Under the pieces are notes generated by a model, which worked only from the letters and a program-made list of their open reading frames with translations, did no database searches and had not been told where the DNA came from. This document shows, piece after piece, positions 1-51,251 of a stretch of DNA of 51,251 nt. The position numbers and the translations under genes are program-made. The stretch comes from Corallococcus terminator (GTDB taxonomy: Bacteria; Myxococcota; Myxococcia; Myxococcales; Myxococcaceae): positions 1 through 51,251 of the forward strand of contig NZ_RAVZ01000019.1 in NCBI RefSeq assembly GCF_003611635.1, in the 5' to 3' direction. Every line of letters begins with the position of its first letter. Position 1 is the first letter of the stretch.

Positions 1-1014
1 CCCCCCTTCGTCCCTCCGCCCGCGGCCCCCATGCCCGACCGGGGCTCCACCCGGTCGGACCTCCAGTGGGCCTCCAGGACCGCGCCGGTGTTCGTGGACA
101 TCAACGGCGACGGGACGGACGACATCATCGGGCACGTGCGCCGCTTCGCCTCCTCCCAGGGGCAGGACCTGGTGGCCGCGTTCGACGGCAAGACGCTCGC
201 CCCGCTCTGGGAGACGCCGCCCGCGGAAGGGACCGACACCTCGCGGACGACGAAGGTCATCGCCCAGGGAGGCCGGCTGGTGATGAGCGAACAGCGGGCG
301 GTGAACCTGCTGGAGGCGGAGACCGGGAAGCGGCTCGGACGCGTGCCCCTGTCGGACTCACCGCGCCGGCTGTGCATCCCTCCGGGCGACAGCGAGTCCG
401 TCTGGGTGGAGGTGCTGGATGGACAGCACCTCCTACTGAACACGCGGACGGCCACCGCCCGGCCCGCGCCTCGGGCCCCACCGCGCTGCGCGACGCCGCC
501 GCTGAGCCCACAGACGTGCTCCATGTCCCGCCCCGTGGAGCTCACCACCACCTGCGAGCGCTCCAGCTACCCGCCCTCCGACATCCGGGGCTTCTCCCCC
601 ACGTTCATCTACCGCAACGCAAACTCCATCCTGGTGACGGGCACCCGGCGGCCGGGCACGTCCGTGCCCATGGCGGCGCTGTTCCAGAAGGGGACGAAGA
701 AGCCTGTGTGGCACGGCGTCGTCGCGGACACGGATCCGCTCACCCTGAAGGACCGGGTCCCGGAGGTCGCCGAGCTGACCGCGGACGCCATGTACCTCAC
801 CTACGAGCTGGAGCAGGGCGGCGTGCGGCTGATCCGCCGCGACCTGCGCACCGGCGTCATGGTCTGGGACGTGGCCATCCCCCGCTCCAAGGACGGCAGC
901 GCGCCGGACGCCGTCTGGGTCCAGGGCAGCCGCGTCTACGTGCCGCACTGGACGTGGCTGGATGTCTTTGAAGCCGACACAGGCAGTCTGGTCGGCACGC
1001 TCGGACGCTGGTGA
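1..1014 (+). CDS. PQQ/FG-GAP-type beta-propeller protein, 5' end outside window
   Basis: The reading frame is open from the first base of the window, so the true start lies upstream; an in-frame ATG at 31 is only the first visible one. The visible part has a calcium-loop motif of the FG-GAP/VCBS type (DINGDGTDD, near bases 97-123) followed by repeated blade-like phrases in which a value is compared with a stored or displayed value (AAFDGKTLAPLWE, LEAETGKRLGR, RRDLRTGVMVWDV, FEADTGSLVGTLG). These are the PQQ-like propeller pattern (seen). The role is unknown; such proteins are usually extracytoplasmic binding or scaffold proteins. It ends two bases before the stop of the convergent SGNH lipoprotein gene. 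No catalytic motif is visible. Confidence 0.75.
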   Translation, partial: PPFVPPPAAPMPDRGSTRSDLQWASRTAPVFVDINGDGTDDIIGHVRRFASSQGQDLVAAFDGKTLAPLWETPPAEGTDTSRTTKVIAQGGRLVMSEQRAVNLLEAETGKRLGRVPLSDSPRRLCIPPGDSESVWVEVLDGQHLLLNTRTATARPAPRAPPRCATPPLSPQTCSMSRPVELTTTCERSSYPPSDIRGFSPTFIYRNANSILVTGTRRPGTSVPMAALFQKGTKKPVWHGVVADTDPLTLKDRVPEVAELTADAMYLTYELEQGGVRLIRRDLRTGVMVWDVAIPRSKDGSAPDAVWVQGSRVYVPHWTWLDVFEADTGSLVGTLGRW

Positions 1015-1016
1015 CG

Positions 1017-1760
1017 TCAGAGGTGCTCGCGGATGGCCTGGTACCAGCGCTCCGCCATCTTCTCCTCACCGATGAGATTCGGATGGACCCCGTCATACGT
1101 GTCCGTTGAAGGGGTGAAGCCGGTCCACTGGTCCACCACGTAGACAGGCGAGTCCTCCGTGCTCTTGGCCTCGGCCAGCAAGGGCATGCGCTGGTTGAGG
1201 GACTGGAGCTTCAGCGACGCCAGGGCGCTCGAGGTGGGGATGATCTGGGCCAGGAACACCTTCACCCGTGGGTTCACCACGCGCAGCCGGTCGATGATCT
1301 GCCCCAGCTCCGACACGGTGCTGTCCTCTGTCTGGAGATGGTACGTGTCGTTGGTGCCCAGGTGGATGAGCACCAGGTCGGGACGCGTGCTCGCGGCCCA
1401 GGCGGAGATGTTCGCGAGCACCTGATCCGTCCGCCAACTCCAGTGGCCGTCATGGTCGCGATCGAACAAGGCGGAGGTGCAGGTGTTCGCCCCCAGGTAG
1501 CCCTTCGTCAGGGTGCCCACGAAGTCCGCCCTGTAGCCCCTCGAGTTCAGCTTCCGCCAGAGCGGACACCGGTAGCTGGCGTGCCCTGCCGCCCCCTGGG
1601 TGATGGAGTCGCCCAGCGGCATCACCTTCTTCGGCGCCCGCGCGGCGACACGCACCTCCTCCGTGCCCCACTCCTCCAGCGACTCCCCTTCCAGCGGACC
1701 GCTGCAGCCGAGCAGCGCCACGCACAGCGAGCCCCACACCTGATTCATCCTCCGATGCAT
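1017..1760 (-). CDS. SGNH/GDSL-hydrolase lipoprotein
   Basis: Predicted secreted esterase or carbohydrate deacetylase of the SGNH family, 247 residues. The N-terminus has a short hydrophobic stretch and a lipobox (ALLGC, Cys19), so it should be a lipoprotein. Catalytic blocks are in order: GDSIT with nucleophile Ser52 (block I), Gly105 in DGHWSW (block II), Asn137 in GTND (block III) and Asp223/His226 in DGVHPN (block V). Size fits a single-domain SGNH enzyme. The start at 1760 is preceded by an AAGGGGG-type ribosome site; a second ATG at 1748 has GGAGG directly abutting it, which is too close. Substrate cannot be told; acetylated polysaccharide is typical for this subgroup. It is convergent with the propeller gene on its left. 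Confidence 0.9.
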   Translation of the reverse strand: MHRRMNQVWGSLCVALLGCSGPLEGESLEEWGTEEVRVAARAPKKVMPLGDSITQGAAGHASYRCPLWRKLNSRGYRADFVGTLTKGYLGANTCTSALFDRDHDGHWSWRTDQVLANISAWAASTRPDLVLIHLGTNDTYHLQTEDSTVSELGQIIDRLRVVNPRVKVFLAQIIPTSSALASLKLQSLNQRMPLLAEAKSTEDSPVYVVDQWTGFTPSTDTYDGVHPNLIGEEKMAERWYQAIREHL

Positions 1761-1773
1761 CAGAAGCCCCCTT

Positions 1774-1787
1774 CCAGGAAGTCCTGG
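1774..1787. promoter_or_regulatory. Inverted repeat upstream of the SGNH gene
   Basis: CCAGGA-AG-TCCTGG, perfect 6-bp arms, lies 14 bases upstream of the SGNH start codon and just upstream of its ribosome site. It could be an operator or a short 5'-UTR hairpin. No regulator is known. Confidence 0.35.
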
Positions 1788-1866
1788 TCATGAATCCCGT
1801 CAAATCCAGAAACGCAATCAATCCCTTTTCAATGGAAGTTCGTCGTCCCACCCCCCAGACCGGGCT

Positions 1867-2300
1867 GTGGAATGGAAGCCACTTCGCCAACTCCTGCTTC
1901 TCGCGGCGTCGGTCCTGGGCATTGCTCCCGCATCGCGGGGTGTATGCCTTCACGTGCGGTTTGAACCTCCATTCACCGCCTGTCAGCACGGTGGACAAGG
2001 ACTGGCGGACGGCGTGGGTGCCCAGCCAGCGCACCGTCCGCCTGGACGCGATGCTTCATGACCCAAAGACAACAGTTGCACGTATGGCACGCAGGCGCCT
2101 GAACAGGAGGTCTCCACCGCCACCTATGCCATCAAGGTGACGCCCGGTTCCTTCACGATGGACATGTCGCCGTACCGGAATGACCGCGAGGCCGCCGTGA
2201 GGTGGGGCATGCCGCGCTCCAGTCAGGGACGCAGCGGGCGTCGGTCACGAAGGTGCTGATGGACAGCCCCGAGTATCGGACGCGACACCGACTGCCGTAG
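1867..2300 (+). pseudogene. Decayed secreted protein with DUF4214-like tail
   Basis: This 577-bp gap between two minus-strand genes has no intact gene, but pieces of one can be read in three frames. A signal-peptide-like start (MEWKPLRQLLLLAASVLG) opens at 1867 in frame 1. Protein-like text continues in frame 2 (KDWRTAWVPSQRTVRLDAM, ending near 2060), returns to frame 1 (DNSCTYGTQAPEQEV and following, about 2067-2200), and ends in frame 3 from 2184 to the TAG at 2298-2300 with ALQSGTQRASVTKVLMDSPE then YRTR. The last piece matches the DUF4214 pattern of a Gly-Ser turn, a helix and a SPEYR motif. At least three frameshifts are needed, so I call it a pseudogene; sequencing errors are the alternative. 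The assignment is inference. Confidence 0.4.
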
Positions 2301-2337
2301 GGCTTCCGACGCGGGACGCGGGTGCCCGCGCCGGGGG

Positions 2338-3480
2338 TCAGTAGACGCCAATCAGGTGGATCTGCACGCGGGGGTTGCCCAGGTACTCCTCCAACCGCCA
2401 CCGGCTGGCCATTCCGTCGTCGTGGATGCCCGCGCCCCGGGTCCCTTCCTGGGGCGGGTCGGCCACGGCGAGCGCCTCCTTCAACTGGGCCACGGCCCAG
2501 ACGTCGAACTTCGGGTCGCCCGACCCCTCCAGCACCTTGAGGTCCAGGAGCTTGCCGTCGCGCGCCTGCCGGACCTCCACGATGGCGGTGAGCGCGAGCA
2601 CCGGCGCGGTGACGTCCACCATGTACATGTTCGCCGCGCGCCCGGCCTCCACGGCCGCCTGCATGCGGTTGCGCGTTTCGAGGCGCAGGTCGCGGGGCTC
2701 GGAGACCACGGGGCTGCCCGTCTTGCCGAACCGCTGGATGGCGTCGACCTGTTCGCGCTTCGCCCGCGAGGCGAGCAACTTCATGTCCAGCGCGGGAGGA
2801 TCCACCAACTGCTTCGCGAAGCCCTTCTGGAGCTTCGCGAAGTACGGATGCACCACGCCACCGGAGGCCCGCGCCGTCGCGGCCGCGTCCTGGGCCCAGC
2901 CGTCCACGCGCTGCCGCGCCTCCTCCGCCTCCCGTGCCGCCAGCGCCTTCGGGTCGGGGACCTCCCCCGTGTTGCGCAGGGTCCGTCCCGTCGAAGGAGG
3001 CCCCTTGAGCAGCCCCCCCCCGAGCAGGCCTGGAGGCTCGAGGTCGGGCGGCGGGGAGGCGCGAGGAACATCCCGGGCCAACGGCGGGGAGGCAGGCTCC
3101 GACAGCCCTGGAGGTCGCTCCGCGTCCCGGGCAGGCGCCTCCCCAGGCGGTGACGGTCGCTGCGCGGAGGGGGCAGGCGCCTCTTCCGGCGCGGAGGGCC
3201 GCTCCGCGCGCTGGGGCGGCGCCTTGTCGGGCGTCGACGGCGCAGCGGGCCGCGGTCGCTCCACCCGACGGGGCGGCTTCTGGCTCGTGGGAGCAGGAGG
3301 CTGGGCGGAGGGAGGAGGCACCGGTCGCTCCTCTGGAGGCACGACCTCCCATTCGATGGGCTCCGCTACCGCCGGGCGCCGGGCCGCCGGGGGCGGGATG
3401 CGCGACAGCGCGGCGAACAGCGCCGCGTGCAGCAGCACCGACACCACGAGCAGCAGGAACATCTGGGAGCGCCGCGACAC
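2338..3480 (-). CDS. TonB-family energy transducer-like protein
   Basis: A 380-residue protein with the TonB layout: a cytoplasmic tip (MSRRSQ), one N-terminal membrane helix (about residues 7-25), a long Pro/Arg/Glu-rich periplasm-spanning segment (about 28-165), a helical region, and a C-terminal TonB-like domain (about 280-380) with the sequence VEVRQARDGKLLDLKVLEGS that resembles the beta-strand/turn of TonB box-binding domains. The start used is GTG at 3480; an in-frame ATG six codons later is an alternative. There is no exbB/exbD or TonB-dependent receptor next to it, so it is an orphan. It may serve receptors elsewhere, or have been recruited for another envelope link as in many myxobacterial TonB paralogues (inference). 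Confidence 0.8.
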   Translation of the reverse strand: MSRRSQMFLLLVVSVLLHAALFAALSRIPPPAARRPAVAEPIEWEVVPPEERPVPPPSAQPPAPTSQKPPRRVERPRPAAPSTPDKAPPQRAERPSAPEEAPAPSAQRPSPPGEAPARDAERPPGLSEPASPPLARDVPRASPPPDLEPPGLLGGGLLKGPPSTGRTLRNTGEVPDPKALAAREAEEARQRVDGWAQDAAATARASGGVVHPYFAKLQKGFAKQLVDPPALDMKLLASRAKREQVDAIQRFGKTGSPVVSEPRDLRLETRNRMQAAVEAGRAANMYMVDVTAPVLALTAIVEVRQARDGKLLDLKVLEGSGDPKFDVWAVAQLKEALAVADPPQEGTRGAGIHDDGMASRWRLEEYLGNPRVQIHLIGVY

Positions 3481-3570
3481 ATGGAACAGCTTGCACCTCC
3501 CGGGCCCGACAGTGAAGCCGCGCGGGGCATGGGTGTGGGTGACACACCCCTCCCTGCCTGCTCCCGGGGA

Positions 3571-3590
3571 GGGGCCGGCTGCCCGGCCCC
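3571..3590. terminator. GC hairpin after the LLM monooxygenase
   Basis: Perfect 8-bp arms (GGGGCCGG / CCGGCCCC) with a CTGC loop, eleven bases beyond the stop of the minus-strand monooxygenase gene. There is no U tract, as is common at this GC content. A second, weaker hairpin (CCCCTCCC / GGGGAGGGG) lies just beyond it at about 3546-3574. Confidence 0.55.
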
Positions 3591-3601
3591 CGTGTTCCTT
3601 C

Positions 3602-4795
3602 CTACGGCGGCGCGGGCGTCTTGAACTCCGCGTTGAGCGCCCCGGTGAGGCGGATGCTCTTCATCACCGAGTCGTGCGTCAGGGCCCCCACCTGGTGGAA
3701 GGACATCAGCGCGTCGATGCCCAGCGCCTCGTAGCGCTTCAGCCGCGTGCGCACCTGGTCCTGGGTCCCGACGATGAGCGAGTCCTGCCCGCTCAGGACC
3801 TCCCAGACCTGTTCATCCGGCACGTTCTCACCGGACATGATGCGCCCCAGGATGCGCTGCGCCTGGGACTGCGGCGCGTTCGGGTTCTTGTTGCGCAGGT
3901 ACTGGCCCGTCAGCCCGCCGCCCGCGGGGTCCTTCGCCAGCGCCTCCAGCTCCGCGGCGGTCTTGACGAAGGCGTCCTTCGCCTCGAAGAAGGTGAAGGA
4001 GCCGGCCGTGTACCAGGCTGCGGCCTTCGCGGCACCGTTCTCCATCGCCTCGCGCTCGCTGTCCGCGCAGTGGACGAAGGTGAAGAAGGCGACCTGGTTG
4101 TTGACGAACTCGCCCACCGGCTCACAGCGGGTGCGCTGCGCCTCGCGGTAGATGTGGATCATCTCCGCGACCTCCTCCGGCGAGGCCCAGAGCGTCACCC
4201 CCAGCGCCCCCACGCCGTTGCGTCCGGCCTGTTCGAACGAGGCGGGGCTGGAGCACGCCTGCCACAGCGGCGGGTGCGGCTTGCGGTACGGCTTCGGGAT
4301 GACGGTGACGTTGTTGAGCTGGATGTCGGCGCTGTTCCAGGAGACCTTGTCCTGTGTCCACAGCTTCGGAAGCAGTTCGAAGGACTGCTGCATCTGCCCG
4401 CGCGTGGAGTCGGGTTCGATGTTGAAGGTACGCCACTCCGGGATGGTGCTGCGAGCGAGCCCCAGTTGGAAGCGACCGCCGCTCAGGTGGTCGATGAAGG
4501 CCGAGCGTTCCGCGATGCGGATGGGGTGGTTGAAGCGCGTCGGCGCCAGTGCCGACGAGTGCCCCACGTGGATGTTCTTCGTGCTCCCGGCGATGGCCGT
4601 GAGCATGATCTCCGGCGCCGAGCTGTAGCTGAACTCCACGGCGGCGTGGTGCTCCACCTGCCACCAGACGCCGTAGCCCATCTCGTCCGCCAACCGAGCC
4701 TGTTCCAGCGTCTCCTGGATCAACCGGTGCTCGTGGTCCGGACCGGTCCAGAGTTCCTTCGGGTGCTGCATCTCCGAAAAGATGTCGAGTCGCAT
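3602..4795 (-). CDS. LLM-class flavin-dependent monooxygenase (luciferase-like)
   Basis: Predicted FMN- or F420-dependent TIM-barrel oxidoreductase of the bacterial luciferase-like family, 397 residues from the start chosen. It begins MRLDIFSEMQHP and has the family's strand-1 and early-helix pattern (LEQARLADEMGYGVWWQVEHH), a SSAPEIMLTAIA segment, and GGRFQLGLARS, which forms the typical loop near the flavin phosphate. The start at 4795 is preferred over an upstream in-frame ATG at 4858 because it has AGAGGGG seven bases upstream and homology begins there. It is divergent from the beta-helix lipoprotein gene, with a 12-bp palindrome between them. The substrate is unknown; the family covers long-chain aldehyde, alkanesulfonate and natural-product oxidations. 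Confidence 0.88.
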   Translation of the reverse strand: MRLDIFSEMQHPKELWTGPDHEHRLIQETLEQARLADEMGYGVWWQVEHHAAVEFSYSSAPEIMLTAIAGSTKNIHVGHSSALAPTRFNHPIRIAERSAFIDHLSGGRFQLGLARSTIPEWRTFNIEPDSTRGQMQQSFELLPKLWTQDKVSWNSADIQLNNVTVIPKPYRKPHPPLWQACSSPASFEQAGRNGVGALGVTLWASPEEVAEMIHIYREAQRTRCEPVGEFVNNQVAFFTFVHCADSEREAMENGAAKAAAWYTAGSFTFFEAKDAFVKTAAELEALAKDPAGGGLTGQYLRNKNPNAPQSQAQRILGRIMSGENVPDEQVWEVLSGQDSLIVGTQDQVRTRLKRYEALGIDALMSFHQVGALTHDSVMKSIRLTGALNAEFKTPAPP

Positions 4796-4868
4796 GTCGT
4801 CCCCTCTTTCCGCCATGGAGGCGCGTCGCCCTCCAGGACGGAAAGGCCGCACCTCCATGAGGCAAATT

Positions 4869-4880
4869 CAGCTTAAGCTG
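4869..4880. promoter_or_regulatory. 12-bp palindrome in a divergent promoter region
   Basis: CAGCTTAAGCTG is a perfect palindrome followed by an AT-rich stretch, 30 bases upstream of the lipoprotein start and 74 bases upstream of the monooxygenase start. It stands out in a GC-rich neighbourhood and is an operator candidate; no regulator gene is adjacent. Confidence 0.35.
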
Positions 4881-4910
4881 TTTTTACTCAAAAAGGGAGG
4901 AGTGAAACAC

Positions 4911-6749
4911 ATGAGCACGGACACACTGGGAATGACGCATGGGTTCAACGCCCGGCGATGGTTGCTCACGGGGCTGACCCTGGCGGTGGCGGGCTGCGGC
5001 GTGGAGCGGGAAGACGAGACCGCCTCCCATGATGGCGCACAGCGGCAGGCGCTCACGACGTTGACGGCGACGGAGGACACCTACGTCCATGAATCCAACG
5101 TCACCTCCAATTACGGTTCGGCCACCTCGCTGTTCATCAAGAATGACGCGGGCGCGAGCCGGTATGCCTTCCTGAAGTTCAACCTGACTGGCATTGCGGG
5201 CGTCACCAGCGCCCGGCTGCGCATCCACGGAAGCGCATCCTCCAGCACGACGCTCCAGGCTTTCCAGACCGCGGATGGCTGGACGGAGTCCTCCCTCACC
5301 TGGAGCAACAAGCCCGCCGTGGGCACCCTGGTGGGCTCCGTGGCGCTCACGACGGCGAACGCGAACCATGAAATCGACGTCACGGCCTACGTGAACGCGC
5401 AGGCGGCCGGGGACGGCACGGTGTCCTTCGTGTTGCAGGAGACCGTCGGCAAATACACCACGCTGGTCAGCAGCGAGGGCAGCGCGAACGTGCCCCAGTT
5501 GGACGTCACCCCCAGCGGTGGCGGCACGGGAGACACGCAGCCCCCCACGGTGCCCGCGAACCTGACGGCCACCGCGACCTCCAGCAGTCAGATCAACCTG
5601 GGCTGGAGCGCCGCCTCCGACAACGTGGGCGTCACCGGCTATGCGCTCTACCGGAACAACGCGTTCCTGAAGAACGTCAGCGAGACCTCCACCAGCGACA
5701 CCGGCCTCTCCGCGTCGACGACCTACAGCTACTCCGTCAGGGCGCAGGACGCGGCGGGCAATGCGTCCGCGAGCAGCGTCACCGTCACCGCGACGACCCT
5801 CGGCGGAGGCGGGACGACGTGCGCGAACGCCCTGGCCTCGACCGCCGCCATCCAGGCCGCGCTGAAGAGCGCCGCGCCCGGCGCCGTCCTGCTCCTCGCG
5901 CCGGGCACGTACACCGGCAACCGGTCCACCAGTGGCGACCCCGGTGGCCAGGGCCTGTTCTATTCGGGCCAGAGCGGCACGTCCGCCAACCCCATCGTCC
6001 TGAAGAGCTGTGATCCCGCCAACCCGGCCACCCTCACGGGGACCTCGGTCAAGGATGGCTCCTATGGATTTCACCTGACGGGCGACCACTGGCAGGTCCG
6101 CGACCTTCGCGTCACCACCGCGCAGAAGGGCATCATCATCGACAATGGCAATCACAACCTGCTGCACGGCGTGGAGGTCCACTCCGTCGGTGACGAGGCC
6201 GTCCACTTCCGGGATGGCAGCTCCTACAACACGCTCCAGGCCTCCCGCATCCACGGCACCGGCCTGTATCAGGCCAAATATGGTGAAGGGGCCTACGTCG
6301 GCTCCGACGTCAGCAACCCGTACGAGCACGTCGTCGTGGGCAACGTCATCCGGACCACGGAGTTCGCCGGGGGCATCACCGCGGAGCACATCGACATCAA
6401 GGAGGGCGCGGATGGCACGCTGGTGGAGGGCTGCACCTTCCAGGGCGCGGGCATCTCCGGCGAGAACAGCGCCGACAGCTTCGTGGACGTCAAGGGCGTC
6501 AACACCGTGGTGCGCAACAACCGGGGCTACCGCCAGGGCAATCCCAAGGTCCTGGATGCCTTCCAGGTCCGCACGCACGGCACCGGCTACGCGACGGGCG
6601 AAAACAACGCCTTCTCCGGCAACATCGTCGACCTGGACGACTCCCCGGGCTACGTCGTGTTCGCCACAAGCCAGGCCACGGGCACCACCGCCAGCGGCGA
6701 TGTCCGCACGGGCGGCGGCAACCTCTACAGCAGCAACGTGAACGACTGA
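4911..6749 (+). CDS. Lipoprotein: DNRLRE/CBM96-like, fibronectin III and parallel beta-helix (polysaccharide lyase-like)
   Basis: A 612-residue surface lipoprotein. The start at 4911 has GGGAGGAG eight bases upstream; longer in-frame ATGs overlap the divergent gene. Residues 1-29 form a lipoprotein signal (LAVAGC, Cys29). About residues 45-205 form a DNRLRE/CBM96-type jelly roll (DTYVHESNVTSNYGSATSL, then SRYAFLKFNL). About 215-300 is a fibronectin type III domain. About 310-612 is a right-handed parallel beta-helix with repeated NTVVRNN/NLLHGVEVHS-like rungs, typical of PL9-type pectate lyases and related enzymes. It probably binds and cleaves an acidic or plant-type polysaccharide (inference from fold; catalytic residues cannot be named with confidence). 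A strong hairpin follows the gene. Confidence 0.82.
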   Translation: MSTDTLGMTHGFNARRWLLTGLTLAVAGCGVEREDETASHDGAQRQALTTLTATEDTYVHESNVTSNYGSATSLFIKNDAGASRYAFLKFNLTGIAGVTSARLRIHGSASSSTTLQAFQTADGWTESSLTWSNKPAVGTLVGSVALTTANANHEIDVTAYVNAQAAGDGTVSFVLQETVGKYTTLVSSEGSANVPQLDVTPSGGGTGDTQPPTVPANLTATATSSSQINLGWSAASDNVGVTGYALYRNNAFLKNVSETSTSDTGLSASTTYSYSVRAQDAAGNASASSVTVTATTLGGGGTTCANALASTAAIQAALKSAAPGAVLLLAPGTYTGNRSTSGDPGGQGLFYSGQSGTSANPIVLKSCDPANPATLTGTSVKDGSYGFHLTGDHWQVRDLRVTTAQKGIIIDNGNHNLLHGVEVHSVGDEAVHFRDGSSYNTLQASRIHGTGLYQAKYGEGAYVGSDVSNPYEHVVVGNVIRTTEFAGGITAEHIDIKEGADGTLVEGCTFQGAGISGENSADSFVDVKGVNTVVRNNRGYRQGNPKVLDAFQVRTHGTGYATGENNAFSGNIVDLDDSPGYVVFATSQATGTTASGDVRTGGGNLYSSNVND

Positions 6750-6770
6750 CAGGGAGCTGAAACCGCCCCA

Positions 6771-6802
6771 CGCCGTCCGGAGGGAAGGGCTTCCGGACGG
6801 CG
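6771..6802. terminator. Bidirectional terminator hairpin
   Basis: Perfect 11-bp arms (CGCCGTCCGGA / TCCGGACGGCG) with a 10-base loop sit between the convergent beta-helix lipoprotein and Cys-rich lipoprotein genes. No U tract on either strand. Confidence 0.7.
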
Positions 6803-6865
6803 GGAGTCATGCGATGCGGCGTGGAACCCATTGACCCAGCGGAAGGTGCCGGGGACCGAAGCCGC

Positions 6866-7252
6866 CTACGGATCCTCTGGCGACATCATGCACGTCCACG
6901 TGCCGTTGACGGTGCAGTAGCAGGCGCCCGTGGGCTGCCCGACCAGGCAACAGCCGCGCGTGGAGCCCGAGGGCGAGCACGCCCTGCCATTGAGGCTCTC
7001 GCACGCCGTGGCACGGTTGCAGAGCAGCGGCGGGCAGAACTGGGTCACGCCGTCACACTGCACGTGGGAACCGTCGACCGCGGAGCAACTGGAGCCCTGA
7101 CAGGTGATCGTTCCAGAAGGACACGTCGCCGAACAGGTGAGGGCGCTCGACTGCTGCCCGATTTCCTCCTGCGCTTCGCCAGACTCCACACCGCCACAGG
7201 CCACCAGGCCCGTGATGACCAGCGCAGCGAAGATTCCCAGGCAATGCCTCAT
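6866..7252 (-). CDS. Small cysteine-rich lipoprotein
   Basis: A 128-residue predicted lipoprotein starting at MRHCLGIF. The signal ends in a lipobox-like LVACGG. The mature part carries about 14 further cysteines in short loops (CSATCPSG, CQGSSCS, CDGVTQFCPPLLC, CCLVGQ, CYCTVNGTWTC), a spacing that suggests many disulfides and a compact extracellular domain. This pattern recurs in myxobacterial secreted proteins of unknown function. The start at 7252 was preferred over an upstream ATG because the signal peptide begins here. It lies upstream of an MmyB-type regulator gene read from the same strand further right, with no sign of a shared operon. Function unknown. Confidence 0.75.
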   Translation of the reverse strand: MRHCLGIFAALVITGLVACGGVESGEAQEEIGQQSSALTCSATCPSGTITCQGSSCSAVDGSHVQCDGVTQFCPPLLCNRATACESLNGRACSPSGSTRGCCLVGQPTGACYCTVNGTWTCMMSPEDP

Positions 7253-7341
7253 GATGTGTCTCTCTTTTGGAGGGGGATGGATGACGACAAGCGCAGTCTG
7301 CACCCGCCATTGCCAGGAAGTCCCTCAAAACTCGCACGCCC

Positions 7342-8136
7342 TCACCGTCTGGCGAGTTGAAGACAGACTTCACGCGTCTGGTCATCGAGCGGGAAGCAGC
7401 TTTCGATGCGCAGCTCGTCGAGCGTGACCTGCTGCGGCGCGGAGAACACGGTGACGGTCACCAGGAACGCGACGCGCAGCCCTTCCCGTGCGAGCTCCAC
7501 GCGCACCAGGGGTTGGGGGTCCTGGGAGAAGTCCGGCTGCCGCCAGGCCTTCGGCACGCCCGGGTAGGCCAGCACCCGCTCCAGGGTGTCGTTGAGGCGG
7601 GCGTCACCGGTCAGCAGTCGCTCCCGGTGCAGCCGGAAGGTCATGCCCCGCGCCAGCGTCTCCCAGTCCACGACGAAGGGGCGCAGCAGGCGCGGGTCGA
7701 ACAGCAGCGAGAACATGTCGGGGGTCGCCGGCATGGCCTGCGGTTCGGCGAGGAAGGCGCTGAACACGCGGGTCGCGGCCTCGTTGCTTCGAACAAGGGT
7801 GCCGTCGAGCGAGAGGGCGACGAGCGGAAAGGGCTCATGCTGGCGCATCATCTGCGCGATGGCGGCGTCGATTTCCGGGGCGAGGGCCTCGAGCGCGGGC
7901 TCGGCGAAGCGGGGTTCGTAGCCGGCGGCCACCAGCGCCTGATTCTGGGCCCGCAGCGGCGCGCCGAGCACCGACAGCAGGCGCAGCACCATTTCCTCTC
8001 CAGGGCGCGCGCGGTTCGACTCCAGGTAGCTGATGTGCCGCGCCGAGACATCCGTCTCCAGCGAAAGCTCCAACTGCGAGAGGCCGCGCCGCTGGCGCCA
8101 GTACCGCAACAGCGCGGGGAAGAGCTGGCCGGTCAT
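7342..8136 (-). CDS. Helix-turn-helix regulator with MmyB-like ligand-binding domain
   Basis: A 264-residue transcription factor. Residues about 8-65 form an XRE-type helix-turn-helix (RQRRGLSQLELSLETDVSAR followed by HISYLESNRARPG). The remainder matches the MmyB-like PAS-fold ligand domain (PFPLVALSLDGTLVRSNEAA, then FDPRLLRPFVVDWE and FPLDDQTREVCLQLA near the C-terminus). This family was named from methylenomycin cluster regulators and often controls a divergent oxidoreductase or membrane gene. The start at 8136 gives a typical length; the frame is open far upstream but that part is antisense to other genes. The 85-bp gap to the divergent small membrane gene contains a perfect inverted repeat, the likely binding site (inference). 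Confidence 0.88.
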   Translation of the reverse strand: MTGQLFPALLRYWRQRRGLSQLELSLETDVSARHISYLESNRARPGEEMVLRLLSVLGAPLRAQNQALVAAGYEPRFAEPALEALAPEIDAAIAQMMRQHEPFPLVALSLDGTLVRSNEAATRVFSAFLAEPQAMPATPDMFSLLFDPRLLRPFVVDWETLARGMTFRLHRERLLTGDARLNDTLERVLAYPGVPKAWRQPDFSQDPQPLVRVELAREGLRVAFLVTVTVFSAPQQVTLDELRIESCFPLDDQTREVCLQLARR

Positions 8137-8169
8137 CGCACGAGCATAGCGGACGGCTCCGCGGGCGCG

Positions 8170-8187
8170 ATGACCTGGGGAGGTCAT
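8170..8187. promoter_or_regulatory. Inverted-repeat operator candidate between regulator and membrane gene
   Basis: ATGACCT-GGGG-AGGTCAT: perfect 7-bp arms with a 4-base spacer, 33 bases upstream of the MmyB-type regulator start and 34 bases upstream of the divergent membrane gene start. The central position suggests one site controlling both genes. Confidence 0.6.
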
Positions 8188-8221
8188 TGAGCGGCCCCCG
8201 TGCCTCAAGCACCGTGGCGTC

Positions 8222-8641
8222 ATGACACGAACGACGTGGTTCACGGTGACGGGATGCATCGCCCTGGGAGTGGGACTCTTCGCGACGCTGCTGCCGGACC
8301 TGCTGCTCGAAGCAAAAGGCGTCGCGGCCGGACCCGCGACGCGCATCTGGGTGCGCGAGGTGGGGGTGCTGTTGCTGTGCCTCGCGGTGATGGCCTTCCT
8401 CGTCCGGAACCATCCCGACTCACCGACGATGCGGGCACTGCTTGTGGGCAACGGCCTCGTGCACGTGGGCCTGTTCCCCATCGAAATCGTCGCGTGGCAC
8501 GAGGGCGTCATCTCCCGGCTGTCGGGCATCGTCCCCAACTCGGCGGTGCACGTCGTGCTGGCGGCGGGCTTCTTCTGGTTCGCGCGCCAGCCCTCAGGAA
8601 CAACCTCGCGTGGGGCCGCACCCGGACAGGCCCTGGGATGA
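8222..8641 (+). CDS. Small four-helix membrane protein
   Basis: A 139-residue integral membrane protein with four predicted helices (about residues 5-25, 46-64, 72-94 and 105-123) and a polar tail. The pattern (short loop with a conserved charged WVREVGVL, then NGLVHVGLFPIEI) resembles small DUF4345/DoxX-like proteins, but I cannot name the family firmly. It is divergent from the MmyB-type regulator with an inverted repeat between the two, so it is probably the regulator's target. Function unknown. Confidence 0.75.
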   Translation: MTRTTWFTVTGCIALGVGLFATLLPDLLLEAKGVAAGPATRIWVREVGVLLLCLAVMAFLVRNHPDSPTMRALLVGNGLVHVGLFPIEIVAWHEGVISRLSGIVPNSAVHVVLAAGFFWFARQPSGTTSRGAAPGQALG

Positions 8642-8647
8642 CCGACC

Positions 8648-8664
8648 GACCCTGGGCTCGGGTC
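8648..8664. terminator. Short hairpin between convergent genes
   Basis: GACCC / GGGTC arms with a 7-base loop lie between the stop of the small membrane gene and the stop of the GlcG-like gene. Arms are short, so confidence is modest. Confidence 0.35.
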
Positions 8665-8666
8665 CC

Positions 8667-9077
8667 TCAGCCGGAGAACGCGGCGGCGCCCGCTTCGGCG
8701 ACCTGCTGGTCCTGTTCGACGGAGCCCGCGCTCACGCCAATGGCTCCCACGAATTCGCCCTGCTCGTCCGTGAGCGGGATGCCGCCCGCGAAGGACACCA
8801 GTCCCCCGCTGTTGCGCTCGATGCCGAAGAGCGGTGCTCCCGGCTGGGTCAGCGGCCCCAACAGGCGGGTCTGGAGTTTCAGCGAGATGGCCGTGTAGGC
8901 CTTGCGCTGGGAGATGTCGACGCTCGCGAAGATGGAGCCGTCCATCCGCGCGAAGGCCACCAGGTGGCCGCCCGCATCCACCACGGCGATGTTCATGGGG
9001 TGGCCAATCTTCTGGGCCTCCCGCTTGGCCGCATCCAGCATCTTCTCCGCGGCCGCCAGCGTCAGCTTCCTGCTCAT
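8667..9077 (-). CDS. GlcG/HbpS-family protein (free-standing PduO C-terminal-type domain)
   Basis: A 136-residue single-domain protein of the GlcG/HbpS (DUF336) family: starts SRKLTLAAAEKMLDAAKREA, then MNIAVVDAGGHLVAFARMDG, SVDISQRKAYTA and the glycine-rich FAGGIPL and GAIGVSAGS loops. Relatives bind haem or cobalamin-like ligands, and the same domain forms the C-terminal half of PduO in propanediol operons (family knowledge). The start at 9077 overlaps the stop of the reactivase small subunit by four bases (ATGA), so it is the last gene of the dehydratase operon. The adenosyltransferase half of PduO is absent. A role in handling or protecting the B12 cofactor is a reasonable inference. Confidence 0.88.
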   Translation of the reverse strand: MSRKLTLAAAEKMLDAAKREAQKIGHPMNIAVVDAGGHLVAFARMDGSIFASVDISQRKAYTAISLKLQTRLLGPLTQPGAPLFGIERNSGGLVSFAGGIPLTDEQGEFVGAIGVSAGSVEQDQQVAEAGAAAFSG

Positions 9078-9475
9078 GGTGCATTCTCCTTGAGGGACTT
9101 CCGGGATGCGGCACGCCGCGACAACGGCGTGCCCAACGGCATGACCTTGACCAGCCGCGCGGCGTCCTGGCCCAGCAGCCGCAACATGGAGGCGCTGGCG
9201 TCGGTGACGTGCAGGACGGGCGCATCCACGGCAAGCTGGCTGAAGTGGACGCAAGCCTCGGTGCCCGCCACCGCGACGCCCACCAGCAGGCGTGAGCGCG
9301 CCGCCGCCTCATGCGCGGCGGCGAGGAGCGGCGCGTCCGTCGGTTCGCACTCGAAGGGCACGCCCTCCTCCTCCAGGCCCGCGCAGACCTCGCGCAGGGC
9401 CACCAGCGCGTCCCGGCGGTACACCACGCGGACCGTGGGCCTTTGCGAAGTCTTGTCCCGCCGCTCATCCCTCAC
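9074..9475 (-). CDS. pduH: Diol/glycerol dehydratase reactivase, small subunit
   Basis: A 133-residue protein resembling the small subunit of the diol dehydratase-reactivating factor (DdrB/PduH/GdrB). It has the family's opening VRVVYRRDA, the acidic turn LEEEGVPFE, and a LLVGVAVAGTEACVHF strand region similar to the medium subunit of the enzyme, whose beta-face it mimics in the known mechanism. It overlaps the reactivase large-subunit gene by 11 bases and the GlcG-like gene by four, so translation is coupled along the operon. With the large subunit it should release damaged cobalamin from the dehydratase in an ATP-dependent way. Confidence 0.85.
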   Translation of the reverse strand: MRDERRDKTSQRPTVRVVYRRDALVALREVCAGLEEEGVPFECEPTDAPLLAAAHEAAARSRLLVGVAVAGTEACVHFSQLAVDAPVLHVTDASASMLRLLGQDAARLVKVMPLGTPLSRRAASRKSLKENAP

Positions 9476-11327
9476 GGGACTGCTCCGCGTGGGCGGCGAC
9501 GAGCCCCGTCGCCACGGCGTTGCGAGGCCCCTCGGTGCCCCGGACGTTGCCCGTCCCGCAGACGATGCCGTACTCGGCGGTCGCCTCCGCGATGAGCTCC
9601 GGGATCTCGAAGTCCAACGAAGAGCCGCCCAGCAGCACCACGAAGTCCAACCGCCGCAGGTTGCCCCCCGGCGCGACCTGCTCCAGGGCCCGGAGCGCGT
9701 TCACCACGAACACGCGCCGCTTCGCGTCCCGGCGAATCTGACGGATCTTCTCCAGCGGGTGGCGGCACGGCACGGGCGCCAGCACGCCGTGCTCCTTCAG
9801 GGCCACGACGCGCGCGAAGGTCTCCGCGGGCAGGGGAGAATCGAAGAACGACACCTGGCCGTTCTCCAGCCGCAACTGGAAGAGGCTCTCCACCTTGGCC
9901 AGCGGGTAGCGTTTGACGTTCTCCGCCGTCTCCTCGTCCTCCAATCCCAGCTCGGAGGCGATGAGCCGCGTCACCAGATCCCCGGCGCCGGAGACATGCG
10001 TGGTGCGCACCTCGCCCTGGGCGTTGATCAACGCCGCGTCGGTGGAGCCGCCGCCCAGGTCCAGCACCGCCACCGGACGCTCCGTGCCGGGCGTGGTCAG
10101 CGCGCCCTTCAAGGCCATGTCCGCCTCCACACCGCCCACCCGCACGTCACAGCCCAGCTCCCGCGTGAGCGCCTCCGCCAGCCGCGCCATCGCGCCGTGG
10201 CGGGTGCGCACCATCGCGGCCAGGGCCACCGCGCTCTCCAAGGCGAACTCCCCCGCGAGCCCGCCCCGGACCTCCCGGGGCACGAAGGTGTCCACCGCGA
10301 GCACGTCCCGGATGTGGACCGTCTCCGGCGGGTCTCCGGTCAGCTCCGCCATGGTGTCGCGCACGCGGGCCAGCATGCCGCCCACGTTCGTCCCCGGCGC
10401 TCCCACCGCGTCCTGGAGTGGCTGCACCCGCCGCAGCAGGCGCATGATGGCCTCCGCGCCCTCCGTGACATCAATCGTCTGCCGCGTGCGCTCGCCGATG
10501 AGCTCCAACGAGCCCGCCGGGATGCGCCGGTCCGTGATGTCACCCGCGGGCGTGCGGATGACCACCGCGGAGCGGCTGCCCACCAGCGCGCGGGAGATGG
10601 GCGCCGCGAGCCGCGTCTCCTCCGCGCTCAAGCCGAAGAGGGTGGCGAGGCCATAGGGATTGGACAGCTCACGGATGGTGTGTCCCGGCGGCGCGACCTC
10701 CACCGCCGCCTGCATGCCCAGGGGCACCCGGTCGATGAGCGCAATCTCATCCACGATGGGGATGGGCTGCCCCAGCCGGTTGCCGATGAGGCGCGCATCG
10801 TCCCGCTGCACCATCGCGCCGCGCACGACGACCCCGCGCGCGCGGGCGGCTTCGAGCCCCCTCGCGGCGTCCTCGTAGTCCACGTCCCCGGGAATCACGA
10901 CGATGACCGGAGCGGGGTCCGCCCGCTCACCCAGCGCGCTGAACGGCACCGTGACGCCCACGCCCAGACCCAGGCCCCCGGGCGTGGCCGGGTCATGGCC
11001 AATCATCGTGGACTCGGTGATGACCGTCTCGGTGAGCGTCTCCATGGCCATGCCGCTGATGACGGGTGTGGCCTCGTTGAGCAGCACCGTGTCCAGCGCC
11101 GACAGGGGACGGCCGGCACGGGCCAGCGCGCCGGTGACGGCCTCCAGCACGCCCTGGACGTTGCGGGTCGTGCCCTTGATGCCGCTGGTGCGCGCGATGC
11201 CTCCGCCCAGGTAGCGCACCCCCTGCCCGTCCACCTCCGCGATGCACGCCTCGGTGGTCGAGTTGCCGATGTCGACGCCCGCGACCAGCCGCGCGGCCGG
11301 GGCCTCCGATTCCTTCAGGGAACCCAT
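9465..11327 (-). CDS. pduG: Diol/glycerol dehydratase reactivase, large ATPase subunit
   Basis: A 620-residue protein, close to the usual length of about 610 for DdrA/PduG/GdrA. It has the actin/Hsp70-like phosphate loop GVDIGNSTTEACIAE near the N-terminus, SGIKGTTRNVQG, LLNEATPVISGMAMET, and a second ATPase signature VAVLDLGGGSTDAALI in the middle, followed by a VLLGGSSLDFEIPELI adenosine-motif region. It exchanges inactive cobalamin on the dehydratase for adenosylcobalamin using ATP (family knowledge). It starts five bases after the stop of the fused dehydratase gene and overlaps the small reactivase gene, so it is in the same operon. Confidence 0.93.
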   Translation of the reverse strand: MGSLKESEAPAARLVAGVDIGNSTTEACIAEVDGQGVRYLGGGIARTSGIKGTTRNVQGVLEAVTGALARAGRPLSALDTVLLNEATPVISGMAMETLTETVITESTMIGHDPATPGGLGLGVGVTVPFSALGERADPAPVIVVIPGDVDYEDAARGLEAARARGVVVRGAMVQRDDARLIGNRLGQPIPIVDEIALIDRVPLGMQAAVEVAPPGHTIRELSNPYGLATLFGLSAEETRLAAPISRALVGSRSAVVIRTPAGDITDRRIPAGSLELIGERTRQTIDVTEGAEAIMRLLRRVQPLQDAVGAPGTNVGGMLARVRDTMAELTGDPPETVHIRDVLAVDTFVPREVRGGLAGEFALESAVALAAMVRTRHGAMARLAEALTRELGCDVRVGGVEADMALKGALTTPGTERPVAVLDLGGGSTDAALINAQGEVRTTHVSGAGDLVTRLIASELGLEDEETAENVKRYPLAKVESLFQLRLENGQVSFFDSPLPAETFARVVALKEHGVLAPVPCRHPLEKIRQIRRDAKRRVFVVNALRALEQVAPGGNLRRLDFVVLLGGSSLDFEIPELIAEATAEYGIVCGTGNVRGTEGPRNAVATGLVAAHAEQSREG

Positions 11328-11332
11328 CGGCG

Positions 11333-13633
11333 TCAGCCGAAGGAGACCGCGAGCTCGATGGGGGCGCGGCGGGCCTCGATGAACTCCGTCTCCTTGAGCT
11401 GGAGCACGGCCGCCTTGGCCTGGTAGCGCGGCCGGGCCATGAAGTCGTTGCGCACCGGCACGGGCTCCGGCGCGTCTCCCTTCGCGTAGCGCGCGGCGTT
11501 GCGACCAATCTTGCGGAAGGTCTCCAGGTCGAGCAGCGGCGCCTGGGGGAACAGCTCCAGGCTGGACAGGCGCGGCAGGTCCCGCTGGTGGATCATCGTC
11601 GTGCCCCGGGCGAGCAATCCCACGGAGATGCCCGAACCGCTCAGGCGCGCGCCCGAGTGCGCGATGAAGGCCAGGTCCGCGCTCGACAGCACCCGCACCA
11701 CGCGCGCCGACACGCCCTCCTCCTCGATGCCCGCGAGGACCGTCCGGAGCACCTCCGCCAACGGCACGTCCACGATGGTCCGGGTGAAGAAGCGTGCGAA
11801 GGCTGGCGACACCGCCACCACCACCTCGTCGCTCCGGGTCCCCGGCGTCGCCGGGCCTCGCTCGTCCAGCGTGAGGACGCGGCCGCCGGTGCCCACCGCC
11901 GGGCCCTGGCCCCCGCCCGTCGTCTCCGGGTTGTTGGCGTTGGTCGTGTAGCGCAGCCGCTTCAATTCCTCCCAGCGAGCGCCCGTCGGGCGGAAGCCCG
12001 TCCCCGGGCCCGCGTAGTCATTGGGGTCGTTCACCGCGCTCAGGGGCTCACCGTGCGCGTCCATGATGGCGGCGGTGTGCAGCAGGTCCCCGGTGACGCG
12101 CTGGCGCAGCATGTTGAACACGGCCTCCGCCACGTCCCGGAAGCCCTGCGCCTCCAGCGCCTTCACGACATCCAGGCCGGTGATGCCCCGCTCGGTCATG
12201 GACTGCGCCGCCTTCAAATCCTCCACCACCTTGCGCAGCGGCAGGTCCTCGCTGCCGTGCGCGTAGGTGACGGCCTCCACCTCCGCGTCGGTGATGGGCG
12301 GGAAGCCGAAGGACTCGAACACCGCCTGGAGGGCGCGCGCGGCCTTCTCCCGCACGGCGAGGATCTCCTCCTCCGGCACGTGCCGCAGGCCTCCGTCCAC
12401 CTTCAGGTCGCGCTGGAGCACGTTCCAGTCGTCGTAGTCGGTGGCATCGAAGTTGGAGCCCGCGAACATGTTGTCCGAATTGGGCACGCTGGAGTAGCCG
12501 GAGCAGACGAAGTCGGTGCCCGGCAGAAGCTGCATGAGCCCGCGCGCCGTCCGCCGCATGTCCGAGTGCGAGAAGCTCTGGTCGTTGCCAGACGCGCACT
12601 CCAGGTCCAGCGTGCTGGCCACCAGGTTCTCCGCGAGCACCGCGCGGATGCCGGAGGGCACGGCGCCGGGCACGCCAATGCAACTGATGGAGCCGTTCTG
12701 GAGCCCCTGCACCCCCGCGCCCTTGGCGATGAGGATGCAGCGGATCTCCAGGTACAGCATGGAGCGTCCCTCCGCGTTGCCCATCTGCACCTCCGAACCC
12801 GTGCCGGAGGTAAAGCGCATCTTGATGCCGCGCGAGGCATACGCGGAGGCGAGGAAGGCCTTGGACCAGGGCGTGTCGTCCCCGTCCACGAACACCTTCT
12901 CCGTGCCGTACACGGAGATGGTCTCCGCGTAGGTCGTCAGGCCCTTCATGCCCAGCTCCAGCTCCGTGGCCTCTTCCAGCGCGCACTGCGTGAGCACGCC
13001 CGGGCGGCCCGTCTGGGCGCCAATCAGCAGCCCCAGCGCGGCGAGCGGCGCATAGCGGACGATGCCCAGCGTGGTCTCCAGTTCGGAGAAGCCGCGCAGC
13101 GCGCCCTCCGCCGCGTCGGCCGCGATCTGCAAGGGGTTGTCGCGACCGCTGGTGGCGTGCGCCTGGTTGGACGTCGTGCGGCGGGCGCGCATCTTCTGCA
13201 TGCCCATCATCATCTCGACGACGTTCATCGTCTTCATCACGTCCAGGAGCCGGGCGGGCGTGAGACCCCGGGCCAGCGCGACGACCTCCGCGCGTGGCAC
13301 GCGCGCGTCCACGATGCGGCGGGCCACCTCGTCCGGAGGCACCGCCATGGACTGCTCCGCCGTGGCGACGTCGATGGCGTGGTCGGCGATGAACTGGTCG
13401 ATGAAGTCGAACTCCGCGCGCAGCCGGCCATCCATCTCCACGACGACGCCGCTCTCCACCCGGATGCTGGGGCGGGGGTCTCCGTCGCTCTCCATCGCGA
13501 CCAGACCGACCTCGGGCCACTCGTCCACGAAGCCGTCGCGGTTGACTGGCCGTGCCTCCAGGAGCTGTGTGCGAAGGGACTTCCGCTTCGTGCGCCCCGG
13601 TGCTGACTCGGTGTGGCTGGGCCCGTTCGCCAT
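11333..13633 (-). CDS. pduCD: Adenosylcobalamin-dependent diol/glycerol dehydratase, fused large + medium subunits
   Basis: A 766-residue fusion. Residues about 20-560 match the large (alpha) subunit with a constant offset of +16 against the Klebsiella enzyme; the catalytic and ligand residues are all present: His159 and Gln157 (NQAHAT), Glu186, Glu237 (YAETIS), Gln312 (LQNGS), Asp351 (GNDQS) and Ser378. Residues about 562-600 are a Gly/Asn/Thr-rich linker. Residues about 601-766 match the medium (beta) subunit (LAGIEEEGVSARVVR, RLSGSGISVGL, SSLELFPQAPLL, RNAARYAKGD). The enzyme converts 1,2-diols or glycerol to aldehydes by radical chemistry. The N-terminal shell-targeting tail of the normal medium subunit is replaced by the linker. 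The start has AGGAGGAG seven to eight bases upstream. Substrate preference cannot be read with certainty. Confidence 0.95.
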   Translation of the reverse strand: MANGPSHTESAPGRTKRKSLRTQLLEARPVNRDGFVDEWPEVGLVAMESDGDPRPSIRVESGVVVEMDGRLRAEFDFIDQFIADHAIDVATAEQSMAVPPDEVARRIVDARVPRAEVVALARGLTPARLLDVMKTMNVVEMMMGMQKMRARRTTSNQAHATSGRDNPLQIAADAAEGALRGFSELETTLGIVRYAPLAALGLLIGAQTGRPGVLTQCALEEATELELGMKGLTTYAETISVYGTEKVFVDGDDTPWSKAFLASAYASRGIKMRFTSGTGSEVQMGNAEGRSMLYLEIRCILIAKGAGVQGLQNGSISCIGVPGAVPSGIRAVLAENLVASTLDLECASGNDQSFSHSDMRRTARGLMQLLPGTDFVCSGYSSVPNSDNMFAGSNFDATDYDDWNVLQRDLKVDGGLRHVPEEEILAVREKAARALQAVFESFGFPPITDAEVEAVTYAHGSEDLPLRKVVEDLKAAQSMTERGITGLDVVKALEAQGFRDVAEAVFNMLRQRVTGDLLHTAAIMDAHGEPLSAVNDPNDYAGPGTGFRPTGARWEELKRLRYTTNANNPETTGGGQGPAVGTGGRVLTLDERGPATPGTRSDEVVVAVSPAFARFFTRTIVDVPLAEVLRTVLAGIEEEGVSARVVRVLSSADLAFIAHSGARLSGSGISVGLLARGTTMIHQRDLPRLSSLELFPQAPLLDLETFRKIGRNAARYAKGDAPEPVPVRNDFMARPRYQAKAAVLQLKETEFIEARRAPIELAVSFG

Positions 13634-13702
13634 CGGTGGTCTCCTCCTGGAGGGGTGTCGTGGGATGTCTACATGCGTGGGTTCAGAGGATCCGGCGGAA
13701 GG

Positions 13703-14140
13703 TCATCCGTGCGAATCGCTCAGGATGCCGCGCCGCTTGTAGACGCTGGCGGCTTCGCGGACGAGCGCCGCGCTGCTCTTCGCCCCGTACTGCTCCTCCA
13801 GCTCCTTCGCGATGGCCAGCAGCTCATCACACGTGGAGGCCCCGGGACGCAGGGCGTTGTAGATTTGAAGGATGCGCTCGTCGGAGACGGCGGTCAGCTC
13901 GCCCGCCCTGCGGAAGTTGCCCGCGAGCTGGGTGCGCCCCACCGACTCCGCGATGCCTGCTTGAAGCTGAAGGGTCTCCGCGGTGATGCGCAGATCCTCC
14001 GCGGTCACCCGGCCATCGAGCACCGCCTGGAAGGTCATCGCCTCCAGGGTCTTGCCAGTGGGTGTGTGCAGCCGTTCAGGGTGATGTTTGCCCAGCGGAT
14101 AGCTCAAGGGCTTGGAGGGTCGCTGCGCATCGCGGCTCAT
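13703..14140 (-). CDS. pduE: Diol/glycerol dehydratase, small subunit
   Basis: A 145-residue protein matching the small (gamma) subunit: YPLGKHHPERL, GRVTAEDLRITAETLQLQA, AGELTAVSDERILQIYNALR and ALVREAASVYKRR. The Klebsiella protein is about 173 residues; the missing part is its N-terminal tail of roughly 30 residues that targets the enzyme to microcompartments. I chose ATG at 14140 because AAGGAG is eight bases upstream; the ATG two codons earlier is only two bases from it. It is the first gene of the operon; 69 bases separate it from the fused subunit gene. The 5' region shows no recognisable cobalamin riboswitch. Confidence 0.92.
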   Translation of the reverse strand: MSRDAQRPSKPLSYPLGKHHPERLHTPTGKTLEAMTFQAVLDGRVTAEDLRITAETLQLQAGIAESVGRTQLAGNFRRAGELTAVSDERILQIYNALRPGASTCDELLAIAKELEEQYGAKSSAALVREAASVYKRRGILSDSHG

Positions 14141-14319
14141 GGGCATCGCTCCTTGGAGAAGGTGTCCCTATTGGGAGGCGGAAGGCACCGCATGGAATTC
14201 GTCACGCGCCGCGCTATTCCTGGCGCCGCACGCGCTTTTCTTCCAGAACCCGATGGAACGACCAAGGATGGCAGGGGCCCGCCTTCTTGCTGGCCGTTGC
14301 CCTGCTCGGAGCCTCCTGG

Positions 14320-15729
14320 ATGTTCCTGTCGTCACTGCTGTCTGTGTTCACTGGTGCATGGATGCTCGCGGCGGTGCCGTTCACCGTCACGGTGAAGTCC
14401 GCGGGCTACTCCGCCCGCTCCGATGGAGAGACGGTCACCGTCACCCAGGTGGTCAAGAAGGGCAGCGCCGACAAGGCGGGGCTCAAGACCGGGATGACGC
14501 TGCTGCGCATCTCCATGCCCGTGCGGAGCTTCACCTCCCACACGCCCCTGCCCCTGCTCAACGAAGCCGACCTGCTGGACGCGTTGACGCCCCAGCCTGG
14601 GGAGTACCTGGAGTTGAGGGTGGCCTCGAAGGGTCCGAAGAAGAAGGGCCCGGGCTCCGTCCTGATCCAGAGTCGGGAGCCGGTCCCCGACAATCCCTTT
14701 CCTGTCATGCCCCTCTCAAAGGAGCAGTTGGAACGGCTGAGCGCGCAGCAGATGGGCCTCTATTTCGCGCGGCTCGCACAGTCCACCAACGAAGCGATGA
14801 GCGGGCCGGTCTTCAGGGTCTCGCAGAAGACGACTGCCTATGTCGCGAAGGAGCGGCTCGAAGGGGTGGAGGGAGGCGGCTACACGCCCCTCCAGGTCCA
14901 TCCGCGCCTCATCCTGGAACTCGACTGCGGCGGCCCCCTGGAGAAGGTGGAACTGCGCGGCGACGCCGGGTTCCAGGCCCGCACGCTGCGGCCTGACGCC
15001 GCGAACAGCACGGCGGCGCGCTTCGTCGTGGACCCTCCACTCTGGACCTCCGAGGACGTGGTCCAGGGCTGCGCCAGTGCCCGGACGACCCACATGCGCA
15101 CCCTGCACGGCAGCCTGTCCTGCCAGGGCAGACCCGTGATGGAGCGCGACATCCCCGTGACGCTGACGGTGAGCTGCGATGAGTCCATCCCCCAGCGCGT
15201 CGCCTCCGCCCGGGACCTGCTGAGCCTGGAAGAGCCCTGGGACATCCTCGTGGGGGACACCGCGCCCCTGAATGTCGCGGTGTACCTCGACAGGCTCATC
15301 CCCAGGCCCACCGAGGTGGCCCTGGTGGAACTGGATGAGGGCGGCAAGGCGGTCCAACGCCACGCCACGCTCGAACTTCCGCAAGAGCTCCAGGCGCAGA
15401 AGCTCCAGGTCTCGCTCGACACGACGAGGGCTCGCACCGCGCGGCTGGCCGTCAAGGTGCGCTTCGCCGACGGGGGCATCTGGATGAGCGAACCGCAGAA
15501 GCGCCTCATCCGCTCCAAGGAACAGGTGGAAGCCAACGCGAAGCTGGAGCCCCTCGCGGAGCGCCTGGGCGAGAAGTTCAAGGACCCCTGTGCCGACCTG
15601 GCCGCCACGAATGCGTGGCTCAACGAGCAGCCCGACCTCATCTTCGCCTCGGACGATGCCACGCAGCCCTACTTCTTCTACAGCGTGGCGGGCACCCACG
15701 GGACCGTCAAGGTTGCCTGTCCCCGCTGA
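14320..15729 (+). CDS. Membrane-anchored PDZ-domain protein
   Basis: About 469 residues. It begins with one or two hydrophobic segments (MFLSSLLSVFTGAWMLAAVP), then a PDZ-like domain (about residues 30-110) with the hallmark TQVVKKGSADKAGLKTGMTL, followed by an extracytoplasmic beta-rich region of unknown type with scattered cysteines (LELDCGG, CASART, LSCQG, VSCDES) that could pair. No protease catalytic residues are visible. The start is uncertain: the frame is open from 14062 but upstream it runs antisense to the dehydratase small-subunit gene; ATG at 14320 has GGAG ten to twelve bases upstream, and a TTG at 14287 would lengthen the first membrane helix. Function unknown. Confidence 0.65.
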   Translation: MFLSSLLSVFTGAWMLAAVPFTVTVKSAGYSARSDGETVTVTQVVKKGSADKAGLKTGMTLLRISMPVRSFTSHTPLPLLNEADLLDALTPQPGEYLELRVASKGPKKKGPGSVLIQSREPVPDNPFPVMPLSKEQLERLSAQQMGLYFARLAQSTNEAMSGPVFRVSQKTTAYVAKERLEGVEGGGYTPLQVHPRLILELDCGGPLEKVELRGDAGFQARTLRPDAANSTAARFVVDPPLWTSEDVVQGCASARTTHMRTLHGSLSCQGRPVMERDIPVTLTVSCDESIPQRVASARDLLSLEEPWDILVGDTAPLNVAVYLDRLIPRPTEVALVELDEGGKAVQRHATLELPQELQAQKLQVSLDTTRARTARLAVKVRFADGGIWMSEPQKRLIRSKEQVEANAKLEPLAERLGEKFKDPCADLAATNAWLNEQPDLIFASDDATQPYFFYSVAGTHGTVKVACPR

Positions 15730-15783
15730 GTCTCGTAGGAAAGTGCCTCGGGGTACTGGGACGTCGTGCCCTGGGGGCAGCAC

Positions 15784-16188
15784 ATGAGTGGTGAAGGCAC
15801 ACAGCCGGTGGCGGCCGCGCTGATCAAGATGATGGATTTCCGAGTGGGCCGCGTGCTGCTTTGGACCGTGGCCGTGCTGCTCGGATTGTTGGGACTCGTG
15901 CCGGGACCGGCCAGCGGAGACGTCCTTCGCGTCGCCGCCCTGCTCGGGGTCCTCGCCGCGGCGGGAAGCTTCAAGGCGTGGAAGGACGAAGGCGGGCGCT
16001 TCGCCCCCCGCTTCGGACTGCTGCCCCGGCTGGCCTTCGGGGCCGTGCTGTTCGGTGCCGCCGCGCTGCTGGTGTGGTGGCGCCGCCGCCGCGATCCGAA
16101 GTCCACCGCGGTGCCGCTGTCCCCGCCCTCCGCTGAAGAGGTGGACCGGTGGGCCGCCGCCGAGCTGGCCCAGGAGCAGGCGCGATGA
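15784..16188 (+). CDS. Small membrane protein, three helices
   Basis: A 134-residue protein with three hydrophobic segments (about residues 22-43, 47-61 and 82-100), a basic RRRR stop-transfer end and a soluble tail. The start at 15784 has a GGGGG run eight bases upstream. Its stop overlaps the start of the next gene (ATGA), so the two are translationally coupled. No family recognised; it may work with the downstream membrane protein. Confidence 0.7.
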   Translation: MSGEGTQPVAAALIKMMDFRVGRVLLWTVAVLLGLLGLVPGPASGDVLRVAALLGVLAAAGSFKAWKDEGGRFAPRFGLLPRLAFGAVLFGAAALLVWWRRRRDPKSTAVPLSPPSAEEVDRWAAAELAQEQAR

Positions 16189-16964
16189 GCACCGCCCTCG
16201 TGGAAGTGAAGGAGGAAGCCCCTCCGGTCCCCCAGCGCGAACGCATGGCGGGGATGGCCCGGGCAGGGCTGCGGCTGCTCGTGAGCGTGGTGCCTTCACT
16301 GGTGGGCTCCGGCTTCTGGGGCGCGCTGAAGGGCTTCTTCCTCTTCGGCACCTTCGGCCTGGTGATGGCCGGCGTCTTCGTGCTGGTGCCCCGACTGTCC
16401 GGCGCGGCGCCCACGCCCCTGTGGCTGGAAGTGCTGAGCTTCGTGCTCACGCCGCTCGCCCTGGCCCTCTCTGGGGGCTACGTGCTGATGGTCCACGGCG
16501 TCAGCGCCCGGCTCGCCCACGAGGTGCTGGAGCGCGGGTTGATGCGCTACGCCTACGCCGTCATCAAGCCCGCGACGCTCCAGGCCGCCCGGCGCCTGCG
16601 AGGTGCCGGGACCACCAGCCGCGCGGAGCTCACCCGCGCCATCGAGCAGTCCGTGGCGGAGCAGTTGAAGGAAGTGCCAACGGAGGAGCCGGATGCACCG
16701 CCCTCCCGCACCGAACGACTGGAGCGCTTCCTCATGGAGCAGTCCCGCCGCGTCCTGGGCCTCATCGCCCTGCGCGCGGTGGTGACGTCGCCGGACGTCC
16801 CTTCCGCGGTGCGGGAGCTGGAGACGCTGGCCATCGACCGGCTGGAGGGCGCGCTGGTGGAGACGCTGGAGGACATGTTCTTCGTCCAGAAGCTGCTCGC
16901 GTTCGGAGCGGGCGTGCTCGTCGCCGCCGTGCCCACGTTCATCCTCCTCGCGCTGTCCCGCTGA
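16185..16964 (+). CDS. Membrane protein of unknown function
   Basis: A 259-residue protein starting MSTALVEVKEEA. It has hydrophobic segments around residues 50-68, 80-100 and at the C-terminus (about 232-256), with a long charged, mostly helical cytoplasmic or periplasmic middle (RAELTRAIEQSVAEQLKEV, then TLAIDRLEGALVETLEDMF). It is coupled to the upstream small membrane gene by a four-base overlap and ends just before a hairpin shared with the convergent propeller gene. No known domain recognised. Confidence 0.75.
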   Translation: MSTALVEVKEEAPPVPQRERMAGMARAGLRLLVSVVPSLVGSGFWGALKGFFLFGTFGLVMAGVFVLVPRLSGAAPTPLWLEVLSFVLTPLALALSGGYVLMVHGVSARLAHEVLERGLMRYAYAVIKPATLQAARRLRGAGTTSRAELTRAIEQSVAEQLKEVPTEEPDAPPSRTERLERFLMEQSRRVLGLIALRAVVTSPDVPSAVRELETLAIDRLEGALVETLEDMFFVQKLLAFGAGVLVAAVPTFILLALSR

Positions 16965-16971
16965 AGCCAGC

Positions 16972-16992
16972 GGGGCCTGGCGTCAGGGCCCC
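16972..16992. terminator. Hairpin between convergent genes
   Basis: GGGGCCTG and CAGGGCCCC form a stem with one bulged base and a 4-base loop. It sits across the 3' end of the minus-strand propeller gene and just after the plus-strand membrane gene, so it may serve both directions. Confidence 0.5.
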
Positions 16993-18071
16993 GGAGTCCG
17001 GCTGAAGTCCCAACGCGTGATGAGCTGCTTGCGCGGCACCACCGCCGCGAGCGCCAGCGGGGCCCGCGTCCAGAGCAGGTTCTCCCCATCCTCCACCGTG
17101 CCCAGTGCATGGGGCGGCCCCGGCGTCCCCATCACCTGCTGGGCGTAGAGGCGGGAGGGCCCCGGCTCCGTCTGGAGATAGGTGAGCCAGCCACCCTCGG
17201 GGGAGAACTCGCCCAGTTCCACCCGCTCCAGGGGCGACAGCTTCACGAGCGGTGTCAGCGTCGCTTCCTGAGCGTCCCAGGTGGCCCTCCAGACGCCGCT
17301 CACATCCCGGTCCTTGTCCTTGTCCGAGGAAGGCAGTCCCGCGACGGTGAAGACCGCCAGCGGCTGGGTGGGATGCAGCCGAAGTTCGTCCAGGCGCAGG
17401 CCGCCGGAGCCCGCCAGAAGGACGGCCAGTGCGCGCGCCAGCGGATGGTCCAGGGGCCCGTCCAGCGCGGGGCCGTGCACCTGCACCTCGTTGTCCTTGC
17501 GCAGGACGAGCACGCCCGCGCCCGCGTCCCAGATGAAGCCGCCGTCGTTGCCCATCTCCCGCTCACCCACGGTCTTCGCCTTGGGCCCGCTCAGGTCCAG
17601 CACGCGCAGTCGGAAGTCCACGTTCCCGGTGCTCAGGTAGTTCTTCAGGTCCCGTATCAGCACGGCGATGCGGCGCGGCTCCACCGACAGCCACCGCGCG
17701 CCCACCGGAGATTCATCCATCCTCCTGGCGGCCATGTGCATCTGGTGGCGCTGCTGCGTCAGGTCGTAGACGACCAGCAGCCGCGACTGCAGGTAGGCGC
17801 AGGCGTCGGGAATTACCGCGGGCGAAATGGCCTGGAGGTCTCCGCCAGACACCTGCGGCAGGTAGCCCTTGTCCACCCGGGACGTCTGGGCGGAGTCCGC
17901 GCCCAGGGTCAGCATGCGCAGCGTTTCGTCGAAGAGGATGACGGCCGCGGCGCCGGGCCGGGGCGTGGGCATCACCAACGCCAGTTGCTCCGCCGTCACC
18001 GGCAGCGGGTAGCTCCGGGCTGCCGAAGCAAAGGGCAGGCTCTGGCTCAGTGTGAAGGGCACGGGAGGCAT
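16983..18071 (-). CDS. Cytoplasmic propeller-like protein downstream of the VgrG cassette
   Basis: A 362-residue protein with no signal peptide. It reads as repeated blade-like units (GAAAVILFDETLRMLTLG, LSVEPRRIAVLIRDL, HPTQPLAVFTVAG, EFSPEGGWLTYLQTE, LLWTRAPLALAAVVP), a weak WD40/TolB-like pattern; I do not recognise a named family. GGAG lies about ten bases upstream of its ATG, and only 20 bases separate it from the LysM-amidohydrolase gene, so it is the third gene of the VgrG transcript. By position it could be an immunity protein or an accessory for the neighbouring effector candidate; that is inference only. Confidence 0.7.
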   Translation of the reverse strand: MPPVPFTLSQSLPFASAARSYPLPVTAEQLALVMPTPRPGAAAVILFDETLRMLTLGADSAQTSRVDKGYLPQVSGGDLQAISPAVIPDACAYLQSRLLVVYDLTQQRHQMHMAARRMDESPVGARWLSVEPRRIAVLIRDLKNYLSTGNVDFRLRVLDLSGPKAKTVGEREMGNDGGFIWDAGAGVLVLRKDNEVQVHGPALDGPLDHPLARALAVLLAGSGGLRLDELRLHPTQPLAVFTVAGLPSSDKDKDRDVSGVWRATWDAQEATLTPLVKLSPLERVELGEFSPEGGWLTYLQTEPGPSRLYAQQVMGTPGPPHALGTVEDGENLLWTRAPLALAAVVPRKQLITRWDFSRTPGP

Positions 18072-18091
18072 TCAGGCTCCAGGATGGCGTG

Positions 18092-20383
18092 TCACGACGT
18101 GGGCACCACGTTCACGAAGCGGACCTGATCCTCGTAGAGCAGCCCCTTGTCCTCTCCGGGAGCGTTCTCCACCTTCTCCAGCACCGCCGCCAGGTTCTTG
18201 AGGATGGGATGGTTGCGCATCATCCGCTCCTGCGTCCTGGCGAAGTGCTTCTTCTTCTCCTTCTCGGTCAGCGCCTTGGTCTCCACGAAGGCCTCAATGC
18301 CTTTCTTGAGGTTGTCCGCGATGACGGGCAGCCCGTAGAAGCGCATCGGGTTCACCACCGCGAACTGGTAGAAGAGGTTGATCTTCCGGGGCAGGTTGAG
18401 CCGCTCTTCGACGAGCGCCAGGCCCTTGATGGTCTCCTCGTACCACTTCGAGTATTTCTTCTTGGACGCGAGGATCATGTACCAGTCGGTACCGAACATG
18501 ATCCGCGTCAGCATGTGCTTCTGCTTGCAGACCTTGGCCAGACCCTCCCACATCAAGGGCAACTGTCCCTCGCGCTCCATCTTCTTGTTGGCCTGCGCCT
18601 CCTTCTTCGAGCGCTCCGGAGACGGCATCAGCGGCTCCAGCAGGGGCAGGTACGACAGGTCCGTGTGGAAGTTGTCGTACTTCTCGCAGAGCTCGATGAT
18701 GGACGTCACCCAGTTCTTCTCGTAGGGCACGTCGTCCTCGTCGAAGCACTTGCCGTTCTCATCCTTCAGGTAGTGCCACCACAGGCACCGGTCCGAGGCG
18801 AAGTGTGCCAGGCACAGCTTGAGCTTGTCGTGGCGCTCCAGCAGCGGCCGCCACGCCTCCGGGTGCAGGTGCTTCTCCTTGAAGTACTTCAGGCGCAGGG
18901 GCGGATCCTGGAGCATCTTCTGCGTGTCGCCTCCGGCGCGTGCGAGCCGCGCCGGCATGTCCTCGTGCATGCGGACGACGCGCGCGGCCTTCTCATAGGC
19001 CTCGCCTGTCTCATCCATCGCGGCCCGTGCGTCGTTGTATTCGCCGTAGGCCTTCCAGTATTCGGGATCGGTCGGCAGCATGGAGATGGCCGACAGATCA
19101 GGCGCGAGCGTCCCGTACTGATTGTACAGATGAGGGTCCAGCGGCAGGCTGTGCTCGGCGCAGTAGTCCTCGAAGGTCTTCTCCTTCTGGGAGAACGTCT
19201 CCTTCGCGTCCAGGTAGGTGTCGCGCTTCTTGCGCGCGTCCGAGTAGGCGTCCTTGTCCGCCTGACTGAGCGCACCCGCCGCGGCGGGATCCAGCTCGAT
19301 GTAGAGCTTGCGGTCGTGCGTGAAGTGACCGCTCGGGGTGCAGTGGGTCATGATGGGCACGCCCTCGCCCGCGCACTTCGCGAAGAACTCCGCCAGGGCC
19401 GGCACGTTTGGATCCGTGGGCTGGTAGGCCTGTGACGTGTACATCTTGAAGCCCGCGAACATGCCCGCCTGCGACTTCGTGGCCAGCTCCGCGAAGGGTT
19501 TGTTCCAGTCAGGAGAGAGTGAAGCCTCCGGGAAGGCCTTCTCCTTGCCCGTCCACTGCGAGTAGCGGCGCGGCTCGTAGTGATACATGGGGATGAGCCG
19601 GAACGGGTGCTCGGCGCACGCCGTCTTCGTGGCCAGGACCTGCGCGTTCCATGGCTCGAAGATGCCCCACTCCGCAGGGTGGGCGGCGCCCAGGTCGGGC
19701 CGCTCGTTGACGTCCCCCGTGAGGCGGGTGCTGAAGGTGTAGTAGGAATCTCCGCCGTCGGGAGGCTCCACCTCCGTGTAGACGCTCTGGCCCTTGTAGC
19801 CATCCAGATGGCACAGGTCCATGTCCATGGTCAGCACGATGGACATGCCCAGGAAGGACGGCTCGCAGTCGCGCAGGTGCTTCGTCGCGTCGGACTTGCG
19901 GAACACGGAGAACACGCTGTCGTTCTGGTCGACGGTGTCCACGCCGATCTGCAACGTCTTGCGCGGAGACCAGCCCAGGAAGGGTTGGAACCACCGGACG
20001 ATGAGCAGGCTGCCCACGCCGTTGAGGAACTTGCGCGAGCTGGCCGGCGACAGGATGCCGCCCACGCGGGGCTCCAACTGCGTGTAGTACGCCACCGGGA
20101 ACGGCGTGCAGTTGCCGCTCATGATGTGCATGTGCGCGTCGATGACGACGGGCGGCAGCGGCAGCTTTTCCGTCGCGAGCAGCGCGGCGCTGGAGCCTCC
20201 GGGCAGTTCGATGAAGGCATCCGGGATGGTGACGCTGTCCCCGGGCTTGATTTCATTGGGCCCGCGCTTGCCCCTCAGTGATTCGTTGGACTTGTGCTCG
20301 TAGATGTTCTTCCAGTCACTGAAGCCAAACAGCGAGGCGAGGCCCTGGGGCGTGTCGCCATCCTGGACGGTGTAGTTCTTCAT
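18092..20383 (-). CDS. LysM-amidohydrolase fusion, candidate type VI effector
   Basis: A 763-residue protein. Residues 1-55 form a LysM-like module (YTVQDGDTPQGLASLFGFSD, then NEIKPGDSVTIP). Residues about 78-690 resemble a metal-dependent hydrolase of the amidohydrolase-2 type: DAHMHI gives His84/His86, GFKMYTS has Lys313, MTHCTP has His347, LAHFAS has His527, HTDLSY has Asp574 and MFGTDWYM has Asp633, the usual place of the last metal ligand. A charged helical insert (about 375-480) interrupts the barrel. There is no signal peptide, as expected for type VI cargo. It starts 18 bases after vgrG and 20 bases before the propeller gene. Substrate unknown; LysM suggests a glycan or a docking role on the VgrG spike. 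Confidence 0.8.
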   Translation of the reverse strand: MKNYTVQDGDTPQGLASLFGFSDWKNIYEHKSNESLRGKRGPNEIKPGDSVTIPDAFIELPGGSSAALLATEKLPLPPVVIDAHMHIMSGNCTPFPVAYYTQLEPRVGGILSPASSRKFLNGVGSLLIVRWFQPFLGWSPRKTLQIGVDTVDQNDSVFSVFRKSDATKHLRDCEPSFLGMSIVLTMDMDLCHLDGYKGQSVYTEVEPPDGGDSYYTFSTRLTGDVNERPDLGAAHPAEWGIFEPWNAQVLATKTACAEHPFRLIPMYHYEPRRYSQWTGKEKAFPEASLSPDWNKPFAELATKSQAGMFAGFKMYTSQAYQPTDPNVPALAEFFAKCAGEGVPIMTHCTPSGHFTHDRKLYIELDPAAAGALSQADKDAYSDARKKRDTYLDAKETFSQKEKTFEDYCAEHSLPLDPHLYNQYGTLAPDLSAISMLPTDPEYWKAYGEYNDARAAMDETGEAYEKAARVVRMHEDMPARLARAGGDTQKMLQDPPLRLKYFKEKHLHPEAWRPLLERHDKLKLCLAHFASDRCLWWHYLKDENGKCFDEDDVPYEKNWVTSIIELCEKYDNFHTDLSYLPLLEPLMPSPERSKKEAQANKKMEREGQLPLMWEGLAKVCKQKHMLTRIMFGTDWYMILASKKKYSKWYEETIKGLALVEERLNLPRKINLFYQFAVVNPMRFYGLPVIADNLKKGIEAFVETKALTEKEKKKHFARTQERMMRNHPILKNLAAVLEKVENAPGEDKGLLYEDQVRFVNVVPTS

Positions 20384-20401
20384 GGTGTCCTCGGGTGCGC
20401 T

Positions 20402-22888
20402 TCAGCTCTTGGAGATTCCCGCATCCAGGTCGGGGAAGGAGATGCGAACCGGGCCGGGCGGGATGTCCTTCAACTTCGCCTTGCCGCTGCCATCCAGCAT
20501 GCCCTTCTGCACGGTGCCATCCGGCAGCTCCGCCTCGAAGGCCACGTTGGAGAGCGCCTTGCCGTCCGGCCCCTTGAGCTGGAGGTCCATGGGCGCGGGC
20601 TTCTCCTGCGTCAGCTTCTGGATGTCCTTGAGCTTCGCCTTCTTGTCCTTGAGCGAGCCGGAGCCATCCATCTTCACCTTCGCGCCCTTGAACTTCACCT
20701 CGGAGCCGTCGACGGTGAGCGTCTTCGCGAAGAGCTTCACCGCGCCGGACTTCTCCATGTCGAGGATGAGGTGGTCGCCCACCATCAGCGAGAAGCGGTC
20801 CGCCTTCAGCCCGAACGTCTTCGCGAGCCACGCGGTCGCCTCCTCCACCTTCACCTGGGAGTCGGCCCCGGCCTCTTCGCCCAGGTCCTTGCCCACCGTC
20901 ACCGTCAGTTGCTTCTTCGCCTCGGTGACGAAGTCCCCGCCCACCTTGCGCGAGCTGTTGCCGCCCACGGACTCCTGCCGCGTGCCCAGGACGTACTCGG
21001 TGGAAGCGCCGCCAATCTGGAGCGAGCGCAGTCCTCCCGTGGCCTCGTTGTACGCGAGCGCCACGTTGACCAGTGAAGCCCCACCGATGGTCTGGGCCCG
21101 CGCGGCGCCCACATCCATCGTCGCGGCCTGCGTGATGAAGACCGTCGACTTGCCGCCGACCGTCACCACCTGGTTGCCTTCCACCGACTCGTCGTGGCTG
21201 CCCTGCGTGGTGCTGGTCCGGTCCTTGTGCACCTGGAGCGTCTGGTTTCCTTCGACGCCGCCGACGTCGTCCTTCTTGACGAAGAGGAACTGGTTGCCCT
21301 CCACCGTGCGCGCCCGGTCCTTCTTCACGAGCAGGTCCTCGAACGCCCGGACCTCCTGATCCTTGTCGTTCTCCGTGACGAGGTCCTGGTCCTTCTGCGC
21401 GTGGTGGAAGACCTCCTCCTGGCCCTTGGCGTCCTCGAAGCGCAGCTCGTTGAAGCCGTCGCTGCCCTTGCTGGAGGCGCTCTTGTGGGTGCTCTTCGTC
21501 TTCTCATCCGGCAGCGCGTAGGGCGTCGCGTTGGCGCCGTTGTAGACGGAGCCCGCGACCAGCGGCCGGTCGGGGTCGCCTTCCAGGAAGCGCACCACCA
21601 CCTCCTGCCCGATGCGCGGCAGGACGAGCGCCCCCCACGCGGGGCCGCCCAGCGCCTGGCAGGTGCGCACCCAGCAGGACGCCTTCTCATCCCGCTGGCC
21701 GTCGCGGTCCCAGTGGAACTGGACCTTGATGCGACCGTGCGCGTCGGTGTGGATCTCCTCGCCGGCCGGGCCCACCACCTGCGCCGTCTGAAGGCCGGAG
21801 ATGCGGTGCCGGGGCGTGAGCCTGCGCGGACGGAAGGGCACGTTGGCGGGCATCACCTGGAACTGGTTGCGGTACAGGCCTCCCAGCGCCTCGCGGCCAC
21901 CGTGGGTCTCCGGCTGACCGCCATGGTGCCGCACCGTCACCACGACGTAGCGGCCCTCGTGCGTGCCGTCGTCCTCCACCTGCAACAGGTGCCCGGAGGT
22001 GAGGCGGGGGCAGATGCCCTCCCCTTCGAGCGTCAGCGACGCCTGGGTGGCCTCCTGGACGCGCACCTTCGCCGCCGCCTTGCCCGTGCCCGCGGCCACG
22101 TAGCCGCCGGGGTAGTCGTACACCTCCAGCGCCTCCATCCCCTCGGAGGACTTCGACTTGCCGGACACGTCCAGCGAGGGCTTCTCGAAGTCGAAGTCCT
22201 TCAGGTGCACCGCGCCGGGGCGGAGCCTGCGCACGCGCCGCAGGTCCGTCAGGTATTCGCCCGTCTCCACCCGGCCGTCCTCGTCACGCAGGGGCAGCGC
22301 CGCGCCACCGGGCGGTGCCTCATGGACGCTGGGGGCATCCCCGAGCACCAGGACGTGCCCCTCTTCGGAGTGTTCGAAGAAGTAGAAGATGCCCTCCCAC
22401 TCCATCAGGCGACTGAGGAAGTCGAAATCCGTCTCACGGTACTGGGTGCAGTACTCGCGCGGAGCGTGGCTTTCGTGAAGGCTGACGCGCACCTCCACCT
22501 TCGCGGCGGTGAGGACGTCCTTGAGGATGTCCGGCACGGACTGGCCCTGGAAGATGCGGCTGCGCCTCACCTGCGTGAGGCGCCACAGCGCGGGCACGAT
22601 GCGAGCGCGGTAGCGCCAGCGGCCATCGCGCAGGCCCAGCGACTCCACCGTGCGCACCATGCCGTGCACATGGCGCGGCGTCCCACCGGGCTGGGCCACC
22701 GTCAACAGCGCTTCGGCTCCCACCAGGGGCGCGGTGTCCAGGGATTCGGGCGCCAGGGGCGCGAAGTCCACGCTGAAGTCGAAGAGGCGGCTCAGGCCCT
22801 CCTCACCCTGCAATCGCTCGACGACCAGTGATTCGGCCTCGAGGGCTCCCACCCGCAGGGTGAAGGCAGGTGATTTGGCGTTGGGCAT
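20402..22888 (-). CDS. vgrG: Type VI secretion tip protein VgrG with C-terminal extension
   Basis: An 828-residue VgrG/TssI. Residues 1 to about 370 are the gp27-like base (LFDFSVDFAPLAPESL, YCTQYRETDFDFLSRLMEWE then GIFYFFEH). About 375-470 is the gp5-like OB fold (DAHGRIKVQFHWDRDG, SCWVRTCQALGGPAWG, VVVRFLEGDPDRPLVAGSVY). About 480-620 is the triple beta-helix with repeated EGNQ units (VEGNQFLFV, VEGNQTLQV, VEGNQVVTV), then a DUF2345-like region. The last 60 residues (about 769-828) form a small transthyretin/Ig-like domain (LKGPDGKALSNVAFEAELPD) that in other VgrGs docks an effector. It is followed 18 bases later by the LysM-amidohydrolase gene. No other type VI structural genes are in the window, so it is an orphan tip. 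Confidence 0.95.
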   Translation of the reverse strand: MPNAKSPAFTLRVGALEAESLVVERLQGEEGLSRLFDFSVDFAPLAPESLDTAPLVGAEALLTVAQPGGTPRHVHGMVRTVESLGLRDGRWRYRARIVPALWRLTQVRRSRIFQGQSVPDILKDVLTAAKVEVRVSLHESHAPREYCTQYRETDFDFLSRLMEWEGIFYFFEHSEEGHVLVLGDAPSVHEAPPGGAALPLRDEDGRVETGEYLTDLRRVRRLRPGAVHLKDFDFEKPSLDVSGKSKSSEGMEALEVYDYPGGYVAAGTGKAAAKVRVQEATQASLTLEGEGICPRLTSGHLLQVEDDGTHEGRYVVVTVRHHGGQPETHGGREALGGLYRNQFQVMPANVPFRPRRLTPRHRISGLQTAQVVGPAGEEIHTDAHGRIKVQFHWDRDGQRDEKASCWVRTCQALGGPAWGALVLPRIGQEVVVRFLEGDPDRPLVAGSVYNGANATPYALPDEKTKSTHKSASSKGSDGFNELRFEDAKGQEEVFHHAQKDQDLVTENDKDQEVRAFEDLLVKKDRARTVEGNQFLFVKKDDVGGVEGNQTLQVHKDRTSTTQGSHDESVEGNQVVTVGGKSTVFITQAATMDVGAARAQTIGGASLVNVALAYNEATGGLRSLQIGGASTEYVLGTRQESVGGNSSRKVGGDFVTEAKKQLTVTVGKDLGEEAGADSQVKVEEATAWLAKTFGLKADRFSLMVGDHLILDMEKSGAVKLFAKTLTVDGSEVKFKGAKVKMDGSGSLKDKKAKLKDIQKLTQEKPAPMDLQLKGPDGKALSNVAFEAELPDGTVQKGMLDGSGKAKLKDIPPGPVRISFPDLDAGISKS

Positions 22889-23040
22889 GGACTTCCCCCG
22901 TCAGTGCAAGGCCTGCGACTGAAAGGGCTACCATACCAGGAGTGTGCAAGCCTTGCACCGCGAGGCCGTCAAAAGGCCGGTGCTCCCAAGGGTGGGAGAT
23001 TGGGGTCGAATGTGGAGGGGTTCGGCGCGCGAGCCGGCCG

Positions 23041-23508
23041 CTACCCTCCGAGCCGCGCCGCCAGTTCGAGCCGGGCCGCGACGGCCAGCGCATCCGCCCG
23101 GTTGTTCTCCACGTCATCCGAGTGGCCCCGCACCCAGTGCCAGGACACCTCATGGCCACGCACGGCCTCCAGCAGTTCGCGCCAGAGGTCCGCGTTGGAC
23201 ACGGCCTTCTTGTCCGACGTGCGCCAGCCGTTGCCCTGCCACTTGTCCAGCCACTTCGCCTCGAAGGCGTTGCACACGTACTTGGAGTCGGTGAACACCT
23301 GGACGCGGCACGGCATCTTCAGGGCCTTGAGCGCCACGAGCGCCGCGGTCAGCTCCATCCGGTTGTTGGTGGAGTCCGCCTCCGAGCCCTGGAGCTCCTT
23401 GCGGTAGGACTGCCGCTCCGGGGCGATGAGGATGGCCCCCCAGCCGCCCAGGCCGGGGTTCGGCGAACAGGCGCCGTCGCAGTAGATGTGGACGAGGGGG
23501 AGCGACAT
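23041..23508 (-). CDS. rnhA: Ribonuclease HI
   Basis: A 155-residue RNase HI, the normal length. Catalytic residues are in place: Asp11 (CDGACSPNPG), Glu52 (RMELTAA), Asp74 (FTDSKYV), His129 (WVRGHS) and Asp139 (NNRADALA). It degrades RNA in RNA-DNA hybrids, removing Okazaki primers and R-loops in the cytoplasm. It lies 24 bases after the GH43-like gene and 152 bases before vgrG, all on the same strand; the short upstream gap allows read-through from the GH43-like gene. Confidence 0.97.
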   Translation of the reverse strand: MSLPLVHIYCDGACSPNPGLGGWGAILIAPERQSYRKELQGSEADSTNNRMELTAALVALKALKMPCRVQVFTDSKYVCNAFEAKWLDKWQGNGWRTSDKKAVSNADLWRELLEAVRGHEVSWHWVRGHSDDVENNRADALAVAARLELAARLGG

Positions 23509-23532
23509 CGAACGCGCACCCTACCCCGCCGC

Positions 23533-25179
23533 TCAGGGGATGACGATGCGCGAGTGCAGGCTCCGGCCGTCATAGGCCGCGGCGCCGCAGCGCGGATGCG
23601 CCCAGTCCCCATTCACCGCCGAGCAGACGCGGAAGGCCTGGATGTTGGAAGCGGGCACGTTGATGCCCGGCGTGTCACAGCGTCCCTGGTAGGTCCAGGC
23701 CAGGCTCTTGTTGACGGCCGCCACCCCGATACAGGGGCCAATCCACGCGCCGGTGTCCCGCCGCTGCACGTCGATGGAGTACTGGGCGTTCGTCTGCGTC
23801 TCGCTCCACTCCAGGTCCACAAACGGCGTGAAGCCCCCGGGCAGCTCCAGGGAGACGTCGTCGGAGATGCCGTCATACGCCTTCTCCACGAAGGCGCCCC
23901 AGGCGCCGTTGATGGCATAGAAGATGCGGAAGGCCGCGATCTCCCCCTTCGTCACCACGCGGTCCCCCGCGCTGCGGCACACGCCGTCGAAGACGGTCTT
24001 GTTGGACTGGCCCAGGAGCGCCACGGAGCTGCACGGTCCAATCACCGACCCATCGCGCAGGACGACGTCCAGCGAGTAGCTGTAGCCATTGAGCTTGTTC
24101 CAGCGGACGCTCACCTGGTTGAGGGAGGTCATCGCACCGTCGGGCTTGAAGCCGACGCGCTGCTTGTAGGTGCTGCGCGAGGTGAGGTTGCCCGCGGTGT
24201 CGAAGGCCCCGACATGGAAGACATTGAAGTACTCCCCCCGGCGCTCGACGATGACGTTGTGGCCGTGGCTCTGCACCAGCCTGCCGGCGGAGTTGCGCTG
24301 CGAAAGCGACAGCCGCCGCACCGCGCGCGCCCGCGTGAGGTTTGGGATGGAGTCAGCCATCACGTAATACATGGCGTACTGGCTGTTGTACCAACCGCCG
24401 CTGAAGAGCAGGTAGTAGATGCCATTGCGCTTGAAGACCTCCGGGGCTTCGTTGATGCCCTCTTCATGGGCAGGCGTCGCGAACACGGCCGGCCCCGCGT
24501 GGTTGTAGACGGTGCCCGGCGCGGCGGTGTTGAACGAGGAGATGTTGTTGCCCCGGTCGAACCACACATAGAAGAACCAGCGCGCGGCGGTGTCGTTGTA
24601 CGTCGCCGCGTCGATGCGGATGTTCCGGTTGCAGCCCTGCGGCAGACAGCCCGGGGCGGTGGAGGTGCGCGGCAACGTCGTGTTGGCGTTGAGCGGCTGG
24701 GGCGCGCCGAAGTTGAAATTCAGGTCGGGCGCCGTGGCGACAAAGGTCGTCACCTCCTGGCCGGCCGGAGGGCACGCCGCGCCGTTGGGCACCCGGTGCG
24801 CGGAGAAGTGGAGCTGGTAGGCGCCGTTGGACTTGTTGAGGTCCGGCGCCCACAGGAAGCAGTAGTCGTAAGTCGGATCCGCAGCGGACGGATTGTAGTC
24901 GCGCTTGAAGCGGAACGCCGTGAGGTCGTTCGACTCGTAGAGCGGCAGCACCACCCCGTTGCCCGTGCCGGTGAGGAAGAACAGGTCGTCGTTCTCCTTG
25001 AGGACCTCCGGATCCGCCAGCCACGGCACCAGCAGCGTCCGTGCGTTGTCCCCCTCCGCCAGCGCCGCCGTCGAAGCGGCCTCTGGCGCGGGGCCAGGCT
25101 CAGGGGCAGGGCCCCCTCCACAGCCGGCGAACGGGGTGGAGAGCGCGGACACCAACATGACGATGCGAAGGGGCTTCAT
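23533..25179 (-). CDS. GH43-like five-bladed propeller lipoprotein
   Basis: A 548-residue predicted glycoside hydrolase. The signal ends in a lipobox (PFAGC, Cys20) followed by a Pro/Ala-rich linker. The GH43-type catalytic pattern is visible: Asp56 in WLADPEVLKEN (general base), Asp190 in NIRIDAATYND (modulator) and Glu244 in INEAPEVFKRNGIYYLLFS (general acid). Two further repeats near the C-terminus share the form GP-C-SVALLGQSNKT.. and GPCIGVAAVNKSLAW, suggesting two copies of a small carbohydrate-binding domain with conserved cysteines (about residues 350-540). It is likely a cell-surface enzyme acting on arabinose- or xylose-containing polymers; substrate is inferred from family only. 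Confidence 0.8.
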   Translation of the reverse strand: MKPLRIVMLVSALSTPFAGCGGGPAPEPGPAPEAASTAALAEGDNARTLLVPWLADPEVLKENDDLFFLTGTGNGVVLPLYESNDLTAFRFKRDYNPSAADPTYDYCFLWAPDLNKSNGAYQLHFSAHRVPNGAACPPAGQEVTTFVATAPDLNFNFGAPQPLNANTTLPRTSTAPGCLPQGCNRNIRIDAATYNDTAARWFFYVWFDRGNNISSFNTAAPGTVYNHAGPAVFATPAHEEGINEAPEVFKRNGIYYLLFSGGWYNSQYAMYYVMADSIPNLTRARAVRRLSLSQRNSAGRLVQSHGHNVIVERRGEYFNVFHVGAFDTAGNLTSRSTYKQRVGFKPDGAMTSLNQVSVRWNKLNGYSYSLDVVLRDGSVIGPCSSVALLGQSNKTVFDGVCRSAGDRVVTKGEIAAFRIFYAINGAWGAFVEKAYDGISDDVSLELPGGFTPFVDLEWSETQTNAQYSIDVQRRDTGAWIGPCIGVAAVNKSLAWTYQGRCDTPGINVPASNIQAFRVCSAVNGDWAHPRCGAAAYDGRSLHSRIVIP

Positions 25180-25295
25180 GGCTTCCTCCTGGAAATCCTC
25201 AAATTCCAGAAAGAGCAGGTAGGGCGCAAGGGCGCAATGGCCAAGGTCGTCCCACCTTTGACGGTCCGGCCCCGATCCGCTATATCAGGCGCGAT

Positions 25296-25317
25296 ATTGA
25301 TTATCAAAATCATTTGA
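25296..25317 (+). promoter_or_regulatory. Fur box upstream of the siderophore transporter
   Basis: An AT-rich island (ATTGATTATCAAAATCATTT and two more bases) matches the Fur consensus of overlapping GATAAT/ATTATC-like hexamers and sits 20 bases before the start of the siderophore-binding protein gene. It also contains a -35-like TTGATT. Iron-repressed control by Fur is the natural reading and agrees with the operon's role. Confidence 0.75.
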
Positions 25318-25336
25318 TATCAGTAGCCAGCCTGGA

Positions 25337-26356
25337 TTGAACGACCCCGTGAGCACCTCCCCCCGGCGTTTCCCTCCCCTTCTCGCGGCCGCTGGTGGCG
25401 TCGCGGTCCTTGGACTCGCGGTCTTCGCCCTGCGGGCCTCGCGCCCTTCCACGCCCGCCCCGGAAGCGGTCGTGCCCGCAGCGACGGCGCCCGCGGCGGG
25501 CCGGAGCTTCACCCACGGACAGGGCAGCACCGTGGTCGCGGAGCACCCGAAGCAGGTGGTGGTGTTCGACCTGGCCGCCCTGGACACGCTGGACGCCCTG
25601 GGCGTGGAGGTCCAGGGGGTGGCCGGTGAGTACTTCCCCGGGCAGTTGGCGAAGTTCGCGGACGCGAAGAAGTACCCCCGGTTCGGCACCCTGTTCGAGC
25701 CCGACTACGAGGCGCTGAACGCCGCGCGGCCCGACCTCATCATCACCGGCGGTCGCTCCAGCGCGCGGTACTCGAAGCTGAAGGACATCGCGCCCACCAT
25801 CGACCAGCCCACGGACGACGCGCACTACCTGGAGACCGTGAAGGCCAACACGGAGCGGCTGGCGGCGGTGTTCGGCAAGCAGGAGAAGGGCCGCGCCCTG
25901 CTGGAGGACCTGGACCGCTCCATCGCGACCTTGAAGCAGACCACCGCGACCCGGGGTCGGGGCCTCATCATCCTGACGACAGGCGGGCGGATGAGCGCCT
26001 ATGGGCCTGGTTCCCGCTTCGGGGTGCTCCATGAGGGCTTCGGCATCCCGTCGGCGGCCCCGACGCTCAAGGCGTCACTGCATGGCGAGGCCGTGGGGTC
26101 GGAGTTCATCCTGGAAACGAACCCGGACTGGCTGTTCGTCATCGACCGGGACGCGGCCATCGGCGAGGGTGGGGGCGCACAGCGGCTGCTCGACAACGAA
26201 CTGGTGCGCCAGACGACGGCCTGGAAGCAGGGACAGGTCGTCTACCTGGAGCCCGCCAACACCTACCTCATCGGCGGAGGCATCCAGTCGATGCGGCGCC
26301 TGATGGAACAGATCGCCGATGTCTACGCTCAGCCCCGACAGCCCACCGCTCCCTGA
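25337..26356 (+). CDS. Siderophore ABC transporter, substrate-binding protein (FatB/YclQ type)
   Basis: A 339-residue class III periplasmic binding protein. It matches the petrobactin/catecholate binders YclQ and FatB: VVVFDLAALDTLDALGV, GTLFEPDYEALNAARPDLII, GRSSARYSKLKDIAPTI, GLIILTTGGRMSAYGPGSRF, LFVIDRDAAIGEGGGAQRL and TYLIGGGIQSM. Unlike Gram-positive relatives it has no lipobox cysteine; an N-terminal hydrophobic helix (about residues 15-32) followed by a Pro/Ala linker suggests a membrane anchor or cleaved signal. The start is TTG at 25337 or GTG at 25349; neither has a strong ribosome site. It is the first gene of a four-gene operon and overlaps the next by 38 bases. A Fur box precedes it. 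Confidence 0.93.
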   Translation: MNDPVSTSPRRFPPLLAAAGGVAVLGLAVFALRASRPSTPAPEAVVPAATAPAAGRSFTHGQGSTVVAEHPKQVVVFDLAALDTLDALGVEVQGVAGEYFPGQLAKFADAKKYPRFGTLFEPDYEALNAARPDLIITGGRSSARYSKLKDIAPTIDQPTDDAHYLETVKANTERLAAVFGKQEKGRALLEDLDRSIATLKQTTATRGRGLIILTTGGRMSAYGPGSRFGVLHEGFGIPSAAPTLKASLHGEAVGSEFILETNPDWLFVIDRDAAIGEGGGAQRLLDNELVRQTTAWKQGQVVYLEPANTYLIGGGIQSMRRLMEQIADVYAQPRQPTAP

Positions 26357-27377
26357 TTCGGGCCCCTTCGCACGACGTGAGCCGGTGGCCCTCGCGCAGG
26401 CGGGGTCGAGCGCCGTGCCGCGCCTCGTCGTGGCCGGACTCGGCGTGCTCGGGCTCGCCGTCGTCAGCCTGCTGATTGGCGTGAGCCACGTGTCGTGGGA
26501 CGCACTCTTCGCGGCCGGCGGGGATGACCGCGCCACGCAGGTGCTGGTCATCAGCCGCGTGCCGCGCACCCTGGCGCTGATGCTGTCGGGCATGTCGCTG
26601 GGCGTGGCGGGCCTCATCCTGCAGATGCTCGCGCGCAACCGCTTCGTGGAGCCCTTCACGGCGGGCACCGCGGAGTCCGCGAGCCTGGGCATCCTCGCCG
26701 TCACGGTGCTGGCCCCCGGCCTGCCCATCCTGGCCAAGACGCTGGTGGCCGCGGGCTTCGCGCTGGCGGGCACGGCGCTGTTCCTGCTCATCCTCCGCAA
26801 GCTCCCGCTGCGCTCGGCGCTCGTCGTGCCGCTGGTCGGACTGGTGCTGGGGGCCATCTTCGACGCGGTGACGACGTTCTTCGCCTACCGCTTCTCCCTG
26901 CTGCAATCGCTGGCGGCCTGGACCACGGGCGACTTCTCCAGCGTGATGCGCGGACGCTATGAATTGCTGTGGAGCGCCTTCGCGCTGACAGCCGTCGCCT
27001 ACGTCGTCGCGGACCGCTTCACCGTCGCGGGCATGGGCGAGGCGTTCACCACGAACCTGGGGCTGAACCACCGGCGCATCGTCGCGCTGGGGCTGGCCAT
27101 CGTCGCGATGGTGACCGCCGTGGTGGTGGCCACCGTGGGAATGATTCCGTTCATCGGGCTCATCGTGCCGAACCTGGTCAGCCTGATGATGGGCGACAAC
27201 GCGCGGCGCTCCATCCCGTGGGTGGCGGTGATGGGCGCGGGCTTCGTGCTGCTCTGTGACATCGTCGGGCGGGTGGTGCGCTACCCGTATGAGATTCCCG
27301 TCGGCACCGTGGCGGGCGTGGTGGGCAGCCTGCTGTTCCTCTACCTGCTGCTGCGGAGGGATGCCCGTGTGGGCTAG
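26319..27377 (+). CDS. Siderophore ABC transporter permease 1 (FatD/YclN type)
   Basis: A 352-residue FecCD-family permease with about nine or ten membrane helices. Typical segments are SRVPRTLALMLSGMSLGVAG, RNRFVEPFTAGTAESASLGI, WTTGDFSSVMRGRYELLWSA and VGMIPFIGLIVPNLVSLMMG, which holds the EAA-like contact loop for the ATPase. The N-terminus has about 45 polar residues before the first helix, longer than usual; an internal start cannot be excluded, but the overlap with the upstream gene is typical of coupled operons. It pairs with the next gene as a heterodimeric channel for ferric siderophore across the inner membrane. Confidence 0.92.
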   Translation: MSTLSPDSPPLPDSGPFARREPVALAQAGSSAVPRLVVAGLGVLGLAVVSLLIGVSHVSWDALFAAGGDDRATQVLVISRVPRTLALMLSGMSLGVAGLILQMLARNRFVEPFTAGTAESASLGILAVTVLAPGLPILAKTLVAAGFALAGTALFLLILRKLPLRSALVVPLVGLVLGAIFDAVTTFFAYRFSLLQSLAAWTTGDFSSVMRGRYELLWSAFALTAVAYVVADRFTVAGMGEAFTTNLGLNHRRIVALGLAIVAMVTAVVVATVGMIPFIGLIVPNLVSLMMGDNARRSIPWVAVMGAGFVLLCDIVGRVVRYPYEIPVGTVAGVVGSLLFLYLLLRRDARVG

Positions 27378-28338
27378 CGCGCTCAGGCCCGTGGGCCACG
27401 AGCGGCGGCTGCTCCTGCTGGGAGGCCTGGCCCTGCTGTGCGTCGCGGTGTTCATGACCCTTGGCGCCAACGGCCAGTGGGACTTCGTGCTGCCCTTCCG
27501 GGGGCGCAAGGTCGCGACGGTGATGCTGGTGGGCTACGCCATCGCGGTCTCCACGGTGCTGTTCCAGACCGTGACGGAGAACCGCGTGCTGACGCCGGCC
27601 ATCATGGGCTTCGACACGCTCTACGTGCTGCTCCAGACGTGCCTGCTCTTCTTCCTGGGCTCCACCACGGTGGCCTCGCTGGACGTGCGGCTGCTGTTCG
27701 CGGTGGAGGTCGCCGTCATGGTGCTCTTCTCCGGCGTGCTTCACCGGTGGCTGTTCTGGAGCGGGCGCCGGAGCATCCACCTGCTGTTGCTCACGGGCGT
27801 GGTGCTGGGCGTGCTGTTCCGCAGCCTGTCCACCTTCCTCCAGCGCGTCATCGCCCCCAGCGAGTTCGCCTTCCTCCAGGACCGCTTCTTCGCGAGCTTC
27901 AACAACCCGGATCCGGACCTGCTCGCGGTGTCGGCGGTGGTGACCCTGGGCGCCTCCGGCCTGGGTCTGGGCCTGCTGCGCGCCTGTGATGTCCTGGGGC
28001 TGGGCCGGGACCTGGCCATCAACCTGGGGTTGGATCACCGCCGGACGGTGTCGCTCCTGCTGGTGGTGGTGGCGGTGCTGGTGTCGGTGTCCACGGCGCT
28101 CGTCGGGCCGGTGACCTTCTTCGGCCTGCTGGTGGCCAACCTGGCGTACGGGCTGGTGGGCTCGCACCGGCATGTCCACATCCTGCCGGCGGCCGTGTTC
28201 CTCGCGGTGATTGGCCTCTTGGGCGGGCAGTTGGTGCTGGAGCAGGTGTTCTCCTTTGGCGCCAACCTGCGTGTCATCATCGAGTTCCTGGGCGGGCTGA
28301 TGTTCATCGCCCTGCTCATGAGAGGCGCCCTGCGATGA
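27361..28338 (+). CDS. Siderophore ABC transporter permease 2 (FatC/YclO type)
   Basis: A 325-residue FecCD-family permease. It has the family blocks FRGRKVATVMLVGYAIAVST, TENRVLTPAIMGFDTLYVLL, FFASFNNPDPDLLAV, LALNLGLDHRR-like (LAINLGLDHRRTVSLLL) and VGPVTFFGLLVANLAYGLVG. The ATG at 27361 has GCGGAGGG directly upstream with good spacing and overlaps the previous gene by 17 bases; longer in-frame starts lie inside that gene. It overlaps the ATPase gene by four bases (ATGA). Confidence 0.93.
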   Translation: MPVWASALRPVGHERRLLLLGGLALLCVAVFMTLGANGQWDFVLPFRGRKVATVMLVGYAIAVSTVLFQTVTENRVLTPAIMGFDTLYVLLQTCLLFFLGSTTVASLDVRLLFAVEVAVMVLFSGVLHRWLFWSGRRSIHLLLLTGVVLGVLFRSLSTFLQRVIAPSEFAFLQDRFFASFNNPDPDLLAVSAVVTLGASGLGLGLLRACDVLGLGRDLAINLGLDHRRTVSLLLVVVAVLVSVSTALVGPVTFFGLLVANLAYGLVGSHRHVHILPAAVFLAVIGLLGGQLVLEQVFSFGANLRVIIEFLGGLMFIALLMRGALR

Positions 28339-29093
28339 TCGAGGCCCGGAACGTCTCCCGCCGCTACGGAGACACCCTGGTGGTGGACGACGTCTCCCTG
28401 CGGATTCCCGAGCGCGGCGTCACGTCCATCATCGGGCCCAACGGCGCCGGCAAGTCCACCCTGCTGTCGATGATCAGCCGGCTGTTGCCGCTGTCCTCGG
28501 GCGTGGTCCTGGTGGACGACCTGGACGTGACGAAGACGCCCGGGGACGCGCTGGCCCGGAGGCTGGCCATCCTCCGCCAGGACAACCACCTCACCGCGCG
28601 GCTGACCGTGCGCGACCTGGTGACGTTCGGCCGCTATCCGCATTCGAGGGGCCGCCCGACGGTGGAGGACCGCGCCTTCGTGGAAGGGGCCATCCACCAC
28701 CTGGGCCTGGAGCCCATCGCCCACCGTTTCCTGGACGAGCTGTCCGGCGGCCAGCGCCAGCGCGCCTTCGTGGCGATGGTGCTGTGCCAGGACACGCACT
28801 ACGTGCTGCTGGATGAGCCGCTCAACAGCCTGGACATGAAGCACGCGGTATCCATGATGCAGGAGTTGCGACGCGCGGCGGATGCGCTGGGCAAGAGCGT
28901 CATCCTGGTGCTGCACGACCTCAACTTCGCCTCCTGCTACTCCGACCACATCATCGCGATGCGCGAGGGCAAGGTCGCCTTCCAGGGCAACGCGGAAGAG
29001 CTGATGCGCACCGAGGTCCTGCGCGGCATCTACGACCTGGACATCGCCATCCACCAGCTCGACGGAAGGTGGATCGCCGTCCACTACCGGTAG
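28335..29093 (+). CDS. Siderophore ABC transporter ATP-binding protein (FatE/YclP type)
   Basis: A 252-residue ABC ATPase of the FecE group. Walker A is GPNGAGKST, the signature is LSGGQRQRAFVAM, Walker B is YVLLDEP and the H-loop His is in VLHDLNF. Closest in style to YclP: INPNG-free N-terminus MIEARNVSRRYGDT, then DNHLTARLTVRDLVTFGRYP and DMKHAVSMMQELR. It powers ferric-siderophore import through the two permeases upstream. It ends the operon; a GC palindrome follows at once. Confidence 0.95.
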   Translation: MIEARNVSRRYGDTLVVDDVSLRIPERGVTSIIGPNGAGKSTLLSMISRLLPLSSGVVLVDDLDVTKTPGDALARRLAILRQDNHLTARLTVRDLVTFGRYPHSRGRPTVEDRAFVEGAIHHLGLEPIAHRFLDELSGGQRQRAFVAMVLCQDTHYVLLDEPLNSLDMKHAVSMMQELRRAADALGKSVILVLHDLNFASCYSDHIIAMREGKVAFQGNAEELMRTEVLRGIYDLDIAIHQLDGRWIAVHYR

Positions 29094-29105
29094 CGCCCGC
29101 GGGCG
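29094..29105. terminator. GC palindrome between convergent genes
   Basis: CGCCCGCGGGCG, a perfect 12-bp palindrome directly after the ATPase stop and four bases before the stop of the convergent peptidase gene. It could form a cruciform or a tight hairpin; terminator role is inferred from position. Confidence 0.35.
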
Positions 29106-29108
29106 GAC

Positions 29109-30446
29109 TCAGCTTCGCGCGAGCACGACCGGCGTGGGCTCCCCCAGCCGCGACAGCTCCAGGGCCTTTCCGGTGAGCCGCACGCGCAGGCGCTCGCTGC
29201 CCTCCACCGCGAACAGCCCGTCTTGCGTCAGGGGCGTCAGGCGGGCGTCCTGACGCCGGTCGCGCACGAGCCAGAGCGCGCCGTCGCGGAACGTGGCCTG
29301 CATCTCCCCGAAGCGACCGGCCAGGGACTTCAACCGGGCCGGTGCGATGGACACCGGGTGGAGCCGGGCTTCGATGCCCACCTGGGCCCAGGTGTATTCG
29401 GCGCGCTGCGCGGGCGTGGGAGCGGACGTTGCCATCAAGCCCTTCAGGGCCCGCGAGTGCGCGACCTCCAGGGCCTGGGCGGTAGGGACCTCCACGTCGG
29501 GGGCAATGCCAACACCGTCCCAGTTGGTCTGGCTCACGGAGTGGACGGGGCGGCCCTCCGGCACGCTGAGCATGAAGGCCGGAGGGATGGGCGTGAACCA
29601 GTTGTTGTTGGCGGCGCCCGAGGTCCGGGCGCCAATCAGCTCGCCCAGCTTGAACTGTTGCACGTCGTAGACGAAGTCCTCGCCCGCCGAACCCACGCTC
29701 CCGTCAATCAAGACATACAGCGGCTTGCCCTTCAGCCGTCCCGCCGGAACATGCTCCAGCGTGCGGGACTGCACCGGCGGCTCCGAGCCCCGGTGGAAGG
29801 TCATGAGCAGCGTGCCCTCCTCCAGGAAGTGGCTGACCAGGTATTGCACCGCCGCGTGTGCACCACCGCCGTTGCCACGCACGTCGAGGATGAGCGCGTC
29901 CCCGTCCTTCAGGAACCGCATGGCGTCGTCATAGGCCGCGCCGGTTTCGTCCCGGGTCCAGCGGAAGCCGGCAATCTTCAGGTAGCGGATGTTGCCCGCC
30001 AGCACCCGCGTCTCGGTGAGGCCGTGGTGTTCACGCAGGGCCTGATTGCGCCGGTACGCGTCGGCGTCCACGCCCTCCCCCTTCGGGGCCTTCGCGGCGG
30101 CGTACCGTGCGGGGGCGTGCTGAAGGTACAGGTGCAGGTCGCCGCTGGAGCCTTTCAGGTCGTCGGTGACGCGTTCGGCCAGCAGCAACGGTGAGTCCAC
30201 GTCGTAGCGGCCCGCCTTCCGGGACTGGCTCAACCGTTCGAGCACCGCCGCGCGCTTCTCCGGGAAGACGTAGGACTTCTGGACCGCCTCCGTGATGGCG
30301 GCCAGGGCGGTGTCGCGCTCAGCGGGCGTGAGCCGGGCCGGTGCCTCGGCGTGTGTCGTGGGACCGGAGGGCTGTGCCTGGGCGGGCAGCGCTCCCGTGA
30401 GGAGCAGCGACACCACCGCGACGGTCATATGTCTATTCAGCGTCAT
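29109..30446 (-). CDS. Secreted S41-family peptidase
   Basis: A 445-residue periplasmic or secreted serine peptidase of the C-terminal-processing/IRBP-like S41 family, from the ATG at 30446 (GGAG nine bases upstream; an ATG at 30467 is less well placed). A signal peptide runs to about ALPAQA. Then come an N-terminal helical domain, the core strand DALILDVRGNGGG, and nucleophile Ser253 in DGSVGSAGEDFVY, followed by LIGARTSGAANNNW. There is no PDZ domain, as in IRBP-like members. The C-terminal 90 residues form an extra beta-rich domain. It overlaps the end of the MarR-type gene by 14 bases, so the two are co-translated. Confidence 0.9.
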   Translation of the reverse strand: MTLNRHMTVAVVSLLLTGALPAQAQPSGPTTHAEAPARLTPAERDTALAAITEAVQKSYVFPEKRAAVLERLSQSRKAGRYDVDSPLLLAERVTDDLKGSSGDLHLYLQHAPARYAAAKAPKGEGVDADAYRRNQALREHHGLTETRVLAGNIRYLKIAGFRWTRDETGAAYDDAMRFLKDGDALILDVRGNGGGAHAAVQYLVSHFLEEGTLLMTFHRGSEPPVQSRTLEHVPAGRLKGKPLYVLIDGSVGSAGEDFVYDVQQFKLGELIGARTSGAANNNWFTPIPPAFMLSVPEGRPVHSVSQTNWDGVGIAPDVEVPTAQALEVAHSRALKGLMATSAPTPAQRAEYTWAQVGIEARLHPVSIAPARLKSLAGRFGEMQATFRDGALWLVRDRRQDARLTPLTQDGLFAVEGSERLRVRLTGKALELSRLGEPTPVVLARS

Positions 30447-30945
30447 CGGGTTCTCCGTCCAGTCCATCCAGATGCAGGGTTTCGCCTACCCGGGCCCGCA
30501 GAGCGCGCCGGTCGAGCGCCGCATCCAGCCCGTCCAGTTCCGCCAGCAAGCCCGGCGCGCCTTCCGCGAGGAGCTGGGTGGCCGCCGCCGCGATGGCCGC
30601 CCACAACGGCTCCAACCGCTGGGCTGTCTGCCTTCCGCGCGCGGTGAGCTTCAATCGCTGGCGTCGGCCGTCCTGTGGGTCGGGCTCACCGGCGATCAGC
30701 TTTTCGCGCTCCAGCGCGGTGCGCACCTGGCTGACGGCCGCGTGCGTGACACCCAGCCGCTGCGCCAGCTCCCCCACCGTCAGGGGCCCGTGCTCCCGCA
30801 GCGCGGTGAAGACCGCGTACCAGCGCGGCTCGAAGCGCTCGCCCGCGGCGCGGTAGATGGCGTGGACGTCCCGGTCCAGCCGCTCCACCAGTCGGCGCAG
30901 CCGCGAACCGAAGGCCCCCGTCCCCTGTCTGGCCACGTAATCCAC
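30433..30945 (-). CDS. MarR-family transcriptional regulator
   Basis: A 170-residue winged-helix regulator. The recognition region is LTVGELAQRLGVTHAAVSQV and the wing is GEPDPQDGRRQRLKLTARG. The start is GTG at 30945 or GTG at 30936; the first has GGAG only two bases upstream, so the second, nine bases on, may be the real one. It overlaps the S41 peptidase gene. An imperfect palindrome five bases upstream of the first start codon is a likely autoregulatory operator. The ligand is unknown. Confidence 0.9.
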   Translation of the reverse strand: MDYVARQGTGAFGSRLRRLVERLDRDVHAIYRAAGERFEPRWYAVFTALREHGPLTVGELAQRLGVTHAAVSQVRTALEREKLIAGEPDPQDGRRQRLKLTARGRQTAQRLEPLWAAIAAAATQLLAEGAPGLLAELDGLDAALDRRALRARVGETLHLDGLDGEPDDAE

Positions 30946-30950
30946 AACTC

Positions 30951-30964
30951 CGTTATCGCTTACG
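30951..30964. promoter_or_regulatory. Imperfect palindrome upstream of marR-type gene
   Basis: CGTTATCGCTTACG has arms CGTTATC and GCTTACG (revcomp CGTAAGC), matching at five of seven positions. It lies five bases upstream of the GTG start, where a dimeric MarR protein would block initiation. The match to MarR-type operator shape is suggestive only. Confidence 0.45.
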
Positions 30965-31045
30965 GATATGTCTGGGTCAAGCTGGGTGGCTTCATGGCCT
31001 GCTCCGGCGCGGTGGGCTGCCGCGTCGAAGCAGGCCCGGAGGGAC

Positions 31046-32536
31046 TCAGGGCGCGCAGTACCGGAGCGACTTGAGGGTGTACGTGGGCGGGTTGGCGGTG
31101 GCGGTCATCAGGAAGGCGCCCATCCACTGGCCTGAGAGTTCGTGCATCAGCACCCACTCCTGCTGTCGATGCAAGGGCATCAACCCCGCTCCGGGGGTCC
31201 AGTCCGTCACGGCGCCCGTCGGGCTCCGTCCCCAGAGCCGCCCTTGACCGAACAGGAAGGAATCCCCCGGGAGGCTGTAGTCATACTGCGCGGAGAGCCA
31301 GGTCGTCTGGAGTCCGCGCGACGTCATCGTGGCGCTGAACCATGGGCTCTCCATCGCCGCCGTCGTCATCCGCTCGACCAGGGTCTCCGGAGCACCGCCG
31401 TCGAAGAGGGAGCGCACGCGTAGCAACTTCCGGCTCCCTCCCGAGACATCCCGCAGGAGCAGGATGGGCTCACCCGGGGTGCCGTCGGCCGAGGGGTTCT
31501 CTCGAAGGAGCACGGGCATGGGCGAATACCCCACGGACAAAACGCGCTCCTCCCCCGCGGGCGACAGGTCGCGGTCGTAGCGCCGCAGGTGGATGAGCGT
31601 GGTCTGTTCGAAGCCGCGGTCCTCCACCACCATCACCAGGAAGTTCCCATCGTCCAGGGCCAGCACCGAGGGGGCGAACAGGGCACCGTCTTGCGATTGC
31701 CTCTGGACCAGGACCCGGGGCACGACTCGCACCTCCCCGGAAGGGTCCGCGACCGAGCCCAGGAGTTCATGGGACAGACCGCTGACAGGATGGCCAGAGG
31801 TCCAGACCGTCAACACCCGGGAACCGTCCACGGACACACCCACGAAAGCCGGCACGGCCTGCGCGGGCTGTTCGAATAGGACGGCGTCCTCCCTCCCGCT
31901 TTCTTGCCGGACGACGGGGACTCCCTGTTCATCGAGCTGCGTGAGATGCCCCCGCGAGGAGTCTGCCGTCGCGCCCGCCGTGACATGGAAGAGCGCGGGC
32001 CCTCTGGACGTGCGCACCAGTTGGGTCACCGTCGCCGGGATGCCCGTCTCCACCTCCACGTTCGTGGTCGCGACCCCAGCCAGGGCTGTATCCAGTCGGA
32101 CGACCTGGATCCGTCCACTCCCCACGGATGCAGCCACCAGGAAGCCCCCCTCCACGGGCAGACTGTCCACCATCGACGCGTAGGGGTTCCATTGCAGCGA
32201 CGCCACATCCGTCCACGTCGAGGGGTCCGCCACCCCGTCGCAGTCGTTGTCCAGTCCGTCACAGCGCGTCTCCGCGCCCTCGAAGGAGCTGCCATAGGAG
32301 CGCGCCGTGCAGACCACTTCGGGCACGCCGTCCACCAGCGCCCGCTTCGCTCCAACGCAGACGCCCTGCGTGCGCTCACACGGCAAGGGCTCCGGCACGC
32401 CCGCATCCGCTTGCGTCCCGGCATCGGGCAACGGAGCGATGGGACCCCGGGAGGAATCACAGCCTCCCAGCAGCAGGCCTCCCACGACACACATCACCGC
32501 CCACGTCCGGCCCGACGACTTCATCCACTCTGGCAT
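31046..32536 (-). CDS. Lipoprotein with MopE-type metal-binding motif
   Basis: A 496-residue lipoprotein from ATG at 32536, chosen because GAGGGG lies just upstream; a longer in-frame start exists but would precede the signal peptide. The signal ends LLLGGCDSS. A short Pro/Asp-rich linker is followed by CERTQGVCVGAKRAL and the MopE-type motif TRCDGLDNDCDGVADP, a calcium-binding motif repeated in many myxobacterial secreted proteins. The rest (about residues 110-496) is beta-rich with propeller-like units (FLVAASVGSGRIQVVRLD, SVDGSRVLTVWTSG, VLALDDGNFLVMVVE). Function unknown; likely on the outer membrane. Confidence 0.82.
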   Translation of the reverse strand: MPEWMKSSGRTWAVMCVVGGLLLGGCDSSRGPIAPLPDAGTQADAGVPEPLPCERTQGVCVGAKRALVDGVPEVVCTARSYGSSFEGAETRCDGLDNDCDGVADPSTWTDVASLQWNPYASMVDSLPVEGGFLVAASVGSGRIQVVRLDTALAGVATTNVEVETGIPATVTQLVRTSRGPALFHVTAGATADSSRGHLTQLDEQGVPVVRQESGREDAVLFEQPAQAVPAFVGVSVDGSRVLTVWTSGHPVSGLSHELLGSVADPSGEVRVVPRVLVQRQSQDGALFAPSVLALDDGNFLVMVVEDRGFEQTTLIHLRRYDRDLSPAGEERVLSVGYSPMPVLLRENPSADGTPGEPILLLRDVSGGSRKLLRVRSLFDGGAPETLVERMTTAAMESPWFSATMTSRGLQTTWLSAQYDYSLPGDSFLFGQGRLWGRSPTGAVTDWTPGAGLMPLHRQQEWVLMHELSGQWMGAFLMTATANPPTYTLKSLRYCAP

Positions 32537-32634
32537 GGTCCCCTCAAGACGCACCCTACCGGTGCGCCACCTCATGCAAGGCCATCCAACTCCTGGCACC
32601 GGCAGCCACCCACGCCGTGTGCCATGCCTGAGGC

Positions 32635-33093
32635 TCATCCGCGCAGACGCCTTCGCATCGCGTCGCAGGCGTCTTTCGCTTCCTTCAGGCCCACGCCGTA
32701 GCGATCCTTGTAGAGCTTGATGGCTTCGATGAGGTTGTCCTCGCGCAGGGCCTGCTCGATGTCCGCATCCGCATCCACGGGCCCCGAGGGCTCGCGTCCA
32801 AAGGGATGCCGCTCCGCGATGAGCGCCTCCACGGAGTCCTTGGCCTCCTTCAGGCCAACGCCGTGCTGCTCGCGGTACAGCTTGATGGCGTTGATGGTCT
32901 GCCCCGCGTCGATCAACGCCTCGATGCGTGACTGGAACACCTCCGGGGCCAGCCGGGCCGGCGCGGGCACGGGCGGCGGATCCAGTTCCTGCTCATCTCG
33001 GGAGGAGGACTCACGAAGGCGACGTTGCGCGAGGGCCAGGATGCCCCCGGCGATGAGCGCGAGGACAATCCATCCGATGAGGTTCAAGGACAT
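32635..33093 (-). CDS. Membrane-anchored protein with two L7/L12-like domains
   Basis: A 152-residue protein with one N-terminal membrane helix (LIGWIVLALIAGGILALA), a Pro-rich spacer and two copies of a fold matching the ribosomal L7/L12 C-terminal domain: INAIKLYREQHGVGLKEAKD (about residues 67-86) and IEAIKLYKDRYGVGLKEAKD (about 122-141). The repeated KLYR-HGVGLKEAKD surface is the part of L7/L12 that recruits translation factors. This is not the ribosomal protein itself, which has a different N-terminus and no membrane helix. Similar membrane or free-standing copies are known in several bacteria without a set function. It is divergent from the SnoaL-like gene. Confidence 0.85.
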   Translation of the reverse strand: MSLNLIGWIVLALIAGGILALAQRRLRESSSRDEQELDPPPVPAPARLAPEVFQSRIEALIDAGQTINAIKLYREQHGVGLKEAKDSVEALIAERHPFGREPSGPVDADADIEQALREDNLIEAIKLYKDRYGVGLKEAKDACDAMRRRLRG

Positions 33094-33153
33094 GCCCCGA
33101 GCATAGGTGAAAACCGATATGTTCTCAGTCCTTCTTCAGAAAGGCAGACGCCG

Positions 33154-33657
33154 ATGCGCGAGAAGAACCTGGAGTACACGCTGGATTGGATTGCCATCCA
33201 GGAACTGGTGGCCGAGTACGGGCAGGCCATCGACCATGGCAAGGACACGGGCGACTGGACGCGCTGGGAGCGGGTCTTCACGCCGGAGGTGACGTCGGAC
33301 TACTCGCGCTTCATGGGCGTGCCGCCCGTCACGCAGCCGCGCGCAGTGCTGGCGAAGTTCGGCGACGTGTCGCTGGAATGCTTCACACGCACGCAGCACG
33401 CCACCGCCAACACGGTGCGCACCGAGTTCAAGAGCGACACGCAGGCGACGGTGCACGCCTACGCGGAGGTGTCCCACTTCTTCAAGCTCGACGGCGTGCC
33501 GCAGGAGTGGACGCTGGTGGGACGCTACACGCACGAGGTGGTGAAGACGGCCCAGGAGGGGTGGCGCATCCAGAAGGTCACTTTGGATCCGATGCACCAG
33601 CGCGGCAACCTGCTGGGCCTCCAGTTCGTCCAGGGCAAGCGGCTGGGCACCCCGTAG
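33154..33657 (+). CDS. SnoaL/NTF2-like protein
   Basis: A 167-residue protein with the SnoaL-like/NTF2 fold pattern: an opening helix AIQELVAEYGQAIDHGKDTG, then DWTRWERVFTPEVTSDYS with conserved Trp/Asp positions, FTRTQHATANTVRTEF and a final WRIQKVTL strand. Members include polyketide cyclases, dehydratases and simple binding proteins; the substrate cannot be deduced. The start at 33154 has an AAAGG-like site 9-10 bases upstream. The gene stands alone between a divergent and a convergent neighbour. Confidence 0.82.
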   Translation: MREKNLEYTLDWIAIQELVAEYGQAIDHGKDTGDWTRWERVFTPEVTSDYSRFMGVPPVTQPRAVLAKFGDVSLECFTRTQHATANTVRTEFKSDTQATVHAYAEVSHFFKLDGVPQEWTLVGRYTHEVVKTAQEGWRIQKVTLDPMHQRGNLLGLQFVQGKRLGTP

Positions 33658-33658
33658 G

Positions 33659-34264
33659 TCAGGGCGTCAGCAGCACCATGAGCAGATGGCCCAGGGCCTT
33701 GGCCTCCTCGTGTTGGGGGTCGAGGTCCAGCGCCTGGGTGACGATGGCGTTGGCCTCGTCCAGACGGGACTCATTCTTGAGGAACATGGCATAGGCGAAG
33801 TACGCATCCGCGGACTTCGGCTCCTTCGCGATGCGCTCCAGGAACGCCTTCTCCTCCGCCTCCGGTGGCATGAAGGCATTTGACGGAGGACACGGGTCGC
33901 CATACTGGCCCTTGATGGTCTTGGAGTACGCCCCCGGCGCATGCACCTTGAGCGCCTTCATGAAGCGCTTCATGTCCTCGACCACTTCCGCGTCCCGGGC
34001 ACACATCCCGAGCACGGCGATGTACAGCCCCTTGTTGAGCCCGGGGTAGTCGTCGGACTTCCTCACGGTCAGCAAGTCCCCGCTCGGGGTCGCGAAGCGA
34101 ACATAGAGCACCTTGGCTTTCAGCCGGTCCAACGCGGCCTGAGCCTCCTCTTCGGTCTTCCCACCTCCGACGATGATGATGTCATAGGTGCGCGGCTTCG
34201 GCTCCTTGGCCGAGGCAAGCAATGGGACACAGACGGCCAATAGCAACAGGATGCGAGAGGTCAT
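33659..34264 (-). CDS. Secreted TPR-like protein
   Basis: A 201-residue protein with a clear signal peptide (MTSRILLLLAVCVPLLASA). The middle has a SPOR-like or oxidoreductase-like strand pattern (YDIIIVGGGKTEEEAQAAL, VRFATPSGDLLTVRKSDDY) and conserved cysteines (MCARDAE, PCPPSNAF). The C-terminus has a TPR-like helix pair (ADAYFAYAMFLKNESRLDEA, ALDLDPQHEEAKAL). The name is descriptive; function unknown. It is convergent with the SnoaL-like gene, one base apart. Confidence 0.72.
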   Translation of the reverse strand: MTSRILLLLAVCVPLLASAKEPKPRTYDIIIVGGGKTEEEAQAALDRLKAKVLYVRFATPSGDLLTVRKSDDYPGLNKGLYIAVLGMCARDAEVVEDMKRFMKALKVHAPGAYSKTIKGQYGDPCPPSNAFMPPEAEEKAFLERIAKEPKSADAYFAYAMFLKNESRLDEANAIVTQALDLDPQHEEAKALGHLLMVLLTP

Positions 34265-34273
34265 CCCGCCAAT

Positions 34274-35248
34274 CTACCTGCTCTCCCGCGCCTTGCCGAC
34301 ACGGCGGGCCGCATCACCCGAGGCGCGCTTCCGCCGGGGACGCGCGGGCGCCTTCGCCAATGCCCCCGCTTGAGTTCCAATGGTCTCCGCCAGGAAATCC
34401 ACCACCGCGCGCACCCGGGCGTTGTTGGCCAGGTCCTCGTGGAACACCAGCCACACGGTCCGCTCCAGCTCCGGCAGGACGTCGCGCAGGGGAACGAGCT
34501 CCGGATACAGGTGGCCGAAGATGGCCGGCAGCAACGTCACGCCCAATCCCTCTCGCGCGGCCTGGAGCAGACCCAGGATGGAGGTCAGCCGCACCGCGAC
34601 GGTGGCCCGGGCCGCGTGCACGTCCAGCCACTTCGATTCGGGCCACCGCCTGGAGTCCTGCGCGTACCCGACCACGGCATGTCCCTGGAGCCCCGCGTCG
34701 AAGCGCACGGGTCCCCTGCGGTCAAGGTACGCCTGGGACGCGAAGGGCACGATGCTGATGGCCGCCACCTTCCGGGCCCGCAGGGAGGGCTCCTGGGGAC
34801 GCACCAGCCGGATGGCCACGTCGGCTTCGCGCCGGACGAGCGACAGCGTTTCGTAGCCGGAGAGCAGGTGCAGCTCGATTTCGGGGTGCCGCTCCCGGAA
34901 GCCGGCGAGCCACGGCAGCACGTTGTGGACCAGGAAGGAGTCCGTCGCGGTGACCGTCACGGGCCCGGAGGGACGCAGGTCCTCTCCGCTGGCGAGCCGC
35001 TCCACCCGCAGCGCCTCTGCCTCCACCGCCTCCGCGGCCGGCAGGATGCGCAGGGCCACCGCCGTCGGGCGGAGCCCCGAGGGCGTCCGGTCGAAGAGCC
35101 GGGCCCCCAACTCCCGCTCCAGCACCGCGAGGCGCCGGCCCACGGTGGTCTGGTCCACCTTCAACTGGCGGGCCGCCGCGGAGAGGTTCCCACCCCTCGC
35201 GATGGCCAGGAAGTGCTGCAGGTCGCTCCACTGGGGCATGGCCTGCAT
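34274..35248 (-). CDS. LysR-family transcriptional regulator
   Basis: A 324-residue LysR regulator. The helix-turn-helix is FLAIARGGNLSAAARQLKVD, followed by QTTVGRRLAVLERELGARL. The rest is the effector-binding domain with two periplasmic-binding-protein-like lobes (VTVTATDSFLVHNVLPWLAG; LLPAIFGHLYPELVPL). A basic tail (RPRRKRASGDAARR) follows the normal end. Start is ATG at 35248 or 35239; neither has a strong ribosome site. It is divergent from the cupin gene, and two tandem dyads lie between them, so the cupin gene is the likely target. Confidence 0.92.
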   Translation of the reverse strand: MQAMPQWSDLQHFLAIARGGNLSAAARQLKVDQTTVGRRLAVLERELGARLFDRTPSGLRPTAVALRILPAAEAVEAEALRVERLASGEDLRPSGPVTVTATDSFLVHNVLPWLAGFRERHPEIELHLLSGYETLSLVRREADVAIRLVRPQEPSLRARKVAAISIVPFASQAYLDRRGPVRFDAGLQGHAVVGYAQDSRRWPESKWLDVHAARATVAVRLTSILGLLQAAREGLGVTLLPAIFGHLYPELVPLRDVLPELERTVWLVFHEDLANNARVRAVVDFLAETIGTQAGALAKAPARPRRKRASGDAARRVGKARESR

Positions 35249-35252
35249 TCTT

Positions 35253-35298
35253 GCAGAGGAGCCCTGCGGAAACGGGCATTTTCGCAGAGGCCCCCTGC
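35253..35298. promoter_or_regulatory. Two in-phase GCAG-N7-CTGC dyads (LysR binding region)
   Basis: GCAGAGGAGCCCTGC at 35253-35267 and GCAGAGGCCCCCTGC at 35284-35298 are near-identical dyads whose starts are 31 bases apart, about three helical turns. They lie between the LysR gene and the cupin gene. This is the arrangement expected for a recognition and an activation half-site of a LysR tetramer. Confidence 0.6.
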
Positions 35299-35340
35299 CG
35301 CCATTCTTCCCGGCGTCGCTTCCACCGAGGAGTTCCCACC

Positions 35341-35787
35341 GTGAAGACCCTTTCCAAGTTCGCCGCCGCGCTCGTCGTCGTCTCCGCCTTCGGTCTCGCC
35401 ACCGCGAAGGGCAAGACGGAAGCTGCGGCGTTCCAGCAGACCGCCTACGACAAGCTCACCTGGACGGAGATGATGCCCGGAGGCCCGTCGGTGCACGTCC
35501 TCTGGGGCGACATGAAGAAGGGCCCGTACGCGCTCCTGATGAAGTTTCCCGCGGGGTTCGACTCGGGGCCGCACACCCACTCCGCCGACTACCACGGCGT
35601 GCTGGTGAAGGGCCGGATGACGAACACCAGCGATGGCGCGGCCCCGGCCGGCGCCGTGGAGGCCGGCAGCACCTGGGACCAGCCCGGCAAGATGGTGCAC
35701 CGCAACCAGTGCGCGCCGGAGTCCGAGTGCGTGATGTTGATTGCCCAGGACAAGCCGTTCGACTTCGCTCCGGCGAAGGCGAAGTAG
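35341..35787 (+). CDS. Secreted cupin-domain protein
   Basis: A 148-residue protein starting at GTG 35341 with GAGGAG eight bases upstream. A signal peptide (KTLSKFAAALVVVSAFGLATA) precedes one cupin barrel with the metal-type motif GPHTHSADYHGVLVKG (two His plus His) and a second-motif-like GKMVHRNQCAPESECVMLI. It resembles the DUF4437/ChrR-like cupins that are often controlled by a divergent LysR gene, as here. The catalytic role is unknown; a metal-binding periplasmic protein is likely. Confidence 0.85.
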   Translation: MKTLSKFAAALVVVSAFGLATAKGKTEAAAFQQTAYDKLTWTEMMPGGPSVHVLWGDMKKGPYALLMKFPAGFDSGPHTHSADYHGVLVKGRMTNTSDGAAPAGAVEAGSTWDQPGKMVHRNQCAPESECVMLIAQDKPFDFAPAKAK

Positions 35788-35865
35788 GCGGAGGACCGCC
35801 GCTGGGCGGGGCCATCGCACACAGGGGCTGTCAGGAACCCGGGGCGTCCACCGACCGTCGGCGCC

Positions 35866-36678
35866 ATGCGAATCATGACCCTGGACACGGTGCCCCTGCA
35901 CGCGTGGCCCTATCTCAATGCAGCACCGCGCGGCGGGACGGAGACACAACTCCTGCCCTTGCTGCGCGGGACGGTGGACACGCTCCCGGATGGACTGGAA
36001 GCGCTGCTGGTGACCTCGGACCTTCAAGGCGTCGCGCCGCACGCCCGCAAGGACGGGGCCGTGGCCCTCCTGGGCGAGGTGCTCGCGGACGCCCTGGCCC
36101 TGCTGTGCGAGGAGGGCTCCCTGCCACCTTCCGCGCACATCGGCGTGGTCCTCGCGGGAGACCTGTACTCAGCGGCGAGCGCCAACGTGCGAGGAGCCTC
36201 CGGGGACGTGCGCAGCGTGTGGCGGGCCTTCGGGGAGCACTTCCGGTGGGTGGTGGGCGTGGCGGGAAACCACGACACGTTCGGGGGGCCCCGCGAACAG
36301 GCCCGCTTCCAGCAGCAGCCCGGACTGCATCTGCTCGATGGCGAAACCGCCGACCTGGAGGGCCTGCGCGTGGGTGGTGTGGGCTGCATCATGGGTCGTG
36401 GGGACAAGCCGGGGCGACGCGAAGAGCCCGAGCACCTGCGACTGCTGGGGGACACGCTGAGCCAGGCCCCGGACATGCTCGTGCTGCACCAGGGACCGGA
36501 CGTACCCGGCACGCGGCTGCGAGGGAGCACTGCCATCCGTCTGGCACTGCCAGAACGAGAGGGGCCCCTGGTGGTGTGCGGTCATGCGCATTGGGAGACG
36601 CCGCTCGCAACCCTCCCCGGAGGAGCGCAGGTGCTCAACGTGGACAGCAGGGCCGTGCTCCTCCAGCGCGCATCCTGA
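35866..36678 (+). CDS. Metallophosphoesterase
   Basis: A 270-residue calcineurin-like phosphoesterase. The five metal-binding blocks are present: Asp52 in SDLQG, Asp99 in AGDLY, Asn135-His136-Asp137 in AGNHD, His208 in LVLHQGP and His240/His242 in CGHAH. No signal peptide, so it is cytoplasmic. The first block is SDL rather than the more common DxH, a variant seen in the family. Substrate could be a phosphodiester such as a cyclic nucleotide or phosphoprotein. No ribosome site stands out near the ATG at 35866; a second ATG is three codons later. It stands 78 bases after the cupin gene. Confidence 0.9.
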   Translation: MRIMTLDTVPLHAWPYLNAAPRGGTETQLLPLLRGTVDTLPDGLEALLVTSDLQGVAPHARKDGAVALLGEVLADALALLCEEGSLPPSAHIGVVLAGDLYSAASANVRGASGDVRSVWRAFGEHFRWVVGVAGNHDTFGGPREQARFQQQPGLHLLDGETADLEGLRVGGVGCIMGRGDKPGRREEPEHLRLLGDTLSQAPDMLVLHQGPDVPGTRLRGSTAIRLALPEREGPLVVCGHAHWETPLATLPGGAQVLNVDSRAVLLQRAS

Positions 36679-36846
36679 ACCCTCGCCAGTCCTGCATTTT
36701 TCCTTGAAAGCACGACGGGCCCGGGAAGTTGGAGTTGCAAACGCTTCCAGTTGACGTTCAGGGATCCCATCGAAAGACACTCTTGATATGTCTTTCTCCA
36801 CGGGCGCTCCACCCACGCGGGCGCTTGTTTCCCAAGGGAAATCCCA

Positions 36847-38469
36847 ATGAGCATCGTTTCGAGTGGCACCCGTGGCATCGCCATCGCACTCATCGGCGTG
36901 AGCGCACTCGCCGCCGGCTGTGGTGAGGTCCAGGGCACGCCGGAGAACAGCCCGTCCCAGGCCCATGAAGCGAAAGCCTCTCTGGAGCGCACCTCCGCCA
37001 TCGTCCCGGAGCGAGAGCTGGTCATCCAGGACCCGGGCGTGGTGAACGACGCGGTTCGCACCACGGGGTCTGGTGCGCTGTCCACGGACGGGAATGCCGC
37101 GGAGGGAGCGTGGAGCTTCGGTCGTCTGGTCGCCAGGCTGAGCGGCCCCGTGGCCCCCGAGGACTTCGTGCGGGACCTGCTCACGCGGTGGGAGGCCGGC
37201 GTCGCGCGGGACTGGCCGACGCGCGCCGATGGAAAGCTGGACCTGACGAAGGCGCCCCTGCGCCTGCGGTCCATCGCCAACCGCCTGGACCTGCGCGACG
37301 TGTCGCGAGGCAGCGCCGGTGAAGGTCACTTCGTCTTCGACGTGCTCGACGCGAGCGGCCAGCCGCTGGGCCTCACCATCACCCTCGCGTACGAGCTGCC
37401 CGCGCGGACGCACGCGGACGTGCTCGAGCAGGCCCGCCGCTGGCATGCGCTGGCCCGCCTGACGCCTGGCACCGAGGCGTTCAACTCCGCCCTCCAGGCC
37501 ATCACCGACCGCTTCCCGCCCGGGGCGGGCCGGGCCATCCTCGGCACCACCGAGCCGACCGAGCCGAAGGAACTCGGGCGCCGCGCCGCCGACCTGCGCA
37601 CCCTGCTGGACGACGATACCCAGGCGCCCACCGCGACGCTCACCGCGCCGGCTGGCGGCAGCTTCGTGCGCTCCACCGTGACGGTCACGGCGAACGCCAC
37701 CGACGACGTGGGTGTCGCCCGCGTGGACTTCTTCGATGGCGCCTCGCTCATCGGCTCTTCGTTCACCGCGCCGTTCAGCGCGTCCTGGAACACGTCGTCG
37801 TTGTTGCAAGGGGTGCATTCGCTGACCGCGCAGGCCTTCGATGCCGCCGGCAACAGCGGCACCTCCAGCGCGGTGAACGTCACCGTGGACAACAATCCCC
37901 CGCTGGTCCTCACGGGCGCGCCCCAGTACACGCCCACCACCCAGAACTACGTGCGCGGCACCGTCACCGTGTCGTGGACGGTGGCCCTGCAAGGGGGGGC
38001 TCCCGTGTCCCTGGCGCGGGTCTACCAGGACGGGGCCGTGCTGACGTCGAGTCCCAACGTCTCCGGCACCGTCTACTCCATCTCCTGGAACACGCTGGTG
38101 CTGGGCAACCGCGCCTACAACATCGGCTTCCAGGCGACCGACGCCGCGGGCAACGCGTCCGTCCTCAACACCCGGTCGCTCATCGTGGACAACGTGAAGC
38201 CGTCCGTGTCGAACATCACCTCGCCCGCCAACGGCGCGGTGGTCAGCGGCATCGTCACGCTGGCGGCGTCCGCGAGCGACAGCCAGGCCCTGGCCTACGT
38301 CATCTTCGAAGTGGACGGCGTGAACCTCACGCCCTACGCGACCACCGCGCCGTTCACGAAGACCTGGGACACCACCGGCCAGTCCGGCACGCATGTGATT
38401 GTCGCCATCGCCACGGACCGCGCGGGCAATGTGCGGCGCAGCAACCCGGTTACCGTGACCGTGCCGTAG
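36847..38469 (+). CDS. Lipoprotein with N-terminal unique domain and three Ig-like repeats
   Basis: A 540-residue lipoprotein (lipobox SALAAGC, Cys25). About residues 60-250 form a domain I do not recognise, with regularly placed motifs (SFGRLVARLSGPVAPEDFV; LRLRSIANRLDLRDVSRG; GQPLGLTITLAYELPA); this block recurs in myxobacterial lipoproteins and may be an adhesion or substrate domain. About 258-350, 355-445 and 448-540 are Big/Ig-like repeats, each with a VDFFDG, YQDGAVL or FEVDGVNL strand and an AGN turn (DAAGNSGTS, DAAGNASVL, DRAGNVRRS). It is probably a surface protein. A strong hairpin follows. Confidence 0.8.
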   Translation: MSIVSSGTRGIAIALIGVSALAAGCGEVQGTPENSPSQAHEAKASLERTSAIVPERELVIQDPGVVNDAVRTTGSGALSTDGNAAEGAWSFGRLVARLSGPVAPEDFVRDLLTRWEAGVARDWPTRADGKLDLTKAPLRLRSIANRLDLRDVSRGSAGEGHFVFDVLDASGQPLGLTITLAYELPARTHADVLEQARRWHALARLTPGTEAFNSALQAITDRFPPGAGRAILGTTEPTEPKELGRRAADLRTLLDDDTQAPTATLTAPAGGSFVRSTVTVTANATDDVGVARVDFFDGASLIGSSFTAPFSASWNTSSLLQGVHSLTAQAFDAAGNSGTSSAVNVTVDNNPPLVLTGAPQYTPTTQNYVRGTVTVSWTVALQGGAPVSLARVYQDGAVLTSSPNVSGTVYSISWNTLVLGNRAYNIGFQATDAAGNASVLNTRSLIVDNVKPSVSNITSPANGAVVSGIVTLAASASDSQALAYVIFEVDGVNLTPYATTAPFTKTWDTTGQSGTHVIVAIATDRAGNVRRSNPVTVTVP

Positions 38470-38481
38470 GTTGAAGCAGAT

Positions 38482-38515
38482 GTGCGGGCGGGGGCGCGGG
38501 TGCCCTCGTCCGCAC
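38482..38515 (+). terminator. Terminator after the Ig-like lipoprotein gene
   Basis: 14-bp arms (38482-38495 and 38502-38515) pair throughout if two G-U pairs are allowed, with a 6-base loop GCGGGT. It lies 12 bases after the stop. No U tract. The remaining stretch to 38719 holds only an AT-rich patch (about 38650-38680) that is the likely promoter of the CAP gene. Confidence 0.65.
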
Positions 38516-38719
38516 GGCATCACCGGGTCGAGCGCCGCCTCGCCTTTCATCCGCTGGATGGCCGCGCCCCGAAGGGCACCACGCGACAGAGGCGATTGTC
38601 CGCCATGCAACCCGGGCGCCCCATCCCAGCCCCTGCGGCCGGGAAACCTTCAGTCAAAAATGTAAAAGTGGTAAACTCGGAACACCTGGACTTCACCGTC
38701 CACTGAAAGGGTTCCTCGC

Positions 38720-39337
38720 ATGAGCTTCACCTCCCGTTCTGTCTCCCTGATGCTCCTTGGCACCGCCCTGCTGGGTGGCTGTGATGCAGCGCCCACGACC
38801 ACCCCCATCAACGAGAGCACCGTCCTCCCCACCGACGACCTGGGAACGGTCGAGAGCCGTACGAACGCCCAGCCTGCGGGCTACTGCACCTCGATCGCGT
38901 TCGTATCCGGCTTCTCGCTCGAGATGGAGCAGGCCGTGATTGCACTCGTCAACCAGCGGCGTGCGACGGGAGCCATCTGTGGCGGCGTGGCGAAACCGCC
39001 GGTGCCGCCGCTCACCGCGGAGTCGCGCCTGAACTGCTCCGCGCGCAATCACGCCCTGGACATGGGCAAGTTTGGCTACTTCGGCAACATCGGCCAGAGC
39101 GGCTGGACGCCTTTGCGGCGGATCACCCTCGCGGGCTACACGCCGCTTTCGTACGCGGAGGAGAACATCGCCGCGGGTTACACCAGCACCGCGGCCGCCG
39201 TGGTGGACGCATGGATGGCCACTCCCCGTGACTGCAACAACATCATGAACCCCGCGCACCTCCATGTGGGCGTGGGTCAATACACCGTGCCGGGCAGCAC
39301 GTACGGCTACTGGGTGCAGGACTTCGGCCGGCCCTGA
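38720..39337 (+). CDS. CAP/SCP-domain lipoprotein
   Basis: A 205-residue lipoprotein (lipobox ALLGGC) with one CAP (cysteine-rich secretory protein, antigen 5, PR-1) domain: MEQAVIALVNQRRATGAIC, CSARNHALDMGKFGYFGNIG, YAEENIAAGYTSTAAAVVDA and WMATPRDCNNIMNP. The usual His of the SPGHC-like motif is Asp here (PRDC), and the His often found after the first helix turn (FxH) is Asn (FGNIG), so the cavity ligands differ from the standard four. Cysteines suggest disulfides. Bacterial CAP proteins are often extracellular enzymes or binders; the role is unknown. Confidence 0.88.
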   Translation: MSFTSRSVSLMLLGTALLGGCDAAPTTTPINESTVLPTDDLGTVESRTNAQPAGYCTSIAFVSGFSLEMEQAVIALVNQRRATGAICGGVAKPPVPPLTAESRLNCSARNHALDMGKFGYFGNIGQSGWTPLRRITLAGYTPLSYAEENIAAGYTSTAAAVVDAWMATPRDCNNIMNPAHLHVGVGQYTVPGSTYGYWVQDFGRP

Positions 39338-39382
39338 CCGTCACCCCGGACCCGACGGAGACGAGGGTCTGGAGCAGGTCCC

Positions 39383-39410
39383 CTGCGCGAGCGCATGAAG
39401 GCTCGCGCAG
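39383..39410. terminator. Bidirectional terminator hairpin
   Basis: Perfect 10-bp arms (CTGCGCGAGC / GCTCGCGCAG) with an 8-base loop, between the convergent CAP gene and coiled-coil gene. Confidence 0.7.
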
Positions 39411-39445
39411 GCTCCCTCCTGTCAGGGTCGGAGACGGACAGCGCG

Positions 39446-41566
39446 TTACTCGTCGGGCTCCTCGTTCTGCACGTCGATGTTGGCGATCCCCACGGGGCAG
39501 TACTCGTAGTACCTCACCAGGTACCGGATGTTCAGGCTGCCATCCTTCACGCAGCGCTGCATCAGTCCCCCGAGTCTGTTGTTCCGGTGCAGGTCTTCGA
39601 GGACGGACTTCCGGCTGGCGATCTGCGCCTCGCCCGCGGAGCGCCCCGAGGGGCTGTTGGGCTTGATCTCGATGACCTCACAAGAGCCATCCGAGACGTT
39701 CACGCAGTCGATGCGCCCCCCTGGAATCTCGTACTCCATCGCCGTGCAGCCGGTCTGGAGCGCGAGGTGCTTCTTGTTCCCGTTCTCCAGGTACATGTTC
39801 ACCAGCGGGTTGTTCCTGCCACGCAGGATGCCCAGATTCCCCGCATCCTCAAGGCGCTTGTAGGTCGCGGTCATGTTCCGCTTCTGGCGGTTCACCTCCG
39901 CCTTGAGCGTCGGGTTCCGGGTGGACTCGACCGCCTTCACGTCGTCAATCAACCGCTTGAGCCGGTCGAGGTACTGGCGTTGCAGGTTGCCCATCACGGA
40001 CGCCACCTCGTCGGCGACGCGCTGCACACGGTCGGCGAGCTGGTATTCGTCCTGGTCACAGAAGGCCTGGAGGAGCTTCTCCGCGCTCTCCTGGCGGAAC
40101 CTCCCGCCCGGCTTCAGGCCCCGGCGCTCCTTCTTCCATTCCTCGTACTCCCGGGCGACCCGCTCCAGGGTCGTCTTCACCAGCAGGTCGCGGTCCTTCA
40201 GCACCTTGAGCGCGTTCACCACGTCCGGGTTGTTGGTGCCCTGCACGAGCTTGCCGCACACGGCCTTCGACTCGTCGAGCCGGCTGCGCATGTGCCGCTG
40301 CATGGCGACCGCGGTCTCCTGGACGCGGTCACGGACCGTCCGCCAGCGCCCTTCGTCGAACGAGAAGCGCTTCGCCTCCTCCAGGAGCCGCTCCTGCTCG
40401 CTGAACTTCCGCTCCGCGGCTTCAAGCTGCTGGCGCGTCTCCGTGGAGAACCGCTCCGCCCGTTCGGTGACGACCTTCACGCCCTCGTCGGCATCATCCA
40501 GGGCGCCCAGGTAGGCCCGCACCGTGCCCATGAGCTGGTCCTCGGTCGTCTTGCACGTCACCTGGATTGAATCGAACGAGAACTGCTGCGGCTTCACCTG
40601 CTTCAGCAATTCCACCGAGCGGCGGAACTCCTTGTTCCGGTCCGGCCAGACATCGGTCATCCGCTTCGCGGTGTCGTCCTCGCCACGCGCACTCTTGAGC
40701 TGTTCAAGCCAGGCCGCGATGTCGGTGCTGGAGCCGAGTGCCGAGTCGAGTTCCGACGTGCCGGTGCGAGCGCCAGCGCCCGAAAGAGCACCCGCGGCCT
40801 GGTCGAGCGACTGGTTGATCCTCTCGGTAAGCTCCCGGCGCACCCGGCTGCTGTCGCCGAGCTTCGCGAGCGCATCCTTCACGGCGTCGGATTCGCGTCC
40901 CCGTGCCAGCTCCTGGCACTTCGACTTCGTCTCCTCCATCCGGCGCGTCCAGCGATCCCAGATATCGCTCACGCCGTCGTGGAGCTCGCCCTTCACGTCC
41001 GACCAGCGGCCCTGGGATTCGGAGAAGTACCTCGCGGTCCCACGTGCGCGGTCCATCTCACCGTGGACCTCCTGCATGCGCTTGTACTCGTCGGAGTACT
41101 GGCGCCCGACCTTGTCGGCCTCTTCGGAGACCTTCGAGACCCCGTTCGGGTCCTTGCGCTCGACGAAGTTCTGCATGAACGCCCGCAGGTTCCGGTCCGC
41201 TTCCGAGCAACGCTCGGACAGGCGGGACTCGTCGGCCTTCACCTGGAAGTCCTTCATCCGCTTCAGCGCCTGCGCCGACTCCCGGAACTTCGGAATCCAG
41301 TCCGGATAGTAATAGACCATCGACTTGCCCGGGTCGCTCTGCGGGTCGAGCGACTTGAGCCGGTCGACCTCGCTCTTGACCGTGTTCAGGTAATCCAGGG
41401 CGGAGTCGATATCGCTGGAGCTCGAATCGGAGACGATTCCGTCGAGCTTGTCCTTGATGCGGGACAGGTTGTCGTCAATCGCACGCACCCGGTCGTCGAT
41501 TTCATCCGCCCAGGCGGGCGCGGCGACGAGGAGCGAAAGCATCGCCAGGGTCAGGGTCTTCTTCAT
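39446..41566 (-). CDS. Secreted coiled-coil protein with internal duplication and nuclease-like C-terminus
   Basis: A 706-residue protein with a signal peptide (MKKTLTLAMLSLLVAAPAWA). About residues 25-560 are charged helices and coiled coils. Two halves look duplicated: DIDSALDYLNTV, WIPKFRESAQALKRMKDF and SESQGRWSDVKGE in the first match ELDSALGSS, NKEFRRSVELLKQVKPQ and SFDEGRWRTVRDR in the second, and each ends in a Cys-containing segment (ETKSKCQELARG; ESKAVCGKLVQG). The last 130 residues form a different domain with GGRIDCVNV, CEVIEIKPNS and GEAQ, giving Asp620-x12-Glu633-x-Lys635, the spacing of a PD-(D/E)XK nuclease core. Its start overlaps the stop of the beta-helix gene (ATGA). Nuclease activity is inference. 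Confidence 0.75.
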   Translation of the reverse strand: MKKTLTLAMLSLLVAAPAWADEIDDRVRAIDDNLSRIKDKLDGIVSDSSSSDIDSALDYLNTVKSEVDRLKSLDPQSDPGKSMVYYYPDWIPKFRESAQALKRMKDFQVKADESRLSERCSEADRNLRAFMQNFVERKDPNGVSKVSEEADKVGRQYSDEYKRMQEVHGEMDRARGTARYFSESQGRWSDVKGELHDGVSDIWDRWTRRMEETKSKCQELARGRESDAVKDALAKLGDSSRVRRELTERINQSLDQAAGALSGAGARTGTSELDSALGSSTDIAAWLEQLKSARGEDDTAKRMTDVWPDRNKEFRRSVELLKQVKPQQFSFDSIQVTCKTTEDQLMGTVRAYLGALDDADEGVKVVTERAERFSTETRQQLEAAERKFSEQERLLEEAKRFSFDEGRWRTVRDRVQETAVAMQRHMRSRLDESKAVCGKLVQGTNNPDVVNALKVLKDRDLLVKTTLERVAREYEEWKKERRGLKPGGRFRQESAEKLLQAFCDQDEYQLADRVQRVADEVASVMGNLQRQYLDRLKRLIDDVKAVESTRNPTLKAEVNRQKRNMTATYKRLEDAGNLGILRGRNNPLVNMYLENGNKKHLALQTGCTAMEYEIPGGRIDCVNVSDGSCEVIEIKPNSPSGRSAGEAQIASRKSVLEDLHRNNRLGGLMQRCVKDGSLNIRYLVRYYEYCPVGIANIDVQNEEPDE

Positions 41567-42339
41567 CGATCGCTCCCGGTCTCCAGTGGCTTCGGACGCG
41601 CGCCCTTCACGCGGGCGTTCTTCGGAAACAGCTTCGCTGCCGCCTTCCAGTCAAGTGCGCGGCCCACACCCGGCTTCGCCGGCTCGCCGCCCATCTGTCG
41701 GGGCGCGACCTGGCTCCATTCCTCGGGGGTGAACAGGCTGGTCAACTGCGAGGTCCGGGCGAACCAGCTCGCATAGAAGGCGGGATCGATGTCGAAGCCG
41801 CCGTCCGCCACCACGTTCCCTTCCGCCTTCTTGAAGGGAAGGTCCGCGAGCAGTTGCATGGACTTCTCGTCCACCGTCGGTGGCGGCATGCCCTGCGTCG
41901 AACGGAACGCCGCCCAGTTTCGGAAGAACGCGTTGTTCGTGAGCACGACCTCGTTCAGCCGGGAGTCAGCCCGCACCGCGAAGTTGTCGATGTATTGGAA
42001 CACGTTCCCCTCCACCACCGCCGGGGCGTTGCCCGTCAGCGCGAGCCCGCTGCCCGTTGAGGTCGAGCCATCGTGCGGGCGGCTCCGGTTCCAGACGAAC
42101 AGGACGGTGTTGTCACGGACCTGGGCCGGCCGGGTGCCGAAGCCTCCCGTGACGCGGATGGCCTCGGTAATGGCCTGGAAGGGGTCACGGAATGGCTTCT
42201 CGCGGGAGCCGTCGCCCCCCACGGCGCCCGCGCGAACGAACCAGTCACGCGCATGCGCAGGAAAGGCCAGACACAGCAAGGCCAGGACGACCAACGGGCT
42301 CAGCGATGACGCGAGCCCCACGGGCTTTTTCCATCCCAT
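41563..42339 (-). CDS. Secreted parallel beta-helix protein, probably shortened
   Basis: A 258-residue secreted protein from ATG 42339 (GGGGGG about ten bases upstream; longer in-frame starts precede the signal peptide). The signal (VVLALLCLAFPAHA) is followed by RDWFVRAGAVGGDGSREKPF and RDPFQAI, the standard opening of DUF1565-type parallel beta-helix proteins. The next expected rungs (the GDTIHVAAGTY-like strand series) are missing; the text jumps to DNTVLFVWNRSRPHDG and a few late rungs (APAVVEGNVFQYIDNF; VVLTNNAFFRNWAAF). Full-length relatives are much longer, so an internal deletion is likely (inference). It is translationally coupled to the coiled-coil gene, which suggests a shared secreted role. 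Confidence 0.72.
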   Translation of the reverse strand: MGWKKPVGLASSLSPLVVLALLCLAFPAHARDWFVRAGAVGGDGSREKPFRDPFQAITEAIRVTGGFGTRPAQVRDNTVLFVWNRSRPHDGSTSTGSGLALTGNAPAVVEGNVFQYIDNFAVRADSRLNEVVLTNNAFFRNWAAFRSTQGMPPPTVDEKSMQLLADLPFKKAEGNVVADGGFDIDPAFYASWFARTSQLTSLFTPEEWSQVAPRQMGGEPAKPGVGRALDWKAAAKLFPKNARVKGARPKPLETGSDR

Positions 42340-42469
42340 CGATATGTACCCCCCGCGGGTCAGCATAGGAGAACCGGCCCGCGCTCGGAAGGCCCACTCC
42401 ATGACACGTACCGGAGGGCCAGAGGCTCCTGCTTCACGACCGAGCGGGTTCTCTGGTACGTGCCTGCCC

Positions 42470-42850
42470 ATGCTCGACCACACTGGCATTGGCGTCGCGG
42501 ACGTCGCCCGTTCCGCTGCCTTCTACGACGCGGCACTGGGAGCGCTGGGCCTCCGCCGGGTCATGCAGCTTCCCGAGGACCTTGGTACCGATGGCATCGG
42601 GTACGGTCGCGACCACCCCATCTTCTGGATCGATCGCTTCCATCCGCACAGCGTGAAGCAACACACGGCCTTCGCGGCCCGAAGCCGGGCGGAGGTCGAC
42701 GCCTTCCACGCGGCCGCGATGGCGGCGGGTGGGACGGACAACGGAGCGCCCGGGCTTCGCTCCCCCGCCACCGGCTACCCGCAGGGCTACTACGCGGCCT
42801 TCGTGCTCGATCCGGACGGCAACAACATGGAAGCGGTCTTCCGCGGCTGA
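42470..42850 (+). CDS. VOC-superfamily (glyoxalase/bleomycin-resistance fold) protein
   Basis: A 126-residue single VOC unit: LDHTGIGVADVARSAAFYDA with metal-ligand-type His4, GLRRVMQLPE, then YYAAFVLDPDGNNMEAVFRG with the terminal Glu of NNMEAV as the usual second ligand. Two beta-alpha-beta-beta-beta modules are expected, acting as a dimer. Relatives include glyoxalase-like enzymes and dioxygenases; the substrate is unknown. The longer open frame upstream is antisense to the beta-helix gene, so ATG 42470 is chosen. Confidence 0.88.
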   Translation: MLDHTGIGVADVARSAAFYDAALGALGLRRVMQLPEDLGTDGIGYGRDHPIFWIDRFHPHSVKQHTAFAARSRAEVDAFHAAAMAAGGTDNGAPGLRSPATGYPQGYYAAFVLDPDGNNMEAVFRG

Positions 42851-42852
42851 GC

Positions 42853-42882
42853 TGGCCCGACGCAAGGGGGGCCCCCGGGCCA
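42853..42882 (+). terminator. Hairpin after the VOC gene
   Basis: TGGCCCG and CGGGCCA arms enclose a G/C-rich loop that itself contains GGGGGGCCCCC. Two bases after the stop codon; terminator by position. Confidence 0.45.
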
Positions 42883-43041
42883 TGGCTCTCCCTCCCGAAG
42901 TGAGGCACGGCTTTGGGAACGCAGCCCTCCCTTCGCTGTCAGGGTTTGGGCGGGGCCTGCGTCGTCCGGCTGCCTCTTCGTCCGTCGAGAGGTGGCACGT
43001 GAAGCGCCATCTAGGATACGAGAGGAATTGCCCACCACGCC

Positions 43042-43929
43042 ATGGACTCCCCCGTGAACGAACTTCCCCTGCCGAAAGAGCCTCACCTCAAACCCTTTCC
43101 AGTCTTCTCGGGGCAACGGGTCCTCATCTGGCTGGGTGCCGTCGTCGTCTTCCTCGTCGCCTACAACCATGCCAGCCGCGGCGGAGGCGGGCTCAGCGAG
43201 TCCATGGGTCCGCAGTTGTTCATCCCCCTCATCGTCGCCGTGTTCCTGGTGCTGTTCGCCTTCTTCTACTGGCGGATCCGCCGCTGGGCAGCGGCCTACA
43301 ACGAGGGCATTTCCTTCTTCAGCGCGGGTGACGAACAGGCAGCCACCCTCCGCTTCGAGGAAGCCGCCCGCCGCAGCACCCAGGGAGCGCAGCGCGCGGT
43401 GTCGGTCGCCATGATGGGTCAGTGCCAGTTCGCGAAGGGAGACGCCGCGCGCTCGCTGGAGCTCTTCGGCTCCGCGGAGCGCTCGGGCAAGCTGCGAGGC
43501 TCCGTGCCGGCGATGCACCGATGGATGCCCAGCCTGATTGCCACGGCGCGCTTCGCCCAGGGAGACCTCGCCTCCGCGCGCGCATGGCTGGAGGAGGGCC
43601 GCAAGCGGGACGGCGAGCTGCCTCCCATCTACGCGCTGCTTCCGGAGGTCGCGCTCCTCTGCCGCGAGGGCAAACCCGCCGACGCGGTGGCGGCGCTGGA
43701 CGCGCGGCCGGGCGAGGCGGATGCATTGGTGGGGCGGGACGCCCGCCGCCTCAAGCTCCTCAGGGCCTTCGCCCTGGATGCCCTGGACCCGGCCATCCAC
43801 GCTGCCGCCATCGATGCCACGCTGGCCTCCCTGCAGCCCGTGCGCCCTGGCGACTTCGAGGTCCTGGTGGCCCGGTGGCCCGAGCTGCAAGCCTTCGTGG
43901 AGCGCCGGGGGCTCTCCCGCGCGGCCTGA
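43042..43929 (+). CDS. Membrane protein with TPR-like cytoplasmic domain
   Basis: A 295-residue protein with two membrane helices (about residues 26-43 and 58-77), the second ending in WRIRRW, then a helical domain of TPR-like pairs: AYNEGISFFSAGDEQAATLR, GQCQFAKGDAARSLELFGSA, ATARFAQGDLASARAWLEEG and EVALLCREGKPADAVAALDA. It may scaffold a membrane complex. No enzymatic motif. It is convergent with the next gene; a weak hairpin (GAGCCC 43937-43942 / GGGCTC 43958-43963) lies between them. Confidence 0.75.
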   Translation: MDSPVNELPLPKEPHLKPFPVFSGQRVLIWLGAVVVFLVAYNHASRGGGGLSESMGPQLFIPLIVAVFLVLFAFFYWRIRRWAAAYNEGISFFSAGDEQAATLRFEEAARRSTQGAQRAVSVAMMGQCQFAKGDAARSLELFGSAERSGKLRGSVPAMHRWMPSLIATARFAQGDLASARAWLEEGRKRDGELPPIYALLPEVALLCREGKPADAVAALDARPGEADALVGRDARRLKLLRAFALDALDPAIHAAAIDATLASLQPVRPGDFEVLVARWPELQAFVERRGLSRAA

Positions 43930-43986
43930 GGACCGTGAGCCCACGGGCTTCATCCCAGGGCTCGGAGTCTGGCTTCCGGTGCGCGG

Positions 43987-44700
43987 TCAGCCGTTGATGA
44001 GCGCCAGCGCCAGGTTGCGACGGTTGCGGCCCTTCAGCTCGCTGCCCTCGCGGTAGAGGAGCCGGGCCGTCCAGCAGGCCTCGTCGTCCGGGAGAGAGGC
44101 CATGTCCTGGAGGTTGTCCGCCATCCGCTGGGCATCCTCCTGGGTGAGGTGGGTCCCCATCTCCATGAAGGCCTGCTCCACGTCTTCCTGGAGGGCCTTC
44201 CGGGCCGGAGGGGATTGCCGCAGGTCGGCCGCCATCGCATTGACCACGATGCCGCTGAAGCGCTGGAGGGACGCGTCGTCCATGAGATTGAACATCCGGC
44301 CGAGCACCTCCGGATTGATGCCGCCACGGCCGAACGCGGCGCAGTCCTTCACCCCCAACTTCTCCACCATCTGGGAGAGGAGCTCCATGCGGTCCACCAG
44401 GTCCTTGTCGGAGAGCCGGTTCATTCCGTCCCGCGTCTTCTGCTTCGACACCTGATCCCGTTCGACCTGGGTCATCGTCGGCGTGGCGTCGAACCACTGC
44501 CGGATTTCAGGGTGGGCCTTCGTGGCCAGGGCCCAATGCCGCAGGTAGCGCTCCATGCCGGTGGTGGGCCTGCTCGCGCTCATGGCCGCCACCATGCGGT
44601 CGTAGTCCATGGGTCGCCACTGCTGGTACAGCCGCCATGCCACGCCCGCGCCCAGCACCGCGACCACCACCAGGGCCACCCTGACGCTCTTCCAATCCAT
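43987..44700 (-). CDS. Single-pass membrane protein of unknown function
   Basis: A 237-residue protein with an N-terminal membrane helix (VRVALVVVAVLGAGVAWRLY) and a soluble, all-helical domain rich in charged pairs (QVERDQVSKQKTRDGMNRLS, DKDLVDRMELLSQMVEKLG). It ends in a second helical block (LTQEDAQRMADNLQDMASL) with Cys-Trp (ACWTARLLYREG). No family recognised. ATG at 44700 has GGAGG about ten bases upstream; an in-frame GTG two codons before is less likely. It is divergent from the next gene; the 184-bp gap holds both promoters and a small GTGAG/CTCAC hairpin before the downstream ribosome site. Confidence 0.72.
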   Translation of the reverse strand: MDWKSVRVALVVVAVLGAGVAWRLYQQWRPMDYDRMVAAMSASRPTTGMERYLRHWALATKAHPEIRQWFDATPTMTQVERDQVSKQKTRDGMNRLSDKDLVDRMELLSQMVEKLGVKDCAAFGRGGINPEVLGRMFNLMDDASLQRFSGIVVNAMAADLRQSPPARKALQEDVEQAFMEMGTHLTQEDAQRMADNLQDMASLPDDEACWTARLLYREGSELKGRNRRNLALALING

Positions 44701-44884
44701 GCGCACCCCCCTCCGACCTCCAGGAGCGGGGAAACGTAGTGGAGGGGAGCAGTGGTTGTGAATCCACGCGCCGTGAGGTTTTCGGACGCGAGGGGTCCAT
44801 CAGCGCTTTTGAGGGGATTCCTGGCAGAGCGCCATGGACACGACCGGCTGACGTGAGGGAGCTTCGTCTCACGGGAGGTTCGTC

Positions 44885-45754
44885 ATGGATCTGGATACAT
44901 GGATACGGCAACTCGTGGCGGACTGCAGCAGCAGGGAGCCCCGGTTCAAGAAGCTCAATGCCTGGTACGCCATCGGCCTGCCCCCAGCGCGCGCCACCGC
45001 GGAAGGCGCGCCCGAGGACCCTCGACAGGAACTCGATGCGATGTGGCCTTTCAGTTGCCCCGACTTTGAGCATCCCCTCCCGTTTCCACCCATCTACCTG
45101 CCGCAGACGTGTGGCCAGCTCGCGAACTGGCTGTGCGGCATGCTGCTCAAGTCCTTTGAAACAGACCTGTCGGAGCAGAGGAGGAAGGCTCCGTCCTCCA
45201 TCATGTCGGACTTCGAGTTCGTGAAGTTCCGTCTGCGGGGCCGGTCCGAGCAACACCACTACCTGCTACGGGTGGACTCGAAGCCGCTCGGCCATTCCTA
45301 CGTCCTCTACCTGCCTCCCGGGAGGATGGACGGGAACTATGTCTACCACCACTACCAGAACAACTGTAACGAGGCGATGCCGTTCCTGACCTTGAACGAA
45401 TGGCTGGCATCCCCTCGCTCGCGCAAGCGTGGCGACCCCTGCGACCACATCGACAGGCTCCGGGAGATCCGCTCATTCATCGGCCTGGCTCAACGGGAAT
45501 GGATATTCCAGACATTCACCCTGCTGAACACGGCGACGGTGCGGACCTTCGCGGCCGGGAAGTATGACGACCCGCTGGGCGGCAAGCGCCGGACGCTCAA
45601 GATGGGAGGCGTGGACTATTCGGTCCAGGGTCAGGACTTCATGCTGTTCCGGCTCGACCCGCGCGACTTCCACAAGAACCTCGTGGATTTCTACACGCTG
45701 TCGGGCGTGAGCACGGACGCCGCCCAGTTCGACCTGAGGGCGCTGGGGCATTGA
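44885..45754 (+). CDS. Hypothetical protein, conserved-looking, no signal
   Basis: A 289-residue cytoplasmic-type protein with GGGAGG seven to eight bases upstream of ATG. It has a distinct composition: many aromatic residues and His/Asn clusters (HHYLLRVDSKPLGHSY, NYVYHHYQNNCNEAMPF), and conserved-looking Cys-containing motifs (PFSCPDFEHPLPFPPIYLP, QTCGQLANWLC). It could be a small enzyme or a phage- or toxin-like protein, but I recognise no family. Codon usage resembles its neighbours. Confidence 0.7.
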   Translation: MDLDTWIRQLVADCSSREPRFKKLNAWYAIGLPPARATAEGAPEDPRQELDAMWPFSCPDFEHPLPFPPIYLPQTCGQLANWLCGMLLKSFETDLSEQRRKAPSSIMSDFEFVKFRLRGRSEQHHYLLRVDSKPLGHSYVLYLPPGRMDGNYVYHHYQNNCNEAMPFLTLNEWLASPRSRKRGDPCDHIDRLREIRSFIGLAQREWIFQTFTLLNTATVRTFAAGKYDDPLGGKRRTLKMGGVDYSVQGQDFMLFRLDPRDFHKNLVDFYTLSGVSTDAAQFDLRALGH

Positions 45755-45834
45755 GGGCGTCGCGACCGGAGGGCCGTGAGCAGGGCGCCTGATTCAGGGG
45801 ACGGGCGCCACGAGCTGGCCCTATCCTCTGCTCG

Positions 45835-46623
45835 ATGCCTCTGCTCCCCCGCCTGCAGCTCTTCGAATTCCTCGACCAACCGTGGCTGCCCGGGCTGTTG
45901 CGCCGGGGCGAGGTCGACTACCTCCGCGTCGTGCTCGACCGCGTGCGGCCCTACAACAGTGTGGTGCCGCATCTGGCGGAGCTGCTGCGCTCGGCGGGCA
46001 CGAATCGCATCGTCGACCTCTGCTCCGGCACGGGGGGCCCGTGGCGCACCCTGCTTCCGGCACTCCACGCGGTGCACAGCGAAGCCGAGGTGGTGCTCAC
46101 CGACCTTCATCCCACCCCGGTGCAGGAGCTGCCTCCCGGCGCGTACTACCGCGACACCCCGGTTGACGCCACCCGCATCCCCGAGGAGCTGACGGGGGTG
46201 AGGACCCTCTTCGAGGGGCTGCACCACTTCCCCCCGGAGCAGGCCCGGGCGCTCCTCGCGGACGCCGCCGCGCACGGGGCCCCCTTCGCCGCCTACGAGC
46301 TGACCCAGCGCACGCTGCCGTACCTCCTCGTGCAGTTCCTGCTCGTCGTACCGCTCGTGTGGATCTTCACCCTGCTCATCCGCCCGGTGCGCGGGTGGCG
46401 CCTAGTCCTCACCTACCTGGTGCCCATCATTCCGCTGCTCATCCTCTGGGACGGCCTGGTGTCGTCGCTGCGGACCTATACGCCGGAGGAGCTCGAGAAG
46501 CTGACCACGGGGCTGGACACCGATGGATACCGATGGGGCAGCGGCGTTCATCGCGCGCCAGGAGTGGTCATCACCTACCTCATCGGGCAACCGGGCCGCT
46601 CGCTGGCATCGCGACCCGACTGA
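45835..46623 (+). CDS. Class I SAM-dependent methyltransferase-like protein with membrane segments
   Basis: A 262-residue protein. The N-terminal half has the Rossmann methyltransferase motif I (IVDLCSGTGGPWRTL, Asp61-Gly68) and the acidic end of strand 2 (VVLTDLHP, Asp90), with a post-motif DATRIPEEL and EGLHHFPPEQARALLAD. The C-terminal half has two strong membrane helices (about residues 164-182 and 190-210) in place of the usual C-terminal strands, then a soluble tail. A membrane-anchored methyltransferase acting on a lipid or a membrane substrate is a reasonable inference; catalytic substrate residues cannot be told. The gene starts at a rather weak ribosome site. Confidence 0.75.
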   Translation: MPLLPRLQLFEFLDQPWLPGLLRRGEVDYLRVVLDRVRPYNSVVPHLAELLRSAGTNRIVDLCSGTGGPWRTLLPALHAVHSEAEVVLTDLHPTPVQELPPGAYYRDTPVDATRIPEELTGVRTLFEGLHHFPPEQARALLADAAAHGAPFAAYELTQRTLPYLLVQFLLVVPLVWIFTLLIRPVRGWRLVLTYLVPIIPLLILWDGLVSSLRTYTPEELEKLTTGLDTDGYRWGSGVHRAPGVVITYLIGQPGRSLASRPD

Positions 46624-46654
46624 GCCCTGCCGCGCCGGACGGCGCGCGCGGCTC
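46622..46654 (+). terminator. Hairpin after the methyltransferase gene
   Basis: GAGCC/GGCTC outer arms and an alternative GCCGCGC/GCGCGGC pairing overlap the stop codon region. Either fold gives a stable stem. No U tract. Confidence 0.4.
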
Positions 46655-46735
46655 GCGATGTCCCCAGGGTGCCGGGCAGTGGCCGCAAGCGGTAGGATGG
46701 TCTCGCTGTACCGACTCGTTTTCAGGAGTGCGTGA

Positions 46736-46906
46736 ATGTCCAAGAAGACCCTTCGCATCGTTGCCCTTCTCTCCGCGATCGCTGGCGTTGGCGTGGCGGG
46801 GCTCACCCTGGTTCCGGGCACGGCTCAGGCCGCGGAGCTGCCGTCGGGCTGCTATCGGCATCCCATCACCGGCGCGCTGATCTGCCCCTACCCGCCGCCG
46901 GTCTAA
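46736..46906 (+). CDS. 56-residue secreted peptide with two cysteines
   Basis: A small gene, too short for most gene finders. ATG at 46736 has CAGGAG eight bases upstream, and the frame ends in TAA at 46904. Residues 1-32 are a typical signal peptide (charged MSKKTLR, hydrophobic VALLSAIAGVGVAG, cleavage after GTAQA). The mature part is about 24 residues with Cys39 and Cys50, flanked by Gly/Tyr and ending PYPPPV, so a single disulfide loop of 10 residues is expected. A strong hairpin follows at 46928-46961. Function unknown; it could be a bacteriocin-like or structural peptide. No processing or immunity genes are adjacent. Confidence 0.75.
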   Translation: MSKKTLRIVALLSAIAGVGVAGLTLVPGTAQAAELPSGCYRHPITGALICPYPPPV

Positions 46907-46927
46907 GGCGCCTTCGCTTCAATGCTG

Positions 46928-46961
46928 GGAGCTCCGCGCTGGACGGTGGGCGCGGAGCTCC
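46928..46961. terminator. Terminator between the small peptide and ridA genes
   Basis: Perfect 12-bp arms (GGAGCTCCGCGC / GCGCGGAGCTCC) with a 10-base loop, between convergent genes. One of the strongest hairpins in the window. Confidence 0.75.
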
Positions 46962-46985
46962 AGGGTGCGCCCCGTGCCAGGAGGC

Positions 46986-47378
46986 TCAAGGCACGTAGGC
47001 GATACAATCAATCTCCACGCGCAGGCCGACGTCGGGAAGCGCGGACACCTGCACGGTGGTGCGCGCGGGCCGGTGGCCGGCGAAGACACGCTCGTAGACG
47101 ACGTTCATCCGGGCGAACTCCTGCATGTCCACCAGGAAGACGCCGCAGCGCAGGACGTGCTGGAGGCTGGAGCCGCCGGCCACGAGGATGCGCTCCAGGT
47201 TGCGCAACACCTGCTCCGTCTGCGCTTCGATTCCCTCCGCCTGCACGCCAGTGGATGGGTCCCGGGCGGCCTGTCCGGAGATGAAGAGCAGCCGGTCCAA
47301 CTGCATGCCGGGAGAGTACGGGCCCGCGGGCCTGGGCAGTCCAGGCGCGACGATGGGCTGGTGCTTCGCTGACGTCAT
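46986..47378 (-). CDS. ridA: RidA-family enamine/imine deaminase
   Basis: A 130-residue RidA/YjgF-family protein from ATG 47378 (GGAG nine bases upstream; an upstream in-frame ATG four codons earlier is less likely). It has the family opening LPRPAGPYSPGMQLDRLLFI, the SGQAARDPSTG loop, QTEQVLRNLERIL, the Arg in HVLRCGVFLVDM that binds the carboxylate in related enzymes, RPARTTVQVSALP and VEIDCIAY. It hydrolyses reactive enamines/imines made by PLP enzymes and is trimeric (family knowledge). Confidence 0.92.
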   Translation of the reverse strand: MTSAKHQPIVAPGLPRPAGPYSPGMQLDRLLFISGQAARDPSTGVQAEGIEAQTEQVLRNLERILVAGGSSLQHVLRCGVFLVDMQEFARMNVVYERVFAGHRPARTTVQVSALPDVGLRVEIDCIAYVP

Positions 47379-47479
47379 GGGTTTCTCCATTGGGTTGCTC
47401 GGGTCTACACGGGACCCTACCGGATAGAGTCCGGAGGCGGTGTCCAGGCAGGCCGACGCCCCCCACTTCGCGTCAGGCT

Positions 47480-48283
47480 ATGTTCGTGACAATGCGATGG
47501 GCTCGTCTCTCGGTGCTTCTGGTGTTCCTCGTCCCCGCGACGGCGGCTGCGTGCAGTTGCGAACCCACGCGGAACATCCTGGAGTTGGAGCTCGCCGATG
47601 CGCAAACCATCATCTTCATCGGGGCCGTTGACGCGGGGGACGGGGGTGCCCGGAGGGAGCGCTTCTTCATCCGGGAGCGACTGCTGCGAGTTCGCCCCTT
47701 CCTCTTCCTGCGGGGCTCGTGGCCTGAGCGCCCCGTGGAACTCTGGGCCAGCACTGTCGAGAGCTCAAGCGACTGTGGCGCCCATCTCCAGACGGGATGG
47801 ACCTATCTCCTCGTTGCGAGGAGGACTGACGACGGGAAACTGGGTGCTGGACCGTGCTCGATGACCGCCCCGCTCTTCGTCTACGGTGTTCTCATCGGCC
47901 TCCTCGCGACGCTCCTGCTCGTCGCGGGTGCCATCGTGTGGGGCTTGTGGCGGTGGCTGCGCAGGGTCCTTTCTCCTCAGGGCCCCGCCGAAGTTGGCCG
48001 GCACGTCACGGCCTGGACGCGGTCGCCTGGCGCCTGGCTTTTCGCATCGGGCGGACTCCTGGCGATGGCCGTGCTGCTCTGGAACCTCGCGCCTCATCTC
48101 TCGCGGCCTGGCACGAGCGAGCGCTGGGCGGAACCCTACGAGCCGGACCTTCGGATGTTCGCCCTGGCGTTGGGGATCCTCGCGTGCATCTCCGGAGCGC
48201 TTGCGACGCTCTGCTGTGCCACATGGGTGGCGCTCCAGACATGGAGGAGGACTCGCTCGTATGCCAGGCCAACCGCCTCCTGA
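47480..48283 (+). CDS. Membrane protein with netrin/TIMP-like N-terminal domain
   Basis: A 267-residue protein. A signal peptide (SVLLVFLVPATAAA) is followed directly by CSCEP, the Cys-x-Cys start of netrin/TIMP-like (NTR) domains, with NILELELADAQTIIFIGAVD and a later SSDCGAHLQTGWTYLLVA as the paired Cys and strand. Beyond that come three membrane helices (about residues 136-160, 190-208 and 226-250). This mixture of an extracellular NTR-like domain and a membrane tail recurs in myxobacteria. ATG 47480 has only a weak CAGG upstream; ATG 47492 is an alternative. It overlaps the next gene by 23 bases. Confidence 0.75.
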   Translation: MFVTMRWARLSVLLVFLVPATAAACSCEPTRNILELELADAQTIIFIGAVDAGDGGARRERFFIRERLLRVRPFLFLRGSWPERPVELWASTVESSSDCGAHLQTGWTYLLVARRTDDGKLGAGPCSMTAPLFVYGVLIGLLATLLLVAGAIVWGLWRWLRRVLSPQGPAEVGRHVTAWTRSPGAWLFASGGLLAMAVLLWNLAPHLSRPGTSERWAEPYEPDLRMFALALGILACISGALATLCCATWVALQTWRRTRSYARPTAS

Positions 48284-48848
48284 CCTGCATCCCTCGACCT
48301 GGGCCGCCCTTGAAGTCTCCGGTGTGCTTCAGAGCGTTGAACACGGGCTCGTCCAGGACTTCTACGGCCAGCAACGCGCCAGCCGCAGCCAGGTCCCCTT
48401 CATGAATCACATCCATGAAGGCCTGGCCGTCATGCTGCGCACCCAGGCATCACCGCAGGCCATGCGGGCGTTCTGCCTGCACCCCCTCGTCCAGGGCGAC
48501 GAGGACCTGCGGGACCACTACGCACGGGTCGCCCAGGCCGTGGAACCTGTTCCCGATGGGGCCTTCGTGCTGGGGCTCGCGATGGAGTACCGGTCGGTGG
48601 CCAATGCCTACCTCTCCCGTGCCACGCTGCCTCCCGAGGGCATCCGGCTGTCGCCCCTGGTGGAGGTCAACGCCATGCTCGTGGGCGACAAGGTCCAGAA
48701 TCGCAAGGACTTCGAGCTGCACCACGCGCGGACCCACGCCCATCGTGTCAGGCTGGCGGAATACTTCCAACAGTGGTGTCAGGCGTTGCAGGTCGAGCAC
48801 CGCTACCCGTGGCTGAAAGCGATGCTGCAAGGGGCGGCCTGGAGCTGA
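48261..48848 (+). CDS. Hypothetical protein with HIHEG and HPLVQGDE motifs
   Basis: A 195-residue cytoplasmic-type protein whose frame is open further upstream, but the part before 48261 lies inside the previous gene; GGAGGAGG sits 12 bases upstream of the ATG. It has a helix with RSQVPFMNHIHEGLAVMLRT and then AFCLHPLVQGDEDLRDHYAR, His and Glu/Asp spaced like metal ligands, which resembles metal-dependent phosphohydrolase (HD-like) proteins often found in phages; I cannot name the family. A second His pair lies in FELHHARTHAHRVRLAEYF. It overlaps the end of the NTR-like membrane gene, so co-expression is likely. Confidence 0.7.
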   Translation: MPGQPPPDLHPSTWAALEVSGVLQSVEHGLVQDFYGQQRASRSQVPFMNHIHEGLAVMLRTQASPQAMRAFCLHPLVQGDEDLRDHYARVAQAVEPVPDGAFVLGLAMEYRSVANAYLSRATLPPEGIRLSPLVEVNAMLVGDKVQNRKDFELHHARTHAHRVRLAEYFQQWCQALQVEHRYPWLKAMLQGAAWS

Positions 48849-48897
48849 GCGCCGGAGGGGGTTGTCAGGTCCAGGCAATCGCTGTCAGGCTTGAACC

Positions 48898-49374
48898 ATG
48901 GTGAAGCTCCTCATTCCGCTGTACTCGCTGGCGTTCCTGGCGTGCGCGAACCCACCGACGTTGGCCGACTTCTTCCAGAAGCCGGACCGCGTGGAGGTGT
49001 ACCGAGCCCGGATAGACCCCACCCCAGACACGCCTCCCACGGAGGACACGCGTCCCCGGGTGGGCATGGCCGTCTTCACCGTGAAGGGTCAAGACCTGAC
49101 GCCTGAGGAGCTCAAGGAGCTGGCCGCAAGCTGGACCTCTCCGGAGAACACGCCCAAGAAGGGGCGGATGATGTGCACCTTCAACCCGGACATGGCCCTG
49201 CGCTTCTGGCGCGGCGACACCTGGGTGGATGTGGTGGTGTGCTTCGGCTGCGGTGAGCAGAACTTCTACGACGCGAAGAAGCAGTCCCTGGCCGCCGGAC
49301 GGCTCACGAACTTCGCGCTGCTGCATCGCATCGCGGACAAGAACAAGTTCCCGAGGAAGAAGGACGATTTCTAG
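48898..49374 (+). CDS. Small lipoprotein of unknown function
   Basis: A 158-residue lipoprotein with a short signal ending in FLACANP (Cys16). The mature protein has few recognisable features: a Pro/Thr/Asp linker (PTPDTPPTEDTRP), a small beta-rich core (VGMAVFTVKGQDL, LRFWRGDTWVDVVVCFGCGE) with a Cys-x-x-Cys pair, and a basic tail (KNKFPRKKDDF). ATG at 48898 has only weak spacing to a purine-rich site. Function unknown; the CFGC pair could bind a metal or form a disulfide. Confidence 0.72.
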   Translation: MVKLLIPLYSLAFLACANPPTLADFFQKPDRVEVYRARIDPTPDTPPTEDTRPRVGMAVFTVKGQDLTPEELKELAASWTSPENTPKKGRMMCTFNPDMALRFWRGDTWVDVVVCFGCGEQNFYDAKKQSLAAGRLTNFALLHRIADKNKFPRKKDDF

Positions 49375-49389
49375 CAGCGCTCCAGGCCG

Positions 49390-50019
49390 TCACCGACGGG
49401 CGATCTTGAAGGTTCCACCGATGTTGAGGACGGCGGTCCCTTCCCGGCCACCGGCATTGACGCGGAAGGAGATCCTGTCGGACCAATGCAAGACGTCACC
49501 ATCCTTGACCCCGCCCTGGGTCCCGTGGAGCTGGTAGTAGATGGGCACGGTGTGGTGCCCGTTCTGGCCCAGCTTCTTCGTGGCTGTATGCCAGACCATT
49601 CCAGACTCCCTCATGTCTCCGACAGCGATGGCCACGAGCTTCTGCGAAACCCTGAACCCCCAGTTGACGTTGTTGAAGCGGCAGTTGTAGCGGACGCTGA
49701 AGATGCCGTTCCGGTCCGTGAAGATGTGGTTCGCCTTGTCGCACCTGACGACGTCGTAGTGCGGCCCATTGCCGTTGGGCTTCGGGATGAAGGTCTGAAC
49801 GCCTTCCTCCTCCACGGCGCCCTGCAGGCTCTTCGTCAACGCCTCCGACTCGGCGGCCGGCATCGGCTGGTCCCAGGTGATGTCGAGCGAGGTACCGGGG
49901 GTGCGGACCTCCGCACGAGTCCGCACATCGGAGCTCGGCGCCTGGGCCGCCGCGGTCATCGGCGTGCTGGAGATCAGTAGTGCGCCAAGCAGTGCTGCCA
50001 GAAGCCTTTCGACCCTCAT
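49390..50019 (-). CDS. Secreted protein of unknown function
   Basis: A 209-residue protein with a signal peptide (LLAALLGALLISSTPMTAAA). The mature part is beta-rich with a pair of cysteines (VVRCDKANHIF, VRYNCRFNN) likely to be disulfide-linked, followed by a sequence suggestive of a sugar-binding or lectin-like fold (NNVNWGFRVSQKLVAIAVG; HHTVPIYYQLHGTQGG). I recognise no family. It stands alone; 15 bases separate it from the convergent lipoprotein gene. The 243 bases up to the next gene show nothing I can call. Confidence 0.7.
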   Translation of the reverse strand: MRVERLLAALLGALLISSTPMTAAAQAPSSDVRTRAEVRTPGTSLDITWDQPMPAAESEALTKSLQGAVEEEGVQTFIPKPNGNGPHYDVVRCDKANHIFTDRNGIFSVRYNCRFNNVNWGFRVSQKLVAIAVGDMRESGMVWHTATKKLGQNGHHTVPIYYQLHGTQGGVKDGDVLHWSDRISFRVNAGGREGTAVLNIGGTFKIARR

Positions 50020-50262
50020 GGGAAAGCCCCTTTGCTCGCTGGGTGACCGGAAACTTGAGACGCCTCTCGTTTGGGAAACCCCCTCGCGATCCCGGGTGAT
50101 TCCGGCCCTGCCAACCCCCTGGCGGGCCCCGTCTCAATGGCAATCACGCAGCACCCGCGGCTCATGTGCGAAGCGCTGTCCTCAACACTGACGCCACACC
50201 GGGGGGACGTGGCAGCGACCTGCTGAGGACTTCACCATGCCGGCCCCTGAGGGGTGGTGGGC

Positions 50263-51251
50263 ATGGCGGACCTGCGCAGGGGCATCAGCATTCTCGACCT
50301 CGTCGGCTGGGCGCCTCCGGGCTCGCTCTCCATGGTGCCCGCCGATGTGGCCCGAGTGCTCGAGCAACTGGCGGTGCTCGATGTCCGGACGCTGGAGAGC
50401 CCGAACGCCTTCATCCACCAGGGCACCCTGCGCTCCCCCCTGGGCACCCTGCCCCCCCCATGCGGGACGCGCGGTCGATACGTCCGACCTTCGCTACGGC
50501 GTCCCGTTCCAGCTCGCCTTCCGGCGCGCCACGCCCGGCACCGGGCAGACGGTAGAGCCCTCGCCCTCGGGCTTCACGCTCGACCTGCTGCTGAACCGGG
50601 TGTCGGTGCCCATGCCCTTCACCGCCGCCCAGTGGGTGCCGGCGGAGGGCGTCCACCCTGCCCACCTCGTCAAGGACGTGAACGGCCGCAAGGTCCGGCT
50701 GGTCGCCAGCGGCGTCTTCCGCTTCGAGCTGCGCGCCGACGGGAGCTTCGACACCGGGTTCGTGGACAGCCCCGACTCCTTCGACCCGGACGCTCCCGCG
50801 GGTGCCGTCTTCCAGTGCTGGTTCGAGCCGCCCCACTTCGTCATGGGGAACGTCGGCGTCACGGTCCGCAAGGTCGTTCATCGACAGCTCCACCGCCGTC
50901 ACCCCCGACGCCGTGCTGGCCCGTGGACAGAGTGCCTCCTGGCAGGGCATCGCCATCGAGGAGGCCACGTTCTACTTCCCGGGCAACACGCCCGTGCTCG
51001 GCCGCGCGTCCCTGGGCATCAAGGACCTGCTGCTCGGCAGCCCCTTCGGACTCCAGCTCGAGGTGAACGCGGAGCTTGGCCGCGACCTCGCCGCCCACAC
51101 CGACCCGCTCGCCGCCAAGGTCCAGCTCTTCACCGAGGGCAACCCCACCGCCCTGCCCCTCACGAAGCTCGACCCGCGCCGATTCAGCGTCGCCATTCCC
51201 GGAGACGCGCCCCCTCGCGTGCGCGCCCACCTGCCCCAGCCGCCCCAGGGC
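50263..51251 (+). pseudogene. Frameshifted gene running off the window
   Basis: A large protein can be read only across three frames. It opens at ATG 50263 (GAGGGG ten bases upstream) in frame 1: MADLRRGISILDLVGWAPPG to LRSPLGTL. At an eight-C run (50452-50459) the sense text moves to frame 2: DTSDLRYGVPFQLAFRRATP and on to NVGVTVRK. Near 50871-50876 it moves to frame 3: SFIDSSTAVTPDAVLARGQS, then LGRASLGIKDLLLGSPFGL, open to the window end. One base is shifted at each point. It could be a real pseudogene, a phase-variable gene at the C tract, or two sequencing errors. Function is not recognised. Confidence 0.6.

What the first reader, a model, noticed from the sequence alone, without database searches (positions are those of the whole stretch)
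39446..41566. Secreted protein with ancient internal duplication and a PD-(D/E)XK-like end
Two 220-residue halves share matching motifs in the same order (DSAL, FRES/FRRS, GRW, ESK-C). The C-terminal 130 residues differ and carry D-x12-E-x-K plus a later Gln, as in nuclease cores. A secreted coiled-coil stalk with a nuclease tip would be a natural predatory or contact-dependent toxin design. The function is not established.
Basis: partly seen in the sequence, partly recalled or inferred. Interest (0 to 1): 0.65.

Follow-up and report, generated by a model that had tools for sequence, protein, structure and literature searches.

The report
Secreted stalked nuclease of predatory myxobacteria
A soil predator bacterium carries a gene for an exported protein that is probably a DNA- or RNA-cutting enzyme on a twice-repeated helical stalk, made together with a second exported protein; it is more likely a tough enzyme that works outside cells than an injected toxin.

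Summary
Window 39446-41566 (-) encodes a 706-aa protein with a Sec-type signal peptide, two 220-residue repeats (25% identity over 211 residues, far above shuffles) and a different C-terminal domain with D620, E633, K635 and Q648. That domain is related to Tox-REase-9, a PD-(D/E)XK toxin-nuclease family: profile E 3.5e-9, shared GxxxH / D / E-[IL]-K-P signature, and a low-confidence alpha-beta-beta-beta-alpha-beta model whose hairpin register puts D620 opposite E633. All four residues are invariant in 14 diverged rows. New facts change the reading. Each repeat carries one invariant cysteine pair and the nuclease domain five invariant cysteines; totals are even in 16 of 17 members, so the protein is probably disulfide-stapled and works outside the cytoplasm. 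No downstream gene family is shared by more than three loci and the tip is not seen exchanged, so it does not meet the definition of a polymorphic toxin. In 10 loci the gene follows, usually with a 4-bp overlap, a secreted right-handed beta-helix protein; the window's copy of that partner has lost about 666 residues. Most likely an extracellular nuclease acting on matrix or prey nucleic acid. Cleavage, substrate and target are not shown.

The parts
39446..41566 (-). Whole gene, 706 aa: signal peptide, two helical repeats, linker, PD-(D/E)XK-like nuclease domain
41507..41566 (-). Signal peptide, residues 1-20, no lipobox cysteine
   Evidence: sequence; same pattern in relatives
40847..41506 (-). 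Helical repeat 1, residues 21-240, with the invariant pair C120/C217
40187..40846 (-). Helical repeat 2, residues 241-460, with the invariant pair C338/C437
39821..40186 (-). Helical linker, residues 461-582, with C503
39497..39820 (-). Tox-REase-9-like PD-(D/E)XK domain, residues 583-690; H600, D620, E633, K635, Q648 and C607/C621/C629/C672/C690 invariant in 14 rows
39707..39709 (-). D620 codon, predicted metal ligand
   Evidence: hairpin register
39662..39670 (-). E633-I634-K635 codons, predicted metal ligand and catalytic lysine
39623..39625 (-). Q648 codon, helix after beta3
41563..42489 (-). Partner gene (listed ORF; the Met that aligns with relatives is at 42339, giving 258 aa): truncated copy of a 913-934 aa secreted right-handed beta-helix protein, 4-bp overlap with the nuclease gene

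Best explanation
It is an exported, probably disulfide-stapled nuclease. The Sec signal peptide takes it to the periplasm and from there it is probably released (route not known). Two duplicated helical units form a stalk, each stapled by its own cysteine pair. The stalk carries a metal-dependent PD-(D/E)XK domain of Tox-REase-9 type (D620, E633, K635, with Q648 and H600). It probably cuts nucleic acid outside the cell: DNA in a biofilm matrix, or DNA and RNA released by lysed prey. It is made by translational coupling with a secreted beta-helix protein that may anchor it to, or act on, polysaccharide. Shown by computation: duplication, domain homology, residue and cysteine conservation, gene overlap, purifying selection. 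Inferred: disulfides, cleavage, substrate, export route, translational coupling, the partner's role and the biological purpose.
For: Nuclease: Pfam Tox-REase-9 matches 8 of 9 members, sub-threshold, best E 1.1e-4. The family profile finds G059 and G062 at E 2e-7 and 1e-6, and these are the only two genomes of 193 with over-cutoff PF15650 matches. With those two left out of the profile, hhalign gives probability 96.1 and E 3.5e-9, and HMMER gives them 2.5e-10 and 1.8e-9 against 0.057 for the best of 5000 shuffles of the G059 domain. The published Tox-REase-9 signature 'GxxxH, E, D, ELKP, YxxE' (PMC3482391, passages) is met for GxxxH, D and E-[IL]-K-P. Model with alpha-beta-beta-beta-alpha-beta order; the 50 aligned rows shown have Z 5.3-6.6 and are, to my knowledge, PD-(D/E)XK chains. 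Extracytoplasmic: one cysteine pair in 29 of 29 repeats; even totals in 16 of 17 members; totals of 10, 8 and 6 with 2, 1 and 0 repeats in the window protein, G075 and G097b. No shared immunity gene. Coupling: partner adjacent in 10 loci, window included; 4-bp overlap in 8 of 9 tested and in the window. Purifying selection: dN/dS 0.06-0.43 in repeats, linker and nuclease domain against four relatives.
Against: No match above any Pfam or NCBIfam cutoff for the window protein and none in the PDB by sequence. The domain model has mean pLDDT 64 from 5 similar sequences, and the other four models 36-43. Foldseek gives no hit at E <= 0.001, and its list also holds non-nucleases such as 8uxa, 5cuk and 6qek; Z is below 8 throughout, and those chains were picked by Foldseek beforehand. 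The Tyr of YxxE is Arg (R652) in the window protein and five close rows, though Tyr in the other 8 of 14. G099 has 13 cysteines, and G082b has 10 with only one repeat, so the count does not follow the repeats alone. Relatedness of members is not controlled in the parity count. The 16-residue tail has dN/dS 0.28-1.60. Found in only 18 of 195 genomes, counting the two short Tox-REase-9 proteins and one fragment, so not a core function.
Confidence: 0.6

Rival explanations
1. A predatory effector: the stalk presents the nuclease at the contact site and the tip enters prey cells of distant species, where it degrades the genome. No immunity is needed because kin are not targets.
For: The nearest family is a toxin nuclease family. 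PMC3482391 states that immunity proteins distinguish polymorphic toxins from conventional toxins aimed at distant organisms (passage), so lack of immunity does not exclude a toxin. Myxobacteria kill prey by contact (PMC10433427, passages).
Against: Disulfide-type cysteine pairs would be reduced in prey cytoplasm (inference). No known delivery domain was found in the window protein. Patchy distribution.
Confidence: 0.22
2. A polymorphic, kin-discriminating toxin such as SitA, CDI or Rhs.
For: Same nuclease superfamily as many such toxins (PMC3482391); variable number of repeats in the stalk. Some loci have an unshared small gene next downstream in the same orientation, for example 143 aa in G090 and 147 aa in G092.
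Against: No downstream family shared by more than three loci, although the tip is 78-95% identical among close relatives and one immunity protein should then serve all; true Tox-REase-9 genes in G059 and G062 overlap a DUF4304 gene. All 15 genomes with the repeats also have the C-terminal domain. Signal peptide without lipobox.
Confidence: 0.05
3. A dead nuclease fold used for binding, for example a matrix or surface structural protein with a DNA-binding tip.
For: Low-confidence model; some PD-(D/E)XK domains have lost activity (recalled, no call).
Confidence: 0.1
4. A periplasmic nuclease that removes incoming DNA, such as phage DNA or uptake DNA.
For: Signal peptide and cysteine pairs fit the periplasm.
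Against: No PADLOC match better than E 0.24; the partner is a large beta-helix protein with its own signal peptide, though that too could stay in the periplasm.
Confidence: 0.06

Closest known systems
Tox-REase-9 (Pfam PF15650; Zhang et al. 2012, PMC3482391)
   Same: Homologous core by profile comparison; GxxxH, D, E-[IL]-K-P and the following Gln.
   Different: Window protein is below the Pfam cutoff (15.8 against 27.3 bits), has Arg for the Tyr of YxxE, five invariant cysteines where G059 and G062 have none (two of the columns are gaps there), a repeat stalk, and no shared immunity gene.
SitA lipoprotein toxins of Myxococcus (PMC10433427, passages)
   Same: Exported myxobacterial protein with a C-terminal nuclease-like domain.
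   Different: SitA is a lipoprotein with a cognate SitI and more than 30 toxin domain families; here no lipobox, no shared immunity gene, one constant tip.
NucS/EndoMS, EXO5, viral cap-snatching endonucleases and R2 endonuclease (PD-(D/E)XK folds)
   Same: Best structural alignments, Z 5.3-6.6 over 71-107 residues.
   Different: 6-18% sequence identity; as I recall, all act inside cells; Z below 8, so only fold-level resemblance.
Right-handed beta-helix / NosD / DUF1565 proteins (Pfam), for the partner
   Same: Partner of G007 matches Beta_helix at E 2.4e-11, above cutoff.
   Different: Two beta-helix halves in one protein with a signal peptide, next to the nuclease gene; the window copy is truncated.

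Membership tests
PD-(D/E)XK nuclease superfamily | Conserved D, then (D/E)-x-K on the next strand | tested here: met
   D620, E633, K635 invariant in 14 of 14 rows; left out of that count: G142 (fragment), G059 and G062 (short; they and G142 also have D, E and K), and close copies L006, L012-L015
PD-(D/E)XK nuclease superfamily | Alpha-beta-beta-beta-alpha-beta core with the acidic residues adjacent | tested here: inconclusive
   Right order of elements and D620 opposite E633 by hairpin register, but pLDDT 64 and Z 6.6 or lower
PD-(D/E)XK nuclease superfamily | Metal-dependent cleavage of nucleic acid | not testable with these tools
   needs an assay
Tox-REase-9 (PF15650) | Pfam score over the curated cutoff | tested here: not met
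   15.8 bits against 27.3; homology is shown only through the family profile
Tox-REase-9 (PF15650) | GxxxH, D, ELKP, YxxE | tested here: inconclusive
   GxxxH, D and E-[IL]-K-P met; the Tyr is Arg in the window protein and Tyr in 8 of 14 rows
Polymorphic toxin system | Adjacent immunity gene | tested here: not met
   Frames of 40 aa or more in up to 2500 bases downstream of 20 loci (two had only 602 and 458 bases): apart from the G059/G062 pair, the largest shared set is three loci (an Ig-domain gene about 1 kb away) and the rest are pairs
Polymorphic toxin system | Exchange of the toxin domain on a constant N-terminal part | tested here: not met
   All 15 genomes with the repeats are among the 18 with this C-terminal domain, in the same genes; the search scored at most 8 candidates per genome and only this phylum
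SitA toxin | Lipoprotein | tested here: not met
   Signal peptide ends in AWA/DE without cysteine; none of the 14 printed relatives has a cysteine in the first 45 residues
Right-handed beta-helix protein (partner) | Pfam Beta_helix over cutoff | tested here: met
   For the intact relatives of G007 and G009, 44.0 and 45.9 bits against 25.9; the truncated window copy has no match

The most novel reading that the evidence does not exclude
A two-protein extracellular machine of predatory myxobacteria: a pair made together in which a secreted double beta-helix protein grips or cuts matrix polysaccharide while a disulfide-stapled PD-(D/E)XK nuclease on a repeat stalk cuts the DNA bound to it, dissolving biofilm matrix. 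Repeat 1 would be the part that holds the partner: 12 of 12 genomes with a close partner (the window's is truncated) have a two-repeat nuclease, and the 2 genomes whose only copy lacks repeat 1 have no partner. G189, with two repeats and no close partner, is an exception, and the two genomes lacking repeat 1 belong to one genus. A toxin-type nuclease would have been remade as a hardy exoenzyme.
Probability: 0.25. Interest if true: 0.6.

Novelty: new variant of a known kind. Interest (0 to 1): 0.48.

Why it matters
If right, a nuclease fold known from injected toxins has been turned into a disulfide-stapled exoenzyme on a stalk of variable length, and myxobacteria hold an unstudied exported nuclease operon. 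In Myxococcus xanthus extracellular DNA binds exopolysaccharide and strengthens the matrix (PMC3530553, abstract), so a protein pair aimed at both would be a directly testable tool for matrix remodelling or predation.

Tried and rejected
Profile search of solved structures with the C-terminal alignment and phmmer with the whole protein: nothing. NCBIfam and PADLOC (window protein) and PHROGs (C-terminal alignment): no convincing match; best E 0.24 in PADLOC and 0.0055 for an unannotated PHROG. Plasmids (C-terminal domain), phages (whole protein) and viral contigs (C-terminal alignment): nothing. Fold search with the full-length model gave assorted mostly helical proteins and no E <= 0.001; not used. 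L019 (G021) matched the domain at E 0.0015 but in a poor frame without the motifs, so I dropped it as chance. The idea that the beta-helix protein is a general carrier for downstream effectors was dropped: beside nine distant homologues (39-40% identity) no nuclease relative lies and no downstream family is shared by more than two, the shared one being in the opposite orientation (one of the nine has only some 350 bases downstream). My first downstream-gene comparison still held the nuclease's own tail and printed only the best pair, so I repeated it without the tail, which is the one cited. T2SSE in the own genome cannot tell type II secretion from pili and is not used. Paper searches for a described family; no paper on this family was seen in the listings, which were capped, and the library lacks most subscription journals.

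Full report
What is there. The ORF at 39446-41566 (-) encodes 706 residues. Residues 1-20 look like a Sec signal peptide with an AxA site and no lipobox. Residues 21-240 and 241-460 are repeats of each other: 25% identity over 211 residues, E 1e-23; Smith-Waterman score 201 against a best shuffle of 75 (residues) or 89 (heptad blocks), 2000 shuffles each. In a tree of 29 repeat units, repeat 1 of all two-repeat members and the single repeat of G082b fall on one branch (support 92/90). That branch includes G189, from another family of the phylum, but long branches make G189's place unsure. So the duplication is old. The single repeat of G030 and G075 groups with repeat 2 and that of G082b with repeat 1, so copies have probably been lost. 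G097b has no detectable repeat.

The C-terminal domain. Pfam gives Tox-REase-9 below its cutoff for the window protein and for 8 of 9 family members, best E 1.1e-4. A family profile searched in 195 Myxococcota genomes finds 20 places in 18 genomes. Two of them, G059 and G062, are full Tox-REase-9 members and are the only genomes of 193 with over-cutoff PF15650 matches. With the two left out of the profile they still match at hhalign E 3.5e-9 and HMMER 2.5e-10 and 1.8e-9, against 0.057 for the best of 5000 shuffles. The published signature of Tox-REase-9 is 'GxxxH, E, D, ELKP, YxxE' (PMC3482391, passages). The window protein has G596xxxH600, D620 and E633-I-K635-P636; in place of the Tyr it has R652, while 8 of 14 rows have Tyr. 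In 14 diverged rows, 16 of 167 window positions are invariant, and these include D620, E633, K635 and Q648.

Structure. The AlphaFold model of residues 540-706 has strands 78-86 and 89-97 as a hairpin; its register puts residue 81 (D620) opposite residue 94 (E633). Its mean pLDDT is only 64, and the other four models are at 36-43. Foldseek's list is mostly cap-snatching endonucleases, with some unrelated chains and no E <= 0.001. The 50 VIA rows shown, Z 5.3-6.6, are arenavirus, bunyavirus and hantavirus endonuclease domains, NucS/EndoMS, EXO5 and an R2 element. That these are PD-(D/E)XK enzymes is my own knowledge. Fold evidence alone would not settle it; with the sequence homology I take the nuclease fold as very likely (about 0.9).

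Cysteines. Each of 29 repeat units has the same two cysteines, and the nuclease domain has five invariant ones; by position most members have one more in the linker. Totals over 17 members are 10 in nine, 12 in four, 8 in the two that lost repeat 1, 6 in the one without repeats, and 13 in G099: even in 16 of 17. G082b has 10 with a single repeat, so its nuclease part carries extra cysteines. The parity and the invariant pair per repeat fit disulfides and a place outside the cytoplasm. The Tox-REase-9 proteins of G059 and G062 have no cysteine at the five columns.

Surroundings. The upstream gene (41563-42489) overlaps the nuclease gene by 4 bases. In 9 other loci the gene at that place encodes a protein of 913-934 aa with a signal peptide; the copies of G007 and G009 have two right-handed beta-helix stretches above the Pfam cutoff. 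The overlap is 4 bases in 8 of 9 tested loci, and in the ninth there is a 2-base gap. From the Met that aligns with relatives, the window copy is 258 aa against 924 in G007: it keeps the signal peptide and about the last 200 residues, and about 666 are gone. Blast pieces suggest two in-frame joins, one inside the repeated RDWFVRAG...GSREKPF start and one beside AGGCCAT sequences; how they arose is inference. The missing part was not found elsewhere in the genome. The partner lies on another contig in G108 and G099. Twelve of twelve genomes with a close partner, the window included, have a two-repeat nuclease.

No immunity gene. In up to 2500 bases downstream of 20 loci, starting at the nuclease stop codon, the shared frames are: the convergent CAP gene in the window and G007, an Ig-domain gene in the window, G009 and G083, a short match in G090 and G094, one weak antisense match, and the G059/G062 pair. 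Small genes directly downstream exist in single loci (143 aa in G090, 147 aa in G092) but are not shared. By contrast the true Tox-REase-9 genes in G059 and G062 overlap a DUF4304 gene, whose role as immunity gene is my inference.

Distribution and selection. In the genus sample 3 of 16 genomes carry it; in the family sample 9 of 96 carry a close copy. No match in plasmids, phages or viral contigs. dN/dS between the window gene and four relatives is 0.08-0.20 for repeat 1, 0.18-0.43 for repeat 2, 0.06-0.20 for the linker and 0.09-0.34 for the nuclease domain: the gene is under purifying selection, repeat 1 more tightly than repeat 2. The genus is probably Corallococcus: G009, of the same genus, has a contig of the same length (71396) as the Corallococcus praedator record that holds the gene.

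How it most likely works. An exported, disulfide-stapled nuclease that acts outside the cell, made with a beta-helix protein that may hold it to polysaccharide. M. xanthus matrix holds DNA bound to exopolysaccharide, and matrix with DNA is stronger than DNase I-treated matrix (PMC3530553, abstract). M. xanthus vesicles carry hydrolases including one predicted nuclease (PMC4158809, passage); I did not test whether that one is related. Substrate, release route and purpose are inferred. A predatory toxin against distant species remains the main rival, because lack of immunity is what PMC3482391 expects of such toxins (passage). A kin-discriminating polymorphic toxin is contradicted on its two defining features.

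Limits. No signal-peptide or coiled-coil predictor was available. Other phyla were not searched beyond one scan of genome contigs with six short peptide patterns. The genome searches score a limited number of candidates per genome. G189 and G142 lie on contigs of about 3 kb and could be misplaced. Gene starts come from a simple caller.

Noticed in passing
window 41563-42489: The beta-helix partner gene is truncated in this strain (258 aa against 924), apparently by two in-frame deletions, while the nuclease gene stays intact; an assembly error is not excluded.
   Followed up: partly
L048:7551-8575 and L049:7506-8617: Two other Myxococcota genomes carry a true Tox-REase-9 gene overlapping a DUF4304 gene, probably a toxin-immunity pair.
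   Followed up: partly
window 38720-39337: A CAP-domain (SCP/PR1-type) protein with a lipobox-like signal (LLGGC), convergent with the nuclease gene; G007 has a relative at the same place.
   Followed up: no
window 36847-38469: A predicted lipoprotein with bacterial Ig-like (Big_7, three stretches) domains; relatives lie about 1 kb or more downstream of the nuclease in G009 and G083.
   Followed up: no
L106-L114: Nine distant homologues of the beta-helix partner (39-40% identity) occur in other Myxococcota without a nuclease relative beside them.
   Followed up: partly
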